Assembly (NCBI RefSeq): GCF_030538495.1
Contig: NZ_JAUNTW010000005.1
Span: 144,534 to 208,533 of the forward strand
Source of the DNA: Paracoccus sp. (in: a-proteobacteria)
GTDB lineage: Bacteria; Pseudomonadota; Alphaproteobacteria; Rhodobacterales; Rhodobacteraceae
Direction: 5' to 3'
DNA: 64,000 bases
The notes under the pieces were generated by a model. That model did not search any database. It had not been told where the DNA came from and saw nothing but the letters and a program-made list of their open reading frames with translations. Positions within the stretch are counted from its first letter, which is position 1; each line of letters begins with the position of its first letter. Position numbers and translations under genes: made by a program. Below are positions 1 to 64,000 of the stretch, piece after piece.

Positions 1-10
1 TAGGTAAAAG

Positions 11-37
11 GACGGCGGGGCCACTGGTCCCGCCGTC
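11..37. terminator. GC-rich hairpin upstream of the clpP-like gene
   Basis: A 12-bp stem (11-22 with 26-37, including one G-T pair) closes on a 3-base loop. No T run follows, so it may be a weak terminator of a gene upstream of the window or a leader hairpin. A purine-rich AAAGGA at about 45-50 follows and serves as the ribosome binding site of the next gene. Confidence 0.4.
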
Positions 38-59
38 ACATTACGAAAGGATCGGGCCG

Positions 60-692
60 ATGCGCCAATACTGGCTGGACGAAGACGACGACGAACAGAA
101 CGACCGCCCACAGGCTGGCGATGCAGATGGCGGCCTTGGCCTGCCCCAGACGGATAATATCGGCAAATTGTATTTCAAATCCCGCACGGTGATCGTGGCG
201 GGGCCGATCAATGACAAACTGGCGCAGCGCACGGTTGCGCATCTTCTGGCTCTGGCGCAGGAAAGCGACGCGCCGATCAATATGCTGATTTCGTCGCCGG
301 GCGGTCACGTCGAATCGGGCGATATGATCCATGACGTGATCAAATTCATTCGCCCCACGGTGCGCACGATCGGGTCGGGCTGGGTGGCGTCGGCCGGCGC
401 GCTGATCTTTGTGGGGGCGGAACGTGAAAACCGGTTCTGTCTGCCGAATACGCGGTTCCTGATCCACCAGCCGTCGGGCGGCATCGGCGGCACATCGTCG
501 GATATGATGATTCAGGCCGAACAGGTGCGCCAGATGCGCGACCGCCTGAACCAGATCTTTGCCGACGCGACGGGTCAGACGCTGGACCGGATCGAAGCCG
601 ACACGCAGCGCGATTTCTGGCTGAACACGCAAGAGGCACTGGATTATGGCCTTCTGGGTCGCGTCATCACCAGCGTTGATGATCTGACGTGA
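60..692 (+). CDS. clpP: ClpP-like serine protease (S14 family)
   Basis: A 210-aa ClpP-fold peptidase, close to the usual 195-210 aa. The catalytic triad can be placed as Ser111 (in WVASAGALIF), His136 (in FLIHQPSGG) and Asp185 (in DTQRDFW). The strand/turn motif ISSPGGHVESG precedes the Ser. In the family, ClpP tetradecamers degrade proteins delivered by ClpX or ClpA in the cytoplasm. The acidic N-terminus (DEDDDEQND) and divergent Ser box (canonical ClpP has QAASMGA) suggest a secondary ClpP paralogue, common in alphaproteobacteria, rather than the housekeeping enzyme. No clpX or tig lies beside it here, which fits that view. Start: ATG with AAAGGA about 10 bases upstream. Confidence 0.9.
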   Translation: MRQYWLDEDDDEQNDRPQAGDADGGLGLPQTDNIGKLYFKSRTVIVAGPINDKLAQRTVAHLLALAQESDAPINMLISSPGGHVESGDMIHDVIKFIRPTVRTIGSGWVASAGALIFVGAERENRFCLPNTRFLIHQPSGGIGGTSSDMMIQAEQVRQMRDRLNQIFADATGQTLDRIEADTQRDFWLNTQEALDYGLLGRVITSVDDLT

Positions 693-838
693 CAGGGCGC
701 GGCAGGGCGGCGCCGGTGATCGGGGCCGTCCGCTGTTGGTGGGTGGGGGTGTGTTCAGGATCGGCCCCCGCCATCATTGCCTTTGTTGTTGGATGGGTTT
801 CCCTTTGGGTATTGGGGCGGATGGCGCGCGATTCGGCG

Positions 839-910
839 GCGGTGCGTGATCGCCGCACCCAACCCCTGTGCCACAACGGTTTCCCCGGCGGGTCGCACCG
901 AAAGGCGGAT
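839..910 (+). repeat. 72-bp direct repeat, copy A
   Basis: It matches 1195-1266 without gaps at 65 of 72 positions. It starts with a small hairpin (GGTGCG ... CGCACC) and contains an invariant 24-base core covering 857-880. Weaker similarity continues downstream in both copies. Confidence 0.75.
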
Positions 911-1194
911 GGGCGTGCTGGACACCACTCGGCTGAATCAACGGAACCGCCGTGCCGACCTCAACAGCGCCGAGGCGTTTCTGCGGTTGATCCGACTGCG
1001 GATACGCTGTTTCAGCGCAACCATGCTCTTTTTCGCGGGATGTCGGTGCGTTCGCTTTGGTGGATGGTGCCGTATGCGCCGCAGATGGCGCTGTCTGTTG
1101 GGATGAGTGACCCTGATCTGCATGATCTTGGGCGTAAGTCTCGCCCGGTTTGACGCTGTGTGAATGGCGCGCGATTTAATCGCGCGATGCTGTG

Positions 1195-1266
1195 GCGGTG
1201 CGTGATCGACGCACCCAACCCCTGTGCCACAACGGTTTCCCTGACGATCTGCACCGAAAGGCGGAT
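1195..1266 (+). repeat. 72-bp direct repeat, copy B
   Basis: Second copy, 356 bases after copy A. The GGTGCG/CGCACC hairpin is kept although a loop-side base differs (C to A). Most differences cluster in a 10-base stretch just before the conserved GCACCGAAAGGCGGAT end. Confidence 0.75.
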
Positions 1267-1737
1267 CAATGCCGCAGGGCGTTTGGAGTTCTCTGAACCC
1301 GCGCGGATGAGCCAACAGAGCCGCCATTCGACGATCTGCCCACCTGACAAGGCCGGGATGTTTGTGGCGTGGATACGACTGCGCGGGCGTCACAGCGGCG
1401 CAATCACCGTGCAGACATCGACGCGCGCGCCGGACGAATCAGCGGTTCGTCAGGGTCTTTGCACGCTTTGAGTCTGGCGTTCGCCCGAACCGTCAAAACC
1501 TGCCGATGATCACGCCAGCCATGATCCGCCGCGCGCTTGGTCGCGCCTTTTGCACGGCACCACTTGGCCAACCAGACACGGCGGCGGTTCGGAACCCGGC
1601 AAACTTGGGTTCCTGTGACCAAACAGCATCGCCGCCTTATGCCCCCTTTCGTGGCAGATCGGCGCGTTCCCCCTTGCCCCAGCGGGCGGCCTGCGGTTCC
1701 ATGCGCGCGGACCCAGCCGCAAAACAGGAACCGATCC

Positions 1738-2571
1738 ATGACCATCGACACCATCAGCGAAAACCGCAGCTTTGGCGGGACGCAGGGCGTTTACACCCAT
1801 AAATCGCAGGCGACCGGCACGGATATGACCTTTGCCGTTTATCTGCCCGAACTGGCGCAGCATGGCCGGGTGCCGGTTCTGTGGTATCTGTCGGGGCTGA
1901 CCTGCACCCATGAAAACGCCATGACCAAGGCCGCCGCCCAGCAATGGTGCGACGAAGCGGGCATCGCCATCATTTTCCCCGACACCAGCCCGCGCGGCGA
2001 TGATGTGGCCGATGACGATGCCTATGATCTGGGCAAGGGCGCGGGGTTTTACGTCAACGCGACCCAGGATCCGTGGAAACCGCATTTCCGCATGTGGGAT
2101 TACATCGTGGACGAATTGCCCAGCCTTGTCGCGGATCACTTTGCGATTGACCCCGAGGCCATGGGCATCACCGGCCATTCGATGGGGGGGCATGGCGCGC
2201 TGACGATTGCGATGACGCATCCGGACCGTTTCCGGTCGGTGTCGGCACTCGCGCCGATTGCGAACCCGACCGAATCCGATTGGGGGCGCAAACAGCTGAC
2301 CGCCTATCTGGGCGACGACCCTGCCGCATGGCGCGCCCATGACGCCACCATCCTGATGACCGAACGCGGCTATCCGGGCGACGTCTTGATCGACCAAGGC
2401 AGCAGCGATCAGTTTCTGGATCTGCTGAAACCGGAATCGCTGGCCCATGCCATGATGGCGCGCCGCCAGCCGGGGCAGTTCCGCATGCAGCCGGGCTATG
2501 ATCACAGCTATTATTTCGTCCAAACATTCATGGCCGATCATGTGTTCTGGCACGCGGAACGGCTGGTGTGA
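1738..2571 (+). CDS. fghA: S-formylglutathione hydrolase
   Basis: A 277-aa esterase-D type alpha/beta hydrolase that cleaves S-formylglutathione to formate and glutathione, the last step of glutathione-dependent formaldehyde detoxification in the cytoplasm. Visible features are the N-terminal YLSGLTCTHEN motif typical of the family, the nucleophile elbow GHSMGG with Ser148, and likely Asp224 (in GSSDQF) and His256 (in GYDHSYYF) completing the triad. Length matches the family (about 275-285 aa). The start at 1738 is preceded by CAGGAA; the frame is open further upstream but lacks conserved sequence. The partner gene adhC/flhA (formaldehyde dehydrogenase) is not in this window. Confidence 0.95.
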   Translation: MTIDTISENRSFGGTQGVYTHKSQATGTDMTFAVYLPELAQHGRVPVLWYLSGLTCTHENAMTKAAAQQWCDEAGIAIIFPDTSPRGDDVADDDAYDLGKGAGFYVNATQDPWKPHFRMWDYIVDELPSLVADHFAIDPEAMGITGHSMGGHGALTIAMTHPDRFRSVSALAPIANPTESDWGRKQLTAYLGDDPAAWRAHDATILMTERGYPGDVLIDQGSSDQFLDLLKPESLAHAMMARRQPGQFRMQPGYDHSYYFVQTFMADHVFWHAERLV

Positions 2572-2606
2572 CAGGCGCCTTTTGGACATTGCGGCATAAG
2601 CAGACA

Positions 2607-3032
2607 ATGCGCGCATTCTGTGCCTGTGTGATCCTGTCCGCCGCGGCGACCGCCGCCGGGGCGGAAGGCCTGACCTTTGATCAGGCGCAGATGCTCTATG
2701 ATGCGGGGGTGCCGTTTGTGGATGTGTCGCCGCGCCCCAATGACGGCGCGGCCCCGCATCTGACCATTCCGGGCGCGCTGTGGCTGGAGGATACGGGCCA
2801 TCCCGGCCTGACGGATGAAGCGCATTTCCGCCTGCGCAACGGTCTGGCCGCCGTCACCCAAGGCCGCCCTGACGCCGCCGTCGTGCTGTTTTGCACCGGC
2901 GATTGCGACGATGGACGCGCCGCGATTCGCCACGCAAGGGGCTGGGGCTACGCCACATTGCTCACCTTCCCCGACGCCGTGTCAGAATGGCACGCCGCAG
3001 GCCGCCCCTTGGCCACAGCGCCACAGAACTAA
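2607..3032 (+). CDS. Exported rhodanese-like domain protein
   Basis: A 141-aa protein with a signal peptide (MRAFCACVILSAAATAAGAEG, cleavage near residue 18-20) followed by one rhodanese-like domain. The C-terminal half carries the active-loop pattern FCTGDCDDGR and a trailing W-x2-AGRPL that matches the end of rhodanese domains. The loop has two cysteines (C-T-G-D-C) rather than the usual single cysteine plus five residues, so it may act in thiol exchange rather than as a sulfurtransferase; that is inference. A GTG at 2568 also opens the frame, but the ATG at 2607 gives the clean signal peptide. It follows fghA by 35 bases and could be co-transcribed. Confidence 0.7.
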   Translation: MRAFCACVILSAAATAAGAEGLTFDQAQMLYDAGVPFVDVSPRPNDGAAPHLTIPGALWLEDTGHPGLTDEAHFRLRNGLAAVTQGRPDAAVVLFCTGDCDDGRAAIRHARGWGYATLLTFPDAVSEWHAAGRPLATAPQN

Positions 3033-3043
3033 CGCGCCCGCCC

Positions 3044-3090
3044 TTTCATCTTGGTCCAAATATCCCGGGGGTCCGGGGGCTGGCCCCCGG
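3044..3090 (+). repeat. Dispersed intergenic hairpin repeat, copy 1
   Basis: It shares the block TTTCATCTTGG-CAAATATCCCGGGGG followed by a GGGGGC-TG-GCCCCC hairpin with copies near 13.2, 24.6 and 60.5 kb. It lies between convergent genes (rhodanese-like, plus; aglK, minus). A second GGGGGGCTGGCCCCC hairpin follows at about 3130-3145. It may act as a transcription stop for both genes. Confidence 0.7.
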
Positions 3091-3211
3091 CCTTTCCCGT
3101 CGAACGCCCGCCCCCGTGGGGCAGGCTGGGGGGCTGGCCCCCGGCTCTATCCTCCAGAACCGTTAAATGATCGGGGGCGCAGCACCCTCCTTACCGCGCC
3201 CCCGCCCGCCA

Positions 3212-4417
3212 TCAGCGAACCGGGCCGCCGGGCAGGATAACACCGCTGTCGATGGGATCAGCGGGCGTCGCGGGGGCGGCATCCGTCCCACGCGGGTGAT
3301 AGGGGGGCAGGTCCACACCGTCGCGATACAGCATCGACTGGCCGTTATGGAACAGATGCAGCGCCGCCGGATCGGCGGTCAGGCGCAGCATTTGCCCATT
3401 CTGGCCGGTGTGAATCCCCGGCAATTTCGCGACAATCGGGGTTTTCCCGCTGCCGGTGCCGAAATAATGCAGGGTGACTTCGCCCAAGGCTTCGGTCAGG
3501 TCAACCACGCCCTCAAAAAGCGCGGGACCGTCGGTTTTACGCATGTCTTCGGGGCGGACGCCCAGATTCACGGCTTTGCCCATATCGCCCGCATCGGTCG
3601 GGATCGCGACCTGAGCGGTCAGCCCGCCATCCAGCGTTACCGTGGTCATCGCGCCCGTGCCGGTGCCCTTGCCCGTGATCTTGCCGGGCAACAGGTTCAT
3701 CGCCGGGCTGCCGATGAATTGCGCAACAAATTCGTTGACGGGCCGTTCATAGAGTTCCAGCGGAGCGCCCACCTGCGCAATCCCACCCCCCGCCAGCACG
3801 ACGATGCGGTCGGCCAGCGTCATCGCCTCGGTCTGGTCATGGGTGACATAGATCATCGTGCGGTCCGGCATCGACGCCTTTAGCTGGGCGATCTCGATGC
3901 GCGTCGCCACCCGCAGCGCAGCGTCCAGATTGGACAGCGGTTCGTCGAACAAATAGACCTTGGGGTCGCGCACAATCGCGCGGCCAATCGCGACCCGCTG
4001 ACGCTGCCCGCCTGACAACGCCTTGGGCAGACGGTCCAGATAGGGCGTCAGTTGCAGCATCTGCCCGGCGCGGTCGGTCGCGGCCTTGATCTCGGCCGCG
4101 GATTTCCCGGCGATTTTCAGCGCAAAGGCCATGTTGTCGCGCACCGTCATATGCGGATACAGCGCATAGGATTGAAACACCATGGCGATGCCGCGCTGAC
4201 TGGGGGGGATGTCGTTCATCCGTACGCCGTCAATGGTAAAGGTGCCGCCGCTGATCTGTTCCAGCCCTGCAATCATGCGCAGCAATGTGGATTTCCCGCA
4301 GCCGGACGGGCCGACGAACACGATGAATTCGCCGGATTTGATATCCAGATTGATGTTTTGCAGAACATTCACATCGCCATAGGATTTGGCGATATCGGTC
4401 AGCGTCATGTCAGCCAT
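3212..4417 (-). CDS. aglK: Alpha-glucoside ABC transporter, ATP-binding protein
   Basis: A 401-aa ATPase of the MalK/UgpC (CUT1) type that energises sugar import by the AglFG permease. It shows Walker A GPSGCGKST near residue 38, Q-loop VFQSYALYPHMTV, signature LSGGQRQRVAIG, Walker [13 protein letters not shown] and the H-loop VTHDQTEA, followed by a C-terminal OB/TOBE region typical of MalK subunits. The start at 4417 has an AAGGGGG site just upstream and overlaps the end of the alpha-glucosidase gene by 8 bases. It is last in an aglE-F-G-A-K order identical to the Sinorhizobium agl operon, which is the basis for the substrate call. Confidence 0.9.
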   Translation of the reverse strand: MADMTLTDIAKSYGDVNVLQNINLDIKSGEFIVFVGPSGCGKSTLLRMIAGLEQISGGTFTIDGVRMNDIPPSQRGIAMVFQSYALYPHMTVRDNMAFALKIAGKSAAEIKAATDRAGQMLQLTPYLDRLPKALSGGQRQRVAIGRAIVRDPKVYLFDEPLSNLDAALRVATRIEIAQLKASMPDRTMIYVTHDQTEAMTLADRIVVLAGGGIAQVGAPLELYERPVNEFVAQFIGSPAMNLLPGKITGKGTGTGAMTTVTLDGGLTAQVAIPTDAGDMGKAVNLGVRPEDMRKTDGPALFEGVVDLTEALGEVTLHYFGTGSGKTPIVAKLPGIHTGQNGQMLRLTADPAALHLFHNGQSMLYRDGVDLPPYHPRGTDAAPATPADPIDSGVILPGGPVR

Positions 4418-5963
4418 TGGCACCCCCTTGGGGGGTGATCTGCACCTGCCACGGGGCCAGATCACCCGCCGGATCGCCCGACAGATTGGCGCGGATCAGC
4501 AGGTCTTCGTGATCGTCATGACGGCGGAAGGTCAGAACCGGCCCATCCGCGCGCAGATCCGACATGGCCCCCAGACGCAGCGCCGAATGGGTCCGCCGCA
4601 GCACCAAGGTGGCGCGGTAATGGTTCAGCAGCGATTCCGGGTCATCGTCCTGCACCGACACCGCGCGGGTCCGATGCGCGTCCGGCACCGGCAACCACGG
4701 TTTTGCGGTGCTGAACCCGCCATGTTCGGTCTGATCCCACACCATCGGCGTGCGGCAGCCGTCACGGCCCTTAAATTCGGGCCAGAACTCAATCCCATAG
4801 GGATCGCGCAGGTCGTCAAAGCTCAGCTCGGCTTCGGGCAGGCCCAGCTCCTCGCCCTGATAGATACAAATCGACCCGCGCATCGCCACCAGCAGCGTGA
4901 TATAGGCGCGCGCGGCAGCGTCTGACAGATTCCAGCGGCTGATATGGCGCACAACATCGTGGTTGGAATAGGCCCAGCACGGCCACGCATCGGGGGCCAG
5001 ACGGTGCATATCATCAAACACCTGCACCACACGTTCCGCGCGCAGATCATCGCCCGACAGGAAATCAAACACATAGGACATCTGCACCCGCCCCGGAACG
5101 CCGGTGTAGTCCTGCAACAATTCCCATGCGCGTTCGCTGTCGCCCAATTCGCCCACAACCGCCGCGCCGTATTCGTCCAAGGCCGCGCGGAACCGTTCCA
5201 GAAACTCCAGATTTTCCGGCTGGGATTTGTCGTATTTGTGGCTTTGGTGGTTATAGGGGTTCACGGCGGGCGCGGTGTCGGTTTTGCGCAATTCCGGTGC
5301 CAGCGGCGGGTTGTCGCGCAATTGCGCGTCATGCATGTAGAAATTGATCGTATCCAACCGGAACCCGTCCACGCCGCGCGTCATCCAGAACCGCGCCATG
5401 TCGATCAGCGCGTCCTGCACATCGGTGTTGTGGAAATTCAGATCGGGCTGGCTGGTCAGGAAATTGTGCAGATAATACTGTTCGCGCCGCGCATCCCATT
5501 GCCATGCCGACCCGCCAAAGATCGACAGCCAGTTGTTTGGCGGCGTCCCGTCCGGTTTCGGATCGGCCCAGACATACCAATCGGCGCGCGGATTGTCGCG
5601 GCTGGCGCGGCTTTCGCGGAACCAGTCGTGCTGATCGGATGTGTGCGACATGACCAGATCAATCATGATCTTCAGCCCCAATTCATGCGCGCGCGCGATC
5701 AGAGCGTCGAAATCATCCATCGTCCCGAACATCGGATCAATGCCGCGATAATCGCTGACATCATAGCCGAAATCCTTCATCGGGCTGGTAAAGAACGGCG
5801 AAATCCAGACCGCATCCACGCCCAGCGACGCGATGTGATCCAGCCGCCGGGTGATCCCTGCCAGATCGCCGGTGCCGGTGCCGGTGCTGTCTTGGTAACT
5901 GCGGGGATAGATCTGATAAATGACCCCGCCTTTCCACCAATCATTGTTCATATCGTTCATCAT
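4410..5963 (-). CDS. aglA: Alpha-glucosidase, GH13
   Basis: A 517-aa GH13 enzyme, predicted to hydrolyse imported alpha-glucosides (maltose, sucrose, trehalose or similar) in the cytoplasm; there is no signal peptide. The (beta/alpha)8 signatures are all visible: WWKGGVIYQIYPRSYQD at the N-terminus, nucleophile Asp204 in DGFRLDTINF, acid/base Glu272 in VVGELGD, and the NHD motif with Asp336. Length is normal for oligo-alpha-glucosidases. The start codon (ATGATG at 5963/5960) overlaps the aglG stop, with AAAGGTGG directly upstream, so translation is coupled. It lies inside the transporter operon, between aglG and aglK. Confidence 0.92.
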   Translation of the reverse strand: MMNDMNNDWWKGGVIYQIYPRSYQDSTGTGTGDLAGITRRLDHIASLGVDAVWISPFFTSPMKDFGYDVSDYRGIDPMFGTMDDFDALIARAHELGLKIMIDLVMSHTSDQHDWFRESRASRDNPRADWYVWADPKPDGTPPNNWLSIFGGSAWQWDARREQYYLHNFLTSQPDLNFHNTDVQDALIDMARFWMTRGVDGFRLDTINFYMHDAQLRDNPPLAPELRKTDTAPAVNPYNHQSHKYDKSQPENLEFLERFRAALDEYGAAVVGELGDSERAWELLQDYTGVPGRVQMSYVFDFLSGDDLRAERVVQVFDDMHRLAPDAWPCWAYSNHDVVRHISRWNLSDAAARAYITLLVAMRGSICIYQGEELGLPEAELSFDDLRDPYGIEFWPEFKGRDGCRTPMVWDQTEHGGFSTAKPWLPVPDAHRTRAVSVQDDDPESLLNHYRATLVLRRTHSALRLGAMSDLRADGPVLTFRRHDDHEDLLIRANLSGDPAGDLAPWQVQITPQGGANG

Positions 5964-7093
5964 CCACCTTTCACGGAGCCGGCCAACAGGCCGCGAACCA
6001 GATATTTCTGCATGGCAAAGAACACGGCCAGAGGAACCGCGATCGAGATAAAGGCACTGGTCGCCAGCAATTCCCATTCGCCGCCGCGCGACCCCATCAG
6101 TTCGCGCAACAGCCCCGTCATCACCAATTGGTCACTGCTGTTGCCCAAAAACACGGTGGCGACCAGCAGATCGTTCCAGACCCAGAGGAATTGGAAAATC
6201 GCGAATGACGCAAGCGCGGGAAAGGACAGCGGCAGAATGATACGGCGGAAAATCTGAAACTCGGTCGCGCCATCGACGCGGGCGGATTCGATGATCTCAC
6301 GCGGCAGGCCGACCATGTAATTGCGCAACAGATACACCGCCAGCGGCAGGCCGAACCCGGTATGCGCCAGCCAGATGCCCAGATACCCCTTGCCGATGCC
6401 CAGATCGTTGTGCAGCCGCAGCAGAGGGATCAGCGCCACCTGCAACGGCACCACCAACAACCCGACCACAGCGGCGGTCAGCAGGGCGCGGCCCGGAAAC
6501 TCCATCCATGCCAGGGCATAGGCGGCGAAGGCGGCAATCAGGATCGGAATAATCGTGGCCGGGATCGTCACCGTCATGGTGTTCATAAAGGCGCGGCCCA
6601 GCCCTTCGGCGGTTAAGACGCGCTGATAATTGCCGGTCGTAAACTTGGCGGGCGTGGCGGTTGTGGTGAAAATACGGTCGCCGCGCGTCATGGTAAACGG
6701 GGTTGGCGACACCATGCGATAGCTGCCGTCATCAGCCACGGTCAGCGCCGCCCCGCTGGGCAGGGTCACGGTATCGCCCGGCTGATGGGCGGCGGGTTCA
6801 CGCGCGCCCGTCCCCCATGCAACCAGCGTTTGCCCCGGTGCCACCACGGTGCCAGATATGACATAATCCGCGCCGTCCTGCACCTGATCGGATGCGGTGC
6901 CAGACCGGACAAAGCCGGTCTGTTCGGACGCCGAAAACGACTGCCACCATCCCGATGTCGAAATCTGATCCCGGTCCCGGAATGACGACACAAACAGCCC
7001 CAGCGTCGGGATCGTCCACAGCAACACCAGCACAAAGGCCGCGATGTTGACCGCCCAAGCCAGCGATGATTTCTGACCGGCCATGCCCTGCAT
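5960..7093 (-). CDS. aglG: Alpha-glucoside ABC transporter, permease AglG
   Basis: A 377-aa inner-membrane permease of the MalG type. One N-terminal membrane segment (about residues 12-32) is followed by an extracytoplasmic stretch of about 130 residues (roughly 35-165) rich in Thr, Gly and Asp, then five more membrane helices. The EAA loop is seen at IIESARVDGATEFQIFRRIILP. The large insert between helices 1 and 2 is a feature of the AglG subfamily as opposed to ordinary MalG. Its ATG overlaps the aglF stop (ATGA at 7093), so the two permease subunits are translationally coupled. Confidence 0.9.
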   Translation of the reverse strand: MQGMAGQKSSLAWAVNIAAFVLVLLWTIPTLGLFVSSFRDRDQISTSGWWQSFSASEQTGFVRSGTASDQVQDGADYVISGTVVAPGQTLVAWGTGAREPAAHQPGDTVTLPSGAALTVADDGSYRMVSPTPFTMTRGDRIFTTTATPAKFTTGNYQRVLTAEGLGRAFMNTMTVTIPATIIPILIAAFAAYALAWMEFPGRALLTAAVVGLLVVPLQVALIPLLRLHNDLGIGKGYLGIWLAHTGFGLPLAVYLLRNYMVGLPREIIESARVDGATEFQIFRRIILPLSFPALASFAIFQFLWVWNDLLVATVFLGNSSDQLVMTGLLRELMGSRGGEWELLATSAFISIAVPLAVFFAMQKYLVRGLLAGSVKGG

Positions 7094-8088
7094 CAGCGGC
7101 TCTCCTTATGGGCGTTCCAGATGTTCCAGACCATGATCGGCGTGACCAGAATCATCAGGACAATGGCAATGGCCGATCCGCGCCCATAATCGGGCGTACC
7201 GCGGAACATCCAGTCATACATCAGATTGGCCAGAACCTGCGTTCCCCATTGGCCGTTGGTCATCACGAACACGATGTCAAACACCTTCAGCACGACAATG
7301 GTGATCGTGGTCCAGACAACAGCGATGGTCCCCATGATCTGCGGCACTTTGATTTTGAAAAACACCTGCATGGGGGAGGCGCCGTCCAGAATCGCGGCCT
7401 CGATCGTTTCTTCGGGGATGCCGCGCAGGGCCGCCGACAGAATGACCATGGCGAACCCGGTCTGAATCCAGATCAGCACCGCCATCAGGAAAAAGCTGTT
7501 CCAAAAGGGCAGGGTCAGCCAGATTTGCGGCTCGGCCCCGAAGCTGGTGACGATATAATTCAGCAACCCGATCTGTTTTTCGCCCGCCGCGCGGTATTCA
7601 TAGATAAATTTCCAGATCACACCCGCGCCGACAAACGAAATCGCCATCGGCATAAAGATCAGCGATTTGCCGATATTGCCCCAACGGATGCGGTCGGTCA
7701 GTTGCGCGGCCAACAGACCGAACAGCGTGGACATGGCCGGAACGACCAGCAACCACAGCAGGTTGTTGACCATGGATTCCTGAAACTTGTCATTGCCCAT
7801 CAGCCAGTTGTAATTCGCCAAGCCCACAAAGCGGGTGCCGCTGGCATTGTGCAGCGACTGCCACAGGCTGTAAAACACCGGATAGACCAGATACATGGTC
7901 AGAAAGATCAGCGCAGGCCCCAAAAACAGCCATGGCCGGATCTGACCCGCGCGGCGGATATTGTCGCCCGCATGGACGCCGCGCGGCGGAAAGATGCGGT
8001 CCAGAAGCCAGTTTGACCCCCAGAACCACGCCACGCAGCCAAAGACACCAATCGCAATGGTGCTGACCGCCAGCCACATCAATTCCAT
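7093..8088 (-). CDS. aglF: Alpha-glucoside ABC transporter, permease AglF
   Basis: A 331-aa MalF-type permease with an extra N-terminal helix (about residues 4-24), a basic cytoplasmic stretch, and six further membrane segments. The EAA motif is ETIEAAILDGASPMQVFFKI. It pairs with AglG to form the membrane channel of the sugar importer. It starts 54 bases after the aglE stop and ends in an ATGA overlap with aglG. Confidence 0.9.
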   Translation of the reverse strand: MELMWLAVSTIAIGVFGCVAWFWGSNWLLDRIFPPRGVHAGDNIRRAGQIRPWLFLGPALIFLTMYLVYPVFYSLWQSLHNASGTRFVGLANYNWLMGNDKFQESMVNNLLWLLVVPAMSTLFGLLAAQLTDRIRWGNIGKSLIFMPMAISFVGAGVIWKFIYEYRAAGEKQIGLLNYIVTSFGAEPQIWLTLPFWNSFFLMAVLIWIQTGFAMVILSAALRGIPEETIEAAILDGASPMQVFFKIKVPQIMGTIAVVWTTITIVVLKVFDIVFVMTNGQWGTQVLANLMYDWMFRGTPDYGRGSAIAIVLMILVTPIMVWNIWNAHKESR

Positions 8089-8142
8089 ATCCGATCCCCC
8101 GGTATCACGCAGACGCGGCGGGGATACCGCCGCGCCCGGGCC

Positions 8143-9501
8143 TTAGTTCAGCGATGCCCAGGTGGCCTGGATCCGGTCCGCGACCTGTTGCGCCGACTGC
8201 CCGCCGACGAAATCCACCATCCCGGTCCAGAACGCGCCCGCGCCAATCGCGCCCGGCATCAGATCCGACCCGTCGAACCGGAACACGGTCGAATCCAGCA
8301 GAATCTGCCCCATCCGTTTCAGCGTGTCATCGCCGTATGCGTCGGGATTGGTGCCGGTGTGGGGCGTCAGGAAACCGGTCTGGCTCATCCAGATTTCATG
8401 CGCGGCGGGGGTTTTCAGAAATTCAATAAACGCCGCAGCCGCCGGGTTGTCCGACATCACGCTGAACACGGTGCCGCCGCCCAGAACGGGCTGGCCCAGA
8501 CGGCCATCCGCCGGTGCCGGGAAGTAAAAGAAATCCGCATCTTCACCAATCACGGTGCCGTCGGGGAAGAAGGTCGGGATAAAGCTGGCCTGACGGTGCA
8601 TGTAACAGGCGGGCGGGCTGGTGAACAAACCGTTCGGGCTTTCGCGGAAATCGGCGGTCGCCACGCCCCCGGTGCCACCGGCCACGAAATCGGGGTTTTT
8701 CGCAAACCAGCCGAATTCGTCGATGGCGTGAACGACCTTGGGATCGTTGAAGGGCAGGTCATTCGTGGTCCACGCGTCGTAATCGGCGGGGCTGGCGGTG
8801 CGCAGCATCAGATCCTCGACCCAATCCGTCGCGGGCCAGCCGGTCGCGCCGCCCGAACCCAGACCGATGCACCACGGCGTTTCGCCATCCGCCGCGATCT
8901 GTTCGGTCAGAGCCTTCAGGTCTTCGTAAGTGGTCGGCACGTCATAACCGGCATCTTCGAAGTTTTCCGGCACATACCACACCAGCGATTTCACATCCGC
9001 CTTATAGGGGAACGCATACAGCATCTCTGCCCCGTCTTTGCCCGCATAGGTGCCAAGCGCGGCCCAGCTGTCGCCCGCGGCGTAATTGGCGCGCAGCCAC
9101 GCATCCGTTTCCGCGCCCAGCGGTTTGAGATGCCCCTTGGCGGCCAGATCAGCGGCCAGCCCCGGCTGCGGGAACACGGCCATGTCGGGGGGCGACCCGG
9201 CTTCGCTGTCGATGACGATCTGCTGTTCGAAACTGTCGGACCCGGCATAGGTCGCGCGCGCCCCGGTCACATGGTTGAAATAGGCCAGAACCGACAGGAA
9301 CAGGTCCTGATCGCCGCCCAGCCACGGCCCCATGATGTTAAAGGATTGCCCCTTCAGGTCGGGATGGGCAGCGGCGAAATCGTCCAGACTTTGCCAGTTG
9401 ATACGGTCATCGCTGCCCGGTTCGATCACCAGATTTTGCGCAAACGCGCCCCCGGTGGTCAGCGCCAGAACGGCGGCGGTGGTCAGAAATGTGGATTTCA
9501 C
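8143..9501 (-). CDS. aglE: Alpha-glucoside ABC transporter, periplasmic binding protein
   Basis: A 452-aa extracellular solute-binding protein. The N-terminus is a clear signal peptide (MKSTFLTTAAVLALTTGGAFA, reading the GTG as Met), followed by a cluster B/MalE-like fold. It would capture alpha-glucosides in the periplasm and deliver them to AglFG. The GTG start at 9501 is chosen because GGGAGG lies 5 bases upstream and it gives the signal peptide; the frame stays open to 9615 without conserved sequence. It is the first gene of the operon, and a promoter/operator-like region lies 55-90 bases upstream. Confidence 0.9.
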   Translation of the reverse strand: MKSTFLTTAAVLALTTGGAFAQNLVIEPGSDDRINWQSLDDFAAAHPDLKGQSFNIMGPWLGGDQDLFLSVLAYFNHVTGARATYAGSDSFEQQIVIDSEAGSPPDMAVFPQPGLAADLAAKGHLKPLGAETDAWLRANYAAGDSWAALGTYAGKDGAEMLYAFPYKADVKSLVWYVPENFEDAGYDVPTTYEDLKALTEQIAADGETPWCIGLGSGGATGWPATDWVEDLMLRTASPADYDAWTTNDLPFNDPKVVHAIDEFGWFAKNPDFVAGGTGGVATADFRESPNGLFTSPPACYMHRQASFIPTFFPDGTVIGEDADFFYFPAPADGRLGQPVLGGGTVFSVMSDNPAAAAFIEFLKTPAAHEIWMSQTGFLTPHTGTNPDAYGDDTLKRMGQILLDSTVFRFDGSDLMPGAIGAGAFWTGMVDFVGGQSAQQVADRIQATWASLN

Positions 9502-9555
9502 GTGAACCTCCCTTGGTTTCAACGGCCAAAGCCCAGATTTTGGGCCTAAGATTGA

Positions 9556-9600
9556 CAGTTTTGTTATCTCTTTTGTTATCTCTGTCAAACGCTTATCGCG
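9556..9600 (-). promoter_or_regulatory. Putative promoter/operator of the agl operon
   Basis: On the minus strand a TTGACA (9588-9583) is followed by two tandem copies of AGAGATAACAAA, bounded by CTGTCAA, so that TTTGACAG and CTGTCAA form an inverted repeat around the tandem. The -10 is poor (TAACAA or GATAAC at 15-17 bases spacing), as expected for a regulated promoter. LacI-family AglR controls this operon in Sinorhizobium; whether the regulator at 11951 binds here is unknown. Confidence 0.4.
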
Positions 9601-9615
9601 CGCCGGTCTGGTCAC

Positions 9616-10020
9616 GGGTTTGTGAAGGGTGGCGCGCGCATAAAATCTGGGGAATTTATGTCATTTATGCGCAGGAATTTAACGAAAATCACCGGCGCAC
9701 CGCCCGCTATGGCCGCGACGAATGAACGCGGCCAAAGCGGTTTCAATTTCGGCAGACCCGCCCGTGCCGTTACAGCAGCGACAGCCCATTCGCATTCTGT
9801 CAAACCGCAGGATAGGGGCAACACCGCCCGCAGGCAATGGGCGTGTGCGGGGCCGATTCGCGCGTGATCGGTGGCCCGCCTGCGCGATTATCAGGGCGTG
9901 GATGACGCGCCAAACTTATCAGACCCGGCATAATAAAACGGCCGGCTAAACATAAATTAAGAAACCCATCAGCTTTGTGATCGTTAATGCGGCAGAAACA
10001 AACGATCATGTGCGATCAAA
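9616..10020. other. Gene-free interval between the agl operon and the PRC-barrel gene
   Basis: No coding frame with recognisable features is seen on either strand in this stretch. The last 80 bases are AT-rich (around 9940-10020) and probably hold the promoter of the gene starting at 10036. A TGATCGTT ... AACGATCATG arm pair around 9978-10010 could form a hairpin. Confidence 0.5.
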
Positions 10021-10035
10021 ATAAGGGAATAACTT

Positions 10036-11052
10036 ATGTTGATGAAACTGATGGGCGGCGTTGCCGCATCCGCTCTGCTGACCACTGCCGCTGTTGCTCA
10101 GGACACCGCGACCACCCCGATGGGCGGTCAGGTTGTTGTTGAACAGGCCGATCCGCAGGTTCAGGTCGATGTCCCCGCGCCCAGCGTCGAGGTGACTCAG
10201 GCCGCCCCCGAGGTGACCGTTGAACAGCCCGAGCCGACCGTGACCGTGCAGCAAGCCGCGCCCGAAGTGGTCGTTGAACAATGCGCCCCCACCATCACCG
10301 TGACGCAAGCGGCGCCCACCGTTACCGTGGACATCCCGCAGCCGCGCATCGCCGTGCGTCTGGAGGATCCGACCGTGTCCGTGGCCCAGGGCGAAGCCCG
10401 CGTGATGGTTGACGCGCCGCAGCCGGTGGTTCGTTACGTTGCACCGGAGCCCAATATTGTGGTGCAGGACGCCGAAGCTCAGGTCCGTGTTCAGGACGCC
10501 GAAGCTCAGGTCACCGTAGACTCGGCAACCGAGGCGCGCGTGAACCTGCGCAGCCACGAACCGACTGTTAATGTTCAAGAAGCTGGCGACGCGAATGTCG
10601 TGGTCCGCGATGCCCCCGACGCCGCTGTGACCATCCAGGAAGGTGGCGCGGCTGACGTTCAGGTGACCCAGGCGGACGCCGCTGTGGCGATCACCGGCGC
10701 GGATGTGACCCATGGTGCCTACGTCGCGCCGGCCGATGTTGCGGTCCGCGAAGGCTATGCCGTGTCGGAACCGGCGGCCCTGACCGCAGACCGTCTGACC
10801 GGCGCTTCGGTTTATTCGGCGGATGATGAAAACATCGGTTCGGTGAATGATCTGGTGCTGTCGGCAGACGGTCAGATCGAACAGGTGATCGTCGGCGTCG
10901 GCGGCTTCCTGGGTCTGGGTCAGCGCGATGTTGCCCTGCCGCTGAACCAGATTTCGTTCCAGCAGAACGCTGACGGTTCGGACCTGCGCGGCTATATCGC
11001 TGCCAGCTCGGACACGATCGAAAACATGCCGGAATACACCCCGGCGAACTGA
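10036..11052 (+). CDS. Exported nonapeptide-repeat protein with C-terminal PRC-barrel
   Basis: A 338-aa protein. Residues 1-21 are a signal peptide (cleavage AVA-Q). Residues about 35-227 consist of roughly 20 tandem units of 9-10 residues with consensus V-x-Q-x-x-P-x-V-x, for example VTQAAPEVT, VEQPEPTVT, VQQAAPEVV; two adjacent units are nearly identical (VQDAEAQVR, VQDAEAQVT). Residues about 245-330 form a PRC-barrel-like domain (GASVYSADDENIGSVNDLVL ... VALPLNQISF). PRC-barrels occur in RNA-processing and photosynthetic proteins and in many exported proteins of unknown role. The repeat predicts an all-beta, possibly solenoid or extended, periplasmic or surface structure. AAGGG about 9 bases upstream supports the start; a strong terminator follows. 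Function unknown. Confidence 0.8.
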   Translation: MLMKLMGGVAASALLTTAAVAQDTATTPMGGQVVVEQADPQVQVDVPAPSVEVTQAAPEVTVEQPEPTVTVQQAAPEVVVEQCAPTITVTQAAPTVTVDIPQPRIAVRLEDPTVSVAQGEARVMVDAPQPVVRYVAPEPNIVVQDAEAQVRVQDAEAQVTVDSATEARVNLRSHEPTVNVQEAGDANVVVRDAPDAAVTIQEGGAADVQVTQADAAVAITGADVTHGAYVAPADVAVREGYAVSEPAALTADRLTGASVYSADDENIGSVNDLVLSADGQIEQVIVGVGGFLGLGQRDVALPLNQISFQQNADGSDLRGYIAASSDTIENMPEYTPAN

Positions 11053-11069
11053 TCGGGTGATCGGAACGG

Positions 11070-11106
11070 GGGGCGGCTGCGTCACAAGGGTGCAGCCGCC
11101 CCTTTT
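11070..11106 (+). terminator. Rho-independent terminator after the PRC-barrel gene
   Basis: An 11-bp perfect stem (GGGGCGGCTGC with GCAGCCGCCCC), an 11-base loop and then TTTT. It begins 18 bases after the stop codon. Confidence 0.85.
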
Positions 11107-11144
11107 GCCCCCTGAATATGCACAGACAAGATAAGAGTTTCAAA

Positions 11145-11696
11145 ATGGCACAGCCCCCGATTAATGACCCGCACAACCTGAATAATCCGCACCCCACTCA
11201 GCCGCGCGCCGATCACGCCGCGCCGCATCCGGCAGAACGGCCGCAAGAGGAAAACAAAACCAATATGATGCCGATTATTATTGGTGTTATTGTTGTGGCG
11301 ATTGTCGGGTATTTTCTGTTTTCGATGATGGGTGGCAGCAATGACACGCAAACCACGCAAACCGCGCCTGCGGCGACCGTGACCGAAACCGCGCCGGCCA
11401 CGACGGAAACCGCGCCAGTGACCACGGAACCGCCGGCTGTGACCACTGAACCGGCCCCGGCTGCGACGGAAACGCCTGCGCCCGCAACCATGGCCCCCGC
11501 AACCACGGCACCGGTCGAAACCACCCCGGCGACCACGGATGCGGCGACCGCGCCCGTGACGACCGATGGCACGACGCAACAGACCGTGACCGTTGAAATC
11601 GTCCCCGCAGGCGAAGCGCCGGCCGCCCCGGCCACCGACGCGGACGCCACGACCATCACCGTTCCCGTCGAAGCCACGACCGCCCCGACGAACTGA
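11145..11696 (+). CDS. Single-pass membrane protein with Thr/Ala/Pro-rich tail
   Basis: A 183-aa protein of unknown function. Residues 1-40 are polar and rich in Asn, Pro and His. One membrane helix covers about residues 42-60 (MMPIIIGVIVVAIVGYFLF). The rest is a low-complexity tail built from Thr, Ala, Pro, Glu and Val (TTEPPAVTTEPAPAATETPAP and similar). The topology would place the tail outside the cytoplasm. The tail resembles mucin-like linkers, which in other proteins span the cell wall or carry O-glycans; that is inference only. ATG at 11145 is preferred over 11118 because a purine-rich AAGAG lies just before it. It follows the terminator of the PRC-barrel gene and ends in its own terminator. 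Confidence 0.7.
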   Translation: MAQPPINDPHNLNNPHPTQPRADHAAPHPAERPQEENKTNMMPIIIGVIVVAIVGYFLFSMMGGSNDTQTTQTAPAATVTETAPATTETAPVTTEPPAVTTEPAPAATETPAPATMAPATTAPVETTPATTDAATAPVTTDGTTQQTVTVEIVPAGEAPAAPATDADATTITVPVEATTAPTN

Positions 11697-11714
11697 TACA
11701 GGTCACCTGCACGA

Positions 11715-11748
11715 CCCCGGACCGGCCCCGCCGATCCGGGGGGTTTTT
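11715..11748 (+). terminator. Rho-independent terminator after the Thr/Pro-rich membrane protein
   Basis: Stem CCCCGGA with TCCGGGG, followed by GGTTTTT. It lies 19 bases after the stop codon. Confidence 0.8.
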
Positions 11749-11762
11749 ATGCGCGGAAACAC

Positions 11763-11839
11763 TGGTGACCCCGGCAGGATTTGAACCTGCAACCTGCCCC
11801 TTAGGAGGGGGCTGCTCTATCCAGTTGAGCCACGGGGCC
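11763..11839 (-). tRNA. tRNA-Arg (CCT)
   Basis: A 77-nt cloverleaf including an encoded CCA end. Acceptor GGCCCCG pairs with CGGGGTC (one G-T); D stem GCTC/GAGC; anticodon stem GCCCC/GGGGC with loop CTCCTAA, giving anticodon CCT (reads AGG); T stem GCAGG/CCTGC with loop TTCAAAT. Confidence 0.97.
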
Positions 11840-11849
11840 AGTGGCGCAG

Positions 11850-11878
11850 CAATACCGCGTCCGGGCGGGGTTTGACAA
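11850..11878 (-). promoter_or_regulatory. Promoter of tRNA-Arg
   Basis: On the minus strand, -35 TTGTCA (11878-11873), a 17-base spacer and -10 GTATTG (11855-11850), ending 11 bases before the tRNA 5' end. Confidence 0.55.
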
Positions 11879-11950
11879 GCGGTGCGCGGGCAGTTGTCGG
11901 CCCCTCTGATGTTCGCTAACATCGGCGGCATTTCCAAGGATTTGCCCGCC

Positions 11951-12970
11951 ATGACCCCAAACCGCCCCCGCCGCCCTCTGACCCTGCGTGACGTATCTGA
12001 GGCGTCGGGCGTCAGTGAAATGACCGTCAGCCGCGTGTTGCGCAATCGCGGCGATGTCAGCGCGGCCACGCGGGAAAAGGTGCTGACGGCGGCGAAAACG
12101 CTGGGCTATGTGCCGAACAAAATCGCGGGCGGGCTGGCCAGCCAGCGGGTGAATCTGGTCGCGGTTGTGATCCCGTCGCTGTCGAATCTGGTCTTTCCCG
12201 ACGTGCTGGGCGGGATTTCGGCGGAACTGGACGACACCGGATTGCAGCCGGTGATCGGGGTTACGAATTATTCCCCCGCGCGCGAAGAAATGGTGCTGTA
12301 TGACATGCTGTCATGGCGGCCTTCAGGGGTTATTCTGGCGGGGCTGGAACACAGCGCGGCGTCGCGGGCGATGCTGGAAAACGCAGGGATTCCCGTGGTC
12401 GAGATTATGGACGTGGACGGCCAAGGCATCGACACGCTGGTCGGCATTTCGCATATCCGCGCGGGGCAGGAAATGGCGGAACGGATCGTGCAGGCCGGAT
12501 ACCGGCGCATCGGTTTTGTCGGCACCCACATGCCCGAAGATCACCGCGCCCGCAAACGCCTGAACGGGTTCGAACAGGGTCTGGCGCAGGCGGGGCTGAC
12601 CCTGACAGCGCGCGAATATTATCAGGGGGGATCGTCGTTATTAAAGGGGCGCGAACTGACCGAACGCATCCTGACGCGGGTGCCGGAACTGGATTTCATC
12701 TATTATTCCAATGACATGATCGGGGCTGGGGGCTTGCTCTATTGCATGGACCAGGGCTTTGATATTCCGGGCCGTATCGGGCTGGCGGGGTTCAACGGCG
12801 TGGATTTGCTGCACGGCTTGCCGGTGCGGCTGGCCACGACGGACGCGCGGCGTCTGGACATCGGACGGCGCGCGGCGCGGCTGGTCGCGGGCAAAGACGC
12901 GGTGCCGGATGACCGGATCGTGGCGCTGACGCCCAGCTTTATCCCCGGCGACACGATCCGTCCGGTGTAA
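11951..12970 (+). CDS. LacI-family transcriptional regulator (GntR-like branch)
   Basis: A 339-aa repressor-type regulator. The N-terminal helix-turn-helix and hinge are clear (LTLRDVSEASGVSEMTVSRV, then RNRGDVSAATREKV), followed by a periplasmic-binding-protein-like effector domain (VNLVAVVIPSLSNLVFPDVL ... FIYYSNDMIGAGGLLYCMDQ). Over its length it resembles the gluconate-type GntR branch (MLSWRPSGVIL, GIPVVEIMD, GLAGFNG) more than AglR. The ATG at 11951 is used because it starts directly before the conserved DNA-binding domain. It stands alone, about 2.4 kb from and divergent to the agl operon, so its target is uncertain: agl genes or a gluconate/hexonate pathway elsewhere. Confidence 0.85.
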   Translation: MTPNRPRRPLTLRDVSEASGVSEMTVSRVLRNRGDVSAATREKVLTAAKTLGYVPNKIAGGLASQRVNLVAVVIPSLSNLVFPDVLGGISAELDDTGLQPVIGVTNYSPAREEMVLYDMLSWRPSGVILAGLEHSAASRAMLENAGIPVVEIMDVDGQGIDTLVGISHIRAGQEMAERIVQAGYRRIGFVGTHMPEDHRARKRLNGFEQGLAQAGLTLTAREYYQGGSSLLKGRELTERILTRVPELDFIYYSNDMIGAGGLLYCMDQGFDIPGRIGLAGFNGVDLLHGLPVRLATTDARRLDIGRRAARLVAGKDAVPDDRIVALTPSFIPGDTIRPV

Positions 12971-13314
12971 CGCCCCACCTGACGGATCACCAGCATCCAG
13001 CCGGCACAGGGTAAAACGCCCGTAGGCTCTCCGATCTGGTCGCGCAGGTAACGCAGGACATTCTGCCCGGACCAGACCACCGGCCCCTGACCCCGGCCCA
13101 GAATGCGACTGAGAAACCACCGGCCCTGATCCCCGACACCGGCCCGATCATCGCCCGCCACAGCCAGCCATCGGACCATGCCATCCCGCCCCTTTCATCT
13201 TGGCGCAAATATCCCGGGGGGAATCCGCGGCACGCGGATGGGGGGCTGGCCCCCCTTTGCCCCGCGCGCCGATCATGGCACAACGGCGCGGAACAGGCGA
13301 AAGGAAACGACATC
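12971..13314. other. Gene-free interval before polA, with a dispersed repeat
   Basis: The interval contains repeat copy 2 (13193-13256) and no supported gene. Minus-strand frames run through it but extend far into the coding sequence of the LacI-type regulator and lack known domains. One frame (minus, about 13179-12980) has a plausible start and codon usage, so a short gene cannot be fully excluded. Confidence 0.5.
13193..13256 (+). repeat. Dispersed intergenic hairpin repeat, copy 2
   Basis: Same head as copy 1 (TTTCATCTTGGCGCAAATATCCCGGGGG), then a short AATCCGCGG/CACGCGGAT hairpin and the GGGGGCTGGCCCCC hairpin. It ends 58 bases before polA. Confidence 0.75.
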
Positions 13315-16113
13315 ATGACCAGCGATTTTGGCAAGGGCCACCACCTGCATCTGATCGACGGGTCGGCGTTTATCTTTCGCGCCTATCACGCGCTGCCGCC
13401 TCTGACGCGGAAATCGGACGGGGCGCCGGTGGGGGCGGTTGCGGGGTTCTGCAACATGCTGTGGAAATACGTCACCAATGAAACCGGCAGCCACGCGCCG
13501 ACCCATGCGGCGGTGATTTTTGACCACTCGTCAAAGACCTTCCGCAATGAGATTTACCCCGACTATAAGGCCAACCGCCCCCCCGCGCCGGATGATCTGA
13601 TCCCGCAATTCCCGCTGACCCGCGACGCGACCCGCGCCTTTAACATCGCCTGCATCGAAACCGAAGGATATGAGGCCGACGACATCATCGCCACCCTTGC
13701 CTGTCGGGCGCGCGATGCGGGCGGGTCGGTGACGATCATCAGCAGCGACAAAGACCTGATGCAATTGGTCGGGCAGGGCGTGGACATGCTGGACCCGATC
13801 AAGGGCAAAATCATCGGCCCGGATGAGGTCGCGGAAAAATTCGGCGTCGGTCCCGATCGTGTGGTGGATGTGCAGGCCTTGGCCGGGGATTCGGTCGATA
13901 ACGTGCCGGGCGCGCCGGGCATTGGCATCAAAACCGCCGCGCTGCTTATTCAGGAATATGGCGATCTGGAAAGCCTGCTGGACCGCGCGGGGGAAATCAA
14001 ACAACCCAAGCGCCGCCAGACGCTGATTGACCATGCCGAACAGATTCGCATTTCCAAACGGCTGGTCGAACTGGACTGCAACACGCCGCTGGATGTGGCG
14101 CTGACCAGCCTTGAGGTGCGCGACCCGGACCCCGACGCGCTGTTGCCCTTCCTCGCGCAGATGGAGTTTCGGACCCTGACCGCCCGCGTGGCCGAACATC
14201 TGGGCGCGCCTGCGCCTGTGGTGCAATCCGCGCCCGTGGCGGACGCGCCCGCCGCGCCGGAACAGCCGGCGATTGATGCCGCCAGCTATGCCACCGTCAC
14301 CACGGCGGACGATCTGGCCGCGTGGGTCGCGGATATTCGCGCGGCGGGGGCCGTGGCGATTGATACCGAAACCACGGGTCTGGACGAGATGCAGGCGGGG
14401 CTGGTCGGCATCTGTCTGGCGACCGCGCCGGGGCGGGCCTGCTATATCCCGGTCGGCCATATCGGCGGCACGGATGATCTGTTTGGCGCGGCGGAATTGG
14501 TGCCGGGGCAGTTGCCGATGGATCAGGTGCTGGACGCGCTGCGCGATGTGCTGACCGATCCGGGGATTCTGAAAATCGGCCAGAACGTCAAATATGACTG
14601 GAAGATCCTCGCCCGCCACGGCATCCGCATGGCCCCGGTCGCGGATACGATGCTGATGTCCTATGCCCTGAATGCGGGGGCGCATAATCACGGCATGGAC
14701 GAATTGGCCGAACGCTATCTGGGGCATAAACCCATCCCGATCAAGGACCTGATCGGGTCCGGCAAATCGCAGATCACCTTTGCGCAGGTGCCGATTGACA
14801 AGGCCGCCCCCTACGCGGCCGAGGATGCGGATGTCACCCTGCGTCTGTATCACCATTTTGCGCCGCTGTTGCCGACGGCGCAGGTTGTGACCGCCTATGA
14901 AACGCTGGAACGTCCGTTGATCACCGTTCTGGCCGATATGGAAATGGCGGGCATCCGCATCGACACCGACACGCTGAAACGCATGTCGAACGCTTTTGCG
15001 CAGAAAATGGCGGGGCTTGAGGATGAGATTCACGCCCTCGCCGGGGAAAAATTCAATGTCGGCAGCCCGAAACAGTTGGGCGAGATTTTGTTTGACAAAA
15101 TGGGGCTGGCGGGCGGAAAGACCGGCAAGACCGGGGCCTATTCCACCAGTGCCGATGTGTTAGAGGATCTGGCCGCCGAAGGCCACGACCTGCCTGCCCG
15201 CGTGCTGGACTGGCGCGGGCTGTCGAAATTGAAATCGACCTATACCGACGCGCTGCCGACCTTTGTGAACGCGGAAACGGGGCGTGTGCATACGTCCTAT
15301 TCGATTGCGGGGGCGCAGACGGGGCGGCTGGCATCCACCGATCCGAACCTGCAAAACATCCCCATCCGCACCGACGAAGGCCGCCGCATCCGTCAGGCGT
15401 TCATCGCGCCCGAAGGGCATCGGCTGGTCAGTCTGGATTACAGCCAGATTGAATTGCGGATTCTGGCGCATGTGGCCGATATTCCGGCGCTGAAACAGGC
15501 GTTCCGCGACGGCATCGACATTCACGCCATGACCGCCAGCCAGATGTTCGGCGTCCCGGTCGAAGGTATGGACCCCATGATCCGCCGCCGCGCCAAGGCC
15601 ATCAATTTCGGCGTCATCTATGGCATTTCGGGATTCGGTCTGGCGCGGAACCTGCGCATCCCGCGGGATGAGGCGCAGGCGTTCATCAACACCTATTTCG
15701 AACGCTTCCCGGAAATCCGCGCCTATATGGATGACACGGTGGCGGCGGCAAAACGCGACGGGTTTATTCGCACGCTGTTCGGGCGGCGGATCAACACGCC
15801 GGGGATCAACGCATCCGGCCCCGCCGCCGGGGGCGCACGCCGCGCCGCGATCAACGCGCCGATTCAGGGGGCGGCGGCGGACATTATCCGCCGCGCGATG
15901 ATCCGTATGCCCGCAGCGATCGCCGATCTGCCCGCGCGGATGCTGTTGCAGGTCCATGACGAACTGGTGTTCGAGGTCCGCGACGACGCCGTGGACACCC
16001 TGATCGACGCAGCGCGTCAGGTGATGGAACGCGCCGCCGAACCCGCCGTCAAACTGTCCGTGCCGCTGATCGTCGATGCGGGGTCGGGGGCGAACTGGGC
16101 GGATGCGCATTAA
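13315..16113 (+). CDS. polA: DNA polymerase I
   Basis: A 932-aa polymerase, a normal length. Domains in order: 5'-3' exonuclease (residues about 8-300; HLIDGSAFIFRAYHALPPL, YKANRPPAPDDL, EADDIIATLA, DKDLMQLV), 3'-5' exonuclease (about 325-510; AIDTETTGLD, then AAEDADVTLRLY, so DEDD catalytic residues are kept and proofreading is expected), and the family A polymerase (about 540-932; RVHTSYSIAGAQTGRLAS, LVSLDYSQIELRILAH, RRRAKAINFGVIYG, LLQVHDELVFEV). It fills gaps and removes RNA primers at Okazaki fragments and in repair. It ends in a bidirectional terminator shared with hemN. Confidence 0.98.
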   Translation: MTSDFGKGHHLHLIDGSAFIFRAYHALPPLTRKSDGAPVGAVAGFCNMLWKYVTNETGSHAPTHAAVIFDHSSKTFRNEIYPDYKANRPPAPDDLIPQFPLTRDATRAFNIACIETEGYEADDIIATLACRARDAGGSVTIISSDKDLMQLVGQGVDMLDPIKGKIIGPDEVAEKFGVGPDRVVDVQALAGDSVDNVPGAPGIGIKTAALLIQEYGDLESLLDRAGEIKQPKRRQTLIDHAEQIRISKRLVELDCNTPLDVALTSLEVRDPDPDALLPFLAQMEFRTLTARVAEHLGAPAPVVQSAPVADAPAAPEQPAIDAASYATVTTADDLAAWVADIRAAGAVAIDTETTGLDEMQAGLVGICLATAPGRACYIPVGHIGGTDDLFGAAELVPGQLPMDQVLDALRDVLTDPGILKIGQNVKYDWKILARHGIRMAPVADTMLMSYALNAGAHNHGMDELAERYLGHKPIPIKDLIGSGKSQITFAQVPIDKAAPYAAEDADVTLRLYHHFAPLLPTAQVVTAYETLERPLITVLADMEMAGIRIDTDTLKRMSNAFAQKMAGLEDEIHALAGEKFNVGSPKQLGEILFDKMGLAGGKTGKTGAYSTSADVLEDLAAEGHDLPARVLDWRGLSKLKSTYTDALPTFVNAETGRVHTSYSIAGAQTGRLASTDPNLQNIPIRTDEGRRIRQAFIAPEGHRLVSLDYSQIELRILAHVADIPALKQAFRDGIDIHAMTASQMFGVPVEGMDPMIRRRAKAINFGVIYGISGFGLARNLRIPRDEAQAFINTYFERFPEIRAYMDDTVAAAKRDGFIRTLFGRRINTPGINASGPAAGGARRAAINAPIQGAAADIIRRAMIRMPAAIADLPARMLLQVHDELVFEVRDDAVDTLIDAARQVMERAAEPAVKLSVPLIVDAGSGANWADAH

Positions 16114-16140
16114 AAAAGGGGGGCGCATCGCCCCCCTTAT
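16112..16140. terminator. Bidirectional terminator between polA and hemN
   Basis: The perfect 8-bp stem GGGGGGCG/CGCCCCCC has a 3-base loop. Six A residues on the polA side become a T6 run for minus-strand transcripts, so it is strongest for hemN; the TTAT tail on the other side may serve polA. Confidence 0.85.
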
Positions 16141-16143
16141 GGG

Positions 16144-17499
16144 TTAAACCGCCGATGAATGGCTGCCCTGCGTCACGGCATATCCATCCAAAGCCTGCGC
16201 AATCATCCGCGTCAGGGGACGGCCCGCATCGGTGATTTCCAAGGCATCGCCCGTCAGACGCACCGCATCGCCGAACAGATCGGTCACGGGGCGGTAAATC
16301 TGCGCCTGATCGGCGGGGGTCAGGCCAAAGCGGGTTTCGATTTCAGACAGTGAAATGCGGAAATCGCACATCAGCGCCTCGATCATGCGGCCACGCCAGT
16401 GATCTTCGGGGGTGAAGATATGCCCGCGCGATGTCGGTTGCGCCCCGGCGCGCACGGCGGCGGTATAGGCCCCCGTCGCGGGCGCGTTCTGGGCATAGCC
16501 CTGCGGATACCGCGAAATCGACGACGCGCCCAGCCCGATCAGCACCTGCGCGGGATCGTCGGTATAGCCCTGAAAATTGCGGCGCAACCGGCCCGCGGCG
16601 GCAGCATCGGCCAGCCCGTCACCCGGACGCGCGAAATGGTCGATGCCGATATCGTCGAATCCGTCCGCCACAAACAAATCGCGCGCGGTTTCAAACAGCG
16701 CCAGCCGCGATTCGCCATCGGGCAGGCTGTCATCGGGGATCATGACCTGACGTTTCGACATCCAAGGGACATGCGCATAACCATAAAGCGCGACCCGATC
16801 CGGGGCCAAAGCCAGCACCTTTTGCACCGTGTCCGACATGCGGGTGATGGTCTGATGCGGCAGGCCATAGAGAATATCGGCGTTCAGGCTGGCAATACCG
16901 TGATCGCGGATCAGCGCCACGGTGTCGGCGGTCAGGTCGAAACTTTGCGGGCGGCCAATGGCCTGCTGAATCATCGGGTCGAAATCCTGCACCCCGATCG
17001 ATGCGCGGTTCATCCCCGCCCGCGCCAATGCCGCCATGCGCGGGGCGTCGATTTCGGACGGGTCAATCTCGACCGAGAATTCACCGCCCGGGGCCATCGG
17101 AAAGGCGTCAAAGATCGCACCCGCCAGCCGGTCGATCATGTCGGGCGACAACAATGTGGGCGTGCCGCCGCCCCAATGCAGACGCGACAACGTGACTCCG
17201 CCCGCGATTCGCGTGGACAGGTCGCGCAATTCGGTGATCAGCGTGTCCACATAGGCCGCGACCGGTTCCAGCGTCTGCGTGCCTTGGGTCCGGCAGGCGC
17301 AGAACCAACACAGCCTGCGGCAAAACGGCACATGCAGATACAGCGAAATCTGCGCATCCGGGGCAATATCGGCCATCCAATCGCGCACAATTGCGCCATT
17401 TACGGTCGGTTTGAACTGTGTTGCGGGGGGATAGCTGGTGTAACGCGGCGCGCGCGCGTCAAACAGCCCCAACCGTCTTAGTTGCGAAATATCACTCAT
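16144..17499 (-). CDS. hemN: Oxygen-independent coproporphyrinogen III oxidase
   Basis: A 451-aa radical SAM enzyme that decarboxylates coproporphyrinogen III to protoporphyrinogen IX without oxygen, in the cytoplasm. The conserved N-terminus LFDARAPRYTSYPPATQF is present. The cluster motif is Cys60-x3-Cys64-x2-Cys67-x-Cys69 (PFCRRLCWFCAC), as in true HemN rather than HemW. Other signatures are LHWGGGTPTLL, ASIGVQDFD and ADILYGLPHQT. It is divergent from fnrL, with an FNR-type box centred 42 bases upstream of its start, matching anaerobic control of heme synthesis. Confidence 0.96.
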   Translation of the reverse strand: MSDISQLRRLGLFDARAPRYTSYPPATQFKPTVNGAIVRDWMADIAPDAQISLYLHVPFCRRLCWFCACRTQGTQTLEPVAAYVDTLITELRDLSTRIAGGVTLSRLHWGGGTPTLLSPDMIDRLAGAIFDAFPMAPGGEFSVEIDPSEIDAPRMAALARAGMNRASIGVQDFDPMIQQAIGRPQSFDLTADTVALIRDHGIASLNADILYGLPHQTITRMSDTVQKVLALAPDRVALYGYAHVPWMSKRQVMIPDDSLPDGESRLALFETARDLFVADGFDDIGIDHFARPGDGLADAAAAGRLRRNFQGYTDDPAQVLIGLGASSISRYPQGYAQNAPATGAYTAAVRAGAQPTSRGHIFTPEDHWRGRMIEALMCDFRISLSEIETRFGLTPADQAQIYRPVTDLFGDAVRLTGDALEITDAGRPLTRMIAQALDGYAVTQGSHSSAV

Positions 17500-17519
17500 G
17501 CGCGTATCAATGGGGCAGA

Positions 17520-18299
17520 ATGCGCGAACATACCTTGACTCAGATCAACCCCGATTCCGGGGATGCCGGACTGCACGGCGATATGCGATGCGGGGAATGC
17601 CCTATTCGTTACCGGGCCGTCTGTGCGCAATGCGATGCCGACGAATTGACCCTGCTGGAAGGGATCAAGTTTTACCGCACCTATGAAGCGGGCCAGCCCA
17701 TCGTTTGGGAAGGCGACCAGATGGATTTCGTGGCGTCCGTCGTGACGGGCGTGGCGTCGCTGACCCACACGCTTGAAGACGGGCGCACACAAATGGTCGG
17801 CCTGTTGCTGCCCAGCGATTTTCTGGGCCGTCCGGGGCGCGAGCGCGCCGCCTATCACGCGACGGCGGCGACCAAGGTGGTGCTGTGCTGTTTCCGGCGC
17901 AAGGCCTTTGATGACATGATGCGCCGCACCCCGCGCATTGCGCATCGGCTGTTGGAAATGACGCTGGATGAACTGGATGCGGCGCGGGAATGGATGTTGC
18001 TGCTGGGCCGCAAAACCGCGCGGGAAAAGATCGCGTCCTTTATCGCGATCATCGCGCGGCGCGAAGCGGCGCTGAACAAACGCCGCCCCGGTGGCCGGAT
18101 GGAGATTGACCTGCCCCTGACCCGCGAAGCCATGGCCGATTATCTGGGGGTGACGCTGGAAACCGTCAGCCGTCAGGTCAGCGCGCTGAAACGCGACGGG
18201 GTGATCGAATTGCGCGGCAAACGCGGGGTGATTTTGCCCGATTTCGCGCGTTTGGTGGACGAATCGGGCGATGATTCGGATGGCGGCTGGATCGCCTGA
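17520..18299 (+). CDS. fnrL: Oxygen-sensing CRP/FNR-family regulator FnrL
   Basis: A 259-aa regulator. The N-terminal cysteine set C24-x2-C27-x7-C35-x2-C38 (CGECPIRYRAVCAQC) would, with a distal Cys in KVVLCCF, hold an oxygen-labile [4Fe-4S] cluster. A cyclic-nucleotide-binding-like fold and dimer helix follow. The helix-turn-helix ends in LGVTLETVSRQVSALK; the E-SR residues are those that read TTGAT half-sites. The start at 17520 fits the about 20-residue lead seen in FnrL proteins. FnrL activates microaerobic and anaerobic genes such as hemN and cco. An FNR-type box lies within its own first codons. Confidence 0.95.
   Translation: MREHTLTQINPDSGDAGLHGDMRCGECPIRYRAVCAQCDADELTLLEGIKFYRTYEAGQPIVWEGDQMDFVASVVTGVASLTHTLEDGRTQMVGLLLPSDFLGRPGRERAAYHATAATKVVLCCFRRKAFDDMMRRTPRIAHRLLEMTLDELDAAREWMLLLGRKTAREKIASFIAIIARREAALNKRRPGGRMEIDLPLTREAMADYLGVTLETVSRQVSALKRDGVIELRGKRGVILPDFARLVDESGDDSDGGWIA
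17535..17548. promoter_or_regulatory. FNR-type box between hemN and fnrL
   Basis: TTGACTCAGATCAA fits the TTGAY-N4-ATCAA FnrL consensus. It lies 36 bases upstream of the hemN start and inside codons 6-10 of fnrL, so it may activate hemN and act on fnrL itself. Confidence 0.7.
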
Positions 18300-18321
18300 C
18301 GGGCGATCCAAGCCCACCCGT

Positions 18322-19161
18322 TTAACGCGCCATGAACACCGGCACGCGGGCCTGTTCCAGCATGTTGCGGGTGGCTCCGCCCAAGATGGCTTCGCGCAGG
18401 CGGGAATGGCCATAGGCGCCCATGACGACCAGATCGGCCCCGATTTCCACGGCGCGGCGGTTCAGTTCCTGACTGATCGTCGGTTCGGTGCGCGCCAGCA
18501 CGGCGATTTCCGCGCGCACGCCGTGGCGGGTCAGCATCTGCGTCAACGCGCCGCCCGGATCGGACCGTTCGGCACCGGCGCGGCGGGGGTCGATGCAGGT
18601 GACCTCGACCGCTTGGGCGGTTTTCAACAAAGGCAGAGCGCGGCGGATCGCGACCAAGGCTTCGGCCGATTGGTTCCACGCCACGATGATGCGTTTGGGG
18701 GCGTCCGTCACGGCGGCGTCGCCCGGCAGGACCAGAACCGGGCAGCCGCCTTCGAACAGGGCGGCCTCGGTCACGATTTCGGCGTCACCGGGCTGGTGAT
18801 CGCCATAAGGGCTGGCCAGAATAGCCAGATCGGAAAACCGCGCCCGCAGCCCCACCAGATTGGGGATGCCGCCCGACTGCGCGACCGCTGATTCGACCGA
18901 CCAGCGCAGCCCCGCGCGCCCGTCCAGATGCGCCCGCACATCGCGTTCCAGCGTTTCAGCCTGAACCATGGCCTGATCAATCGCATCTTGCAGCATATAG
19001 GCCGTGCCGCCGGGGAAATAATAACCCGGCTGGCTGTGGTCGATGCCAAGACACAGCACATCCAGATGCGCATCCGCCCGCGCGGCAAAGCCCGCCGCCG
19101 CGTCCAGTTGCGCAAATTGCGACGGATCCGTCAGCACCGTCAGGATCGTTTTATAGGCCAT
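18322..19161 (-). CDS. Universal stress protein, tandem UspA domains
   Basis: A 279-aa protein with two UspA-like domains (about residues 1-145 and 150-279). The second domain carries the ATP-binding signature G-x2-G-x9-G-x-T as GAYGHSRLREAILGGATRN; the first is more degenerate. Tandem Usp proteins bind ATP or AMP and support survival under redox and energy stress; the exact role is unknown. The start at 19161 (MAYKTILTVLTD) is typical of the family. It is divergent from ccoN, and two FNR-type boxes lie between them, so microaerobic induction is likely. Confidence 0.88.
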   Translation of the reverse strand: MAYKTILTVLTDPSQFAQLDAAAGFAARADAHLDVLCLGIDHSQPGYYFPGGTAYMLQDAIDQAMVQAETLERDVRAHLDGRAGLRWSVESAVAQSGGIPNLVGLRARFSDLAILASPYGDHQPGDAEIVTEAALFEGGCPVLVLPGDAAVTDAPKRIIVAWNQSAEALVAIRRALPLLKTAQAVEVTCIDPRRAGAERSDPGGALTQMLTRHGVRAEIAVLARTEPTISQELNRRAVEIGADLVVMGAYGHSRLREAILGGATRNMLEQARVPVFMAR

Positions 19162-19216
19162 GGCAAAATTCCCCCATTTTGTCCCCATAAGGTGAAGCGG
19201 TTTCGCGCCCCGCGCC

Positions 19217-19230
19217 TTGATCCGTGTCAA
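19217..19230. promoter_or_regulatory. FNR-type box, usp side
   Basis: TTGATCCGTGTCAA is a near-palindromic TTGAT-N4-GTCAA, centred about 62 bases upstream of the universal stress protein start. Confidence 0.65.
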
Positions 19231-19239
19231 ACCGCAGAT

Positions 19240-19253
19240 TTGACGCAGATCAA
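19240..19253. promoter_or_regulatory. FNR-type box, ccoN side
   Basis: TTGACGCAGATCAA matches TTGAY-N4-ATCAA. It lies about 112 bases upstream of ccoN, 9 bases from the neighbouring box, and is well placed to drive ccoNOQP. Confidence 0.75.
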
Positions 19254-19358
19254 AGCCGGATGCGCGGCCCGGCCCTATGCCCAATTCTGAATAAATCCGT
19301 CGCGGGGCGATTCGCCCCCGGCGCATGGAAGGAAAAACACGATGGTCACGGGGACGCT

Positions 19359-20963
19359 ATGCTAAGCTATGTTAAACTGATCCTGCTTGGCGGGATCGCG
19401 CTGTTTGGTGCGATTGGCGCCAACATGGCGCATGATGCAGCCTATATGGTCAACGCGCTGACCGTCATGTTGGTTGCCGGCGGTCTGTTCCTGTGGGTGC
19501 TGCGTGGCATCGACGAACCGGTCGTTGCCGTCAACCAGAACGAATATATGGACGGAGTGGTCCGCGCCGGCGTGATCGCGACGGCGTTCTGGGGCGTTGT
19601 CGGCTTTCTGGTCGGTGTGGTCATCGCGTTTCAGCTGACCTTTCCGGCGCTGAACTTCAGCGACTGGGCGCAGGGTTATCTGAACTTTGGCCGTCTGCGT
19701 CCGCTGCACACCAGTGCGGTGATTTTCGCATTCGGCGGTAACGCCCTGATCGCAACATCGTTTTACGTCGTGCAGCGCACCTGTGGCGCGCGGCTGTGGG
19801 GCGGCAATGCGGCGTGGTTCGTGTTCTGGGGCTATCAGCTGGTGATCGTGCTGGCCGCGACCGGCTATGTTCTGGGCGCAACGCAGGGCAAAGAATATGC
19901 CGAACCCGAATGGTATGTTGACTGGTGGCTGACCATCGTCTGGGTCGTTTATCTGGCCGTGTTTCTGGGAACCGTGATGAAGCGCCGCGAACCGCATATC
20001 TATGTCGCGAACTGGTTCTATCTGGGGTTCATTGTCACCGTGGCGATGCTGCATGTGGTGAACAACCTTGCGCGTCCGGTCAGCATCTGGGGTTCCAAAT
20101 CCGTGCCGGTCTTCGCCGGTGTGCAGGACGCCATGGTGCAATGGTGGTATGGCCACAACGCCGTGGGCTTTTTCCTGACCGCGGGTTTTCTGGGCATGAT
20201 GTATTACTTCATCCCGAAACAGGCCGAACGCCCGGTCTATTCCTATAAGCTGTCGATCATCCACTTCTGGGCGCTGATCTTCCTGTATATCTGGGCCGGT
20301 CCGCACCACCTGCATTACACCGCATTGCCGGAATGGGCGGCGACGCTGGGCATGGTGTTCTCGATCATGCTGTGGATGCCGTCCTGGGGTGGTATGATCA
20401 ACGGCCTGATGACGCTGTCGGGCGCGTGGGACAAGCTGCGCACCGATCCGATCATCCGCATGATGGTGGTGGCCGTGGGTTTCTATGGCATGGCCACGTT
20501 CGAAGGCCCGATGATGTCGATCAAGGCCGTGAACAGCCTGTCGCATTACACCGACTGGACCATCGGCCATGTTCATTCGGGCGCTTTGGGCTGGAACGGG
20601 ATGATCACCTTTGGCGCGCTGTATTACCTGACGCCGCGCCTGTGGGGTCGTGAACGGCTGTATTCGCTGACGCTGGTGTCGTGGCATTTCTGGCTGGCGA
20701 CCATTGGCATCGTGATCTACGCCGCGTCGATGTGGGTGACCGGCATCATGGAAGGTCTGATGTGGCGCGAAGTGGACGCCAACGGCTTCCTGGTGAACGC
20801 GTTCTCTGACACGATCGCACCGAAATTCCCGATGTATCTGGCCCGCGCATTGGGCGGGACGCTGTTCCTGATCGGCGGTTGCATCATGGCCTATAACCTG
20901 TGGGCAACCGTTGCCCGCCAGCCCAAGGCCCATTCCACCGCAATCGCCGTGCCGGCTGAATAA
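19359..20963 (+). CDS. ccoN: Cytochrome cbb3 oxidase subunit I
   Basis: A 534-aa heme-copper oxidase catalytic subunit of the high-affinity cbb3 type. It has about 12 membrane helices and the expected histidine ligands: [14 protein letters not shown] in helix 2, [11 protein letters not shown] (CuB ligand region), [12 protein letters not shown] (CuB histidine pair) and [14 protein letters not shown] (heme ligands). It reduces oxygen to water at low oxygen tension and pumps protons in the inner membrane. The start at 19359 ([16 protein letters not shown]) aligns with Rhodobacter CcoN; the frame extends upstream over the FNR box without conserved sequence. Confidence 0.97.
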
Positions 20964-20975
20964 AGGATCCTAAAC

Positions 20976-21701
20976 ATGCGTATTCTTGATAAGCACAAGA
21001 TCCTTGAAAAGAACGCCACGCTGCTGCTGATCTTTTCGTTCCTTGTCGTCACCATCGGCGGCATCGTGCAGATCACGCCGCTGTTCTATCTGGAAAACAC
21101 CATCGAAAAGGTCGAAGGTGTCCGCCCCTACACGCCGCTGGAACTGACCGGCCGTGACATTTACATCCGCGAAGGGTGTTACACCTGTCACAGCCAGATG
21201 ATCCGCCCGATGCGGGACGAAGATCAGCGTTATGGCCATTACAGCCTTGCGGCGGAATCGATGTATGACCACCCGTTCCAATGGGGGTCGAAACGCACCG
21301 GGCCGGATCTGGCGCGTGTCGGCGGTCGGTATTCGGATGAATGGCATATCGACCACCTGCGCGATCCCAAATCGGTGGTGCCGGATTCGATCATGCCGAA
21401 ATACGGCTTCCTGCTGAACCGCCGGATCAGCACCGACAACATCGCCCAGCGTCTGCGCACCGACCGTCTGGTGGGCGTGCCATACACGGACGAGATGATC
21501 GAAAACGCCGCCAGCGATCTGCGGATGCAGGCCGATCCGTTCGGAGACGCCGCCGCCCTGCAATCGCGTTATCCGGGGGCGCAGCTGCGCAACTTTGACC
21601 GCCAGCCTGAACTGACGGAAATGGACGCGCTGATCGCCTATCTTCAGGTGCTGGGAACGATGGTTGATTTCTCGACCTTTGAACCCGATCCGCGGCGCTA
21701 A
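20976..21701 (+). CDS. ccoO: Cytochrome cbb3 oxidase subunit II (monoheme cytochrome c)
   Basis: A 241-aa membrane-anchored cytochrome c. One N-terminal helix (about residues 12-32) is followed by a periplasmic domain with a single heme motif CYTCH at residues about 69-73 and the axial Met region further on. It passes electrons from CcoP to CcoN. AAAGGA sits upstream of the ATG, 12 bases after ccoN. Confidence 0.96.
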
Positions 21702-21710
21702 GGGGGCATT

Positions 21711-21896
21711 ATGGAAACCTACAGCTTACTGCGCGCATTTGCGGATAGCTGGGCTTTGCTGGCGCTGACCCTGTTTTTTGTGGGGGTTGTGGCCTTTGTG
21801 TTCCGGCCGGGCGCACGCCGCGCCCAGCAGGACGCCGCCAACAGCATTTTCCGCAACGAAACCCGACCCGCCCCCGAGACTAAGGAGGACCGCTGA
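21711..21896 (+). CDS. ccoQ: Cytochrome cbb3 oxidase subunit CcoQ
   Basis: A 61-aa single-helix protein (helix about residues 14-32, [20 protein letters not shown]), then a polar cytoplasmic tail. CcoQ stabilises the assembled cbb3 complex. AAGGGGG precedes the start. Its stop codon overlaps the ccoP start (TGATG). Confidence 0.93.
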
Positions 21897-22954
21897 TGTC
21901 CGACGACAACAAAAACAAACCCACCGGGGACCTGTCGGACGAACATGTGTCGCCCGCAAACCCGGATAACCAAATCGAATTGGGTCGGCAGGCGGCGGAT
22001 GCCGAACATGCCGCCAAGATCGAAGGCGACATCCCCGACCGCGCCGCGCCCGACGCCCCCGAGGCGCCCAAACACCGCGCCAAATCGCGGGGCCGTCACG
22101 GCGTCGTCGCCCATGAAACGCCCTCAACGGGTCACGAATGGGACGGCATCACCGAATACGACAACCCGATGCCTCGGTGGTGGCTGTGGACGTTCTACGC
22201 CACGATCATCTGGGCGATTGGCTATATGATCGCCTATCCGGCGATTCCGCTGCTGTCGGGGGCCACGCAGGGCCTGCTGAAAACAAACGCCCGGACCGAG
22301 GTTGCCGCCGAAATCCAGCGGTTCAACGACGCAAACGCGCCGATGAACGCGGCCTTGGTGGAAACGCCCTTGGATCAGATCGCGGCGGACCCGCAGCTGG
22401 CCAGCTATGCCGGCAATGCGGGGGGCGCGCTGTATCGGACCTGGTGCGCGCAATGTCACGGCTCGGGTGCGGCGGGTGCGCCGGGTTATCCGAACCTGCT
22501 GGACGATGTGTGGCTGTGGGGCGGCACGCTGGACGACATCCACACCACCCTGCTGCACGGCATCCGTGACCCGCAGGATCCCGACACGCGCTATTCGCAA
22601 ATGCCGGGTTACGGGGTTGATGGCCTGCTGAACCGCACGGAAATCGCGGATGTGACGCAATATGTCCTGTCCCTGTCGGGTGCGGCGCATAACGCAACGC
22701 AGGCGGCGGCGGGTGCGGTCACCTATGAAAACAACTGCGCGGCCTGCCACCAACCCGATGGCAGCGGCGACCAGTTCCAAGGCGCGCCTGCGCTGAATGA
22801 TCAGGTGTGGCTCTATGGCGGCGATGCGGCCACGATCACCCGCATCATCCACGAAGGCCCCTATGGCGTCATGCCCGCATGGTCCAACCGTCTGACCGAG
22901 GCCGAGATTCGCGCCCTGACGGTTTACGTTCACGGTCTGGGCGGGGGCGAATAA
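21896..22954 (+). CDS. ccoP: Cytochrome cbb3 oxidase subunit III (diheme cytochrome c)
   Basis: A 352-aa subunit with two heme motifs, CAQCH (about residue 184) and CAACH (about 281), after one membrane helix (about residues 99-119). It accepts electrons from soluble cytochrome c. It is longer than the usual roughly 290-300 aa: about 60 charged residues precede the conserved [19 protein letters not shown] segment, on the cytoplasmic side. The extension is supported by a near-perfect TAAGGAGG ribosome binding site before the ATG at 21896. No ccoGHIS assembly genes follow; the next gene is miaB on the opposite strand. Confidence 0.95.
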
Positions 22955-22972
22955 CCCGTCCGGCAAGGGCTT

Positions 22973-22999
22973 CCGTGGCCGGCCCGACACCGGCCACGG
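22973..22999. terminator. Hairpin after ccoNOQP
   Basis: A perfect 10-bp stem (CCGTGGCCGG with CCGGCCACGG) with a 7-base loop, 18 bases after the ccoP stop. There is no T run, so termination is plausible but not certain. Two copies of TCGCGCGTTCCTTGGGG follow in this intergenic region (about 23022-23038 and 23117-23133). Confidence 0.45.
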
Positions 23000-23195
23000 G
23001 GGAACCGGCCCCCCGTCCTGTTCGCGCGTTCCTTGGGGGGCCGGTCATCATCTTCGGCGGTTATCGCCAAAAGGAATCCGTCTGGTGAACATCGGGCGGC
23101 GCCGGTCCCCGTTTCTCGCGCGTTCCTTGGGGACCGGCAAAACCCCTTTTCCCAATCTGCACCGCGCAGGGCAAGCCCTGACGCGGCGTTCGCAA

Positions 23196-24524
23196 TCAGG
23201 CCAGTTCGCCGCGCAGCGAATTGGGCGCGCTTTCGACAATGCGGACCTGCACCAGATCCCCGATCTGCGCATCGGGCGCATCGACGAATACGGAATGCAG
23301 GTAATCCGATTTGCCGACCATCTGCTCCGCCGACCGCCCCGGCTTTTCAAACAAGACGCCGACGGTGCGGCCGACCATGCTTTCCTGTGTGGCCTTTTGC
23401 TGACGGCTCAGCAGCGCCTGCAATTCCTGCAACCGGGCATCGGCGACATCGCTGTCCACCTCGGCCCGGTCAAAGGCAGGGGTGCCGGGGCGGGGCGAGT
23501 ATTTGAAACTGAACGCCGTCCCAAAGCCCACCTGCTCAATCAAACGCAGTGTGTCGGCATGGTCCTGATCGGTTTCACCGGGAAAGCCCACGATAAAATC
23601 GCTGGTCAGCAAAATATCGGGCCGCGCCGCGCGGATGCGGTCAATCAGGCGCAGATACTGGTCAGCGGTGTGTTTGCGGTTCATCGCGCGCAAAATCCGG
23701 TCGCTGCCCGACTGCACCGGCAAATGCAGATAGGGCATCAGCTGCGGCACATCGCGATGCGCGTCGATCAGATCATCGGCCATGTCGTTGGGATGGCTGG
23801 TGGTGTAACGAATCCGGTCCAGCCCCTGAATGTCGCCCAAGGCACGGATCAGACGCCCGAATCCCCATTCGGCCCCGTCCCCCATCCCGTGCCAGCCATT
23901 CACATTCTGCCCCAGCAACGTGATTTCGCGCACACCCCGCGCCACCAGATCGCGCGCCTCGGCCAGAATACGGTCCACGGGGCGGCTCACCTCGGCCCCG
24001 CGGGTATAGGGGACGACGCAGAACGCGCAAAACTTGTCGCAACCTTCCTGAACGGTCAGAAACGCGGCAGGCGCGCGGCGCGTGGCGCGACGTTCGGGCA
24101 GGTGGTCAAACTTATCTTCTTCGGGAAAATCGGTGACAATCGCGGGGGCCTCGCCGCGCACCATGGCGGGCAAACGGTGATAGGCCTGCGGCCCCACGAC
24201 GAGATCGACCAGAGGCATCCGTCGGGTGATCTCCTCCCCCTCGGCCTGCGCCACACAGCCGGCAACGCCGATTTTCAGATCGGGGCGCTCGGCCTTTAAC
24301 GGCTTCAGACGGCCCAGATCGGAATACAGCTTTTCCGCCGCCTTTTCGCGGATGTGACAGGTGTTCAGCAACACCATATCCGCATCGGCCTGATCCTCGG
24401 TCAGCTCGTAACCTTCGGGGGCCATGGCCTCGGCCATGCGCTGACTGTCATAGACATTCATCTGACAGCCATAGGTTTTGATATACAGTTTTTTCGCCGC
24501 CGGGGCGGTTTTGGTGTCGGTCAT
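23196..24524 (-). CDS. miaB: tRNA-2-methylthio-N6-dimethylallyladenosine synthase
   Basis: A 442-aa methylthiotransferase that adds the methylthio group to i6A37 of tRNAs reading UNN codons. Domain order: UPF0004 N-terminal domain with cluster cysteines C20, C56 and C90 ([23 protein letters not shown]); radical SAM domain with C162-x3-C166-x2-C169 (GCDKFCAFC); TRAM domain at about residues 380-440. Length is as expected. It is convergent with ccoP and has no operon partner here. Confidence 0.96.
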
Positions 24525-24590
24525 GGGGGGACGGTCCTTGAAATCACCCCATCCTTACAGCAAAATCAGCGAAATGAAAAGCTGCGCGCC

Positions 24591-24645
24591 TTTATCTTCT
24601 GTGTGCAAATATCCTCTGGGGGTCCGGGGGGCGAAGCGCCCCCGG
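24591..24645 (+). repeat. Dispersed intergenic hairpin repeat, copy 3
   Basis: It carries TTTATCTTCTGTGTGCAAAT, then ATCCTCTGGGGGTCCGG and the GGGGGGCGAAGCGCCCCC hairpin. It is almost the reverse complement of copy 4 at 60.5 kb. It ends 11 bases before the next start codon, so it forms the leader of the TfoX-C gene. Confidence 0.8.
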
Positions 24646-24656
24646 CAGCAACGTCT

Positions 24657-25004
24657 ATGACCGACAGCGACCTGACGCAGATCAACCTGATTGGCCCCGC
24701 CACGGCCCGCGCGCTGATCGCGGCGGGGGTGCCGGACGCGGCCAGCCTGCGGACCGTGGGCGCGCATGACGCCTATCACGCGATGCTGGTATCGGGGACG
24801 CGCCCGCATTTCATCTGGTATCAGGTCTTGCATATGGCGTTGCAGGATCGCCCGTGGAACGATGTGCGCGGGGCCGAACGGGCAGAACTGCGCGCGCGGT
24901 TTGACGCCTTGGTCGCGGCCACCCGCGCGCCCCGTTCCGACATTGAAACCGCGTTAAACGACATCGGCCTGTTGCCGCCATCAGGGGACGAAAATGACGC
25001 ATGA
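24657..25004 (+). CDS. TfoX C-terminal domain protein
   Basis: A 115-aa protein made up almost entirely of a TfoX/Sxy C-terminal (helix-hairpin-helix-like) domain: LIGPATARALIAAGVPDAAS, then RTVGAHDAYHAML and a conserved LQDRPWND segment. In gammaproteobacteria TfoX regulates competence, but stand-alone C-terminal domains of this type are common in Rhodobacterales and their role is unknown. The frame is open upstream through repeat copy 3; the ATG at 24657 marks the first conserved residues. It overlaps the next gene by 11 bases. Confidence 0.75.
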   Translation: MTDSDLTQINLIGPATARALIAAGVPDAASLRTVGAHDAYHAMLVSGTRPHFIWYQVLHMALQDRPWNDVRGAERAELRARFDALVAATRAPRSDIETALNDIGLLPPSGDENDA

Positions 25005-25455
25005 TCTGATCTTTGACACCGTGCTGGACGCGCCGCGCGACCGCGTTTGGCGTTGCTGGACCGAACCGCGCCTGTTGGAACAATGGTTCTGCCCGAAACC
25101 GTGGACTGTCACCGATGCGGTCATCGACCTGCGTGCGGGTGGCGAGTTTTCCACGGTCATGCACGGCCCGGATGGCGAATGTTTTGCCAATACCGGCGTG
25201 TTTCTGGCCGTCGATCCGGGGCGGAGGCTGGTCTTTACCGACGCGCTGACGCCGGAGCTGCATCCCGGCGCGCGGGCCTTTATGGTGGTGCATGTCACGC
25301 TGTCGGATGCGGGGCCGGATGGGACGCACACCGCCTATCACGCCCGCGCGATGCACTGGACCGAACAGGCGCGCGACGAACATCGCGCCATGGGCTTTCA
25401 TCAGGGCTGGGGCATTGCTGCCGAACAATTGCAGGAACTGGCCCGCAGCCTGTAA
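24994..25455 (+). CDS. AHSA1/SRPBCC-domain protein
   Basis: A 153-aa START-like (SRPBCC, AHSA1 type) protein: DAPRDRVWRCWTEPRLLEQW and KPWTVTDAVIDLRAGGEFST are the family-typical first helix and strand, and the C-terminal helix ends GWGIAAEQLQELARSL. Proteins of this fold bind hydrophobic ligands or act with Hsp90; the ligand is unknown. It overlaps the TfoX-C gene by 11 bases, suggesting co-translation. Confidence 0.8.
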   Translation: MTHDLIFDTVLDAPRDRVWRCWTEPRLLEQWFCPKPWTVTDAVIDLRAGGEFSTVMHGPDGECFANTGVFLAVDPGRRLVFTDALTPELHPGARAFMVVHVTLSDAGPDGTHTAYHARAMHWTEQARDEHRAMGFHQGWGIAAEQLQELARSL

Positions 25456-25504
25456 CCCTGCGAACCCGTCATTCTGCCCGTTTTTCCGGCAATCTGCCCG
25501 ATCC

Positions 25505-25520
25505 ACCGGCGCGCGCCGGT
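25505..25520. other. 16-bp perfect palindrome upstream of the aminotransferase
   Basis: ACCGGCGCGCGCCGGT lies 80 bases before the aminotransferase start. It could be an operator or a terminator stem for the AHSA1 gene; there is no T run. Confidence 0.3.
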
Positions 25521-25599
25521 CAGTCCGCCCACACGCCCCCCATTGAACGCGCGCCCCGCCAGCGATACCGTGGCACAAACAGTTCACCCGGAGGGATCC

Positions 25600-26961
25600 A
25601 TGACCACACCGCAAAGCTGGGAAGCACGCGCCGACGAATTTTCGCTGTATGGGTTCACCGACCTGCCCAGCGTCCATCAGCGCGGCGCGGTCGTGCTGAC
25701 CCATGGCGAAGGGCCGTATGTCGTTGACGTCAACGGCAACCGCTATCTGGACGCCAATTCCGGCCTGTGGAACATGGTCGCGGGCTTTGACCACAAAGGT
25801 CTGGCGGACGCCGCCAAGGCGCAATACGACCGTTTCCCCGGCTATCACGCGTTTTTCGGCCGCATGTCCGACCAAACCGTGATGCTGTCGGAAAAACTGG
25901 TCGAGGTGTCGCCCTTTGACCGGGGCCGCGTCTTCTATACCAATTCGGGGTCCGAGGCGAACGACACCATGGTCAAAATGCTGTGGTTCATGCATGCCAG
26001 CGAAGGCAACCCGAAAAAACGCAAAATCCTGACCCGTTGGAACGCCTATCACGGGGTGACGGCGGTCAGCGCCAGCATGACCGGCAAACCCTATAACGAG
26101 GTGTTCGGCCTGCCTCTGCCCGGCTTTATTCACCTGACCTGCCCGCATTACTGGCGCTTTGGCCAAGATGGCGAAACCGAAGATCAGTTTACCGCCCGTC
26201 TGGCCCGCGAACTGGACGAAACCATTCAACGCGAAGGCGCTGATACCATTGCCGGGTTCTTTGCTGAACCGGTGATGGGCGCGGGCGGGGTGATCCCGCC
26301 GTCCAAAGGCTATTTCCAGGCCATCCTGCCGGTGCTGAAAAAGCACGGCATCCCGATGATCGCGGACGAAGTGATCTGCGGCTTTGGCCGGACCGGCAAC
26401 ACCTGGGGGTCGCAAACCTATGATTTCGTGCCGGATGCGATCATCAGCTCGAAAAACCTGACGGCGGGCCTGTTCCCCATGGGCGCGGTCATTCTGGGAC
26501 CGGAACTGGCCGACCGCGTGCAGGCGTCGGTCGAAAAGATCGAGGAATTCCCCCACGGCTTTACGGCTTCGGGCCACCCGGTCGGCTGCGCCATTGCGCT
26601 GAAGGCCATCGATGTGGTGATGAACGAAGGTCTGGCCGAAAACGTCCGCCGTCTGACCCCTCGGTTCGAGGACGGCCTGCGCGAATTGGCGAAAAACCCC
26701 AATATCGGCGAATATCGCGGCGTCGGTTTTATGTGGGCGCTTGAGGCGGTCAAGGACAAAGCGACGAAAACCCCGTTTGACGGTCATCTGTCGGTCAGCG
26801 AACGCATCGCCAATACCTGCACCGACATGGGCCTGATCTGCCGGCCCTTGGGTCAGTCGATCGTGCTGTGTCCGCCGTTTATCCTGACCGAATCGCAGAT
26901 GGATGAAATGTTCGAAAAGCTGGAAAAGGCGCTGACCAAGGTCTTTGCCGAGGTCGCGTAA
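25600..26961 (+). CDS. Class III (omega) aminotransferase
   Basis: A 453-aa PLP enzyme of aminotransferase class III. Visible motifs: FYTNSGSEANDTMVKMLW (PLP phosphate site), YHGVTAVSASMTG, IADEVICGFGRTG, and the PLP lysine in AIISSKNLTAG. It most resembles the taurine/putrescine/beta-alanine:pyruvate group (SpuC-like). It would transfer an amino group from an omega-amino donor to pyruvate or a similar acceptor. The start at 25600 is preceded by GGAGGG. The nearby glutamine synthetase-like, amidotransferase and PuuB-like genes point to polyamine or amine catabolism; the exact amine is not shown by the sequence. Confidence 0.88.
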   Translation: MTTPQSWEARADEFSLYGFTDLPSVHQRGAVVLTHGEGPYVVDVNGNRYLDANSGLWNMVAGFDHKGLADAAKAQYDRFPGYHAFFGRMSDQTVMLSEKLVEVSPFDRGRVFYTNSGSEANDTMVKMLWFMHASEGNPKKRKILTRWNAYHGVTAVSASMTGKPYNEVFGLPLPGFIHLTCPHYWRFGQDGETEDQFTARLARELDETIQREGADTIAGFFAEPVMGAGGVIPPSKGYFQAILPVLKKHGIPMIADEVICGFGRTGNTWGSQTYDFVPDAIISSKNLTAGLFPMGAVILGPELADRVQASVEKIEEFPHGFTASGHPVGCAIALKAIDVVMNEGLAENVRRLTPRFEDGLRELAKNPNIGEYRGVGFMWALEAVKDKATKTPFDGHLSVSERIANTCTDMGLICRPLGQSIVLCPPFILTESQMDEMFEKLEKALTKVFAEVA

Positions 26962-26997
26962 CCGCCCAGCCCACCACCCGATCCAAGGATCACAGGA

Positions 26998-28170
26998 ATG
27001 GACCAAGCCGATCTGGTGATCCTTGGCGCCGGTGCGGCGGGGTTGTTCTGTGCCGGCAGCGCCGTGGCGCAGGGGCGGCGGGTGCTGGTCATCGACCACG
27101 CCCCGCATCCGGGCGAGAAAATCCGGATCTCGGGCGGGGGGCGGTGCAATTTCACCAATCTGGCAACCGCGCCGGATCGGTTTTTGTCCAACAACCCCCG
27201 TTTCGCGGCCAGTGCGCTGTCACGCTATAAGCCCGCCGATTTCGTGCGGCTGGTCGATCAGGCGAGCATTGCATGGCACGAAAAAACCCAAGGCCAGTTG
27301 TTTTGCGACGGCAAGGCCACGCAGATCACCGATATGCTGCTGAACCGGATGCGGGGCGCGGAATTGCGGCTGGAGACGGCGATTCGTGGGGTCTCGCATC
27401 AGGGTGACGGGTTTGTGGTAGAGACCAGCACCGGCGCGATCCGTGCGGGGCGCGTTGTGGTGGCGACGGGCGGCAAGTCGATCCCGAAAATCGGCGCGAC
27501 GGGGCTGGCCTATGACATCGCGGCGCAATTCGGGCTGCGTCTGGTGGATACGCGTCCGGGGCTGGTGCCGCTGACCTTTGCGCAGCAGGAACTGGATTTG
27601 TGCAAACCTCTGGCCGGGGTGTCGGTTGAGGCGCAGATCACGCATGGCAAGGGGACGTTCCGCGACGCGCTGTTGTTCACGCATCGCGGGTTGTCGGGGC
27701 CGGTGATTTTGCAGATCAGCAGTTTCTGGCAGCCGGGGCAGGTGCTGACGGTGGACCTGTCGCCCGCGCATGACGTCGCGGCGGCGCTGCGGGCGGCGCG
27801 CGCGGATCATGGGCGCGTGGCGGTCGGCACGGCACTGGCCGCGCTGTTGCCCGACCGGCTGGCGGCGGCGATTGCGGCGGAACTGGGGCTGGCGGGCGCT
27901 CGGCTGGCCGATCAGCCGAACACCCGGCTGGACGCCATCGGCGCGCGCGTCAATCGCTGGCAGGTCCGCCCCGTCGGAACCGAAGGATACCGCACCGCCG
28001 AAGTCACGCTGGGCGGCATCGACACCCGCGATCTGGATGCGCGGACGATGGCCGCCCGCGCGGTCCCGAACCTGCATTTCATTGGCGAGGCCGTCGATGT
28101 CACCGGCTGGCTGGGCGGGTATAATTTCCAATGGGCTTGGGCATCGGCGGATGCGGCGGGGCGGGCGTGA
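26998..28170 (+). CDS. HI0933/BaiN-family flavoprotein
   Basis: A 390-aa NAD(P)/FAD-dependent oxidoreductase of the HI0933 (YhiN/BaiN) family. It has an N-terminal FAD-binding motif LVILGAGAAGLFCAGSA, the family signature ISGGGRCNFTN, and a C-terminal FIGEAVDVTGWLGGYNFQWA that closes the FAD site. Its substrate in most bacteria is unknown. It lies 36 bases after the aminotransferase, probably in the same transcript. Confidence 0.88.
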   Translation: MDQADLVILGAGAAGLFCAGSAVAQGRRVLVIDHAPHPGEKIRISGGGRCNFTNLATAPDRFLSNNPRFAASALSRYKPADFVRLVDQASIAWHEKTQGQLFCDGKATQITDMLLNRMRGAELRLETAIRGVSHQGDGFVVETSTGAIRAGRVVVATGGKSIPKIGATGLAYDIAAQFGLRLVDTRPGLVPLTFAQQELDLCKPLAGVSVEAQITHGKGTFRDALLFTHRGLSGPVILQISSFWQPGQVLTVDLSPAHDVAAALRAARADHGRVAVGTALAALLPDRLAAAIAAELGLAGARLADQPNTRLDAIGARVNRWQVRPVGTEGYRTAEVTLGGIDTRDLDARTMAARAVPNLHFIGEAVDVTGWLGGYNFQWAWASADAAGRA

Positions 28171-28232
28171 CCCCTTGCCGTCCCCCCCGGCGCGCGACTA
28201 GGGTTCAGGCACGATCAGCCAAAGGATGGACC

Positions 28233-28943
28233 ATGCGTATCGGCATATTGCAATGCGGCCAGTCACCCGCGCAGCTTAAGGATGATTTGGGCGATTACCC
28301 CGATATGTTCCTGCGCCTGCTGGCGGGGCGGGGGTTTGACTTCCAGACATGGCATGTCGAGGATATGCAGTTCCCCGCCAGCATCCATGACGCCGACGGC
28401 TGGCTGCTGACCGGATCGCGCCATGGCGTTTACGAAGATCACGCCTTTATCCCGCCGCTGGAACGGTTCATCCGCGCCGCGTATGACGCGGGTGTGCCGA
28501 TGGTGGGGATTTGTTTCGGCCATCAGATCATCGCGCAGGCTTTGGGCGGGTCGGTGGTGAAATATGACGGCGGCTGGGCCGTGGGGACGCAGGATTATGA
28601 TTTCGGCGGCCAGACGGTGCGGCTGAATGCGTGGCATCAGGATCAGGTCGTGACCCTGCCGCCCGATGCGCAGGTCGCGGGGCGCAATGCGTTTTGCGCC
28701 AATGCCGCGCTGATTTACGGCGACCGGGCCTTTACCGTGCAGCCGCATCCTGAATTCAGCGATGCGTTCGTGCAGGGGCTGATGGACACCCGCGCGCGCG
28801 GCGTGGTGCCGCAGCCGCTGTTGGACGCCGCGGCGGAACGGATGGGGCAGGTGGATGGTTCATCCATCATGGCCGATCAGATCACGGCCTTTTTCAAACA
28901 ACCGCGCGCCATGGCGCGCCCCGATGCCGCAGGTAACGCATGA
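28233..28943 (+). CDS. Class I glutamine amidotransferase-like protein
   Basis: A 236-aa GATase1 domain protein of the GMP-synthase-like group. The triad can be placed: Cys94 in GICFGHQI, His172 and Glu174 in VQPHPEFS. It probably hydrolyses a gamma-glutamyl or glutamine amide bond. Its ATGA overlap with the downstream glutamine synthetase-like gene implies the two act together, for example in ligating and later removing glutamate from an amine. That assignment is inference. The start at 28233 has AAAGGA upstream. Confidence 0.85.
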   Translation: MRIGILQCGQSPAQLKDDLGDYPDMFLRLLAGRGFDFQTWHVEDMQFPASIHDADGWLLTGSRHGVYEDHAFIPPLERFIRAAYDAGVPMVGICFGHQIIAQALGGSVVKYDGGWAVGTQDYDFGGQTVRLNAWHQDQVVTLPPDAQVAGRNAFCANAALIYGDRAFTVQPHPEFSDAFVQGLMDTRARGVVPQPLLDAAAERMGQVDGSSIMADQITAFFKQPRAMARPDAAGNA

Positions 28944-30295
28944 CAGACTGGACCGATCAAATCCCGCAGGCCGCGCGCGATTTCATGGCCGACCGCCGGC
29001 TGGATGAGGTCGAATGCATCGTCGCCGACATCGCGGGCGTGGCGCGGGGCAAGGCCATGCCCGCGTCCAAATTCGCGCGTCAGGAAAAGTTTTACCTGCC
29101 CAATTCGATCTTTTTGCAGACGATTACGGGCGAATGGGCGGATAATCCGGCGGGGGCCTTTACCGAACCCGATATGATTATGAAGCCCGATTATTCCACC
29201 GCAACCGCCGCGCCGTGGACGAATGACTTCACCATGCAGGTGATCCACGACGCCACCGATCAGCAGGGAAACCCCGTGCCGATTGCGCCGCGCAACGTGT
29301 TGAAACGCATTGTCGGGCTGTATCAGGAACGCGGCTGGCGTCCGGTCATCGCGCCGGAAATGGAGTTCTTTCTGGTCGCCCGCAACATCGACCCGAATCA
29401 GCCGATTATCCCGCCGATGGGCCGCACGGGGCGGCGCGCGGCGGCAAAGCAGGCCTATTCCATGTCGGCGGTTGATGAATATGGCAAAGTGATCGACGAT
29501 ATTTATGACTTTGCCGAGGCGCAGGGCTTTGAAATCGACGGCATTTTGCAAGAAGGCGGCGCGGGGCAGGTGGAAATTAACCTCAACCACGGCGACCCGG
29601 TGGCCTTGGCCGACGAAATCTTTTTCTTCAAGCGGTTGATCCGCGAAGCCGCCCTGCGTCACGATTGCTTCGCCACCTTCATGGCCAAACCGATCGAGGG
29701 CGAACCCGGCAGCGCCATGCATATTCATCATTCCGTGGTGGATCTGGCGACGGGCAAGAACATCTTTTCCGACGCGCATGGGCAGGAAACGCCCGCCTTT
29801 TTGCATTTCATCGCCGGGATGCAGAAACATCTGCCCGCAGCGGTTGCGTTGCTGGCCCCTTATGTCAACAGTTACCGCCGCTATGTCCCGGATTTCGCCG
29901 CGCCGATTAACCTTGAATGGGGGCGCGACAACCGCACCACGGGGCTGCGCGTCCCGGTCAGCAGCGCGGAATCGCGCCGCATTGAAAACCGGCTGGCAGG
30001 GATGGACTGCAACCCCTATCTGGGCATCGCCGCGTCGCTGGCCTGCGGCTATCTGGGCCTGATCGAGGCCGAAGACCCCCGCCCCGAATGTCTGGGCGAC
30101 GCCTATATGTCCGAAGATGAATTGCCCTATAATCTGGGGGATGCTTTGGATTTGTTTGCCGACAGCGAACCCATGCAACAGGTCTTGGGTCAGGAATTCG
30201 CCGCCGTTTACGAATCCGTCAAACGCAATGAATACAAAGAGTTCCTGCAAGTCATCAGCCCGTGGGAACGCGAACATCTGTTGTTGAACGTATGA
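28940..30295 (+). CDS. Glutamine synthetase-like ligase (PuuA/GlnA3 type)
   Basis: A 451-aa member of the glutamine synthetase superfamily. The C-terminal catalytic domain shows PEMEFFLVARN (metal Glu), GAGQVEINLNHGDP, AMHIHHSVVD and NRTTGLRVP. The N-terminal beta-grasp is short and contains VECIVADIAGVARGKAMP, typical of gamma-glutamylpolyamine ligases, not of the assimilatory GlnA. It likely forms gamma-glutamyl amides of an amine using ATP. It is coupled on both sides by ATGA overlaps. Confidence 0.88.
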   Translation: MTDWTDQIPQAARDFMADRRLDEVECIVADIAGVARGKAMPASKFARQEKFYLPNSIFLQTITGEWADNPAGAFTEPDMIMKPDYSTATAAPWTNDFTMQVIHDATDQQGNPVPIAPRNVLKRIVGLYQERGWRPVIAPEMEFFLVARNIDPNQPIIPPMGRTGRRAAAKQAYSMSAVDEYGKVIDDIYDFAEAQGFEIDGILQEGGAGQVEINLNHGDPVALADEIFFFKRLIREAALRHDCFATFMAKPIEGEPGSAMHIHHSVVDLATGKNIFSDAHGQETPAFLHFIAGMQKHLPAAVALLAPYVNSYRRYVPDFAAPINLEWGRDNRTTGLRVPVSSAESRRIENRLAGMDCNPYLGIAASLACGYLGLIEAEDPRPECLGDAYMSEDELPYNLGDALDLFADSEPMQQVLGQEFAAVYESVKRNEYKEFLQVISPWEREHLLLNV

Positions 30296-31605
30296 CCGAC
30301 CTGCTGCATCTGAACGACCAACGGGGCATGTATCCCGACAGCCTCTATGCGGCGACGCGGATGTTCCGCGACGGCTGGCCGCAATTGGGGGGTGATGTGC
30401 GGGCGGATGTGGCGGTGATTGGCGGCGGCTATACCGGGCTTTCGGCGGCGCTGCATCTGGCGCGGGCGGGGTATCGCGTGGCCTTGGTCGAGGCGCACCG
30501 GATGGGATTTGGCGCATCCGGGCGCAATGGCGGCCAGATGGGGTCGGGCCAGCGTCAGGACGTGGACTGGCTGGAATCTCAGTTCGGGCGCGACCGGGCG
30601 CGGGCGCTGTGGGATTTGGCGGAATTGGCGAAATCCACCACACGCGATCTGGCGGCGCAGGCGGGCGTTCCCATCCATGACGGCATCGCCCATGCCTGCC
30701 GATCCGACGCCGAAGTCGCCCACGCGCATCACATGGCCGACCATCTGGCGCAGCATTACGATTACCCGCATATCCGCCCGCTGGATCGCGACGGCATGGC
30801 GCAGGCTTTGGGCAGCGCGACCTATGCTGGCGGGGATGTCGATATGGGGGCGGGGCATGTGCATCCGCTGAATCTGGCGCTTGGGATGGCGGGGCTGGCC
30901 GAACAGGCGGGCGCGCAATTGTTCGAAGAAAGCCAAGTCACCCGCATCGACCACGCCCGCGACGCCACGGGGTCCACGGTGGTTCATACGGCGCAGGGGC
31001 GCATCACCTGCGACCATCTGATTCTGGGCTGCAACGGCTATCTGGGCAAGCTGAACCGCCGGATCGCGGCGCGGGTCATGCCGATCAACAACTATATCGT
31101 CGCGACGGAACCGCTGGGCGACCGCGCGCCGGACATCCTGCCGGGCAACATCGCCGTGGCCGATACCAAATTCGTGGTGAATTACTGGCGGCTGGACGAG
31201 GAACGGCGTCTGATCTTTGGCGGCGGCGAAACCGTGACCTATCAGTTTCCCAGCGACATCGCGGGGCTGGTGCGCCCGCATCTGCTGTCGGTTTATCCGC
31301 AATTGGCGGATGTGAAGCTGGGCTTTGCCTGGGGTGGCACGCTGGCGATTACCATGAACCGGATGCCGTGTTTCGACCGGCCCGCGCCGAATTGCCTGTC
31401 GGCCAGCGGCTTTTCCGGGCATGGCGTCGCCATGGCCACGCTGGCGGGGCGGCTGATGGCGGATGCGGTGCGCGGGCAGGCCGAACGGTTCGACGTGATG
31501 GCCGCCATCCCGACGCGCCCCTTCCCCGGAGGCGCAATGCTGCGCGGGCCGCTGCTGGTCGCGGGGATGGCGTGGTATGGGCTGCGCGACCGGCTGGGCG
31601 TCTGA
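30292..31605 (+). CDS. FAD-dependent amine oxidase (PuuB/OrdL-like)
   Basis: A 437-aa DAO-family flavoprotein. The Rossmann FAD motif is VAVIGGGYTGLSAALHLARAG near residue 38, followed by GASGRNGGQMGSGQRQD, a hallmark of PuuB/OrdL enzymes. The C-terminal segment FDRPAPNCLSASGFSGHGVA closes the FAD site. PuuB oxidises gamma-glutamylputrescine to the aldehyde. It is preceded by the ligase in an ATGA overlap and is followed by a terminator, so it ends the operon. Confidence 0.88.
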   Translation: MTDLLHLNDQRGMYPDSLYAATRMFRDGWPQLGGDVRADVAVIGGGYTGLSAALHLARAGYRVALVEAHRMGFGASGRNGGQMGSGQRQDVDWLESQFGRDRARALWDLAELAKSTTRDLAAQAGVPIHDGIAHACRSDAEVAHAHHMADHLAQHYDYPHIRPLDRDGMAQALGSATYAGGDVDMGAGHVHPLNLALGMAGLAEQAGAQLFEESQVTRIDHARDATGSTVVHTAQGRITCDHLILGCNGYLGKLNRRIAARVMPINNYIVATEPLGDRAPDILPGNIAVADTKFVVNYWRLDEERRLIFGGGETVTYQFPSDIAGLVRPHLLSVYPQLADVKLGFAWGGTLAITMNRMPCFDRPAPNCLSASGFSGHGVAMATLAGRLMADAVRGQAERFDVMAAIPTRPFPGGAMLRGPLLVAGMAWYGLRDRLGV

Positions 31606-31645
31606 ACCCGAATCGCTGCCACATCAACGCGTTACCCCAAAACGC

Positions 31646-31679
31646 AAAAACCCCCGACAGCGAACTGCCGGGGGTTTTT
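31646..31679. terminator. Bidirectional terminator after the puuB-like gene
   Basis: Stem AAAAACCCCCG...CAG with CTG...CGGGGGTTTTT around a CGAA tetraloop, one A-C mismatch. Flanking A5 and T5 runs let it work for both the plus-strand operon and transcripts from tRNA-Leu on the minus strand. Confidence 0.9.
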
Positions 31680-31683
31680 GTTA

Positions 31684-31768
31684 TGGTGCCCAGGAGAGGA
31701 CTCGAACCTCCACGCCTTGCGGCACACGGACCTGAACCGTGCGCGTCTACCAATTCCGCCACCTGGGC
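31684..31768 (-). tRNA. tRNA-Leu (CAG)
   Basis: An 85-nt class II tRNA with encoded CCA. Acceptor GCCCAGG pairs fully with CCTGGGC; anticodon stem CACGG/CCGTG with loop TTCAGGT gives CAG (reads CUG); a long variable arm (TGCCGCAAGGCG) is typical of tRNA-Leu; T arm GGAGG-TTCGAGT-CCTCT. Confidence 0.97.
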
Positions 31769-31785
31769 AGGTGGTGTGAGGGCGG

Positions 31786-31814
31786 TTATTAGGGCCAGTT
31801 GCGGGGGCCGTCAA
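31786..31814 (-). promoter_or_regulatory. Promoter of tRNA-Leu
   Basis: On the minus strand, -35 TTGACG (31814-31809), exactly 17 bases of spacer, -10 TAATAA (31791-31786), 18 bases upstream of the tRNA. Confidence 0.75.
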
Positions 31815-31950
31815 CACCTTTTTTGACATTTTTCCGACAAATTTTCATCGCAATGTCGCCATATGCTGCAAATGCAGCGTGGGCTTTGCCTTGCCGTGGG
31901 GCGTTGTGGGCGGTAAGGACAGGAAAACGTCACGGCAAAGGGCAAAGATC

Positions 31951-32937
31951 ATGGCGAAACTTGTCACCATTTTCGGCGGTTCGGGTTTTGTTGGCCGCCA
32001 GGTCGCATGGATGATGGCCCGCGACGGCTGGCGCGTCCGCATCGCCGTGCGCCGCCCCGATGAGGCGCTGTTTACCCGCACCTATGGCGCGGTCGGGCAG
32101 GTCGTGCCGGTGCTGTGCAATATCCGTGACGAATCATCGGTGCGCGCCGCGCTGACCGGGGCGGATGCCGCGATCAACTGCGTCAACATCCTGACCCGTC
32201 AGGGCAAAAGCACCTTCAAAAACGTGTTCGAAGACGGCGCGGCCATTATCGCCCGCCTGTCGGCGGAACTGGGCGTTGCGCGTCTGGTGCATATTTCCGG
32301 GCTGGGCGTCGATCCCGAATCCGACAGCGCCTATGTCGCGGCCAAGGCGCGCGGCGAATCGCTGGTGCTGCAACACCGCCCCGATGCGGTCGTGCTGCGC
32401 CCGTCGGTCATTTTCGGGCCGGGCGATGATTTTTACAACCGTCTGGCGGGGATGACGCGGTTTGGCCCGTTCATGCCGGTAATTTCGGGCAATACGAAAA
32501 TGCAGCCGGTCTTTGTCGATGACGTGGCGCGCGCGGCGATGCTGGGCGCGACCGGCGCGGCCGAACCCGGCATTTACGAATTGGGCGGCCCGGATGTCCT
32601 AAGCCTGCGCGACATCACCGAACAGGTGGTGCAGGCAACCAGCCGCAACCGTATCCTGATGCCGATGCCGGTTTTTGCCGCGCGGATCGGGGCGGGCGTG
32701 CTGAACATCGCGCAATTTGTGACCGGCGGGCTGTTTTCGAACACCATCCTGAACCGCGACCAACTGGCGCTGATGCTGACCGATAATGTCGTGTCGGGGA
32801 ACGCGCGCGGCTTTGCCGATCTGGGCATCGCGCCCACGGCGCCGTCAGCGGTGATTGACGATTACCTGTGGCGGTTCCGCCCGCGCGGGCAATATCAGGC
32901 GATCATGCAATCGGCGAAAAACCTGCGCAGTCACTGA
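31951..32937 (+). CDS. NDUFA9-like NAD(P)-binding protein
   Basis: A 328-aa atypical short-chain dehydrogenase/epimerase-fold protein, similar to the NDUFA9 accessory subunit of mitochondrial complex I. The dinucleotide motif is [15 protein letters not shown] at the N-terminus; other features are [20 protein letters not shown] and [13 protein letters not shown]. Alphaproteobacterial homologues are associated with complex I or quinone biology, but a reaction is not established. The start at 31951 is the first codon before the conserved strand. Its stop overlaps the uppP start (TGATG). Confidence 0.85.
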
Positions 32938-33737
32938 TGGAACCGAACACAATCGTCGCCGCGATCCTTGGCATTATCGAGGGTCTGACCGAATTTATTC
33001 CCGTGTCATCAACGGCGCATGTGCTGCTGGCGGGGCATTTTCTGGGCTTTGATTCCCCCGGTCGCGCGTTCGAGGTGGTGATCCAGCTGGGCGCCGTCGC
33101 CGCGATTCTGGGCGTTTATTCCGCGCGCATCTGGAACACGCTGCGCGCCGCCCCGCATGACCCGGCGGCACGGCATTTCATCGCCGCGGTGCTGCTGGCC
33201 TTTCTGCCCGCCGTGGTGATCGGCGTGATGGCGCATGGATTTATCAAACAGGTGCTGTTCGAAACCCCGATGCTGATTGCCAGCATGTTGATTCTGGGCG
33301 GCTTTGTCCTGATCTGGGTGGATCGCTGGGCCAACAACCCCCGTTACCACCGGGCCGAGGATTTCCCCCTGCCCATGGCCATCAAAATCGGTTTTATTCA
33401 ATGCCTTGCGATGATTCCGGGCGTGTCTCGGTCGGGGGCCACGATTGTTGGCGGTTTGCTGCTGGGTGCGGATAAACGGTCGGCGGCGGAATTTTCGTTC
33501 TTTCTGGCCATGCCCACGATGCTGGGGGCGTTTGTCTACGACCTTTATAAAAACCGCGATGTGCTGGATGCGGCGGCGATGAACAACATCATCATCGGAT
33601 TCGTGACGGCGTTTTTGTCGGCGATTGTCGTGGTTCGCTGGTTGTTGGGATATGTCAGCAAGCATGGCTATGCCCTGTTTGGGTGGTGGCGGATTGGGAT
33701 TGGCGTGGTGGTGATGGCCGCGCTGATGCTGTCGTAA
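32937..33737 (+). CDS. uppP: Undecaprenyl-diphosphatase
   Basis: A 266-aa BacA/UppP membrane phosphatase with about eight helices. Both signature loops are present: [14 protein letters not shown] near the N-terminus and [14 protein letters not shown] in the second half (catalytic Glu, Ser, Arg). It recycles undecaprenyl diphosphate to the monophosphate carrier for cell-wall and glycan synthesis. Its start overlaps the stop of the NDUFA9-like gene; a hairpin terminator follows. Confidence 0.95.
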
Positions 33738-33743
33738 TGGATG

Positions 33744-33767
33744 ACGCCCGCCGATTGGCGGGTGTTT
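33744..33767 (+). terminator. Terminator after uppP
   Basis: Stem ACGCCCGCC/GGCGGGTGT (one G-T pair) with a GATT loop, ending in TTT, 6 bases after the uppP stop. Confidence 0.6.
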
Positions 33768-33795
33768 CCGTTTAAGATCAGTGGATAAGGCGGTA

Positions 33796-33867
33796 TTAAT
33801 TCCGAACCGGACCTAATCTCATCGCCTGAATCACAAAAAAAATCGCCCAGACCAAAATAATCGCCAT
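33796..33867 (-). CDS. Possible 23-aa single-helix micropeptide
   Basis: In the AT-rich gap between uppP and gltD the minus strand encodes MAIILVWAIFFVIQAMRLG plus four residues, a hydrophobic helix with a basic end. The frame stays open upstream with plausible polar codons (SDDEKSAILTQ) but has no other standard start. No clear ribosome binding site is seen. It could equally be chance in AT-rich DNA. Confidence 0.2.
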   Translation of the reverse strand: MAIILVWAIFFVIQAMRLGPVRN

Positions 33868-33950
33868 TTGCGTCAGTATGGCTGACTTTTCATCGTCAGA
33901 TCGCTGTTTTATGCAGGTGCAGACATGTTCTGACCCAAGGATGCGCAGCA

Positions 33951-35429
33951 ATGGCCACGCAACAGATGTTGAAATTCGTCCATACCGGGCGTCAGATGCC
34001 GGAAAAACGGTCCGCGGATGAACGCGCCACGGATTTCCACGAAATTTACCGCGATTTTGCCGATGCCAAGGCGCGCGAACAGGCCAGCCGGTGCAGTCAG
34101 TGCGGCGTCCCCTATTGCCAGAGCCATTGCCCCTTGCACAACAACATCCCCGACTGGCTGCGCCTGACCGCCGAAGGGCGTCTGGCCGAGGCGTATCAGA
34201 TCAGCCAGGCGACCAACACATTCCCCGAAATCTGCGGCCGGATTTGTCCGCAGGACCGGCTGTGCGAAGGCAATTGCGTGATTGAACAATCGGGCCACGG
34301 CACCGTCACCATCGGCGCGATTGAAAAATACATCACCGACACCGCATGGGACAACGGCTGGGTCAAACCCGCTGCCCCCGCGCAGGAACGCGCCGAATCG
34401 GTCGGCATCATCGGCGCGGGTCCGGGCGGTCTGGCCGCCGCCGACGCGCTGCGCAAACGCGGGTTTCAGGTCACGGTTTACGACCGTTACGACCGCGCGG
34501 GGGGCTTGCTGACCTATGGCATTCCGGGGTTCAAGCTGGAAAAAGACGTCGTCATGCGCCGCAATCAGTTGCTGGCCGATGGCGGGGTCGAATTTGTCCT
34601 GAACTGCAATATTGGCGAAGACATCAGCTTTGACGCCATTCGCGGCAAACATGACGCGGTGCTGATTGCGACGGGCGTGTATAAAACCCGCGATCTGGAC
34701 ATCGACAACGCCGATTGCGGCGGGGTGGTGCGCGCGATTGATTACCTGACCGCCAGCAACAAAATTGAATTTGGCGATGACGTGCCGGATTTCGACGATG
34801 GCGAACTGAACGCGCGCGGCAAGCGGGTGATCGTGATTGGCGGCGGTGACACGGCCATGGATTGCGTCCGCACCGCGATTCGTCAGGGCGCGACCTCGGT
34901 CAAGTGTCTCTATCGCCGCGACCGCGCCAATATGCCCGGTTCGCAGCGCGAAGTCCAAAACGCCGAAGAAGAAGGCGTCGAATTCGTCTGGCTGTCCGCC
35001 CCCGGCGCGATCAACGGCCACGCCCCCGGCATTGCCCGCACCGCGCAGGATCATCACGTTGACGGCCACATCGCCAGCGTTCGTATTCAGAAAATGCGTC
35101 TGGGCGCGCCGGATGTGTCGGGCCGCCAAAGCCCCGAACGGATCGAAGGCGCCGATTACGACGAAGACGCCGATCTGGTCATCAAGGCTTTGGGGTTTGA
35201 GCCCGAAGACCTGCCGACCCTGTGGAACACGCCGGGGCTGGAGGTCACCCGCTGGGGAACGATCAAGGCCGATTTCCAGACCCATCAGACCAGCATCCCC
35301 GGCGTCTTTGCCGTGGGGGATATTGTGCGCGGGGCGTCTCTGGTCGTGTGGGCGATCCGCGACGGGCGCGAGGCCGCCGACCACATCGCGTCCTTCCTGA
35401 CCGGTGACGCCCGTGTCGCGGCGGAATAA
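33951..35429 (+). CDS. gltD: Glutamate synthase (NADPH) small subunit
   Basis: A 492-aa beta subunit. The N-terminal iron-sulfur region holds CSQCGVPYCQSHCPLHN and CGRICPQDRLCEGNCV; two dinucleotide-binding domains follow (IIGAGPGGLAAADAL for FAD; VIVIGGGDTAMDCVR for NADPH). It passes electrons from NADPH to GltB. GltD comes first here, separated from gltB by a small secreted-protein gene. Confidence 0.97.
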   Translation: MATQQMLKFVHTGRQMPEKRSADERATDFHEIYRDFADAKAREQASRCSQCGVPYCQSHCPLHNNIPDWLRLTAEGRLAEAYQISQATNTFPEICGRICPQDRLCEGNCVIEQSGHGTVTIGAIEKYITDTAWDNGWVKPAAPAQERAESVGIIGAGPGGLAAADALRKRGFQVTVYDRYDRAGGLLTYGIPGFKLEKDVVMRRNQLLADGGVEFVLNCNIGEDISFDAIRGKHDAVLIATGVYKTRDLDIDNADCGGVVRAIDYLTASNKIEFGDDVPDFDDGELNARGKRVIVIGGGDTAMDCVRTAIRQGATSVKCLYRRDRANMPGSQREVQNAEEEGVEFVWLSAPGAINGHAPGIARTAQDHHVDGHIASVRIQKMRLGAPDVSGRQSPERIEGADYDEDADLVIKALGFEPEDLPTLWNTPGLEVTRWGTIKADFQTHQTSIPGVFAVGDIVRGASLVVWAIRDGREAADHIASFLTGDARVAAE

Positions 35430-35430
35430 G

Positions 35431-36123
35431 ATGCGGGCCGCTTGCGTTGCGCTGATCGTGATGGCGGGCGCAGCGGGGGCGCAGACCTTTACCCCGCCCG
35501 CCGGCTGTCAGATCACCCTGACCGCGCAAAATCGCGGCTGTTCGGTCGCACAGTATTACCGCTGCGACAGCGACCCCGACGGGTATCAGCGCAGCGCGCT
35601 GTTTGACCGCGACGGGCTGGCGCATCTGGGGGTGATCGACGCCGAAACCCGCTGGATCGAAACCCAAAGCCCGCGCGCGGGCATCACCGACCGGCTGGAA
35701 ACGGACGCCGAAAACCACGCCAGCCTGTCGGAATTGCTGGCCACAGGCCGCGATGATTTCGATTTCTGGACCCGGACCAATGACGGGATGCGCCTGCATC
35801 ATCAGGGCTGGGACCGGCTGACCGGCGCGACCGCCACCATCAGCGGGCAGGTGCTGGACCAGACCGAATTTCACCTGACCACCCGCGACGAAATCGGGCA
35901 GGTTCTGATTGAACGTCGCGGCACGCAATTCATCAGCCGCGATCACCGCCGGTTCTTTGGCGGCGTGGAAACCGTGACCGATTGGACCGGGGCCGAAGCG
36001 ATGACCGACGACAGCCCCGTCAGCTTTGCCCTGCCGGCACAGCCGGGATTCGGCAGCACAAAACCATTATTCGACTGCGATCAATTGCTGACGCAGCTAA
36101 GCCGTGAAAGGGCCGCATCATGA
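35431..36123 (+). CDS. Secreted protein of unknown function between gltD and gltB
   Basis: A 230-aa protein starting with a signal peptide (MRAACVALIVMAGAAGAQ, cleavage about residue 18). The mature part has four cysteines (C in AGCQ, RGCSV, YRCDS, FDCDQ) that could form disulfides, and strands such as ADGLAHLGVID-like segments; I recognise no domain. It begins 1 base after the gltD stop and its stop overlaps the gltB start (ATGA), so it is translated together with a cytoplasmic enzyme although it is itself exported. Function unknown. Confidence 0.75.
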   Translation: MRAACVALIVMAGAAGAQTFTPPAGCQITLTAQNRGCSVAQYYRCDSDPDGYQRSALFDRDGLAHLGVIDAETRWIETQSPRAGITDRLETDAENHASLSELLATGRDDFDFWTRTNDGMRLHHQGWDRLTGATATISGQVLDQTEFHLTTRDEIGQVLIERRGTQFISRDHRRFFGGVETVTDWTGAEAMTDDSPVSFALPAQPGFGSTKPLFDCDQLLTQLSRERAAS

Positions 36124-39100
36124 CGCAATGGCAAGATCAGGAACAGGCGCGGCGCGACTGGATGGCCGAACACAGCCTGTATCGTCAGGACGACGAACAT
36201 TCATCCTGTGGCGTGGGTCTGGTTGTGAACACGCAAGGCAAGCCCAGCCGTCAGGTCGTGCAGGCCGGGATTGACGCGCTCAAGGCGATCTGGCACCGCG
36301 GCGCGGTTGATGCGGACGGCAAAACCGGCGACGGCGCGGGCATCCATGTGCAAATCCCGGTGCCGTTTTTCTATGACCAGATCCGGCGCACCGGCCACGA
36401 ACCCGACAAAACCAAACTGATCGCGGTTGGTCAGGTGTTTCTGCCGCGCACGGATTTTTCCGCGCAGGAACGCTGCCGCACGATTGTGGAATCCGAAGTG
36501 CTGCGGATGGGGCATTACATCTATGGCTGGCGTCATGTGCCGGTCGATGTGTCGGTCTTGGGCGAAAAGGCGAACGCCACCCGCCCCGAAATCGAACAAA
36601 TCCTGATCCGCTGTGAAAAAGACATTGATCAGGTTCAGTTTGAACGCGAACTGTATATCATTCGCCGCCGGATCGAACGCGCCGCGATTGCCGCACAGGT
36701 GCCGGGGCTGTATTTCTGTTCGCTGTCCTGCCGGTCGATCATTTACAAAGGCATGATGCTGGCCGAACAGGTGGCCGAGTTTTACCCCGACCTGAAAGAC
36801 GCGCGGTTCGAATCCACCTTTGCGATTTACCATCAGCGGTATTCGACGAACACCTTTCCGCAATGGTGGCTGGCGCAGCCCTTCCGCATGTTGGCCCATA
36901 ACGGCGAAATCAACACGCTGAAAGGCAACCTGAACTGGCTGAAAAGCCACGAAATCCGCATGGCCAGCGGTGCGTTTGGCGATATGGCCGATGACATTAA
37001 ACCCATCGTCCCCGCCGGGTCATCCGACAGTGCCGCCCTGGACGCCGTGTTCGAAGTGCTGGTCCGGTCCGGCCGCAACGCGCCGATGACGAAAACCATG
37101 CTGGTTCCCGAAAGCTGGTCGAAATCCACCACCGACATGCCGCGCGCCTGGGCGGATATGTATGCCTATTGCAACGCCGTGATGGAGCCGTGGGACGGCC
37201 CCGCCGCCTTGGCGATGACCGATGGTCGCTGGGTCTGCGGCGGTCTGGATCGCAACGGATTGCGGCCCATGCGTTATGTTGTGACCGGCGACAACCTGCT
37301 GATCGCCGGGTCCGAGGTCGGCATGGTCCCCATCGACGAAGCCAATGTGCGTGAAAAAGGCGCATTGGGGCCGGGGCAGATGATCGCCGTCGATATGTGG
37401 GACGGCAAACTGTATCACGACAGCGAGATTAAGGACTTTTTGGCGTCCAGCCAGCCGTTCGGGGAATGGGTGGAAAAGGTCGTGCAGCCGTCCGCCGGGA
37501 TGGCAAAGCTGCCCGAAACCGCGCTGCATTCGGGCGATGATCTGCGCCGCCGCCAAATCGCCGCCGGTTACACCATCGAAGAACTGGAACATGTTCTGGC
37601 CCCCATGGCCGAAGACGGGAAAGAGGCCCTTGCGTCCATGGGCGACGACACCCCGCAGGCGGTCTTGTCGCGCCAATACCGCCCGCTGTCGCATTTTTTC
37701 CGGCAGAACTTTTCGCAGGTCACGAACCCGCCGATCGACAGCTTGCGCGAAACGCGGGTCATGTCGCTGAAAACGCGGTTCGGGAACCTGAAAAACGTGC
37801 TGGACGAATCCAGCTCGCAGACCGAAATCACCATGCTGGAAAGCCCGTTTCTGGCCAATGGTGAATTTGACGAATTGATGCGTCTGTTCACCGGGTCCGT
37901 GACGCAGCTTGACTGCACCTTTCCCGCCGATGCGGGGGCCGATGCCCTGACCGAAGGGCTGGCCCGCATCCGCGCCGAGGCCGAAGATGCCGTCCGGTCC
38001 GGCGCCGGTCACATCGTTCTGACCGATCAGGCACAGGGCGCGGATCGCATCGGGATGCCGATGATTCTGGCGACCAGTGCGGTTCATTCATGGCTGACGC
38101 GCAAAGGGCTGCGTACCTTTTGTTCGCTGAATGTGCGGTCGGCGGAATGCATCGACGCGCATTATTTCGCGGTGCTGCTGGGCTGTGGCGCGACCACGGT
38201 CAACGCCTATCTGGCGCAGGACAGCATCGCGGACCGGATCGAACGCGGATTGCTGGATGGCAACCTGACCGATGCGATGAACCGTTACCGCGACGCCATC
38301 GACGGCGGGCTGTTGAAGATTATGGCGAAAATGGGGATCTCGGTCCTGTCATCCTATCGCGGCGGCCTGAACTTCGAGGCCGTGGGCCTGTCGCGCGCCA
38401 TGGTGGCGGAATATTTCCCCGGAATGCACAGCCGCATCAGCGGCATCGGCCTGCACGGGCTGCAATCGAACCTGCACGCGATTCATCAGCGCGGCTTTGG
38501 CGACAACGCCGATCTGCTGCCGGTGGGCGGGTTTTACAAACTGCGCCGGTCGGGCGAAAAACATGCGTGGGAGGCGAACACCATGCGCCTGTTGCAGACC
38601 GCCTGCGACCGCGCATCCTATGACGTGTGGAAACAGTTTTCGGCGGCGATGCGGGCCAATCCGCCGATCCATATCCGCGACCTTCTGGACATCAAACCGC
38701 TGGGCAAACCCGTTCCGATTGATGAGGTGGAATCCATCACCAGCATCCGCAAACGGTTCGTGACGCCGGGCATGTCGCTGGGCGCGCTGTCGCCCGAAGC
38801 GCATATGACGCTGAACATCGCCATGAACCGCATCGGCGCGAAATCCGACAGCGGCGAGGGCGGGGAAGACCCCGCGCACAGCCACCCGCTGCCCAATGGC
38901 GACAACCCCTGCGCCAAGATCAAGCAGGTCGCCTCGGGTCGCTTTGGCGTGACGGCGGAATATCTGAACGCCTGCGAAGAACTGGAAATCAAGGTCGCCC
39001 AAGGCGCAAAGCCCGGCGAAGGCGGCCAATTGCCGGGGATGAAGGTCACCGCCCTGATCGCGCGGCTGCGCCATTCGACGCCGGGGGTGACGCTGATTTC

Positions 39101-40652
39101 GCCCCCGCCGCATCACGATATTTACAGCATCGAGGATCTGGCCCAGCTGATCTATGACCTGAAACAGATCAATCCGCGCGCCAAAATCACCGTGAAACTG
39201 GTCGCGTCATCTGGCGTCGGCACGATTGCGGCGGGCGTGGCCAAGGCCAAGGCAGATGTGATCCTGATTTCCGGCCATAACGGCGGGACCGGCGCATCGC
39301 CCGCCACCAGCATCAAATTCGCGGGCCTGCCCTGGGAAATGGGCCTGACCGAAGCGCATCAGGTTCTGGCCATGAACCGCCTGCGCGAACGTGTGACGCT
39401 GCGCACCGATGGCGGTTTGCGCACGGGCCGCGACATCGTGATGGCCGCGATGATGGGGGCCGAAGAATACGGCATCGGCACCGCCGCCCTGATCGCCATG
39501 GGCTGCATCATGGTGCGTCAGTGCCAGTCGAACACCTGCCCTGTGGGCGTCTGCACGCAGGACGAAAAACTGCGCGCGATGTTCACCGGATCGGCGGATA
39601 AGGTCGTCAACCTGATCACCTTCTACGCCCAAGAGGTGCGCGAGATTCTGGCATCCATCGGCGCGCGGTCGATTGATGAGGTGATCGGGCGCGCGGACCT
39701 GTTGACTCAGGTCAGCCGCGGGGCCGCGAATCTGGACGATCTGGACCTGAACCCGCTGCTGATTACCGTCGATGGCGCGGATAAGATCGTCTATGACCGG
39801 TCGAAACCCCGCAACGCCGTGCCGGACACGCTGGACGCGGAAATCGTGCGCGACGCCGAACGGTTCTTTAGCGCCGGCGAAAAAATGCAGTTGAATTATG
39901 CCGTGCGCAACACGCAGCGCACGGTCGGCACCCGCACCAGTTCGCTGATCGTGCAGACCTTTGGGATGCGCAATTCGCTGCAACCCGATCACCTGACCGT
40001 GCGCCTGACGGGTTCGGCGGGGCAATCCCTTGGCGCATTTGCCGCGCCGGGGCTGAAGATCGAGGTGTCGGGCGATGCCAATGATTACGTCGGCAAGGGC
40101 CTGTCGGGCGGCACCATCGTGGTGCGCCCGCCCATGGCCAGCCCGCTGGAGGCCGCGAAAAACGTCATCATCGGCAACACGGTTCTGTATGGCGCAACCG
40201 ACGGCCATCTGTTTGCGGCGGGCCGCGCGGGCGAACGCTTTGCCGTGCGCAACAGCGGCGCAAATGTCGTGGTCGAGGGCTGCGGCACCAATGGTTGCGA
40301 ATATATGACCGGCGGTGTGGCGGTGATTCTGGGCCGGATCGGCGCGAATTTCGGCGCGGGCATGACGGGGGGGATGGCGTATCTCTATGACCCCGAAGGT
40401 GTGGCACGCGATTACATCAACGTCGAAACGCTGGTTCTGTGTCCGGTCACGGTCGATCATTGGGAAACGCAGTTGCGCGACCTGATCGAACGGCACCGCG
40501 ACGAAACCGGATCGCGGCGCGCCGATCAGATCCTGCAAAACTGGGCGGTCGAACGCGGGCATTTCCTGCAAATCTGCCCGCGTGAAATGCTGCCCCATCT
40601 GGCCCATCCGGTGCAGGCGGTCGATGACAGCGCCGCCGTCCCGGCGGAATAA
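36120..40652 (+). CDS. gltB: Glutamate synthase (NADPH) large subunit
   Basis: A 1510-aa alpha subunit. A 29-residue propeptide precedes Cys30 (SSCGVGLV), the N-terminal nucleophile of the glutaminase domain. The central and FMN domains follow (HNGGTGASPATSIKFAGLPW, LRTDGGLRTGRDI), then the 3Fe-4S cysteines CIMVRQCQSNTCPVGVC, and the C-terminal Gly-rich beta-helix (GGTIVVRP ... EGCGTNGCEYMTGG). It converts glutamine and 2-oxoglutarate to two glutamates. A strong terminator follows. Confidence 0.98.
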   Translation: MTQWQDQEQARRDWMAEHSLYRQDDEHSSCGVGLVVNTQGKPSRQVVQAGIDALKAIWHRGAVDADGKTGDGAGIHVQIPVPFFYDQIRRTGHEPDKTKLIAVGQVFLPRTDFSAQERCRTIVESEVLRMGHYIYGWRHVPVDVSVLGEKANATRPEIEQILIRCEKDIDQVQFERELYIIRRRIERAAIAAQVPGLYFCSLSCRSIIYKGMMLAEQVAEFYPDLKDARFESTFAIYHQRYSTNTFPQWWLAQPFRMLAHNGEINTLKGNLNWLKSHEIRMASGAFGDMADDIKPIVPAGSSDSAALDAVFEVLVRSGRNAPMTKTMLVPESWSKSTTDMPRAWADMYAYCNAVMEPWDGPAALAMTDGRWVCGGLDRNGLRPMRYVVTGDNLLIAGSEVGMVPIDEANVREKGALGPGQMIAVDMWDGKLYHDSEIKDFLASSQPFGEWVEKVVQPSAGMAKLPETALHSGDDLRRRQIAAGYTIEELEHVLAPMAEDGKEALASMGDDTPQAVLSRQYRPLSHFFRQNFSQVTNPPIDSLRETRVMSLKTRFGNLKNVLDESSSQTEITMLESPFLANGEFDELMRLFTGSVTQLDCTFPADAGADALTEGLARIRAEAEDAVRSGAGHIVLTDQAQGADRIGMPMILATSAVHSWLTRKGLRTFCSLNVRSAECIDAHYFAVLLGCGATTVNAYLAQDSIADRIERGLLDGNLTDAMNRYRDAIDGGLLKIMAKMGISVLSSYRGGLNFEAVGLSRAMVAEYFPGMHSRISGIGLHGLQSNLHAIHQRGFGDNADLLPVGGFYKLRRSGEKHAWEANTMRLLQTACDRASYDVWKQFSAAMRANPPIHIRDLLDIKPLGKPVPIDEVESITSIRKRFVTPGMSLGALSPEAHMTLNIAMNRIGAKSDSGEGGEDPAHSHPLPNGDNPCAKIKQVASGRFGVTAEYLNACEELEIKVAQGAKPGEGGQLPGMKVTALIARLRHSTPGVTLISPPPHHDIYSIEDLAQLIYDLKQINPRAKITVKLVASSGVGTIAAGVAKAKADVILISGHNGGTGASPATSIKFAGLPWEMGLTEAHQVLAMNRLRERVTLRTDGGLRTGRDIVMAAMMGAEEYGIGTAALIAMGCIMVRQCQSNTCPVGVCTQDEKLRAMFTGSADKVVNLITFYAQEVREILASIGARSIDEVIGRADLLTQVSRGAANLDDLDLNPLLITVDGADKIVYDRSKPRNAVPDTLDAEIVRDAERFFSAGEKMQLNYAVRNTQRTVGTRTSSLIVQTFGMRNSLQPDHLTVRLTGSAGQSLGAFAAPGLKIEVSGDANDYVGKGLSGGTIVVRPPMASPLEAAKNVIIGNTVLYGATDGHLFAAGRAGERFAVRNSGANVVVEGCGTNGCEYMTGGVAVILGRIGANFGAGMTGGMAYLYDPEGVARDYINVETLVLCPVTVDHWETQLRDLIERHRDETGSRRADQILQNWAVERGHFLQICPREMLPHLAHPVQAVDDSAAVPAE

Positions 40653-40657
40653 AGGGG

Positions 40658-40688
40658 GAAACGCCGCAGGGAAACCTGCGGCGTTTTC
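40658..40688 (+). terminator. Terminator after gltB
   Basis: A 13-bp stem (GAAACGCCGCAGG with CCTGCGGCGTTTTC) around a GAAA tetraloop; the stem runs into TTTT. It starts 6 bases after the gltB stop. Confidence 0.92.
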
Positions 40689-40771
40689 ATTCGGGGCTGG
40701 TGCGTGGGGCTCTGGCGCGCGGGGGCGGGCTGTCCTATGACGGGACAGGTTAATTCACCGCAGGGTGCCGC

Positions 40772-42025
40772 GTGCTGGGTCTTACGTCTCTTATCCGATT
40801 GGGGGTCGATACGCTGCGCCGCGACGGGCTGGCGGTGACGGTCCGATCGACGATGCGTTATCTGGCGCGCCGGGCGGTGATGCGGGGCAATCGTTACTTT
40901 GAACAGGACGCGCGGCATTTCCGCGACATCGACCTGTCGGCCTATGCGCCGTCACGGGGCGGCGATTTCGATGTGGTGCTGGTCACGGATTTGCGGTTCG
41001 CCGGAGGGTCGGGGCAGTCATCCGTTCAGGAACTGGACATACAGGCGCGCCACGGCTTGCGGTCGGGGGTGTATCACATGGCCTCGCCGCTGATCCCCCA
41101 TGCGACACGGGTTGCCCCGGCCATGGACGGCCTGCTGCGGCAGACCGGGGTTGAGGTGCTGAACACCGCACAAACCCCGATCCGCACCAAGCTGCTGATC
41201 TTTCGCCACCCCACGATCCTGAATCCCGGCGGCGATGATCTGCCCGCGATCACGGCGGATCATCTGTGCCTGATCGTCAACCACCCGCCCGTCCAATTCG
41301 ACCGCATCCAGTATCTGCTGACCGATGCGCGGCGGAAACTGCGCGCCGCCTATGGAGTTCAGCCGCAGATTCACCCCATCGGCCCGCTGATCCGTGCCGA
41401 AATCGACGCTGTGTATGATGGCAGCGTGGATTTGGCGCAGCCCGATTGGGTGAATGTGTTCGACATCGCCCGTTTTGCCACGCCGCGCCGCGCGCCCGAC
41501 CCCGCGCGTCCGCTGCGCATCGGCCGCCATTCGCGGATGGACCCGGAAAAATGGCCTGCCGATGCCGCGACGATCCGTGCGGCCTATCCCGACCGGCCCG
41601 ATATTTCCGTGCATATTCTGGGCGGCGCCGATGTGCCGGCGCGGATTCTGGGCGGAGTGCCGTCAAACTGGACCGTTCACGCCTTTGGCAGCATCGACCC
41701 GGCGGATTTTCTGCGCGACATTGACGTGTTCGTGTATTTCCACCATCCCGACTGGATCGAAGCCTTTGGCCGCGTCATCGTCGAGGCTATGGCCGCCGGG
41801 CTGCCCGTCGTGGTGCCGCCGCATTTTGAACCTCTGCTGGGCGAGGCGGGCATTTACTGCGCGCCCGGTGACGTGGCGGATCAGTTGACGCAGCTGCGCG
41901 ATCCCGCCTATTACACGCACAAATCGCAGCTGTGCCGGGATATGGCGATGCGCCGGTTCAGCACGCAGGTTCATATCGACCGGCTGACGACCATCTGTCA
42001 TCCCCCTTCCGCCCCAGTCAGGTAA
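40772..42025 (+). CDS. GT4-family glycosyltransferase
   Basis: A 417-aa glycosyltransferase with a GT-B fold. The C-terminal donor site is clear: LRIGRHSRMDPEKWP and the GT4 E-x7-E motif in EAFGRVIVEAMAAGLPVVVP. The N-terminal 40 residues are amphipathic (LGVDTLRRDGLAVTVRST, then MRYLARRA) and resemble those of both Maf-like proteins nearby. The GTG start at 40772 is the only reasonable start before this segment. Sugar donor and acceptor cannot be told. It is the first gene of the locus, 84 bases after the gltB terminator and 6 bases before the next gene. Confidence 0.8.
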   Translation: MLGLTSLIRLGVDTLRRDGLAVTVRSTMRYLARRAVMRGNRYFEQDARHFRDIDLSAYAPSRGGDFDVVLVTDLRFAGGSGQSSVQELDIQARHGLRSGVYHMASPLIPHATRVAPAMDGLLRQTGVEVLNTAQTPIRTKLLIFRHPTILNPGGDDLPAITADHLCLIVNHPPVQFDRIQYLLTDARRKLRAAYGVQPQIHPIGPLIRAEIDAVYDGSVDLAQPDWVNVFDIARFATPRRAPDPARPLRIGRHSRMDPEKWPADAATIRAAYPDRPDISVHILGGADVPARILGGVPSNWTVHAFGSIDPADFLRDIDVFVYFHHPDWIEAFGRVIVEAMAAGLPVVVPPHFEPLLGEAGIYCAPGDVADQLTQLRDPAYYTHKSQLCRDMAMRRFSTQVHIDRLTTICHPPSAPVR

Positions 42026-42031
42026 CGAAAA

Positions 42032-44236
42032 TTGCATCATCGAACGCGGAAAACCCGCAGCACGACCGGATTGTTCACCAAGGCGATTGATCTGACCCGC
42101 ACCGTGGGTCTGGGCTATAGCGCGCGGGTGGCGGTGCGGTATCTGGGCAATGCCGCGCTGATCTGGGCCGAGGCTGGACGCGCCGCCGCGACCGGGCAGG
42201 GCGATCTGGCGGGCTATGCGCTGCGCTATCGTCCCGGTTCGGTGTCGGCGGTGACGCGCGACGCGATGTTCCGCGCCTGGGTCGATGACCTGATCACGCA
42301 AGGGCGGCTGGACCGCGCCGAACAGGGGCTTGAACGTCTGCGCCGCCGCTTTCCGGCCAGCCGCAGTTTTGCCAAAACCTATGCCCAGTTGGCGGTTGAG
42401 CGCGGCGACTGGGCGGATGCGTTGCACCGCTGGCAGGGCGTCGAACAGGCGCGGCCCGATCACCTGCGCCCGCTGCCCGCGCCATGGGTGCATCGCATTG
42501 GTCTGGACCGGGCCTTGGCGCAAACCGATGCGATGACACCGGGGCGCGCGCGCGCTTTGGGGATGCTGTCGCTGGCCCATGCCCTGCGCAACATCGAAGA
42601 AGCGCAGGCCCTGGGGCTGGCGCGCAAAGCGTCCGGGCATTACCGCGATCAGGTGCTGGCTTTGGTGGTGCGGGTGCTGTCCGCGAATATGCGCAGCAGC
42701 GCCGCGATCTGGTGGGCGCAGCGTCTGATCCAGACCAGCCAGACCCCGCGCCGCGATATGCCTTTGCTGGTGGATGGTTTGATTCTGGCCTCGCGTTTCG
42801 ATGACTGCGACCGGCTGATGGCGGATTATGCGGCGCGCTATGGCCGCGACACGCTGTGGCTGCGGGCGATGACCGAAATCGCCTATCGTCGCGGCGATCT
42901 GGACGCGATGCGCGCGGTGATGCAGGGCGCGCTTGATGCCAAGCTGGCGCAGTATCACCCCGATGTCCGGGTGTTGAACTGGCTGTATATGCTGATCCAT
43001 CTGTATCCAGAACCGGGCCGCGTCTTGCCACCGGACATTCAGGATTTGGCACTGGCGCTGACGGCGCGGTATGACGGCCCGATGGCTTTTGGCGGGATGC
43101 GCGTGCTGCTGCACCCGGATCGCACGCGCAAAACCGCAGATCGCCACGGCGACCAGATCGCGGCGGCGCGCGCGCAAGGCCGGCCAATGGCCCCCGCCGA
43201 TCAGGAATTCATGGGCAAAATCGCCCTGCTGCGGCGGGATTGGTCGCGGATGGCTGATCTGGCGGCGCTGCCTTTGCCCGATATGCCCGACCTGAGCGCC
43301 GCTAAACAGGGCTGGTCCATTGCGCGGCAACGCATTGACCTGCATCTGGCGGCGGCGGATGTGGCGGCTGCCGAGGCTGCCGCCTGCGATTTTCTGGACC
43401 GTCTGCAAGCCGCTGGCTTTGATCATTACGGGATGGAGATCGCCTCGGGGCTGGTGTTTCGCCTGCCCATTTCGGACGCGGTGCTGAGCCGTCTGCTGGC
43501 GGCGGCGCAGCGGCTGGATTTCGCGCCCATGGTTCAGCGTCTGAGCGCATGGCGCGACCGTTACGGCGATTTGGACCCGGCGGCGGCGCTGCGGCCTGCG
43601 ACGCGGGATCGGTGTTTTGTTCTGGGAAATGCGCCATCGGTGGCGGATTTGCCGCTGCATTTGCTGCAAAACGACGATGTTTTTTGCCTGAACCGAGGCT
43701 TGCGGGCCAAGGCCATCGGCCTGCCGCAGCCCAAATATCTGGTCGTGGCCGACCCCTATGTGTATCGCAGCCATGCGCATGAAATTGACGCCGACGGCGC
43801 GTCGGTGGATCAGTTTTTTATCGGCGCGAACTGCATCTGGCGGCGTCAGCCGACCGTTCCGGCCATGGTGTTTGGCACCTCGGGGCTGAAATTGCCACTG
43901 CGGGCGTTTGACCCCGCGCCGCTGCATTTGCACCGCGGGGAAACCGTGGCGATTTTGGCGGCGCAGATCGCGATGCAGATGGGCTATCGCGACATTTATA
44001 TTCTGGGCGTCGATCTGGATTATGGCGGCGCGGCCACGCATTTTTACGGCGGCGGGCGCAAAGAAACCGACCGGCTGAGCAATTTCCGCCCCGGAGGCTC
44101 GGGCGCTGATCTGGTCAATCTGTCCTTTGCCAGTTTGCAACAGACGGCCGCAAAGGTCGGCTGTCAGATGCATAATGCGTCGCCCATGGGCAATCTAACC
44201 GCGCTGCCCCGCGTCGATTTCCGCAGTTTGTTTTAA
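42032..44236 (+). CDS. TPR-like/Maf-type (DUF115) protein 1
   Basis: A 734-aa protein. Residues about 60-510 are helical TPR-like repeats (DRAEQGLERLRRRFPASRSF, AVERGDWADALHRW). Residues about 525-734 are a Maf/MptE-like (PF01973-type) domain: CFVLGNAPSVADLPL, DVFCLNRG, PKYLVVADP, IYILGVDLDYGG, THFYGGGRKE. In other bacteria Maf proteins transfer nonulosonic acids to flagellin; that role is inferred here. The TTG start at 42032 is uncertain, but no ATG or GTG precedes the conserved N-terminal segment. It is a paralogue of the gene at 48300-51149. Confidence 0.75.
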   Translation: MHHRTRKTRSTTGLFTKAIDLTRTVGLGYSARVAVRYLGNAALIWAEAGRAAATGQGDLAGYALRYRPGSVSAVTRDAMFRAWVDDLITQGRLDRAEQGLERLRRRFPASRSFAKTYAQLAVERGDWADALHRWQGVEQARPDHLRPLPAPWVHRIGLDRALAQTDAMTPGRARALGMLSLAHALRNIEEAQALGLARKASGHYRDQVLALVVRVLSANMRSSAAIWWAQRLIQTSQTPRRDMPLLVDGLILASRFDDCDRLMADYAARYGRDTLWLRAMTEIAYRRGDLDAMRAVMQGALDAKLAQYHPDVRVLNWLYMLIHLYPEPGRVLPPDIQDLALALTARYDGPMAFGGMRVLLHPDRTRKTADRHGDQIAAARAQGRPMAPADQEFMGKIALLRRDWSRMADLAALPLPDMPDLSAAKQGWSIARQRIDLHLAAADVAAAEAAACDFLDRLQAAGFDHYGMEIASGLVFRLPISDAVLSRLLAAAQRLDFAPMVQRLSAWRDRYGDLDPAAALRPATRDRCFVLGNAPSVADLPLHLLQNDDVFCLNRGLRAKAIGLPQPKYLVVADPYVYRSHAHEIDADGASVDQFFIGANCIWRRQPTVPAMVFGTSGLKLPLRAFDPAPLHLHRGETVAILAAQIAMQMGYRDIYILGVDLDYGGAATHFYGGGRKETDRLSNFRPGGSGADLVNLSFASLQQTAAKVGCQMHNASPMGNLTALPRVDFRSLF

Positions 44237-44255
44237 CGCGGGGCCTTATGTCGGA

Positions 44256-44993
44256 TCACGAACCGGTCGGACCAAAAGACGGGGCCGGAATGCCGTTTTC
44301 GGTGATCCAATTTTCGGTCGTCTTGATATCTTCAAGACTGTGGACATCCAGACAGCCTTGGGTTGGATAGGGCTTGATCCGCGTGCCCATACAATCCCAC
44401 GGCCCCTGTCCGCCAGGCGTGCGGATGGCATCAGCACGCAGCGCCCAGATCGAATGGTCAAAGAAATAGCAGGTGGGCAAATCCTGACGATTGGCCGACA
44501 CCGGTTTTCCTGTATTCACAAAGGGTTCCAGCAGGCCCTGATCCGTCACGCCCTTGGCCCGCATGGGGTGGTATTCGTTGAATTCATGGCTGGGCACAAC
44601 CGAACTTAGGCTGGGATCCGCTAGCAGCATATCAATACAGTCGTCGATAATCTGTTCCGAAATGGTGCCGACATTGGCGTGCTGCACCACGACGATATCG
44701 GTGGGACCGTCGGCCTCGATGGCCTTCAGCGCATGGCGGACGGCATCGCAGCTTTGCGCGGTGTCGCTGGCCAATTCATCGGGCCGGCGGATTTTCGTAT
44801 AGCCCGCAAGCGCCGCTGTGTCCAAAATCCGGTCATCATCGCTGCTGATATAATAACGGCCGATATGGGTGCTGCGCCGCGCCGCCGCCGCCGCCCAATG
44901 CAGCAGAGGATGACCCAAAACCGGCAAAATGTTTTTATCTTTCAAAGAGCTGCCGCCGCGGCCGATCATTAACGCTACGATCTTGGGGTTCAT
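44256..44993 (-). CDS. Cytidylyltransferase, NeuA-like (CMP-nonulosonate synthetase)
   Basis: A 245-aa nucleotidyltransferase of the acylneuraminate cytidylyltransferase family. The CTP-binding loop is MIGRGGSSLKDKN (residues 9-21; the family usually has ARGGSKGIPxKN), followed by HPLLHWAAAAARRS, YISSDDDRIL and RRPDELASDTA. Those motifs match NeuA, PseF and LegF, which activate sialic, pseudaminic or legionaminic acid with CTP. Its start overlaps the stop of the ATP-grasp gene (ATGA). It is convergent with Maf-like gene 1, with only 19 bases between. Confidence 0.85.
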   Translation of the reverse strand: MNPKIVALMIGRGGSSLKDKNILPVLGHPLLHWAAAAARRSTHIGRYYISSDDDRILDTAALAGYTKIRRPDELASDTAQSCDAVRHALKAIEADGPTDIVVVQHANVGTISEQIIDDCIDMLLADPSLSSVVPSHEFNEYHPMRAKGVTDQGLLEPFVNTGKPVSANRQDLPTCYFFDHSIWALRADAIRTPGGQGPWDCMGTRIKPYPTQGCLDVHSLEDIKTTENWITENGIPAPSFGPTGS

Positions 44994-46081
44994 TCTTCTT
45001 CTCCTGCTGTTTCAAAGCTGTCTAAGAATTTTTGATATTCAACGAAGATCTTTCCATTTAACATATCGGTGTGCAATCGTGCCTGTGCGTTGATAAATCG
45101 TTCCCCCAACATACGGTCAAATTCTAAGTTAAACTTTTCGTAACCGCCAGGTGCGCTTGTGAATTCACCGACGTACAGGCCTTTGTTTGTCATGAAAAAA
45201 TCAATTCGTAGAAATGGCAACGGAACAAGCTTGCTTAGATCTGATGCTATTTTGTTCCAGTTATCAGGGTACCCCGCCCCCGAAAACAGCGCATCGGGAT
45301 ATTTCCCGCTGATTTTTTCTTTGCCATCGACATAAAAACAGTGTTTATCCTCATTTCCCAGCCGACAGCCTTCGAGGGCTAACCCGATTTCACCATAAAA
45401 GGTATAGAATTTTAGGTCATTAGGAACGCCTCCATCGTGCCCCTCTAGCAATTCTTCTGTCAGGAAGCGTTTCGAAAGTAAATAGCCGGAATCAATTTGT
45501 CTCTTCACCTCGTCTTTGACTTGGTCAAAAGACGAATATTCTTGTTTCGTTTTTAGATTTATAATACGTCCATCAGCCTTGAAAACGAAAACGCCTTTTG
45601 AGCCGCTGTCATGCATCGGCTTTAGAATCGTACCCGGCTTGACCGAAATATTCTCGATTCTTTCGCCAACTTGATATTGCTCAGCAACCTTAAAGCCGTT
45701 GGTAAGGGCAAATTTGCGACCACTTGTTTTTTGGAAAAGACGTCTGTTTCTTTTGATCCCGATGGATTGTGAAACAGCATTTGTGAACGCCCGATACTGG
45801 GACATAGAAGCAGAAAATGACGCGCCGACGGGAATGCGTTTATAGTTCTTTCGGACTCTCCATTCAGTTAAATATTCTGTAGGCACTGACATTAATATCT
45901 TGTCATGGAGGTCGGCGCGGCCCAGCGCTGTCATTTTGGAGGCAAGCCTGAATGCAGAAACTGCATTCATTTTCCCATCTTCGCGTGATTTGACGATCGC
46001 CGTATCCACAATCGTTTCCAAATCAAGATTCTGCGGCATTTTCAGGTATCGCAAGATATCAGAAAAGGTTGTATCTTCCAT
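44990..46081 (-). CDS. TupA-like ATP-grasp protein, low GC
   Basis: A 363-aa protein whose residues about 150-320 match the TupA-like ATP-grasp family: LKPMHDSGSKGVF (nucleotide loop), VPNDLKFYTFYGE, LPFLRIDFFMTNKGLYVGEF and a final TSAPGGYEKF. Such proteins are found in polysaccharide loci (teichuronopeptide-type) and are thought to ligate an amino acid or other acid to a sugar. Base composition is strikingly different: two sampled 60-base lines total about 41% GC against about 70% in a line of the adjacent gene, so recent acquisition is likely. It starts 7 bases after the NeuB fusion gene. Confidence 0.75.
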   Translation of the reverse strand: MEDTTFSDILRYLKMPQNLDLETIVDTAIVKSREDGKMNAVSAFRLASKMTALGRADLHDKILMSVPTEYLTEWRVRKNYKRIPVGASFSASMSQYRAFTNAVSQSIGIKRNRRLFQKTSGRKFALTNGFKVAEQYQVGERIENISVKPGTILKPMHDSGSKGVFVFKADGRIINLKTKQEYSSFDQVKDEVKRQIDSGYLLSKRFLTEELLEGHDGGVPNDLKFYTFYGEIGLALEGCRLGNEDKHCFYVDGKEKISGKYPDALFSGAGYPDNWNKIASDLSKLVPLPFLRIDFFMTNKGLYVGEFTSAPGGYEKFNLEFDRMLGERFINAQARLHTDMLNGKIFVEYQKFLDSFETAGEEE

Positions 46082-46088
46082 CTTATCC

Positions 46089-47630
46089 TCACGTCGCGCT
46101 GCGGAAATATTTGTGGTGTTCGCTGTCGTTCACCTTTTTTTCCTCGGACCCGATAATCACTTCGGCTTCGCGGATGGCGGCGACGTAATCGGCGAATTCG
46201 CGCGTGGTCAAATCCAAAGCGACCGCGTCAAAATGCGCCCATTCGGTGTTGCCCAGTTTGACATGCTTTTCCACCATTTTCGCGCCTGCGGCCACGGCCA
46301 GTTTAGATGCGGTCGCGCCGAAATCATGGCTGGAATAGGCCGGAACGATATGAGGATGGTCTTTGGACAGGTCGCGGTAATGACGGATCACGCCAATATC
46401 GCAATCATGCAGCGGCGTGGGATAGGCCGAATTGCACTGCATCAGATACAGCCGGTCGCAATTCGTGAAGGTTTCCAGCACCCAGTTTTCATAGGCTGTA
46501 TCGGTCATGCCGGTTGATAGAACAATCCCGCCCCGGTAATTCTGCGCCACATGCGCCAGATATTCGGTATGTTCCGAAATCGTGGACGGCAGTTTCACCA
46601 GATCGGGCTGGAATTGCTGCATGAAATGGAATGACGGTTCATCCAGAACTGACGCAAACCAGCGGATGCCCAAATCTTTGCACAGACGATCCAGATATTC
46701 AAAGTCATCCTGGCTGAGTTCAAGCTGGCGGCGATAATCGCGGAACGTCTTCCCAAAAGGCGAGACATATTTACTGTCAAGCTGTTCCTGCGAATAAAAG
46801 GTTTCGATATCGCGTTTCTGCACCTTGATAAAATCGGCACCTGCGGCGCTTGCGGCGCGCACCATGCGTTCCAGCCGGTGCCGGTCGCCAAAGTGGTTCG
46901 TGGTCAATTCGGCGGTAATCAGCACGCGATCCGGCGATTGGGCCGCGTCATGCGCCACACGCGGCAAAAAGCGCGCGCCCAGTTCTTCGGGCGTCAGCGA
47001 CGAAAACGCCCGGTCGCCGACATGCTGCACATCGATTTCACTGTCGCGCAGCATATACAGCGTGTTGACGAAGTAATATTCCTGCGGCGTAAACCGGTCA
47101 TGCCGTTCGTTTTTATGGGCCGGTGCAAAATCGTGGTCGATCGCGTGGGCATATCCTTTGTCCGCCGCAAAATCAAAGCCGACCATATAGACGGTTTGAC
47201 GGCGTCCGCGTTGCTGAGCGATCAGACGCGCCAGACGCAGGGCCGACAGGAACAGAATATCTTCGATCACGAAATCCTGACCCGGCTCGTCGCAGACCAG
47301 CCGACCCATCATCATATCGGTGCCTTCCTGAGACCCCGGCACATAATCGCTTTTGATCACATGAATATGCGACCCCGACAATTCGGTCGAGGTAATATAC
47401 AAGCGCGACCGCCAGCCGCTGGCCTGCAACGCATCATGCACCCAGTCGTCATGGAAAATCGAAATATCGCAGGGCGCGATCCGTTCCGCATCATTCAGGC
47501 CGATTACCAAAGCATTGGCGAAAATGGCCGGGTTGATGCGGTCAATCGACGCCCCTTTACCCAGAATGAAGATCGTATCGGTGCCGAATGTCGACGCGAT
47601 ATTTGCGACCTGGCGCGAGAAATTCTCCAT
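46089..47630 (-). CDS. Maf-like domain fused to NeuB-type nonulosonate synthase (no SAF domain)
   Basis: A 513-aa fusion. Residues about 18-225 resemble the Maf/MptE-like fold (IFILGKGASIDRI, ALVIGLNDAER, VYMVGFDFAADKGYAH). Residues about 236-512 are a NeuB TIM barrel: VLITAELTTNHFGD, AGADFIKVQKRD, GGIVLSTGMTD (about 368-378), QCNSAYPTPLHD, YSSHDFGAT, KMVEKHVKLG, and a closing SEEKKVNDSEHHKYFR. NeuB condenses phosphoenolpyruvate with an N-acetylhexosamine. The usual C-terminal SAF (antifreeze-like) domain is absent. The start at 47630 has GAAGGA upstream and overlaps the phosphatase gene by 74 bases; 47660 is a second option. Confidence 0.82.
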   Translation of the reverse strand: MENFSRQVANIASTFGTDTIFILGKGASIDRINPAIFANALVIGLNDAERIAPCDISIFHDDWVHDALQASGWRSRLYITSTELSGSHIHVIKSDYVPGSQEGTDMMMGRLVCDEPGQDFVIEDILFLSALRLARLIAQQRGRRQTVYMVGFDFAADKGYAHAIDHDFAPAHKNERHDRFTPQEYYFVNTLYMLRDSEIDVQHVGDRAFSSLTPEELGARFLPRVAHDAAQSPDRVLITAELTTNHFGDRHRLERMVRAASAAGADFIKVQKRDIETFYSQEQLDSKYVSPFGKTFRDYRRQLELSQDDFEYLDRLCKDLGIRWFASVLDEPSFHFMQQFQPDLVKLPSTISEHTEYLAHVAQNYRGGIVLSTGMTDTAYENWVLETFTNCDRLYLMQCNSAYPTPLHDCDIGVIRHYRDLSKDHPHIVPAYSSHDFGATASKLAVAAGAKMVEKHVKLGNTEWAHFDAVALDLTTREFADYVAAIREAEVIIGSEEKKVNDSEHHKYFRSAT

Positions 47631-48303
47631 GATAGGGTTTTCCTTCAACTTCGATGTCACATTTATGTTCCAGTGCCAGCATCAGACCGGGCAACAAATC
47701 CCAAGAATAGGCACCGCGTGGATTGGTAAAGCGGGCAAAGGCGCCACGCACGACGTTATAGAGATTATACACCGCACAGCCCATCAGGCGGCTTTCCTGC
47801 GTTTCGGCCATGCCTTGCAGAATTTCGTCGCACATGGATGACGAAAACCCGCGAATACGCGACTGAATGGGCGTCAATTCATCGCCGGTCATCAGATATT
47901 CGCGCAATTCCGGCATAAACAGCAGGCTGCCCAAATGCGTTTCGCCATGCCACAGCGTAAAAGACACGCCCCATTCTTTCAGCCCGGAACAGAAATTCTC
48001 GGTCCCGTCGATGGGGTCCAGAATGGCGTAATATCCGGTGCTGGTCAGTTTGGTATCGTCGCCGAAACTTTCTTCGCCCGCAAAGGTAATATCGGGGATG
48101 TGCGTGGTCAGATAATCGCGGATTAACCCCTCGATCAGGATATCGGCCGCGGTGACGGGGCTGTTATCCGGCTTCAGCGTGATGTCATAGCGTTTGGCCT
48201 GAATCGCCGCCATATTGTCGGTAATCAGCGCCATCAACCCATGCATCAGCGCGCGGGTCTGGTCCAGAGAGGGCAGGCGGTCCGTCGGGAAAAGGTCAGT
48301 CAT
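47557..48303 (-). CDS. Inositol-monophosphatase-family phosphatase
   Basis: A 248-aa metal-dependent phosphatase (IMPase/FIG superfamily). Metal ligands and motifs: AGEESF (residues 76-80), DPIDGTENF (96-104) and WD at 201-202 in GAYSWDLLPG. Substrates in the family include inositol phosphate, PAP and sugar phosphates. Here it sits inside a nonulosonic acid operon, coupled by ATGA to Maf-like gene 2 and by a 74-base overlap to the NeuB fusion, so a sugar-phosphate substrate in that pathway (for example a nonulosonate 9-phosphate) is a reasonable guess. Confidence 0.82.
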   Translation of the reverse strand: MTDLFPTDRLPSLDQTRALMHGLMALITDNMAAIQAKRYDITLKPDNSPVTAADILIEGLIRDYLTTHIPDITFAGEESFGDDTKLTSTGYYAILDPIDGTENFCSGLKEWGVSFTLWHGETHLGSLLFMPELREYLMTGDELTPIQSRIRGFSSSMCDEILQGMAETQESRLMGCAVYNLYNVVRGAFARFTNPRGAYSWDLLPGLMLALEHKCDIEVEGKPYHGEFLAPGRKYRVDIRHRYDLHSG

Positions 48304-51149
48304 TCCGTGGCTTTCTGATGGTCCGGTTCCAATTCCGGCTTGTCTAACCCAAGCAGGTCGTAAAAATCCACCCGCTCCAGACTGTCCAGACGACCGCCCG
48401 GTGCGGCGTTCATCAGGCGGCAGCCATCGGCCTCGACCGCTTTTTGCAGGTTTTGGAACGACAGATTCACCAATTCGGTGCCAGATCCTCCGGGGCGGAA
48501 ATTGGACAGGCGTTCGGTTTCCTTGCGCCCGCCGCCATAGAAATGGGTCACCGGCCCGGAATAGTCCAGATCAACGCCGATGATCACGATTTCTTTATAC
48601 CCCATCAGATGCGCGATCTGCGCGGCCATGATGACCACCGTTTCGCCGCGATGCAGGTGCAACGGGGCGTGACGGAACGGCGCAAGCGCCATCTTCAGCC
48701 CGGAACTGCCCAGCGGGATGGCCGGAACCGTGGGTTTCTGACGCCACAGGCAGTTTGACGCGACAAAGAACTGTTCCACCGACGCGCCGTCGCGGTCGAT
48801 TTCCGCCGCATGGCTTTTGTACACCAGCGGATCGGCCACAACCAGATATTTCGGCTGCGGCAGCCCCACATCCAAAGCGCGCATCCCGCGATTGACACAG
48901 AAAATATCTTCGCCCGCCAATGCGTGCAGCGGCAGCGTGGCAATGGATGGCGCGTTGCCCACGATAAAGCACCGCTTGCGGTCAGCCCGAGGATGCGCGG
49001 CGGCGGCGTCAATCCCGGCATAGGCATCGCGCCAGTCGGCCAGCCGCTGCGCCATCTGATCAAAGCCCAGACGCAGCGTGGCGCCATGCAGCCGGTCCAC
49101 AATCGCCACCGAGACCGGCAACCGCAGCAGCAGCCCCGACATCAGCGACACCATCACATCGTCCAGATCGGCTTGCGCCAGCTGGTCCAGAAACTGCACG
49201 GCGATCGCCTCGGCCTGCGCGACATCGGCCTGACCCAGACGCAGATCAATCATGGTGCGGACGATGTTCCAGATCTTTTTCGCGGTGTCGCGGGTGATCT
49301 GATCGGGCAGGGGCAGCGCCAGAACCGCATCCACCTGCGCCCAGTCGCGGCGGCGCATGAACATCTGCAACATCTCTTCGCGCAGAACCGGGTCCAGTTC
49401 GGTGCCGGTCGTGGTCGCGCGCGCAAGCTGGTCGGCATAGCTGCGGGCGACTGCGTCGCCTTGGGCCGGGTTCAGCAACATGCCCAGCGAACTGGTCAGG
49501 AACGCGCCGTCATAGGTCCGCGCCGTGTTCAAAATCAGCGGGTTCAGCTGCGCCGGGAAAAAGCTGTCGGGCGTCGGATGCATGCGGATCAGGTCGTAAA
49601 TCCAGCGGGTGACGCGCACCGTGCCGGGCGCTGCGGGCCGTTTTTTGGCGGTCGCCGTGGCCATCAGGCTTTGCAGGGCCACGAAATTGCTGCGCCGGTA
49701 ATGGATTTCCAGCCACGCGCGCAGCCATGCCGTGTCCTGCCCATAATCGCGTTCATACCCATCCAGCAGCTGTTCGCATTCATCCAGCCGAGAGCTTTCC
49801 AACAGCGATTCAAACAGTTGCGGATAATAAGGGCGCGGAGCGTCCGATTGGGTGATCAGCCGCTTCAGCCACCAGATCGCGGCGCTGTGGCGGGTATTGG
49901 TGGCCAGAACCTGCGCGACCATGGCCTGAACATCGGTGGCATAATGGCGGCGCGCCTTGCGGGCGATCAGCAGGGCTGCGACTTCGTCCACGGGCTGCAT
50001 CACGGCGGCCAGTGACAGCATACCGGTGGCGCGCAAATGCGGGTCGGTCAGGGCATGGGTCTGACGGGTGGCGTCGGCCACGCCGATGCGATGCACCCAT
50101 GCGGCGGGCAGGGCGGCAGATTGCGCGGGCACCAGATCCTGCACCCGATGCCAGCGGCTCAGCGCCCCGGCCCAATCCCCTTGCAGGATCGACAATTCGG
50201 CATGAAGGCGGGCATATTTCGCGGATTTCGGATGTTGTTCGATCAGGGTTTCGACGCGATCCTGCGCCGCCGCCATATCCTGACCGGCGACCAAGGCGCG
50301 GACGGCTTTGTCATTGCTGGTCTGCTGGGTCGCGCCGTCGGTGACGGCAGCGCGGTCCAGCCAGAACTGCGCGGCACCCGTCCAGTCGCCCCGCGCCTCG
50401 GCCAGCAAGGCTGCCACGCGCAGGGTCGGGCTGCTATCGGGCGCGATGCTGCGCAGTTGCGCCACGATCCCGGCGGCGTCCACGGTGTTGCCGGTGTTCA
50501 GCATCGCGTCCACCACCTGCGGCATCAGGGCGGGGTCGATCACCCAGTCAGCCGCATCCAGCATATGCCAGCGGCGCACCGCTTCGGGCCAGCGTTTGGT
50601 TGTCAGCGCCGCGCGGCAATGGGCATCGGCCAGCAGATAATTTTGCGGCATCTGCGCCATGGCGCGGTCAAGAATGGCATCGGCGCGTGGAGCATCACCC
50701 ATGGCAGCCACGGCCTGCGCCATGCGGATATGGGGCAGGGCGTCTTTGCAGATTTCGCGCTGCCACAGCAAGGCGGCCGCCCGCCAGTCGCCGCGTTTTT
50801 CGGCGGCCTTGGCCTGTTCCGTCAGGCTGCCCGATGATGTCGCGGTGGTTTTTTTCGCGCCGCGCTTTTTTGCAGCGGGCCTAGGCCGGTCCGACGACCC
50901 AAACGCCGCCCGCCCGATATAGCGGATGCTGGACCCGATGGTGGCCAAAGCACCCGCCTCGGCGTAGCGCGTTGCGACCATTTGCATGATGGTTGGCTTT
51001 TGGTTTTTTTTGGCCTTAGCGGGGAACGACACGCGGGTTTCCTTTGATGATGTGCGCAAGACCGGCTGCCCGCGCGTTCTGCGCTGTTTCGGCCTCATTT
51101 CCTGCGGGGCTTGGCTGGGACGGTGCGGTCCCGTTTGCTGATCCGCCAT
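48300..51149 (-). CDS. TPR-like/Maf-type (DUF115) protein 2
   Basis: A protein of about 949 aa, paralogous to the product of 42032-44236 across both its TPR-like region and the C-terminal Maf/MptE-like domain (KRCFIVGNAPSIATLPL near residue 727, IFCVNRGMRA, PKYLVVADPLVYKSH, IVIIGVDLDYSG). It has about 55 extra basic, Pro-rich N-terminal residues. Start choice is uncertain: 51164, 51149 (used), 51098 or 50987 are possible, and 50987 would align the N-terminus with its paralogue. It heads a five-gene minus-strand operon and is preceded by a CtrA-type box. Inferred role: nonulosonate transfer to flagellin or another surface protein. Confidence 0.75.
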   Translation of the reverse strand: MADQQTGPHRPSQAPQEMRPKQRRTRGQPVLRTSSKETRVSFPAKAKKNQKPTIMQMVATRYAEAGALATIGSSIRYIGRAAFGSSDRPRPAAKKRGAKKTTATSSGSLTEQAKAAEKRGDWRAAALLWQREICKDALPHIRMAQAVAAMGDAPRADAILDRAMAQMPQNYLLADAHCRAALTTKRWPEAVRRWHMLDAADWVIDPALMPQVVDAMLNTGNTVDAAGIVAQLRSIAPDSSPTLRVAALLAEARGDWTGAAQFWLDRAAVTDGATQQTSNDKAVRALVAGQDMAAAQDRVETLIEQHPKSAKYARLHAELSILQGDWAGALSRWHRVQDLVPAQSAALPAAWVHRIGVADATRQTHALTDPHLRATGMLSLAAVMQPVDEVAALLIARKARRHYATDVQAMVAQVLATNTRHSAAIWWLKRLITQSDAPRPYYPQLFESLLESSRLDECEQLLDGYERDYGQDTAWLRAWLEIHYRRSNFVALQSLMATATAKKRPAAPGTVRVTRWIYDLIRMHPTPDSFFPAQLNPLILNTARTYDGAFLTSSLGMLLNPAQGDAVARSYADQLARATTTGTELDPVLREEMLQMFMRRRDWAQVDAVLALPLPDQITRDTAKKIWNIVRTMIDLRLGQADVAQAEAIAVQFLDQLAQADLDDVMVSLMSGLLLRLPVSVAIVDRLHGATLRLGFDQMAQRLADWRDAYAGIDAAAAHPRADRKRCFIVGNAPSIATLPLHALAGEDIFCVNRGMRALDVGLPQPKYLVVADPLVYKSHAAEIDRDGASVEQFFVASNCLWRQKPTVPAIPLGSSGLKMALAPFRHAPLHLHRGETVVIMAAQIAHLMGYKEIVIIGVDLDYSGPVTHFYGGGRKETERLSNFRPGGSGTELVNLSFQNLQKAVEADGCRLMNAAPGGRLDSLERVDFYDLLGLDKPELEPDHQKATE

Positions 51150-51177
51150 GATCTCTGGAAACATTTACACAATATTT

Positions 51178-51194
51178 ATTAACGCGGCGTTAAT
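51178..51194. promoter_or_regulatory. CtrA-type box in the divergent region
   Basis: ATTAACGCGGCGTTAAT is a perfect 17-bp palindrome containing TTAA-N7-TTAA, the CtrA consensus of alphaproteobacteria. It lies 29 bases upstream of the Maf-like gene 2 start (51149) and 134 bases upstream of the plus-strand dehydrogenase gene. AT-rich sequence (AATATTTATT) next to it could form the -10 of the minus-strand promoter. Confidence 0.6.
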
Positions 51195-51327
51195 ACCGGT
51201 CTGCGATGTGCGGGGCAAGAATAAAAACCGCACGATGACGGTTCCGTGACGGCAGCGCGCCGGGATGGCTGTTCAGCGTTGCCGGAACCCGCTAAAGCCT
51301 GCGCTTGGCCAATCAGGGGGCGGTGTG

Positions 51328-53289
51328 ATGTCAGATGTGAACCTGCGCGTCAGCGTGGAACAGGGCGCGGCGGTGATCGCCGGAGACGTGACGCTGGCCG
51401 CAGCGCCGGGGCGTGCGGCGCTGATGGCGGTGCTGGAGGGGCTGGGCGATGTGGGCCGCGTGGTTCTGGCCGGGGGATTTGACGATGCGGGCGATGATGA
51501 CGCGGTCCCGTCGCTGCCCGATCTGGTGGCGCGCATCGCCGCGCATCCGGTGCCGGTCGTCGCCGCGATCAACGGCGCGGCACTGGGCGGCGGGCTGGAA
51601 CTGGCACTGGCCTGTCGCGCGCGTGTGGCCGCCCCCACGGCCCGGCTGGGCCTGCCGGCAGTCAGCCTTGGACTGATCCCCGGCGCGGGCGGGACGCAGC
51701 GGCTGCCTCGGTTAATAGGCATCGCGGCGGCGGTTGATCTGATTGCCACGGGCCGCGTGATCGGCGCGGACAGCGCGGCGGAACTGGGGCTGGTCGATGC
51801 GGTAGCAGACGACCCGGTGGCGCGGGCCTGCACCGTGGATTTGCCGGACCGTGCGGACCGCGCCACCCCCGACCCCGCCGCCATCACCGCCGCCCGCGCG
51901 CAGGCCGCCAAACGCAGCGCCCGCCAGACCGCGCCGGGTCGCGCCATTGATCTGGTCGCGGCATCGGCGGAATGTTCGCTGGAACAAGGGCTGGCGCAGG
52001 AACGCGCGGCGTTCATTGCGCTGAAAAACAGCGATCAGGCGGCGGCGCTGCGGCATGTGTTTTTCGCCGAACGCACAGCGATTGCGCAGGGCCGCGTTGA
52101 TGCGCCCGACATCACCCGCGCGGTCGTCGTGGGCGCGGGGCAGATGGGTGCGGGCATTGCCTATGCCCTGGCGCAGATCGGCGTGCATGTCACGGTGATC
52201 TGCCGCAATGATGCGGGCATCACGCGGGCGCGTCAGGCAATCGCGCGGCTCTATGCGGATGCGGTCAAACGCGGCAAAACCACGCCGGACCGCGCCGCCG
52301 CCGATCAGGCCGCGTTGTTTCACATCCAGACCGGCTATGCCAACCTGCGCGCCGACATCGCCATCGAATCCGTGACCGAAGATATGGCCACGAAACGCGC
52401 CGTTTTCGCCGCGCTGTCGCAGGCGCTGCCGGGGGCGGTGCTGGCCACGAACACGTCCTTTCTGAACCCGACCGAACTGGCCAATGGCCTGCCCGATCCG
52501 GGCCGCGTGCTGGGCCTGCATTTTTTCAGCCCCGCCCATATCATGAAACTGACCGAGGTGATCCGCACCCCCCACACCACCTCCGACACGCTGGCGATTG
52601 CGCTGCGTCTGGCGGGACGGTTGGGCAAAATCCCGGTGCGGGCCGGGGTGTGCGACGGGTTCATCGGCAACCGCATTTTGACTCGATACCGTCAGGTCTG
52701 CGATGTGATGCTGCTGACCGGCGCATGGCCCGCGCAGGTGGACACGGCCCTGCGGAATTGGGGGCTGGCCATGGGTCCGTATGAGGTGCAGGATCTGTCC
52801 GGCCTCGACATCGCCTATGCCAACCGCAAGCGGCTGGATTGGGTGAACCGGCCCGGCATCCGCTATGTCCCCGTGGCCGATCAGATCGTGGAATCGGGGC
52901 GGCTGGGGCGCAAAACCGCCGCCGGGTGGTATGATTATGACGGCGGGCAAACGCGGTCGCCGCTGATTGATCAGATGGTGGCGGATGCCAGCCACGCCGC
53001 CGGGATCGCGCGCCATGATTACACCGACGACCAAATCACCACCCGCGCCATCGACGCCATGACGGCCGAGGGGCTGGCCATCCTGTCCGAAGGCATCGCC
53101 GAAACCCCGGCCGAGATTGATCTGGTGATGATCCACGGCTACGGCTTTCCCCGCTGGCGGGGCGGGCCGATGCACTATGCCACGCGCGCGGGGATCGCGG
53201 CCTTGCGCGCGCGGATCAACAGCTATGCCGATGACGACCCGGTGACATGGGGCGCGGCCGTTGAATTGATGAATGGGGGGACGCTGTGA
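51328..53289 (+). CDS. Bifunctional enoyl-CoA hydratase/3-hydroxyacyl-CoA dehydrogenase
   Basis: A 653-aa FadJ/FadB-type fusion enzyme. The N-terminal crotonase domain (about 1-190) has [19 protein letters not shown] (oxyanion hole) and [18 protein letters not shown] (catalytic Glu region). The dehydrogenase part has NAD motif [20 protein letters not shown] near residue 270, [14 protein letters not shown], and the C-terminal [12 protein letters not shown]. It catalyses hydration and oxidation in fatty-acid or aromatic-CoA beta-oxidation. It is shorter than FadJ (about 715 aa), within the range of alphaproteobacterial forms. ATG at 51328 is preceded by AGGGGG. It overlaps the thiolase start. 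Confidence 0.9.
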
Positions 53290-54488
53290 CCGACGCCTTT
53301 ATCTGCGATTACATCCGCACGCCGATTGGACGCTATGGCGGGGGGCTGGCCACGGTGCGCACCGATGATCTGGCCGCCATTCCGCTGGCCGAATTGCTGG
53401 CGCGCAATCCCGGCCTGAACCCTGCGGCGATTGACGACATCTGGCTGGGCTGCGCCAATCAGGCGGGCGAAGATAACCGCAACATCGCCCGCATGGCCGC
53501 GCTGCTGGCGGGGCTGCCCGACAGCGTGCCGGGGGTGACGGTGAACCGGCTGTGCGGATCGGGGTTGGAATCAGTCGCCGCCGCCGCGCGCGCCATCCGG
53601 GCGGGCGATATGACGCTGACCATTGCGGGCGGGGTCGAAAGCATGACCCGCGCGCCCTTTGTCATGCCCAAACCCGGCGCGGCATGGGCGCGTGAGCCAC
53701 AGGTTTACGACACAACCATCGGCTGGCGGTTCATCAACCCGAAAATGGCCGCCGCCTATGGCACCGAATCCATGCCCGAAACGGCGCAGAATCTGGCCGA
53801 TGAACATGCGATCAGCCGCGCCGATCAGGACGCCTTCGCCCAGCGGTCGCAGGAATTGGCCGCCGCCGCGCAGGCATCCGGGCGGTTGGGCGCGGAAATC
53901 GTTCCGGTCACCGTGCCGCTGGGGCGCGGGAAAACCGCCATCGTGGATCGCGACGAACACCCGCGCCTGACCAGCATCACCGATCTGGCCGCGCTGCGCC
54001 CGATCACCCGGCCTGATGGGTCGATCACGGCAGGCAATGCCAGCGGCGTGAATGACGGGGCGGCGGCGCTGATCGTCGCCAGCCGCACCGCGGCACAGGC
54101 GCAGGGGCTGACGCCGCTGGCCCGCGTGGTCGCCGCGACATCCGCCGGGGTGGCCCCGCGCGTCATGGGCTACGGTCCCGTCCCCGCGATCCAGAAATTG
54201 CTGGCGCAAACCGGGCTGACGCTGGCCGATATGGCCGTGATTGAACTGAACGAGGCCTTTGCCGCCCAGGCCTTGGCCGTCACGCGCGGGCTGGGGCTGG
54301 CCGATGACGACCCGCGCATCAACCCCAATGGCGGGGCGATTGCGCTGGGGCATCCGCTGGGCATGTCCGGCGCGCGCATCGCGGGCAGCGCGGCATTGGA
54401 ACTGGCGCGGGGGGGCGGGCGCTATGGCTTGGTCGCGATGTGCGTCGGCGTGGGTCAGGGCGGGGCGCTGCTGCTGGAACGCGCCTGA
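53286..54488 (+). CDS. Thiolase (3-oxoadipyl-CoA/acetyl-CoA acyltransferase, PcaF-like)
   Basis: A 400-aa thiolase. Active-site residues: Cys90 in [11 protein letters not shown], the NEAFA loop, His356 in [10 protein letters not shown] and Cys386 in [10 protein letters not shown]. The segment [20 protein letters not shown] matches beta-ketoadipyl-CoA thiolases (PcaF/PaaJ) better than biosynthetic PhaA. It would finish beta-oxidation or aromatic breakdown by releasing acetyl-CoA. GTG start at 53286 overlaps the previous stop. Its 3' end overlaps the convergent gph gene by 34 bases. Confidence 0.9.
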
Positions 54489-55126
54489 AGCGCGGCAATA
54501 ATCCCCGGCAGGTCGGCAAAATCGCCAAACCGCGCGGCGGCGGTCACATCCTGCGGCGCGCTGTGGCAATATCCGCCGGTGTAAAACACAAACGGCACCC
54601 CAGCCGAGGCGGCACAGTCCGCGTCCACATCGCTGTCGCCGACAAACAGCGCCGGTCCCGGAGGGCAGCCATCCCGCGCCGCCCAGAGCGGGGCCGGATG
54701 CGGTTTGCGCTGCGCACAGGAATCGCCGCCAATGACGACCGCGAAATAATCCAGCAACCCCAGATGCCGCAGCACCGACCGCGCCGGAGACAGCGGTTTA
54801 TTCGTGCAAATCGCCAGCATAGCACCCTGCCCACGCAGCGCCTCTAACGCACCCTGCACGCCATCAAACACCACCGTTTGATGCACCGCCGCGTCGTAAT
54901 GCCGCCCGAAATCGGCAACCATATCGGCGTGACGCGCGCTGTCCCGAATCCCATGCGCGGCCAGCAGACAATCGACCAAATGCGGCACCCCCCGCCCGAT
55001 AAAGCCGCGCACCGTGGCCAAATCCAACGGCCCCAACCCCTGCGCCGCCATCACGACATTCGCCGTCGCATGAATATCGGGCGCGCTGTCAATCAACGTG
55101 CCGTCAAGATCGAATATGATGTTCAT
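54455..55126 (-). CDS. gph: HAD hydrolase, phosphoglycolate phosphatase-like
   Basis: A 223-aa HAD-superfamily phosphatase. Motif I is [15 protein letters not shown] (nucleophile Asp at residue 6), motif II CTNKP, motif III lysine in QRKPHPAPL and motif [14 protein letters not shown]. The cap position and length are those of Gph, which removes phosphate from 2-phosphoglycolate. The start at 55126 is the first codon before motif I. The last 34 bases are antisense to the end of the thiolase gene. Confidence 0.85.
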
Positions 55127-55236
55127 GGGCTGTCCCCCTTTGCCCCGCACTTGACGCAAGGCTTGCGCGCAGGTCAAGCGTCACGGATCGTCCCGCCGTC
55201 ATCGAACCGTCACCTGCGCCTGATATGCGGCACGTC

Positions 55237-56292
55237 ATGGAACAACCAAATGATTTCGCCGTTCAAACTCAGGGTCTTGGCCGCGCTTTTGATGGAAAGC
55301 AGGTTCTGGCGGGCGTTGATCTGACGCTGGCGCAGGGGCAGGTGATTGCGCTGCTGGGGCCGTCGGGCTGTGGCAAAACCACGCTGTTGCGGATTGTGGC
55401 GGGGTTGCTGGCCCCCAGTTCGGGGCGCGTCATTATCGGCGGGAAAACAGTCGCGGATCACAGCCACAGCACCCCGCCCGAGGCCCGCGGTCTGGGCATG
55501 GTGTTTCAGGATTATGCCCTGTGGCCGCATATGACCGTGATGGACAATGTGGGCTTTCCGCTGCGAATGCGCGGGACGGCGCGGGCGGCGCGCCATGACG
55601 CGGCGGCGGATGCGCTGCGTCTGGTGGGGCTGGATCATCTGGCGGGGCGGTTTCCCGGCACCTTATCAGGCGGCCAGCAACAGCGGGTCGCCTTGGCGCG
55701 GGCGGTTGTGGCGCGCCCGCCGCTGGTGCTGTTTGACGAACCGCTGTCCAATCTGGATCGCGAATTGCGCGAAACGCTGGCCTTGGACATTGGCGCGTTG
55801 CTGCGGGAATTGGGGTTGTCGGCGCTCTATGTGACGCATGACCAGTCCGAGGCGTTCACAATCGCCGACCGCGTCGCGGTGATGCTGGACGGGCGCATTG
55901 CGCAGATTGACACCCCTCAGGCGATCTTTGACCGGCCCGCCAGTCTGGCCGTGGCGCGGTTTCTGAATATCGGGACCATTCTTGACGGGCAGGTGCGGGG
56001 CGGGCGGTTTCAGGGGCAGGGCGTGGACATGGCCGTTCAGGCCGAGGATGGCCCCGCGCATCTGCTGATCCCGCGCCGCGCGGTCCGGCCCGCAACCGGG
56101 GCGGCGGATGCGCAGACGGTCGTTGATCGCTGTCAGTTTCAGGGCGACCGCTATGTTCTGCATCTGCGCGCGCCGGGGGGCGGAGGGCTGATCTGTCTGT
56201 CGGATCGCCCGATGCCCGCCGGGGCGGCGCTGCCGGTTACGCTGAGCCCCGACCTAATCCGCGTTTTTCCAACACAACCCCATGATGACTAA
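55237..56292 (+). CDS. ABC transporter ATP-binding protein (FbpC-like)
   Basis: A 351-aa ATPase (355 aa if ATG at 55225 is used). Walker [12 protein letters not shown]-loop [13 protein letters not shown], signature [14 protein letters not shown], Walker [13 protein letters not shown], then a TOBE-like C-terminus. The CysA/FbpC/PotA type fits iron(III), phosphonate or similar importers. It overlaps the leader of the binding-protein gene, in an ATPase, binding protein, permease order. Confidence 0.85.
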
Positions 56293-56302
56293 GGATACCT
56301 CT

Positions 56303-57253
56303 ATGCTGCGCACGATCACCGTCACCGCCATGCTGCTGGGCCATGCCGCCTATGCCGATACGCTGACCTTTTACACCGCCGGGCCGGGTGGTCTGGCCGA
56401 TGCATTGGCCGCCGCGTTCGAGGCCGAAACCGGCACCCGGGTCGAGGTGTTCCAAGGCACCACAGGTCAGGTCATGGCCCGGCTGGAAGCTGAACAGGCC
56501 AACCCGCAGGCCGATGTCGTCGTATCGGCCAGCTGGGGATCGGCGGTTGATATGGCCGCGCGCGGGCTGTTGCTGGATTATGTATCACCGCATGCGGAAA
56601 ACGTGCCGGATGATCTGAAGACCGGAAACTATGTCGCGCAGGGGATTTCCGCGCTTGCTATGGTGTGGAACACGCAATCCGGCACGCCGCGCCCGTCCGA
56701 ATGGTCCGACCTGACCGGAGCGGATTACCGCGATCTGGTCACCATGCCCGATCCGGCGCAATCGGGTGCCGCCTTTGATCTGGTCGTCGGGCTGGAATCG
56801 TCGATGGGCGAAGATGCTTGGACGCTGCTCTCGGCGCTGTCGGATAACGGCATGATCGTTCCCGGCCCGAATGCGGCGGCGCTGAACCCGGTGCTGCAAG
56901 GGGCGGCGGCTGTGGTCTTTGGTGCGGTTGATTACATTTCCTATGCGCAGGCTGCGGCCGGTGAAACGATCGAGGTGATCGTCCCCGCCAGCGGCACCGT
57001 GATTGCGCCGCGTCCGATGATGATTCTGGCGTCCACGGACATGCCCGATCAGGCGCGCGCCTTTGTCGATTTCGTGCTGTCGGATGCAGGACAGGCACTG
57101 GTGGCCGAAACCTATCTGATGCCCGCGCGCACCGATGTTGAGGGCCTGCGCCCCGGCATTGACACGCTGAACATCATCGCCGTGGACGAAGCCGCCGCAT
57201 CCGCCCGCCGCGATGACATCATCGCCCGGTTCAATCAGGTGACGGGCCGCTGA
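56303..57253 (+). CDS. ABC transporter substrate-binding protein (FbpA/AfuA-like)
   Basis: A 316-aa periplasmic binding protein with a signal peptide (MLRTITVTAMLLGHAAYA). The mature start TLTFYTAGPGGLADALAAAF and SASWGSAVDMAARGLLLDY follow the iron/phosphonate cluster pattern. A tyrosine-containing segment (DYISYAQA) lies where FbpA proteins have their iron-binding Tyr pair, but the pair is not adjacent, so iron is not certain. AAGGATA upstream supports ATG at 56303. Confidence 0.85.
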   Translation: MLRTITVTAMLLGHAAYADTLTFYTAGPGGLADALAAAFEAETGTRVEVFQGTTGQVMARLEAEQANPQADVVVSASWGSAVDMAARGLLLDYVSPHAENVPDDLKTGNYVAQGISALAMVWNTQSGTPRPSEWSDLTGADYRDLVTMPDPAQSGAAFDLVVGLESSMGEDAWTLLSALSDNGMIVPGPNAAALNPVLQGAAAVVFGAVDYISYAQAAAGETIEVIVPASGTVIAPRPMMILASTDMPDQARAFVDFVLSDAGQALVAETYLMPARTDVEGLRPGIDTLNIIAVDEAAASARRDDIIARFNQVTGR

Positions 57254-57308
57254 CACCCATTGCGCGCGGCGGCTGCCCTGCCGCGCGCCTCTTACGGGAT
57301 GAACATTG

Positions 57309-58982
57309 ATGTTGCGCATGTCGAACCTGCTCAGCGTGGCGGCGGCTCTGTCGATCCTGATTTTGGTCGCGGTGCCGGTGGCGTTTATTCTGTTGCAGGC
57401 CGTGTTTCCGGAATTCACCCGCGGATCTTTGGCCGGTGCCTTTTCGCGGCTGGATGTGTTCACCCAAAACGCGCGGCTGATGCAGCAGACACAGAACAGC
57501 CTGATGTTATCGGCCTGCGTCATGGTAGGATCGCTGCTGATTGGCGGCCCGATTGGCGTTCTGCGCGGGCTGTTTCGTGTGCCGGGCGCGCGGGTCTGGG
57601 ATGTGGTGTTTCTGATCCCGTTCCTGATCCCGCCCTTTATCGCCGCAACGGCCTGGATCATGATGCTGCAACCGCGCGGCTATCTGTTTCAGCTGCTGGG
57701 TTTTGATCTGGGATGGCTGCTGTTCAGCTTTGGCGGCGTGGCCTTTGTGATGGTGCTGAACCTGTTTCCGCTGGTCTATTTCGCCGTATCCCGCGCGTTA
57801 GAGGTGGTGGGCAGCCGCTTTGCCATGGCCGCGCGGGTGTCGGGCGCGGGGCCGGTGCAGGCGTTTTTCCTGATCACGCTGCCCTTGGCCATCCCGGCGA
57901 TTGCCGCCAGCCTGCTGATCGTCTTCGCCATGTCGATCGAGGAATTCGGCACCCCCGCCGCCCTTGCCGCCCGCACCGGGTTCGAGGTGCTGGTCACCGG
58001 CATTTACACCCGCCTGTCAGATTATCCTATTGATTTATCAGGCGCGGCATTGGGGTCGCTCATCCTGATGTGTTTGGCCTTGGCCGCGTTTTTTCTGCAA
58101 AACTGGATCGCCACGCGGCGATCCTATATCGCGCAAAGCGGCAAACCTGCCCCGGTGGATAAAATCGAACTGGGCCTGTGGCGGGTGCCGGTTCTGGCGC
58201 TGTTTACGCTGGTCGCGCTGATCGGGGTCATCATCCCGCTGGCCGCGATTCTGCTGACGTCGCTGATGGGGACCATATCGGGCGGGGTGTCGCTGTCGAA
58301 TATGTCGCTGCGCCACTACGATCAGATTCTGGCGTCGGGCAGTCGCGCGATGCAGGCCTTGCAGAACTCGGGCTGGCTGGCGCTGATGACGGCGGGGCTG
58401 GCTGGGCTGATCGGCGCCATGGTCGCGGTGATCGTGGTGCGCGGCACGGGGCGCGGGCGTCAGGTGATGGATGCGCTGTCGATCCTGCCTAATGCGATTC
58501 CGTCCATCGTGCTGGCCGTCGGCATAATTCTGGCCTGGAACAGCCCGTTCCTGCCGGTGACGCTGTATGGCACGGCGGGGATTTTGCTGGTCGCCTATAC
58601 CGCGATTTTGCTGCCCTTTCCGATCCGCTATGCCGTGGCGAGGCTGCGTCAGATCGGGATCAGCCTGGATGACGCCGCCCGCGTGTCCGGCGCGACCCAA
58701 GGCCAGACCATCCGCCATGTTCTGTTGCCGCTGATGGCACCGTCGCTGATTGCGGCCATGATGCTGGTCTTTGCCATTGCGTCACGCGAATTGGTGGCCT
58801 CGGTCATGCTGGCCCCGGCGGGGCTGCGCACCATCGGCACCTTCGTCTTTTCTCAATTCGAACAGGGATCGGTGCAGGCCGGCATGGCCATGAGCGTGAT
58901 CGCCATCACCGTGACCGCAACCATCCTGATGGCGGTGAATATCTGGCTGGCCCGACGCGGCGCGGGCGCGTTTTCGGGATAG
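57309..58982 (+). CDS. ABC transporter permease, two fused membrane domains (FbpB-like)
   Basis: A 557-aa inner-membrane protein with about 12 helices in two homologous halves, each with an EAA loop: EVVGSRFAMAARVSGAGPVQ and ISLDDAARVSGATQGQTIRH. The double permease is characteristic of FbpB and some phosphonate/spermidine-like systems. The start at 57309 (ATG) follows the binding-protein gene by 55 bases. Confidence 0.87.
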   Translation: MLRMSNLLSVAAALSILILVAVPVAFILLQAVFPEFTRGSLAGAFSRLDVFTQNARLMQQTQNSLMLSACVMVGSLLIGGPIGVLRGLFRVPGARVWDVVFLIPFLIPPFIAATAWIMMLQPRGYLFQLLGFDLGWLLFSFGGVAFVMVLNLFPLVYFAVSRALEVVGSRFAMAARVSGAGPVQAFFLITLPLAIPAIAASLLIVFAMSIEEFGTPAALAARTGFEVLVTGIYTRLSDYPIDLSGAALGSLILMCLALAAFFLQNWIATRRSYIAQSGKPAPVDKIELGLWRVPVLALFTLVALIGVIIPLAAILLTSLMGTISGGVSLSNMSLRHYDQILASGSRAMQALQNSGWLALMTAGLAGLIGAMVAVIVVRGTGRGRQVMDALSILPNAIPSIVLAVGIILAWNSPFLPVTLYGTAGILLVAYTAILLPFPIRYAVARLRQIGISLDDAARVSGATQGQTIRHVLLPLMAPSLIAAMMLVFAIASRELVASVMLAPAGLRTIGTFVFSQFEQGSVQAGMAMSVIAITVTATILMAVNIWLARRGAGAFSG

Positions 58983-59031
58983 CGCCCATCCCCAATTGAC
59001 TCCACGCGCCGCGCCGTGACAAAGCCGCGCT

Positions 59032-59733
59032 ATGTTCATCCGTCGCCGCCCTGCTGTTGTTGATCGTCCTGCGCCTCTGCGGGCGGTGCTGCGCGTGGTC
59101 TGGTGGGTCATGCTGCGGGTGGTGTTAGTCGTGGTGGGGTCGGTCAGTCTCTATGCCTTTGTGAATCCGCCGATCACCTGGACGATGATTGCCGATCGGC
59201 GCGATCATCCGCTGGCCCCTCGGCAATGGGTGGTGCTGGACGACATCGCCCCCGTCATGCGCCGGTCCGTCGTCGCGGCCGAGGATGCGAATTTCTGCCT
59301 GCATTGGGGATTCGACATGACCGAGATTCGCAAGGTCATCGAATCCGGGTCATCGCGCGGCGCATCGACCATCACCCAGCAAACCGCGAAAAACGCGTTT
59401 CTGTGGCAGGGCCGCAATTGGTTTCGCAAATCGGCGGAAACCGCCCTGACCCCGGTGATCGAAGCGTTATGGTCCAAACGCCGCATCCTTGAGGTTTATC
59501 TGAACATTGCCGAATTTGGTCCCGGCGTGTTTGGCATCCACGCCGCGTCCCGGCAGTTTTTCAACACCACCCCCGACCGCCTGACCCCGGTTCAGGCCGC
59601 GCGTCTGGCCGCCGTGCTGCCGGGGCCGAAAACCCGCAGCGTGTCCCGCGCCACCAACCGGTCCCGCGCCATTGCCGACGGCGCCGCCACAATCGCGCGT
59701 GATGGCCGCGCCGCCTGCTTTACGGATGGTTGA
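59032..59733 (+). CDS. mtgA: Monofunctional peptidoglycan glycosyltransferase
   Basis: A 233-aa GT51 enzyme with one N-terminal membrane helix (about residues 24-44). Motif 1 is VVAAEDANFCLHWGFD (catalytic Glu), motif 2 RGASTITQQTAKNAFLW, motif 3 KSAETALTPVIEALWSKRRI, and EVYLNIAEFGPGVFGI. It polymerises lipid II into glycan strands at the outer face of the inner membrane. No transpeptidase domain is present, as expected for MtgA. Confidence 0.95.
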   Translation: MFIRRRPAVVDRPAPLRAVLRVVWWVMLRVVLVVVGSVSLYAFVNPPITWTMIADRRDHPLAPRQWVVLDDIAPVMRRSVVAAEDANFCLHWGFDMTEIRKVIESGSSRGASTITQQTAKNAFLWQGRNWFRKSAETALTPVIEALWSKRRILEVYLNIAEFGPGVFGIHAASRQFFNTTPDRLTPVQAARLAAVLPGPKTRSVSRATNRSRAIADGAATIARDGRAACFTDG

Positions 59734-59783
59734 AAGCGCGCCCCCGCGCCGTTATCAACAGCCCATCCCCAAGAAACGGCCCC

Positions 59784-60470
59784 ATGATGACGACGACCCA
59801 GCCCACGCGCCTGTATCACACCGCCCTGTCCCCCTTTTGCCGCAAGGTGCGGCTGGTTCTGGCCGAAAAGAAAATCGAGGTCGAGCTGGTCGAAGAACGC
59901 TATTGGGAAGGCCCGCCCGATCTGAAGCGCCGCAACCCGGCGGGCAAATTGCCGGTGCTGCGTTATCGCGGGCAGATGCTGGCCGAAAGTCAGGCGATCA
60001 TCGAATTTCTGGACGAATCCGTCCCCACGCCGCCCTTGATGCCCGCGACGGCGGCTGAACGCTATGAAGTGCGCCGGCTGTGCGCGTGGTTTGACGACAA
60101 ATTCAACGCCGAGGTGACTCAGCCGATCCTGGGCGAACGGGTGTGGAAGAAAATCCTGCGCAGCGGTTACCCCGAAAGCCGCATCGTCAAAGAGGGGCTG
60201 CGCGCGATCAAGGAACATATCGACTATCTGTCGCAGCTGCTGGAACAGCGCCGCTGGCTGGCGGGAAATGCGCTGACGCTGGCCGATTTCACCGCCGCCG
60301 CGCATTTTTCCTGTCTGGATTATATTTCCGACGTGGATTGGGACCGGTCCGACATTCTGCGCGATTGGTATGCGACGATCAAATCGCGCCCGGCTTTTCG
60401 GTCGGTTCTGGCCGACCAGATCCCCGGCATCCACCCGGCGCCGCATTACGCGGATCTGGATTTTGGCTGA
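59784..60470 (+). CDS. fzlA: FzlA-like glutathione S-transferase-fold protein
   Basis: A 228-aa GST-fold protein. The N-terminal thioredoxin-like part begins [20 protein letters not shown] and includes NPAGKLPVL and [11 protein letters not shown]. The C-terminal part [20 protein letters not shown], then [12 protein letters not shown] and a final [11 protein letters not shown] match the FzlA group, which in Caulobacter binds FtsZ and is needed for constriction, without GST activity. Start ATGATG at 59784/59787. It lies directly before queG, an order I recall as common in Rhodobacterales. Confidence 0.85.
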
Positions 60471-60486
60471 ACGGGGGGCGGGGTTC

Positions 60487-61575
60487 GTGGATAGCGCCGG
60501 GGGCGCGTCGCCCCCCGGACCCCCAGAGGATATTTCCGCACAGAAGATAAAGCAGGCGTTGCGCGACCAAGCCCGGGCCGAGGGGTTTTCCGGTATGGGT
60601 GTAACGCGGCCTGATGCGGTGCCGGAACTGGCGGCGCGGTTGGCGGCGTTTCTGGATGCGGGGCGGCAGGGGCAAATGGGCTGGATGGCCGAGCGCACCC
60701 ATTGGCGCGGCGATCCGGCGGCGCTGTGGCCGGATGCGCGATCGGTCATCATGCTGGCCGAATTATACACGCCCGATCATGACCCCGTGGCGGTTCTGGA
60801 TCAGCCCGACCGCGCCGCGATCAGCGTGTACGCCCATGGCCGCGATTACCATGATATTGTGAAGAAACGGTTGAAGCGTTTGGGTCGCTGGTTGCTGGAC
60901 CAGAATCCCGGCCATGAGATTAAGGTTTTTGTTGATACCGCGCCGGTGATGGAAAAGCCCTTGGCGCAGGCGGCGGGTTTGGGCTGGCAGGGCAAGCACA
61001 CCAATCTGTTGTCGCGCGATCTGGGCAGTTGGTTTTTTCTGGGCGCGATTTTCACCACCCTTCCCCTGCCGGTGGATGCGCCCGAGGCGTCGCATTGCGG
61101 GTCGTGCCGCGCCTGTCTGGATGCCTGCCCGACCGGGGCTTTTCCTGCGCCGTATCAATTGGATGCGCGGCGGTGTATTTCGTATTTGACCATCGAACAT
61201 CATGGCCCGGTGGATGAAGACTTGCGGGCGCGGATGGGCAATCGCATCTATGGCTGTGATGATTGTCTGGCGGCCTGTCCGTGGAACAAATTCGCCGTGG
61301 CGGGGTCAGAGATGCGGTATCGCGGGATCGTCGATGCGCCGCATCTGGCGGAACTGGCGGTGCTGGATGATGCGGCGTTTCGCGCGCGCTTTTCGGGCAG
61401 CCCGATTAAGCGCGTGGGTCGGGACCGATTTGTCCGTAACGTGTTGTATGCGATTGGAAATTCCGGGGATCGGGGGTTGCGGGGGTTTGCTGTCGCGCTG
61501 TTGGATGATCCCGATGCCACTGTGGCGGATGCGGCGGGATGGGCCGTGGCGCGGCTAGATCAGGAAATCGTCTGA
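60487..61575 (+). CDS. queG: Epoxyqueuosine reductase
   Basis: A protein of about 362 aa that reduces epoxyqueuosine in tRNA to queuosine with a cobalamin and two [4Fe-4S] clusters. Cluster motifs: [16 protein letters not shown] and [14 protein letters not shown]. The N-terminal [16 protein letters not shown] and [14 protein letters not shown] fit the family. No ATG lies near the expected start; GTG 60487 (used) or TTG 60559 are candidates, and the sequence between them is repeat copy 4. So the N-terminus is partly repeat-encoded if GTG is right. Confidence 0.9.
60497..60552 (-). repeat. Dispersed intergenic hairpin repeat, copy 4 (inverted)
   Basis: Read on the minus strand it gives CTTTATCTTCTGTGCGGAAA, then TATCCTCTGGGGGTCCGG and the GGGGGGCGACGCGCCCCC hairpin, nearly the same as copy 3. 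It lies over the likely start region of queG, in the opposite orientation to the gene. Confidence 0.8.
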
Positions 61576-64000
61576 ATCCAGACCCAGCCGTCCGGTCATG
61601 CGGATCAGAAAATCCGCGCGCCCGTCGCCGTCCAGATCGGCCATGACATGCGTTTCCTGCCCGACATGTGCCCAGCGGACGGGGCGGTCTCCGGTCAGGC
61701 GGCCTTTGCCGACATAGCGCAGGTTCAACGCGCTGAGGTCCAGCAGGTCGATATCGGGCTGGAAATCCGTGATGAGATCAGGGGTGGCGACGCGGCTGTC
61801 ACCGGCCGACAAGTAACGGAAAATGTCGCGCCCCGCGCCGCCGGTCAGGGTGTCGGCGCCGGTTCCCCCGACCAGGATGTCGTTGCCTGCGCCGCCGAAC
61901 AGGCTGTCATCGCCGGACCCGCCGAGCAGGTGGTCATGGCCCGTTCCGCCATACAGCCGGTCACGGCCCGACCCACCATATAATGTGTCGTTGCCTGCGT
62001 CACCAAACAACCGGTCGTTTCCGGCTCCGCCCCAGAGCAGGTCATTGCCGCCGCCGCCGCGCAGGCTGTCATGGCCGTCGCCGCCCCACAGCCGGTCGCG
62101 CCCGGTGCCGCCCATCAGGGTGTCGTCGCCCGCATCGCCGCGCAGCTGGTTGGTGCCGGACAGGACATGCAGGTAATCATTGCCGGACCCGCCCCACAGG
62201 CTGTCATTGCCGGACCCACCGAACAGGTGATCGTGACCCGCGCCGCCATAGAGGCTGTCCGCGCCTGACCCACCATATAATGTGTCGTTGCCTGCGTCAC
62301 CAAACAAGATGTCGTTTCCGGCCCCACCCCAGAGCTGGTCATGACTGCCGCCGCCGCGCAGGCTGTCATGGCCGTCTCCGCCCCACAGCCGGTCGCGCCC
62401 GGTTCCGCCGATCAGGGTGTCGTTGCCGGTTTCACCGCGCAGTTGGTTGGTGCCGGATGCCACATGCAGATAATCATTCCCCGACCCGCCCCATAGGCTG
62501 TCATTGCCGGACCCGCCGAACAGGCGGTCATGGCCCGATCCGCCATACAGCCGGTCATGACCCGATCCACCGTATAATGTGTCGTTATCCGTGCCACCAA
62601 ACAAGATGTCGTTTCCGGCTCCGCCCCAGAGTTGGTCTTTGTTCCCGCCGCCGCTGAGGCTGTCATCGCCGTCCCCGCCATAGAGCCGGTCGCGCCCGGT
62701 TCCGCCGATCAGCGTGTCGTCGCCCAATTCGCCGCGCAACTGGTTGGTGCCAGATGAGACATGCAGGTAGTCATTCCCCGCCCCGCCCCACAGGCTGTCA
62801 TTGCCGGACCCGCCGAACAGGCGGTCGTCGCCGATCTCGCCATACAACCGGTCATGGCCAGACCCACCGTATAATGTGTCATTATTCGCGCCTCCATACA
62901 AAATGTCGTTTCCGGTTTCGCCATAGATCAGGTCATGGCCGCTGTCGCCCCACAGCGTGTCGTCCCCCGCGCCGCCCCAGATGCTGTCATTTCCGCTGCC
63001 GCCATAGACCAGATCATCGCCCGATCCGGCGCGGACGACGTCGTGACCATTGCCAGCATGGATGGTATCGTCGCCCGCGCCGGCGCTGATGGTGTCATTG
63101 CCCGCCATGGCGTTGATATGTTCGGGGCCAGAGGCACCCAGAATCACCTCGGCCTTGTCGGTGCCGAACAGCCATTTGGGTTCGGTATGGGGCAGGGCGG
63201 GGCGTTCGGGGATCGCTGCGGCTGTGGTGGGGGCCTGCGGCATATACCGGCCCACCGAAAACATCGCGTTCGAAAAATCCTGCGCGGTCAAGGTGTTGCC
63301 GTCGCGGGTGCGGATGTCCAGCAGCGTGCGGCCCCATGTGATCGTCACGCCCCAGCTTTGCGGCAGAAAGGTCAGTTGCCAGATGCTGCGCGTCATGCCC
63401 AGAAAGGACATGTCCAGACTGTCGCGCGCGATGTCAAATCCGCTGATCGTGATGCGCCCGGTGATCGAGCTGGGGACATAGATGTTGTTTCCAGACCCGC
63501 CCACCAACACAACCGGTCGTGTTCCGGCGACCAGAATATCGTTGCCGCCGCCGCCTTCGATCCGGGTGGTGTCGGGGCCTGCGATCAGAATATCATTGCC
63601 CGCGCTGCCCCGCATCGTGCCAGTGCCTCCGATCCGGTTTTGACCCAGCGTGCCGGGGTCAAACAGAAACTGCGTCACGCCCGGTTCGGTCTGGCTGGCG
63701 ATGAAGGCCAGAATTTTGCCGTCAATCACGGTGGTGTCGATGGTGCTGACGGTGGCCAGCGTGGTGTCGTCTGTGTCGATGATGCTGGTCAGATGCAGCA
63801 AGCGCCCATCAGCCAACACCGTCAACACGCCGATTCCGTTGTCATTTCCGCCCACGAAAACAAAGGCGTGGTTGCCCAGTTCCTGCACGGCCATGGCGGG
63901 GGTGGATCGGAAAAACGTGGTGAGTTCGTCGATGATGTGGTCGGTGGGGGTCAGGCTGCCGTCGCGATGCAGCCGGAACACCGTCAGCGAACTGGACCCC
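61555..64000 (-). CDS. RTX/hemolysin-type calcium-binding repeat protein (5' end outside window)
   Basis: The frame is open to the window edge; 814 codons are seen and the start lies outside. Residues before the repeats contain a non-repetitive region ([20 protein letters not shown]) that looks like beta-propeller or Ig-like sequence. Then come about 40 nonapeptides of the G-G-x-G-x-D-x-L/I-x RTX type ([18 protein letters not shown]), followed by the usual C-terminal cap ([31 protein letters not shown]) of type I-secreted proteins. Such proteins bind calcium outside the cell and leave by a TolC/ABC exporter. The last 21 bases overlap the 3' end of queG. No exporter genes are seen here. Confidence 0.9.
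61974..62903. repeat. 297-bp higher-order tandem repeat in the RTX gene
   Basis: The landmark CCACCATATAATGTGTCGTT (or with CCACCG) recurs at about 61974, 62271, 62568 and 62865, always 297 bases apart. Each period encodes 11 nonapeptides, including a degenerate pair (NDYLHVxSG, TNQLRGxxG). Confidence 0.9.

What the first reader, a model, noticed from the sequence alone, without database searches (positions are those of the whole stretch)
40772..51194. Candidate nonulosonic-acid protein glycosylation locus
Seven genes form a coherent set: a GT4 transferase, two large TPR-like/Maf-domain proteins, a Maf-like::NeuB fusion, a NeuA-like cytidylyltransferase, an IMPase-family phosphatase and a TupA-like ATP-grasp protein. 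Maf proteins in Campylobacter, Aeromonas and others add pseudaminic or legionaminic acid to flagellin. Here the arrangement (two TPR-Maf paralogues, a fused synthase, no NeuC or Pse/Leg enzymes nearby) does not match a pathway I know. Inference: it makes and attaches a sialic-like sugar to flagellin or another surface protein, possibly further modified by the ATP-grasp enzyme.
Basis: partly seen in the sequence, partly recalled or inferred. Interest (0 to 1): 0.85.

Follow-up and report, generated by a model that had tools for sequence, protein, structure and literature searches.

The report
Phosphatase-coupled sialic-acid-like sugar island
This small gene island most likely makes a sialic-acid-like surface sugar through phosphorylated intermediates, using an apparently undescribed two-domain enzyme that also turns up in scattered other bacteria, including some E. 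coli capsule clusters.

The parts
40772..42025 (+). GT4-family glycosyltransferase, 417 aa
   Evidence: PF13692 42.6 bits; tblastn relatives in 10 of 69 fusion loci, 8 of them at 164-196 bits
42032..44236 (+). TPR-Maf1: TPR repeats plus C-terminal Maf/PF01973-type domain, 734 aa
   Evidence: PF01973 22.8 bits, 26.7 bits, both under the cut-off; 49% identical to TPR-Maf2
44256..44993 (-). NeuA-like CMP-nonulosonate synthetase, 245 aa
   Evidence: CTP_transf_3 51.4 bits; best PDB match a CMP-NeuAc synthetase, 6ifd; PseF 63.2 bits, under its cut-off, ahead of Kdo synthetases at 29 bits
44990..46081 (-). TupA-like ATP-grasp protein, 363 aa; possible carboxylate amidation (inferred)
   Evidence: PF14305 102.7 bits; low-GC segment; only one other fusion locus, L061, has a relative, about 9 kb from its fusion
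46089..47630 (-). Fusion enzyme, 513 aa from the ATG at 47630: Maf/GT42-fold N-terminal domain plus SAF-less NeuB-type barrel
46953..47630 (-). N-terminal Maf/GT42-fold domain of the fusion (226 residues modelled)
46089..46934 (-). C-terminal SAF-less nonulosonate-synthase barrel of the fusion
   Evidence: PF03102 155.1 bits; 12 of 15 checked Neisseria NeuB positions identical in 62 of 62 fusions
47557..48303 (-). IMPase-family phosphatase, 248 aa; proposed nonulosonate-9-phosphate phosphatase
   Evidence: PF00459 65.6 bits; under all NCBIfam cut-offs; metal-motif residues E77, D96, D99, D202 in 46 of 46
47557..47630 (-). 74-nt overlap of the IMPase end and the fusion start in different frames
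   Evidence: overlaps in 39 of 41 measured homologous pairs
48300..51164 (-). TPR-Maf2: TPR repeats plus C-terminal Maf/PF01973 domain, 954 aa
   Evidence: PF01973 35.5 bits, over cut-off, 31.1 bits, under; relatives upstream of IMPase-fusion in L039, L071, L073

Best explanation
The island makes and transfers a nonulosonic acid by a phosphorylated route. (1) The SAF-less NeuB barrel of the fusion condenses PEP with an aldohexose-6-phosphate, most simply Man-6-P, to a nonulosonate-9-phosphate (Kdn-9-P). (2) The overlapping IMPase removes the phosphate. (3) The NeuA-like enzyme makes the CMP-sugar. (4) Maf/GT42-fold domains (TPR-Maf1, TPR-Maf2, perhaps the fusion's own N-terminus), with the GT4, place it on a surface glycan, more likely a KpsC/KpsS-type capsule than flagellin. 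The TupA-like enzyme may amidate a carboxylate. Shown by sequence or model: domains, conserved residues, conserved cassette, no NeuC-family gene. Inferred: the sugar phosphate, the order of steps, the role of the fusion's N-terminus, TupA's role, the acceptor.
For: Synthase: of 15 Neisseria NeuB positions checked (roles recalled), 12 are identical in 62 of 62 fusions, metal histidines H215 and H236 among them; closest folds are PseI, NeuB and SpsE-type, with Kdo8P synthases from rank 13. Phosphorylated route: IMPase gene just upstream in 58 of 69 loci, overlapping in 39 of 41 measured pairs, metal motifs invariant in 46 of 46; a K-R / Y-R(K) / W signature in the barrel shared with several standalone SAF-less relatives, two of which are followed by HAD genes; literature: a phosphatase step goes with synthases that take a phosphorylated sugar (PMC6200933, passages). 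Alternatives reduced: no PF02350 in this genome or in 18 of 49 fusion-bearing genomes; 0 of 69 loci with a NeuC, PseB or PseG match. Man-6-P supply: PF01050 match, 169.9 bits. CMP-sugar: synthetase within 5 kb in 49 of 69; a GT29 sialyltransferase-family gene near the fusion in L060, with homologues in L063 and L070. Capsule: kps-type genes in 11 of 69 stretches, L071 in detail; KpsS, Poly_export and KpsC together in the window's genome. Precedent: Serratia KL1/KL2 capsules contain Kdn; neuC does not occur in that text (PMC9000132, passages).
Against: No member of the fusion family has a known product. 11 of 69 loci, all Nesterenkonia or Garicola, have no IMPase match just upstream (two of them have under 500 nt of sequence there). 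The signature and SAF loss do not track perfectly: Leptospira 6ncs is only 290 aa and lacks the signature, and Pseudorhodobacter and Azospirillum thermophilum have it in part. Only 2 of 5 annotated standalone genes of about 280-307 aa have a phosphatase gene next to them (yes; no: 82, 85, 105), and one of these two (Azospirillum) sits beside NeuC, LegB and LegC. Four loci also carry a further NeuB/PseI-type gene: L037, L046, L064 and L065, the last 52% identical to a PseI. The Serratia NeuB is a different fusion (COG1082). kps genes are not linked to the island in this genome, and 58 of 69 stretches show none (stretches at most 10 kb each side for most). No type I phosphomannose isomerase. ManNAc-6-P via NanE was not tested.
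Confidence: 0.57

Rival explanations
1. Protein O-glycosylation: the same CMP-nonulosonate is attached by the TPR-Maf proteins to flagellin or another surface protein, the TPR part binding the protein.
For: TPR plus Maf-type domain; Maf enzymes glycosylate flagellin, and FlmG's TPR part binds flagellin (PMC7591256, passages); the genome has a flagellin; kps genes are not linked to the island here.
Against: No flagellin match in 69 neighbourhoods; own flagellin about 180 kb away; of three loci with TPR-Maf beside IMPase and fusion, one is in a kps locus and one beside polysaccharide-type genes.
Confidence: 0.3
2. A Neu5Ac-type product by the phosphorylated route: ManNAc-6-P plus PEP gives Neu5Ac-9-P, then IMPase and NeuA act as above.
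For: Same cassette logic; human synthase takes both Man-6-P and ManNAc-6-P (PMC6200933, table in passages); Serratia capsules contain some Neu5Ac besides Kdn (PMC9000132).
Against: No PF02350 epimerase to make ManNAc from UDP-GlcNAc. NanE was not searched for.
Confidence: 0.15
3. The IMPase is not a pathway enzyme: it serves sulfation (CysQ-like) or inositol metabolism, and the barrel uses a free, unphosphorylated sugar.
For: The IMPase resembles HisN and CysQ models (60.0 and 47.8 bits, far under cut-off); two weak sulfotransferase matches downstream in Halomonas L014; a published E. coli survey predicts inositol as a separate precursor (PMC10433991, section 5).
Against: Near-constant and mostly overlapping pairing with the fusion in very different glycan loci.
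Confidence: 0.12
4. The fusion's N-terminal domain is not a transferase but a nucleotide-binding or regulatory relative of the MptE-type pyrophosphokinases (concerns the domain only; compatible with the best explanation).
Against: Best match is Maf, and GT42 and GT29 sialyltransferases match at 8-10; profile similarity to the TPR-Maf domain, 80% probability.
Confidence: 0.4

Closest known systems
Kdn-9-phosphate synthase / phosphatase / CMP-Kdn synthetase pathway (Bacteroides thetaiotaomicron, Prymnesium parvum; PMC6200933)
   Same: Three steps: PEP condensation with a sugar-6-phosphate, dephosphorylation, CTP activation; no NeuC-type step
   Different: Here the synthase lacks SAF and is fused to a Maf/GT42-fold domain, and the phosphatase is IMPase-family (the Bacteroides one is HAD-type, recalled)
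Serratia marcescens KL1/KL2 neuA-neuB capsule loci (Kdn:Neu5Ac about 20:1; PMC9000132)
   Same: Kdn in a capsule; neuA and an oversized, fused neuB; neuC does not occur in the text
   Different: That NeuB (2241-bp gene) carries a COG1082 isomerase-like domain; no phosphatase is mentioned in the text (word count 0)
Maf glycosyltransferase (PDB 5mu5) and GT42 sialyltransferases Cst-I/Cst-II
   Different: Joined to a synthase or to TPR repeats; no flagellin neighbour found in 69 loci
FlmG of Caulobacter (PMC7591256)
   Same: N-terminal TPR part plus C-terminal transferase-like part
   Different: FlmG's transferase part is of the GT-B superfamily; here Maf/GT42-like
E. coli group 3 (kps) capsule clusters of unknown structure (PMC10433991)
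   Same: NeuA-like, IMPase and fusion genes lie together in kps-type loci of E. coli
   Different: No TPR-Maf or TupA match in those loci; the paper's text lists sialic acid and inositol precursors separately. That its clusters are these loci is my reading

Membership tests
NeuB / PseI nonulosonate synthase | PF03102 barrel | tested here: met
   155.1 bits, cut-off 22.1
NeuB / PseI nonulosonate synthase | Curated equivalog score (TIGR03569, TIGR03586) | tested here: not met
   135.3 of 399.65; 111.7 of 340.25
NeuB / PseI nonulosonate synthase | C-terminal SAF domain | tested here: not met
   No SAF-domain match at E<=0.1; the protein ends just after the barrel
Kdo-8-phosphate synthase | Closest relatives are KdsA | tested here: not met
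   Foldseek ranks 1-12 are PseI, NeuB and SpsE-type; Kdo8P synthase first at rank 13
Kdn-9-phosphate type pathway | Synthase, phosphatase and CMP-synthetase genes together | tested here: met
   Window; IMPase 58 of 69; CMP synthetase 49 of 69
Kdn-9-phosphate type pathway | Works without a NeuC-type epimerase | tested here: met
   No PF02350 in own genome; none in 18 of 49 fusion genomes searched, completeness not told
Kdn-9-phosphate type pathway | Man-6-P specificity | not testable with these tools
   Needs an enzyme assay
Maf glycosyltransferase (PF01973) | PF01973 over curated cut-off (TPR-Maf2) | tested here: inconclusive
   35.5 bits, 31.1 bits; cut-off 34.6
Maf glycosyltransferase (PF01973) | Maf/GT42 fold of the fusion's N-terminus | tested here: met
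Maf glycosyltransferase (PF01973) | Transferase activity | not testable with these tools
   Needs an assay
Flagellin glycosylation island | Linkage to flagellin genes | tested here: not met
   No flagellin match in 69 loci, one query; own flagellin about 180 kb away
ABC-transporter-dependent capsule locus | Linked kpsM/E/C/S genes | tested here: inconclusive
   Linked in 11 of 69 stretches, L071 in detail; in the window's genome KpsS, Poly_export and KpsC are on another contig

The most novel reading that the evidence does not exclude
The fusion defines an undescribed family of enzymes that both start and finish nonulosonate decoration: a SAF-less nonulosonate-9-phosphate synthase joined to a Maf/GT42 transferase, translationally coupled to its own phosphatase through overlapping genes. 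The cassette moves horizontally among at least seven phyla, E. coli capsule plasmids included, as a portable sialic-acid-like module that NeuC-based annotation misses.
Probability: 0.33. Interest if true: 0.8.

Novelty: new variant of a known kind. Interest (0 to 1): 0.6.

Why it matters
If right, bacteria have a portable, phosphorylated route to a sialic-acid-like sugar that annotation based on NeuC, Pse or Leg genes misses, because its genes carry generic names (NeuB-family, inositol monophosphatase, cytidylyltransferase). It would predict Kdn or a close relative in some E. coli group 3 capsules of unknown structure and in scattered alphaproteobacteria, actinobacteria and Bacteroidota. It would also give a NeuB-type enzyme that works without the SAF domain, which makes the role of that domain testable.

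Tried and rejected
Pse, Leg or Neu5Ac through known enzymes: judged unlikely, as tblastn at 1e-10 with one query each found NeuC, PseB and PseG in 0 of 69 loci and PF02350 is absent from the genome. In the same call LegB matched 19 loci at 24-33% identity, which I read as RmlB relatives (in the annotated E. coli loci these genes are rfbB); LegC and PseC each matched the same 4 loci (L060, L064, L065, L066); and SAF-type NeuB or PseI queries found a stronger second NeuB-type gene in L037, L046, L064 and L065.

Kdo locus: rejected. The genome's other CTP_transf_3 gene (121.7 bits) is the likelier KdsB, not checked further.

Type I phosphomannose isomerase not found. Promoter-like and terminator-like patterns were no more than chance: 3 against 4.4, 14 against 12.6 expected. 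Profile search of the TPR-Maf alignment against the PDB hit TPR proteins, and Cst-II only at E 0.65-0.92.

Papers: PMC13171606 and PMC13171598 hold none of Kdn, sialic, nonulosonic, neuB, inositol in the main text (find). Searches (listings, titles and starts of abstracts) showed none that describes this fusion; subscription papers and bioRxiv are not in the library. PMC3210612 (passages) gave no Kdn for Sulfitobacter or Loktanella.

Odds: on rechecking, the standalone SAF-less genes with a phosphatase neighbour are 2 of 5, Leptospira 6ncs breaks the SAF/signature link, and four loci have a second NeuB-type gene; I lowered the best explanation from 0.60 to 0.57 and the novel case from 0.35 to 0.33.
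Full report
Observation. The two TPR proteins are 49% identical paralogues whose C-termini score near the PF01973 cut-off of 34.6 bits: 35.5 and 26.7 in a six-frame scan, 31.1 and 22.8 by hmmscan. The fusion most likely starts at the ATG at 47630, because two close relatives, L014 and L039, carry a stop just upstream; it then overlaps the IMPase gene by 74 nt. GC falls to 0.44-0.54 over 45-48 kb.

Rarity and spread. In 295 genomes drawn from the window's family the fusion matched at E<=1e-30 only in the window's own genome, and TPR-Maf2 at E<=1e-40 only there among 248. A scan of the species-genome collection returned 64 loci with a relative (patterns from the N-terminal domain). Full-length ones are 40-74% identical and lie in Pseudomonadota, Actinomycetota, Cyanobacteriota, Deinococcota, Bacteroidota, Balneolota and Planctomycetota; several are metagenome bins. 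It is also in 15 of 5426 complete E. coli genomes, 12 times on chromosomes and 3 on plasmids, and on an Enterobacter plasmid. The pattern and the GC dip fit horizontal transfer (inference).

The synthase half. It matches PF03102 but is far under the NeuB and PseI equivalog cut-offs, shows no SAF domain, and its nearest solved folds are PseI, NeuB and SpsE-type, ahead of Kdo8P synthase. Nineteen fusion barrels form one clade (100/100) apart from the NeuB, PseI and SpsE references, on a long branch (3.1), so its place is unsure. Of 15 Neisseria NeuB positions that I recall as catalytic or ligand-binding, 12 are identical in 62 of 62 fusions; N74, T110 and N184 are Ser instead, positions where the references vary too. 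A second set (K272-R273, P291, G293, Y299-R300, W324, W464) is shared fully, or with K for R300, by standalone relatives from Methylomagnum, Hymenobacter, Demequina and Nonomuraea, in part by Azospirillum thermophilum and Pseudorhodobacter, and not by the longer SAF-type references (Chromobacterium 3g8r has R273 alone; Prochlorococcus L045 has A272). Leptospira 6ncs, 290 aa, lacks it although short, so the link between SAF loss and signature is not strict.

The phosphatase. An IMPase gene lies within 1.6 kb upstream on the same strand in 58 of 69 loci; the 11 without are all Nesterenkonia or Garicola, two with under 500 nt upstream. In 39 of 41 measured pairs the genes overlap, counted from the longest-ORF start. 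Metal-site residues are invariant in 46 of 46. Of five annotated standalone genes of about 280-307 aa, two have a HAD gene next to them (Methylomagnum, Azospirillum thermophilum) and three do not. The published Kdn work says that dephosphorylation belongs to routes starting from phosphorylated sugars (PMC6200933, passages). This is the main argument for a sugar-phosphate route.

What is missing fits. The genome has no PF02350 epimerase and only weak PF02719 matches; 18 of 49 fusion-bearing genomes have no PF02350 (50 of 64 loci asked, one not held, completeness not told); none of 69 neighbourhoods matched NeuC, PseB or PseG. Four neighbourhoods do hold another NeuB/PseI-type gene, in L065 52% identical to a PseI. 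The genome has a PF01050 mannose-phosphate isomerase domain but no type I enzyme. Kdn from Man-6-P is the simplest product; Neu5Ac-9-P from ManNAc-6-P is not excluded.

The acceptor. Homologous cassettes lie in kps loci of E. coli and Enterobacter. In Brevundimonas naejangsanensis (L071) TPR-Maf, IMPase, fusion and NeuA follow ABC-2, Wzz-like and ABC genes and face two Capsule_synth genes. kps-type genes appear in 11 of 69 stretches, two of them the same E. coli allele; 58 show none. The window's genome has KpsS, a Poly_export protein and KpsC together on another contig. No flagellin match lies near any of the 69. I favour a surface polysaccharide, with protein glycosylation as a serious rival.

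Known or new. The pathway type and the folds are known. This fusion with its overlapping IMPase partner is not described in the papers I found (searches by listing; passages of PMC9000132, PMC6200933, PMC7591256, PMC3210612; sections 5 and 7 of PMC10433991). In E. coli it has probably been listed as separate 'CMP-sialic acid' and 'myco-inositol' functions (PMC10433991, section 5); that identification is mine.

Noticed in passing
L060:12992-13717 (cluster homologues L063:13028-13783, L070:8492-9277): GT29 sialyltransferase-family domain (PF00777, E 3.3e-17) near the fusion in Fulvivirga marina; two further Bacteroidota loci have a homologue.
   Followed up: partly
L093:5004-6947: Azospirillum thermophilum: short NeuB-like gene followed by a protein with a weak nucleotidyltransferase match and a HAD domain, beside LegB, LegC and NeuC genes; recalls the layout of animal CMAS.
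   Followed up: partly
L094:3672-5864: Nonomuraea gerenzanensis: one open frame of 730 codons that appears to join a NeuA-like start with a short NeuB-like part (start uncertain).
   Followed up: no
L087:847-6459: Methylomagnum plasmid cluster: transketolase halves, class III aminotransferase, SDR, short NeuB-like gene and HAD-IIIA hydrolase; perhaps another unusual ulosonic acid route.
   Followed up: no
L045:2786-5708: Prochlorococcus single-cell genome AG-676-M04 carries IMPase, fusion and NeuA-like genes; either a picocyanobacterial surface sugar or a contaminant contig.
   Followed up: no
L037:9926-20269: Demequina oxidasica has the fusion and a second, standalone short NeuB-like gene about 8 kb away.
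   Followed up: partly
L012:15534-16370: E. coli YJ6 capsule locus has a CatB-type O-acetyltransferase gene between the cytidylyltransferase and IMPase genes, suggesting an O-acetylated sugar.
   Followed up: no
L014:13579-15504: Two weak sulfotransferase-family matches downstream of the cassette in Halomonas halodenitrificans.
   Followed up: no
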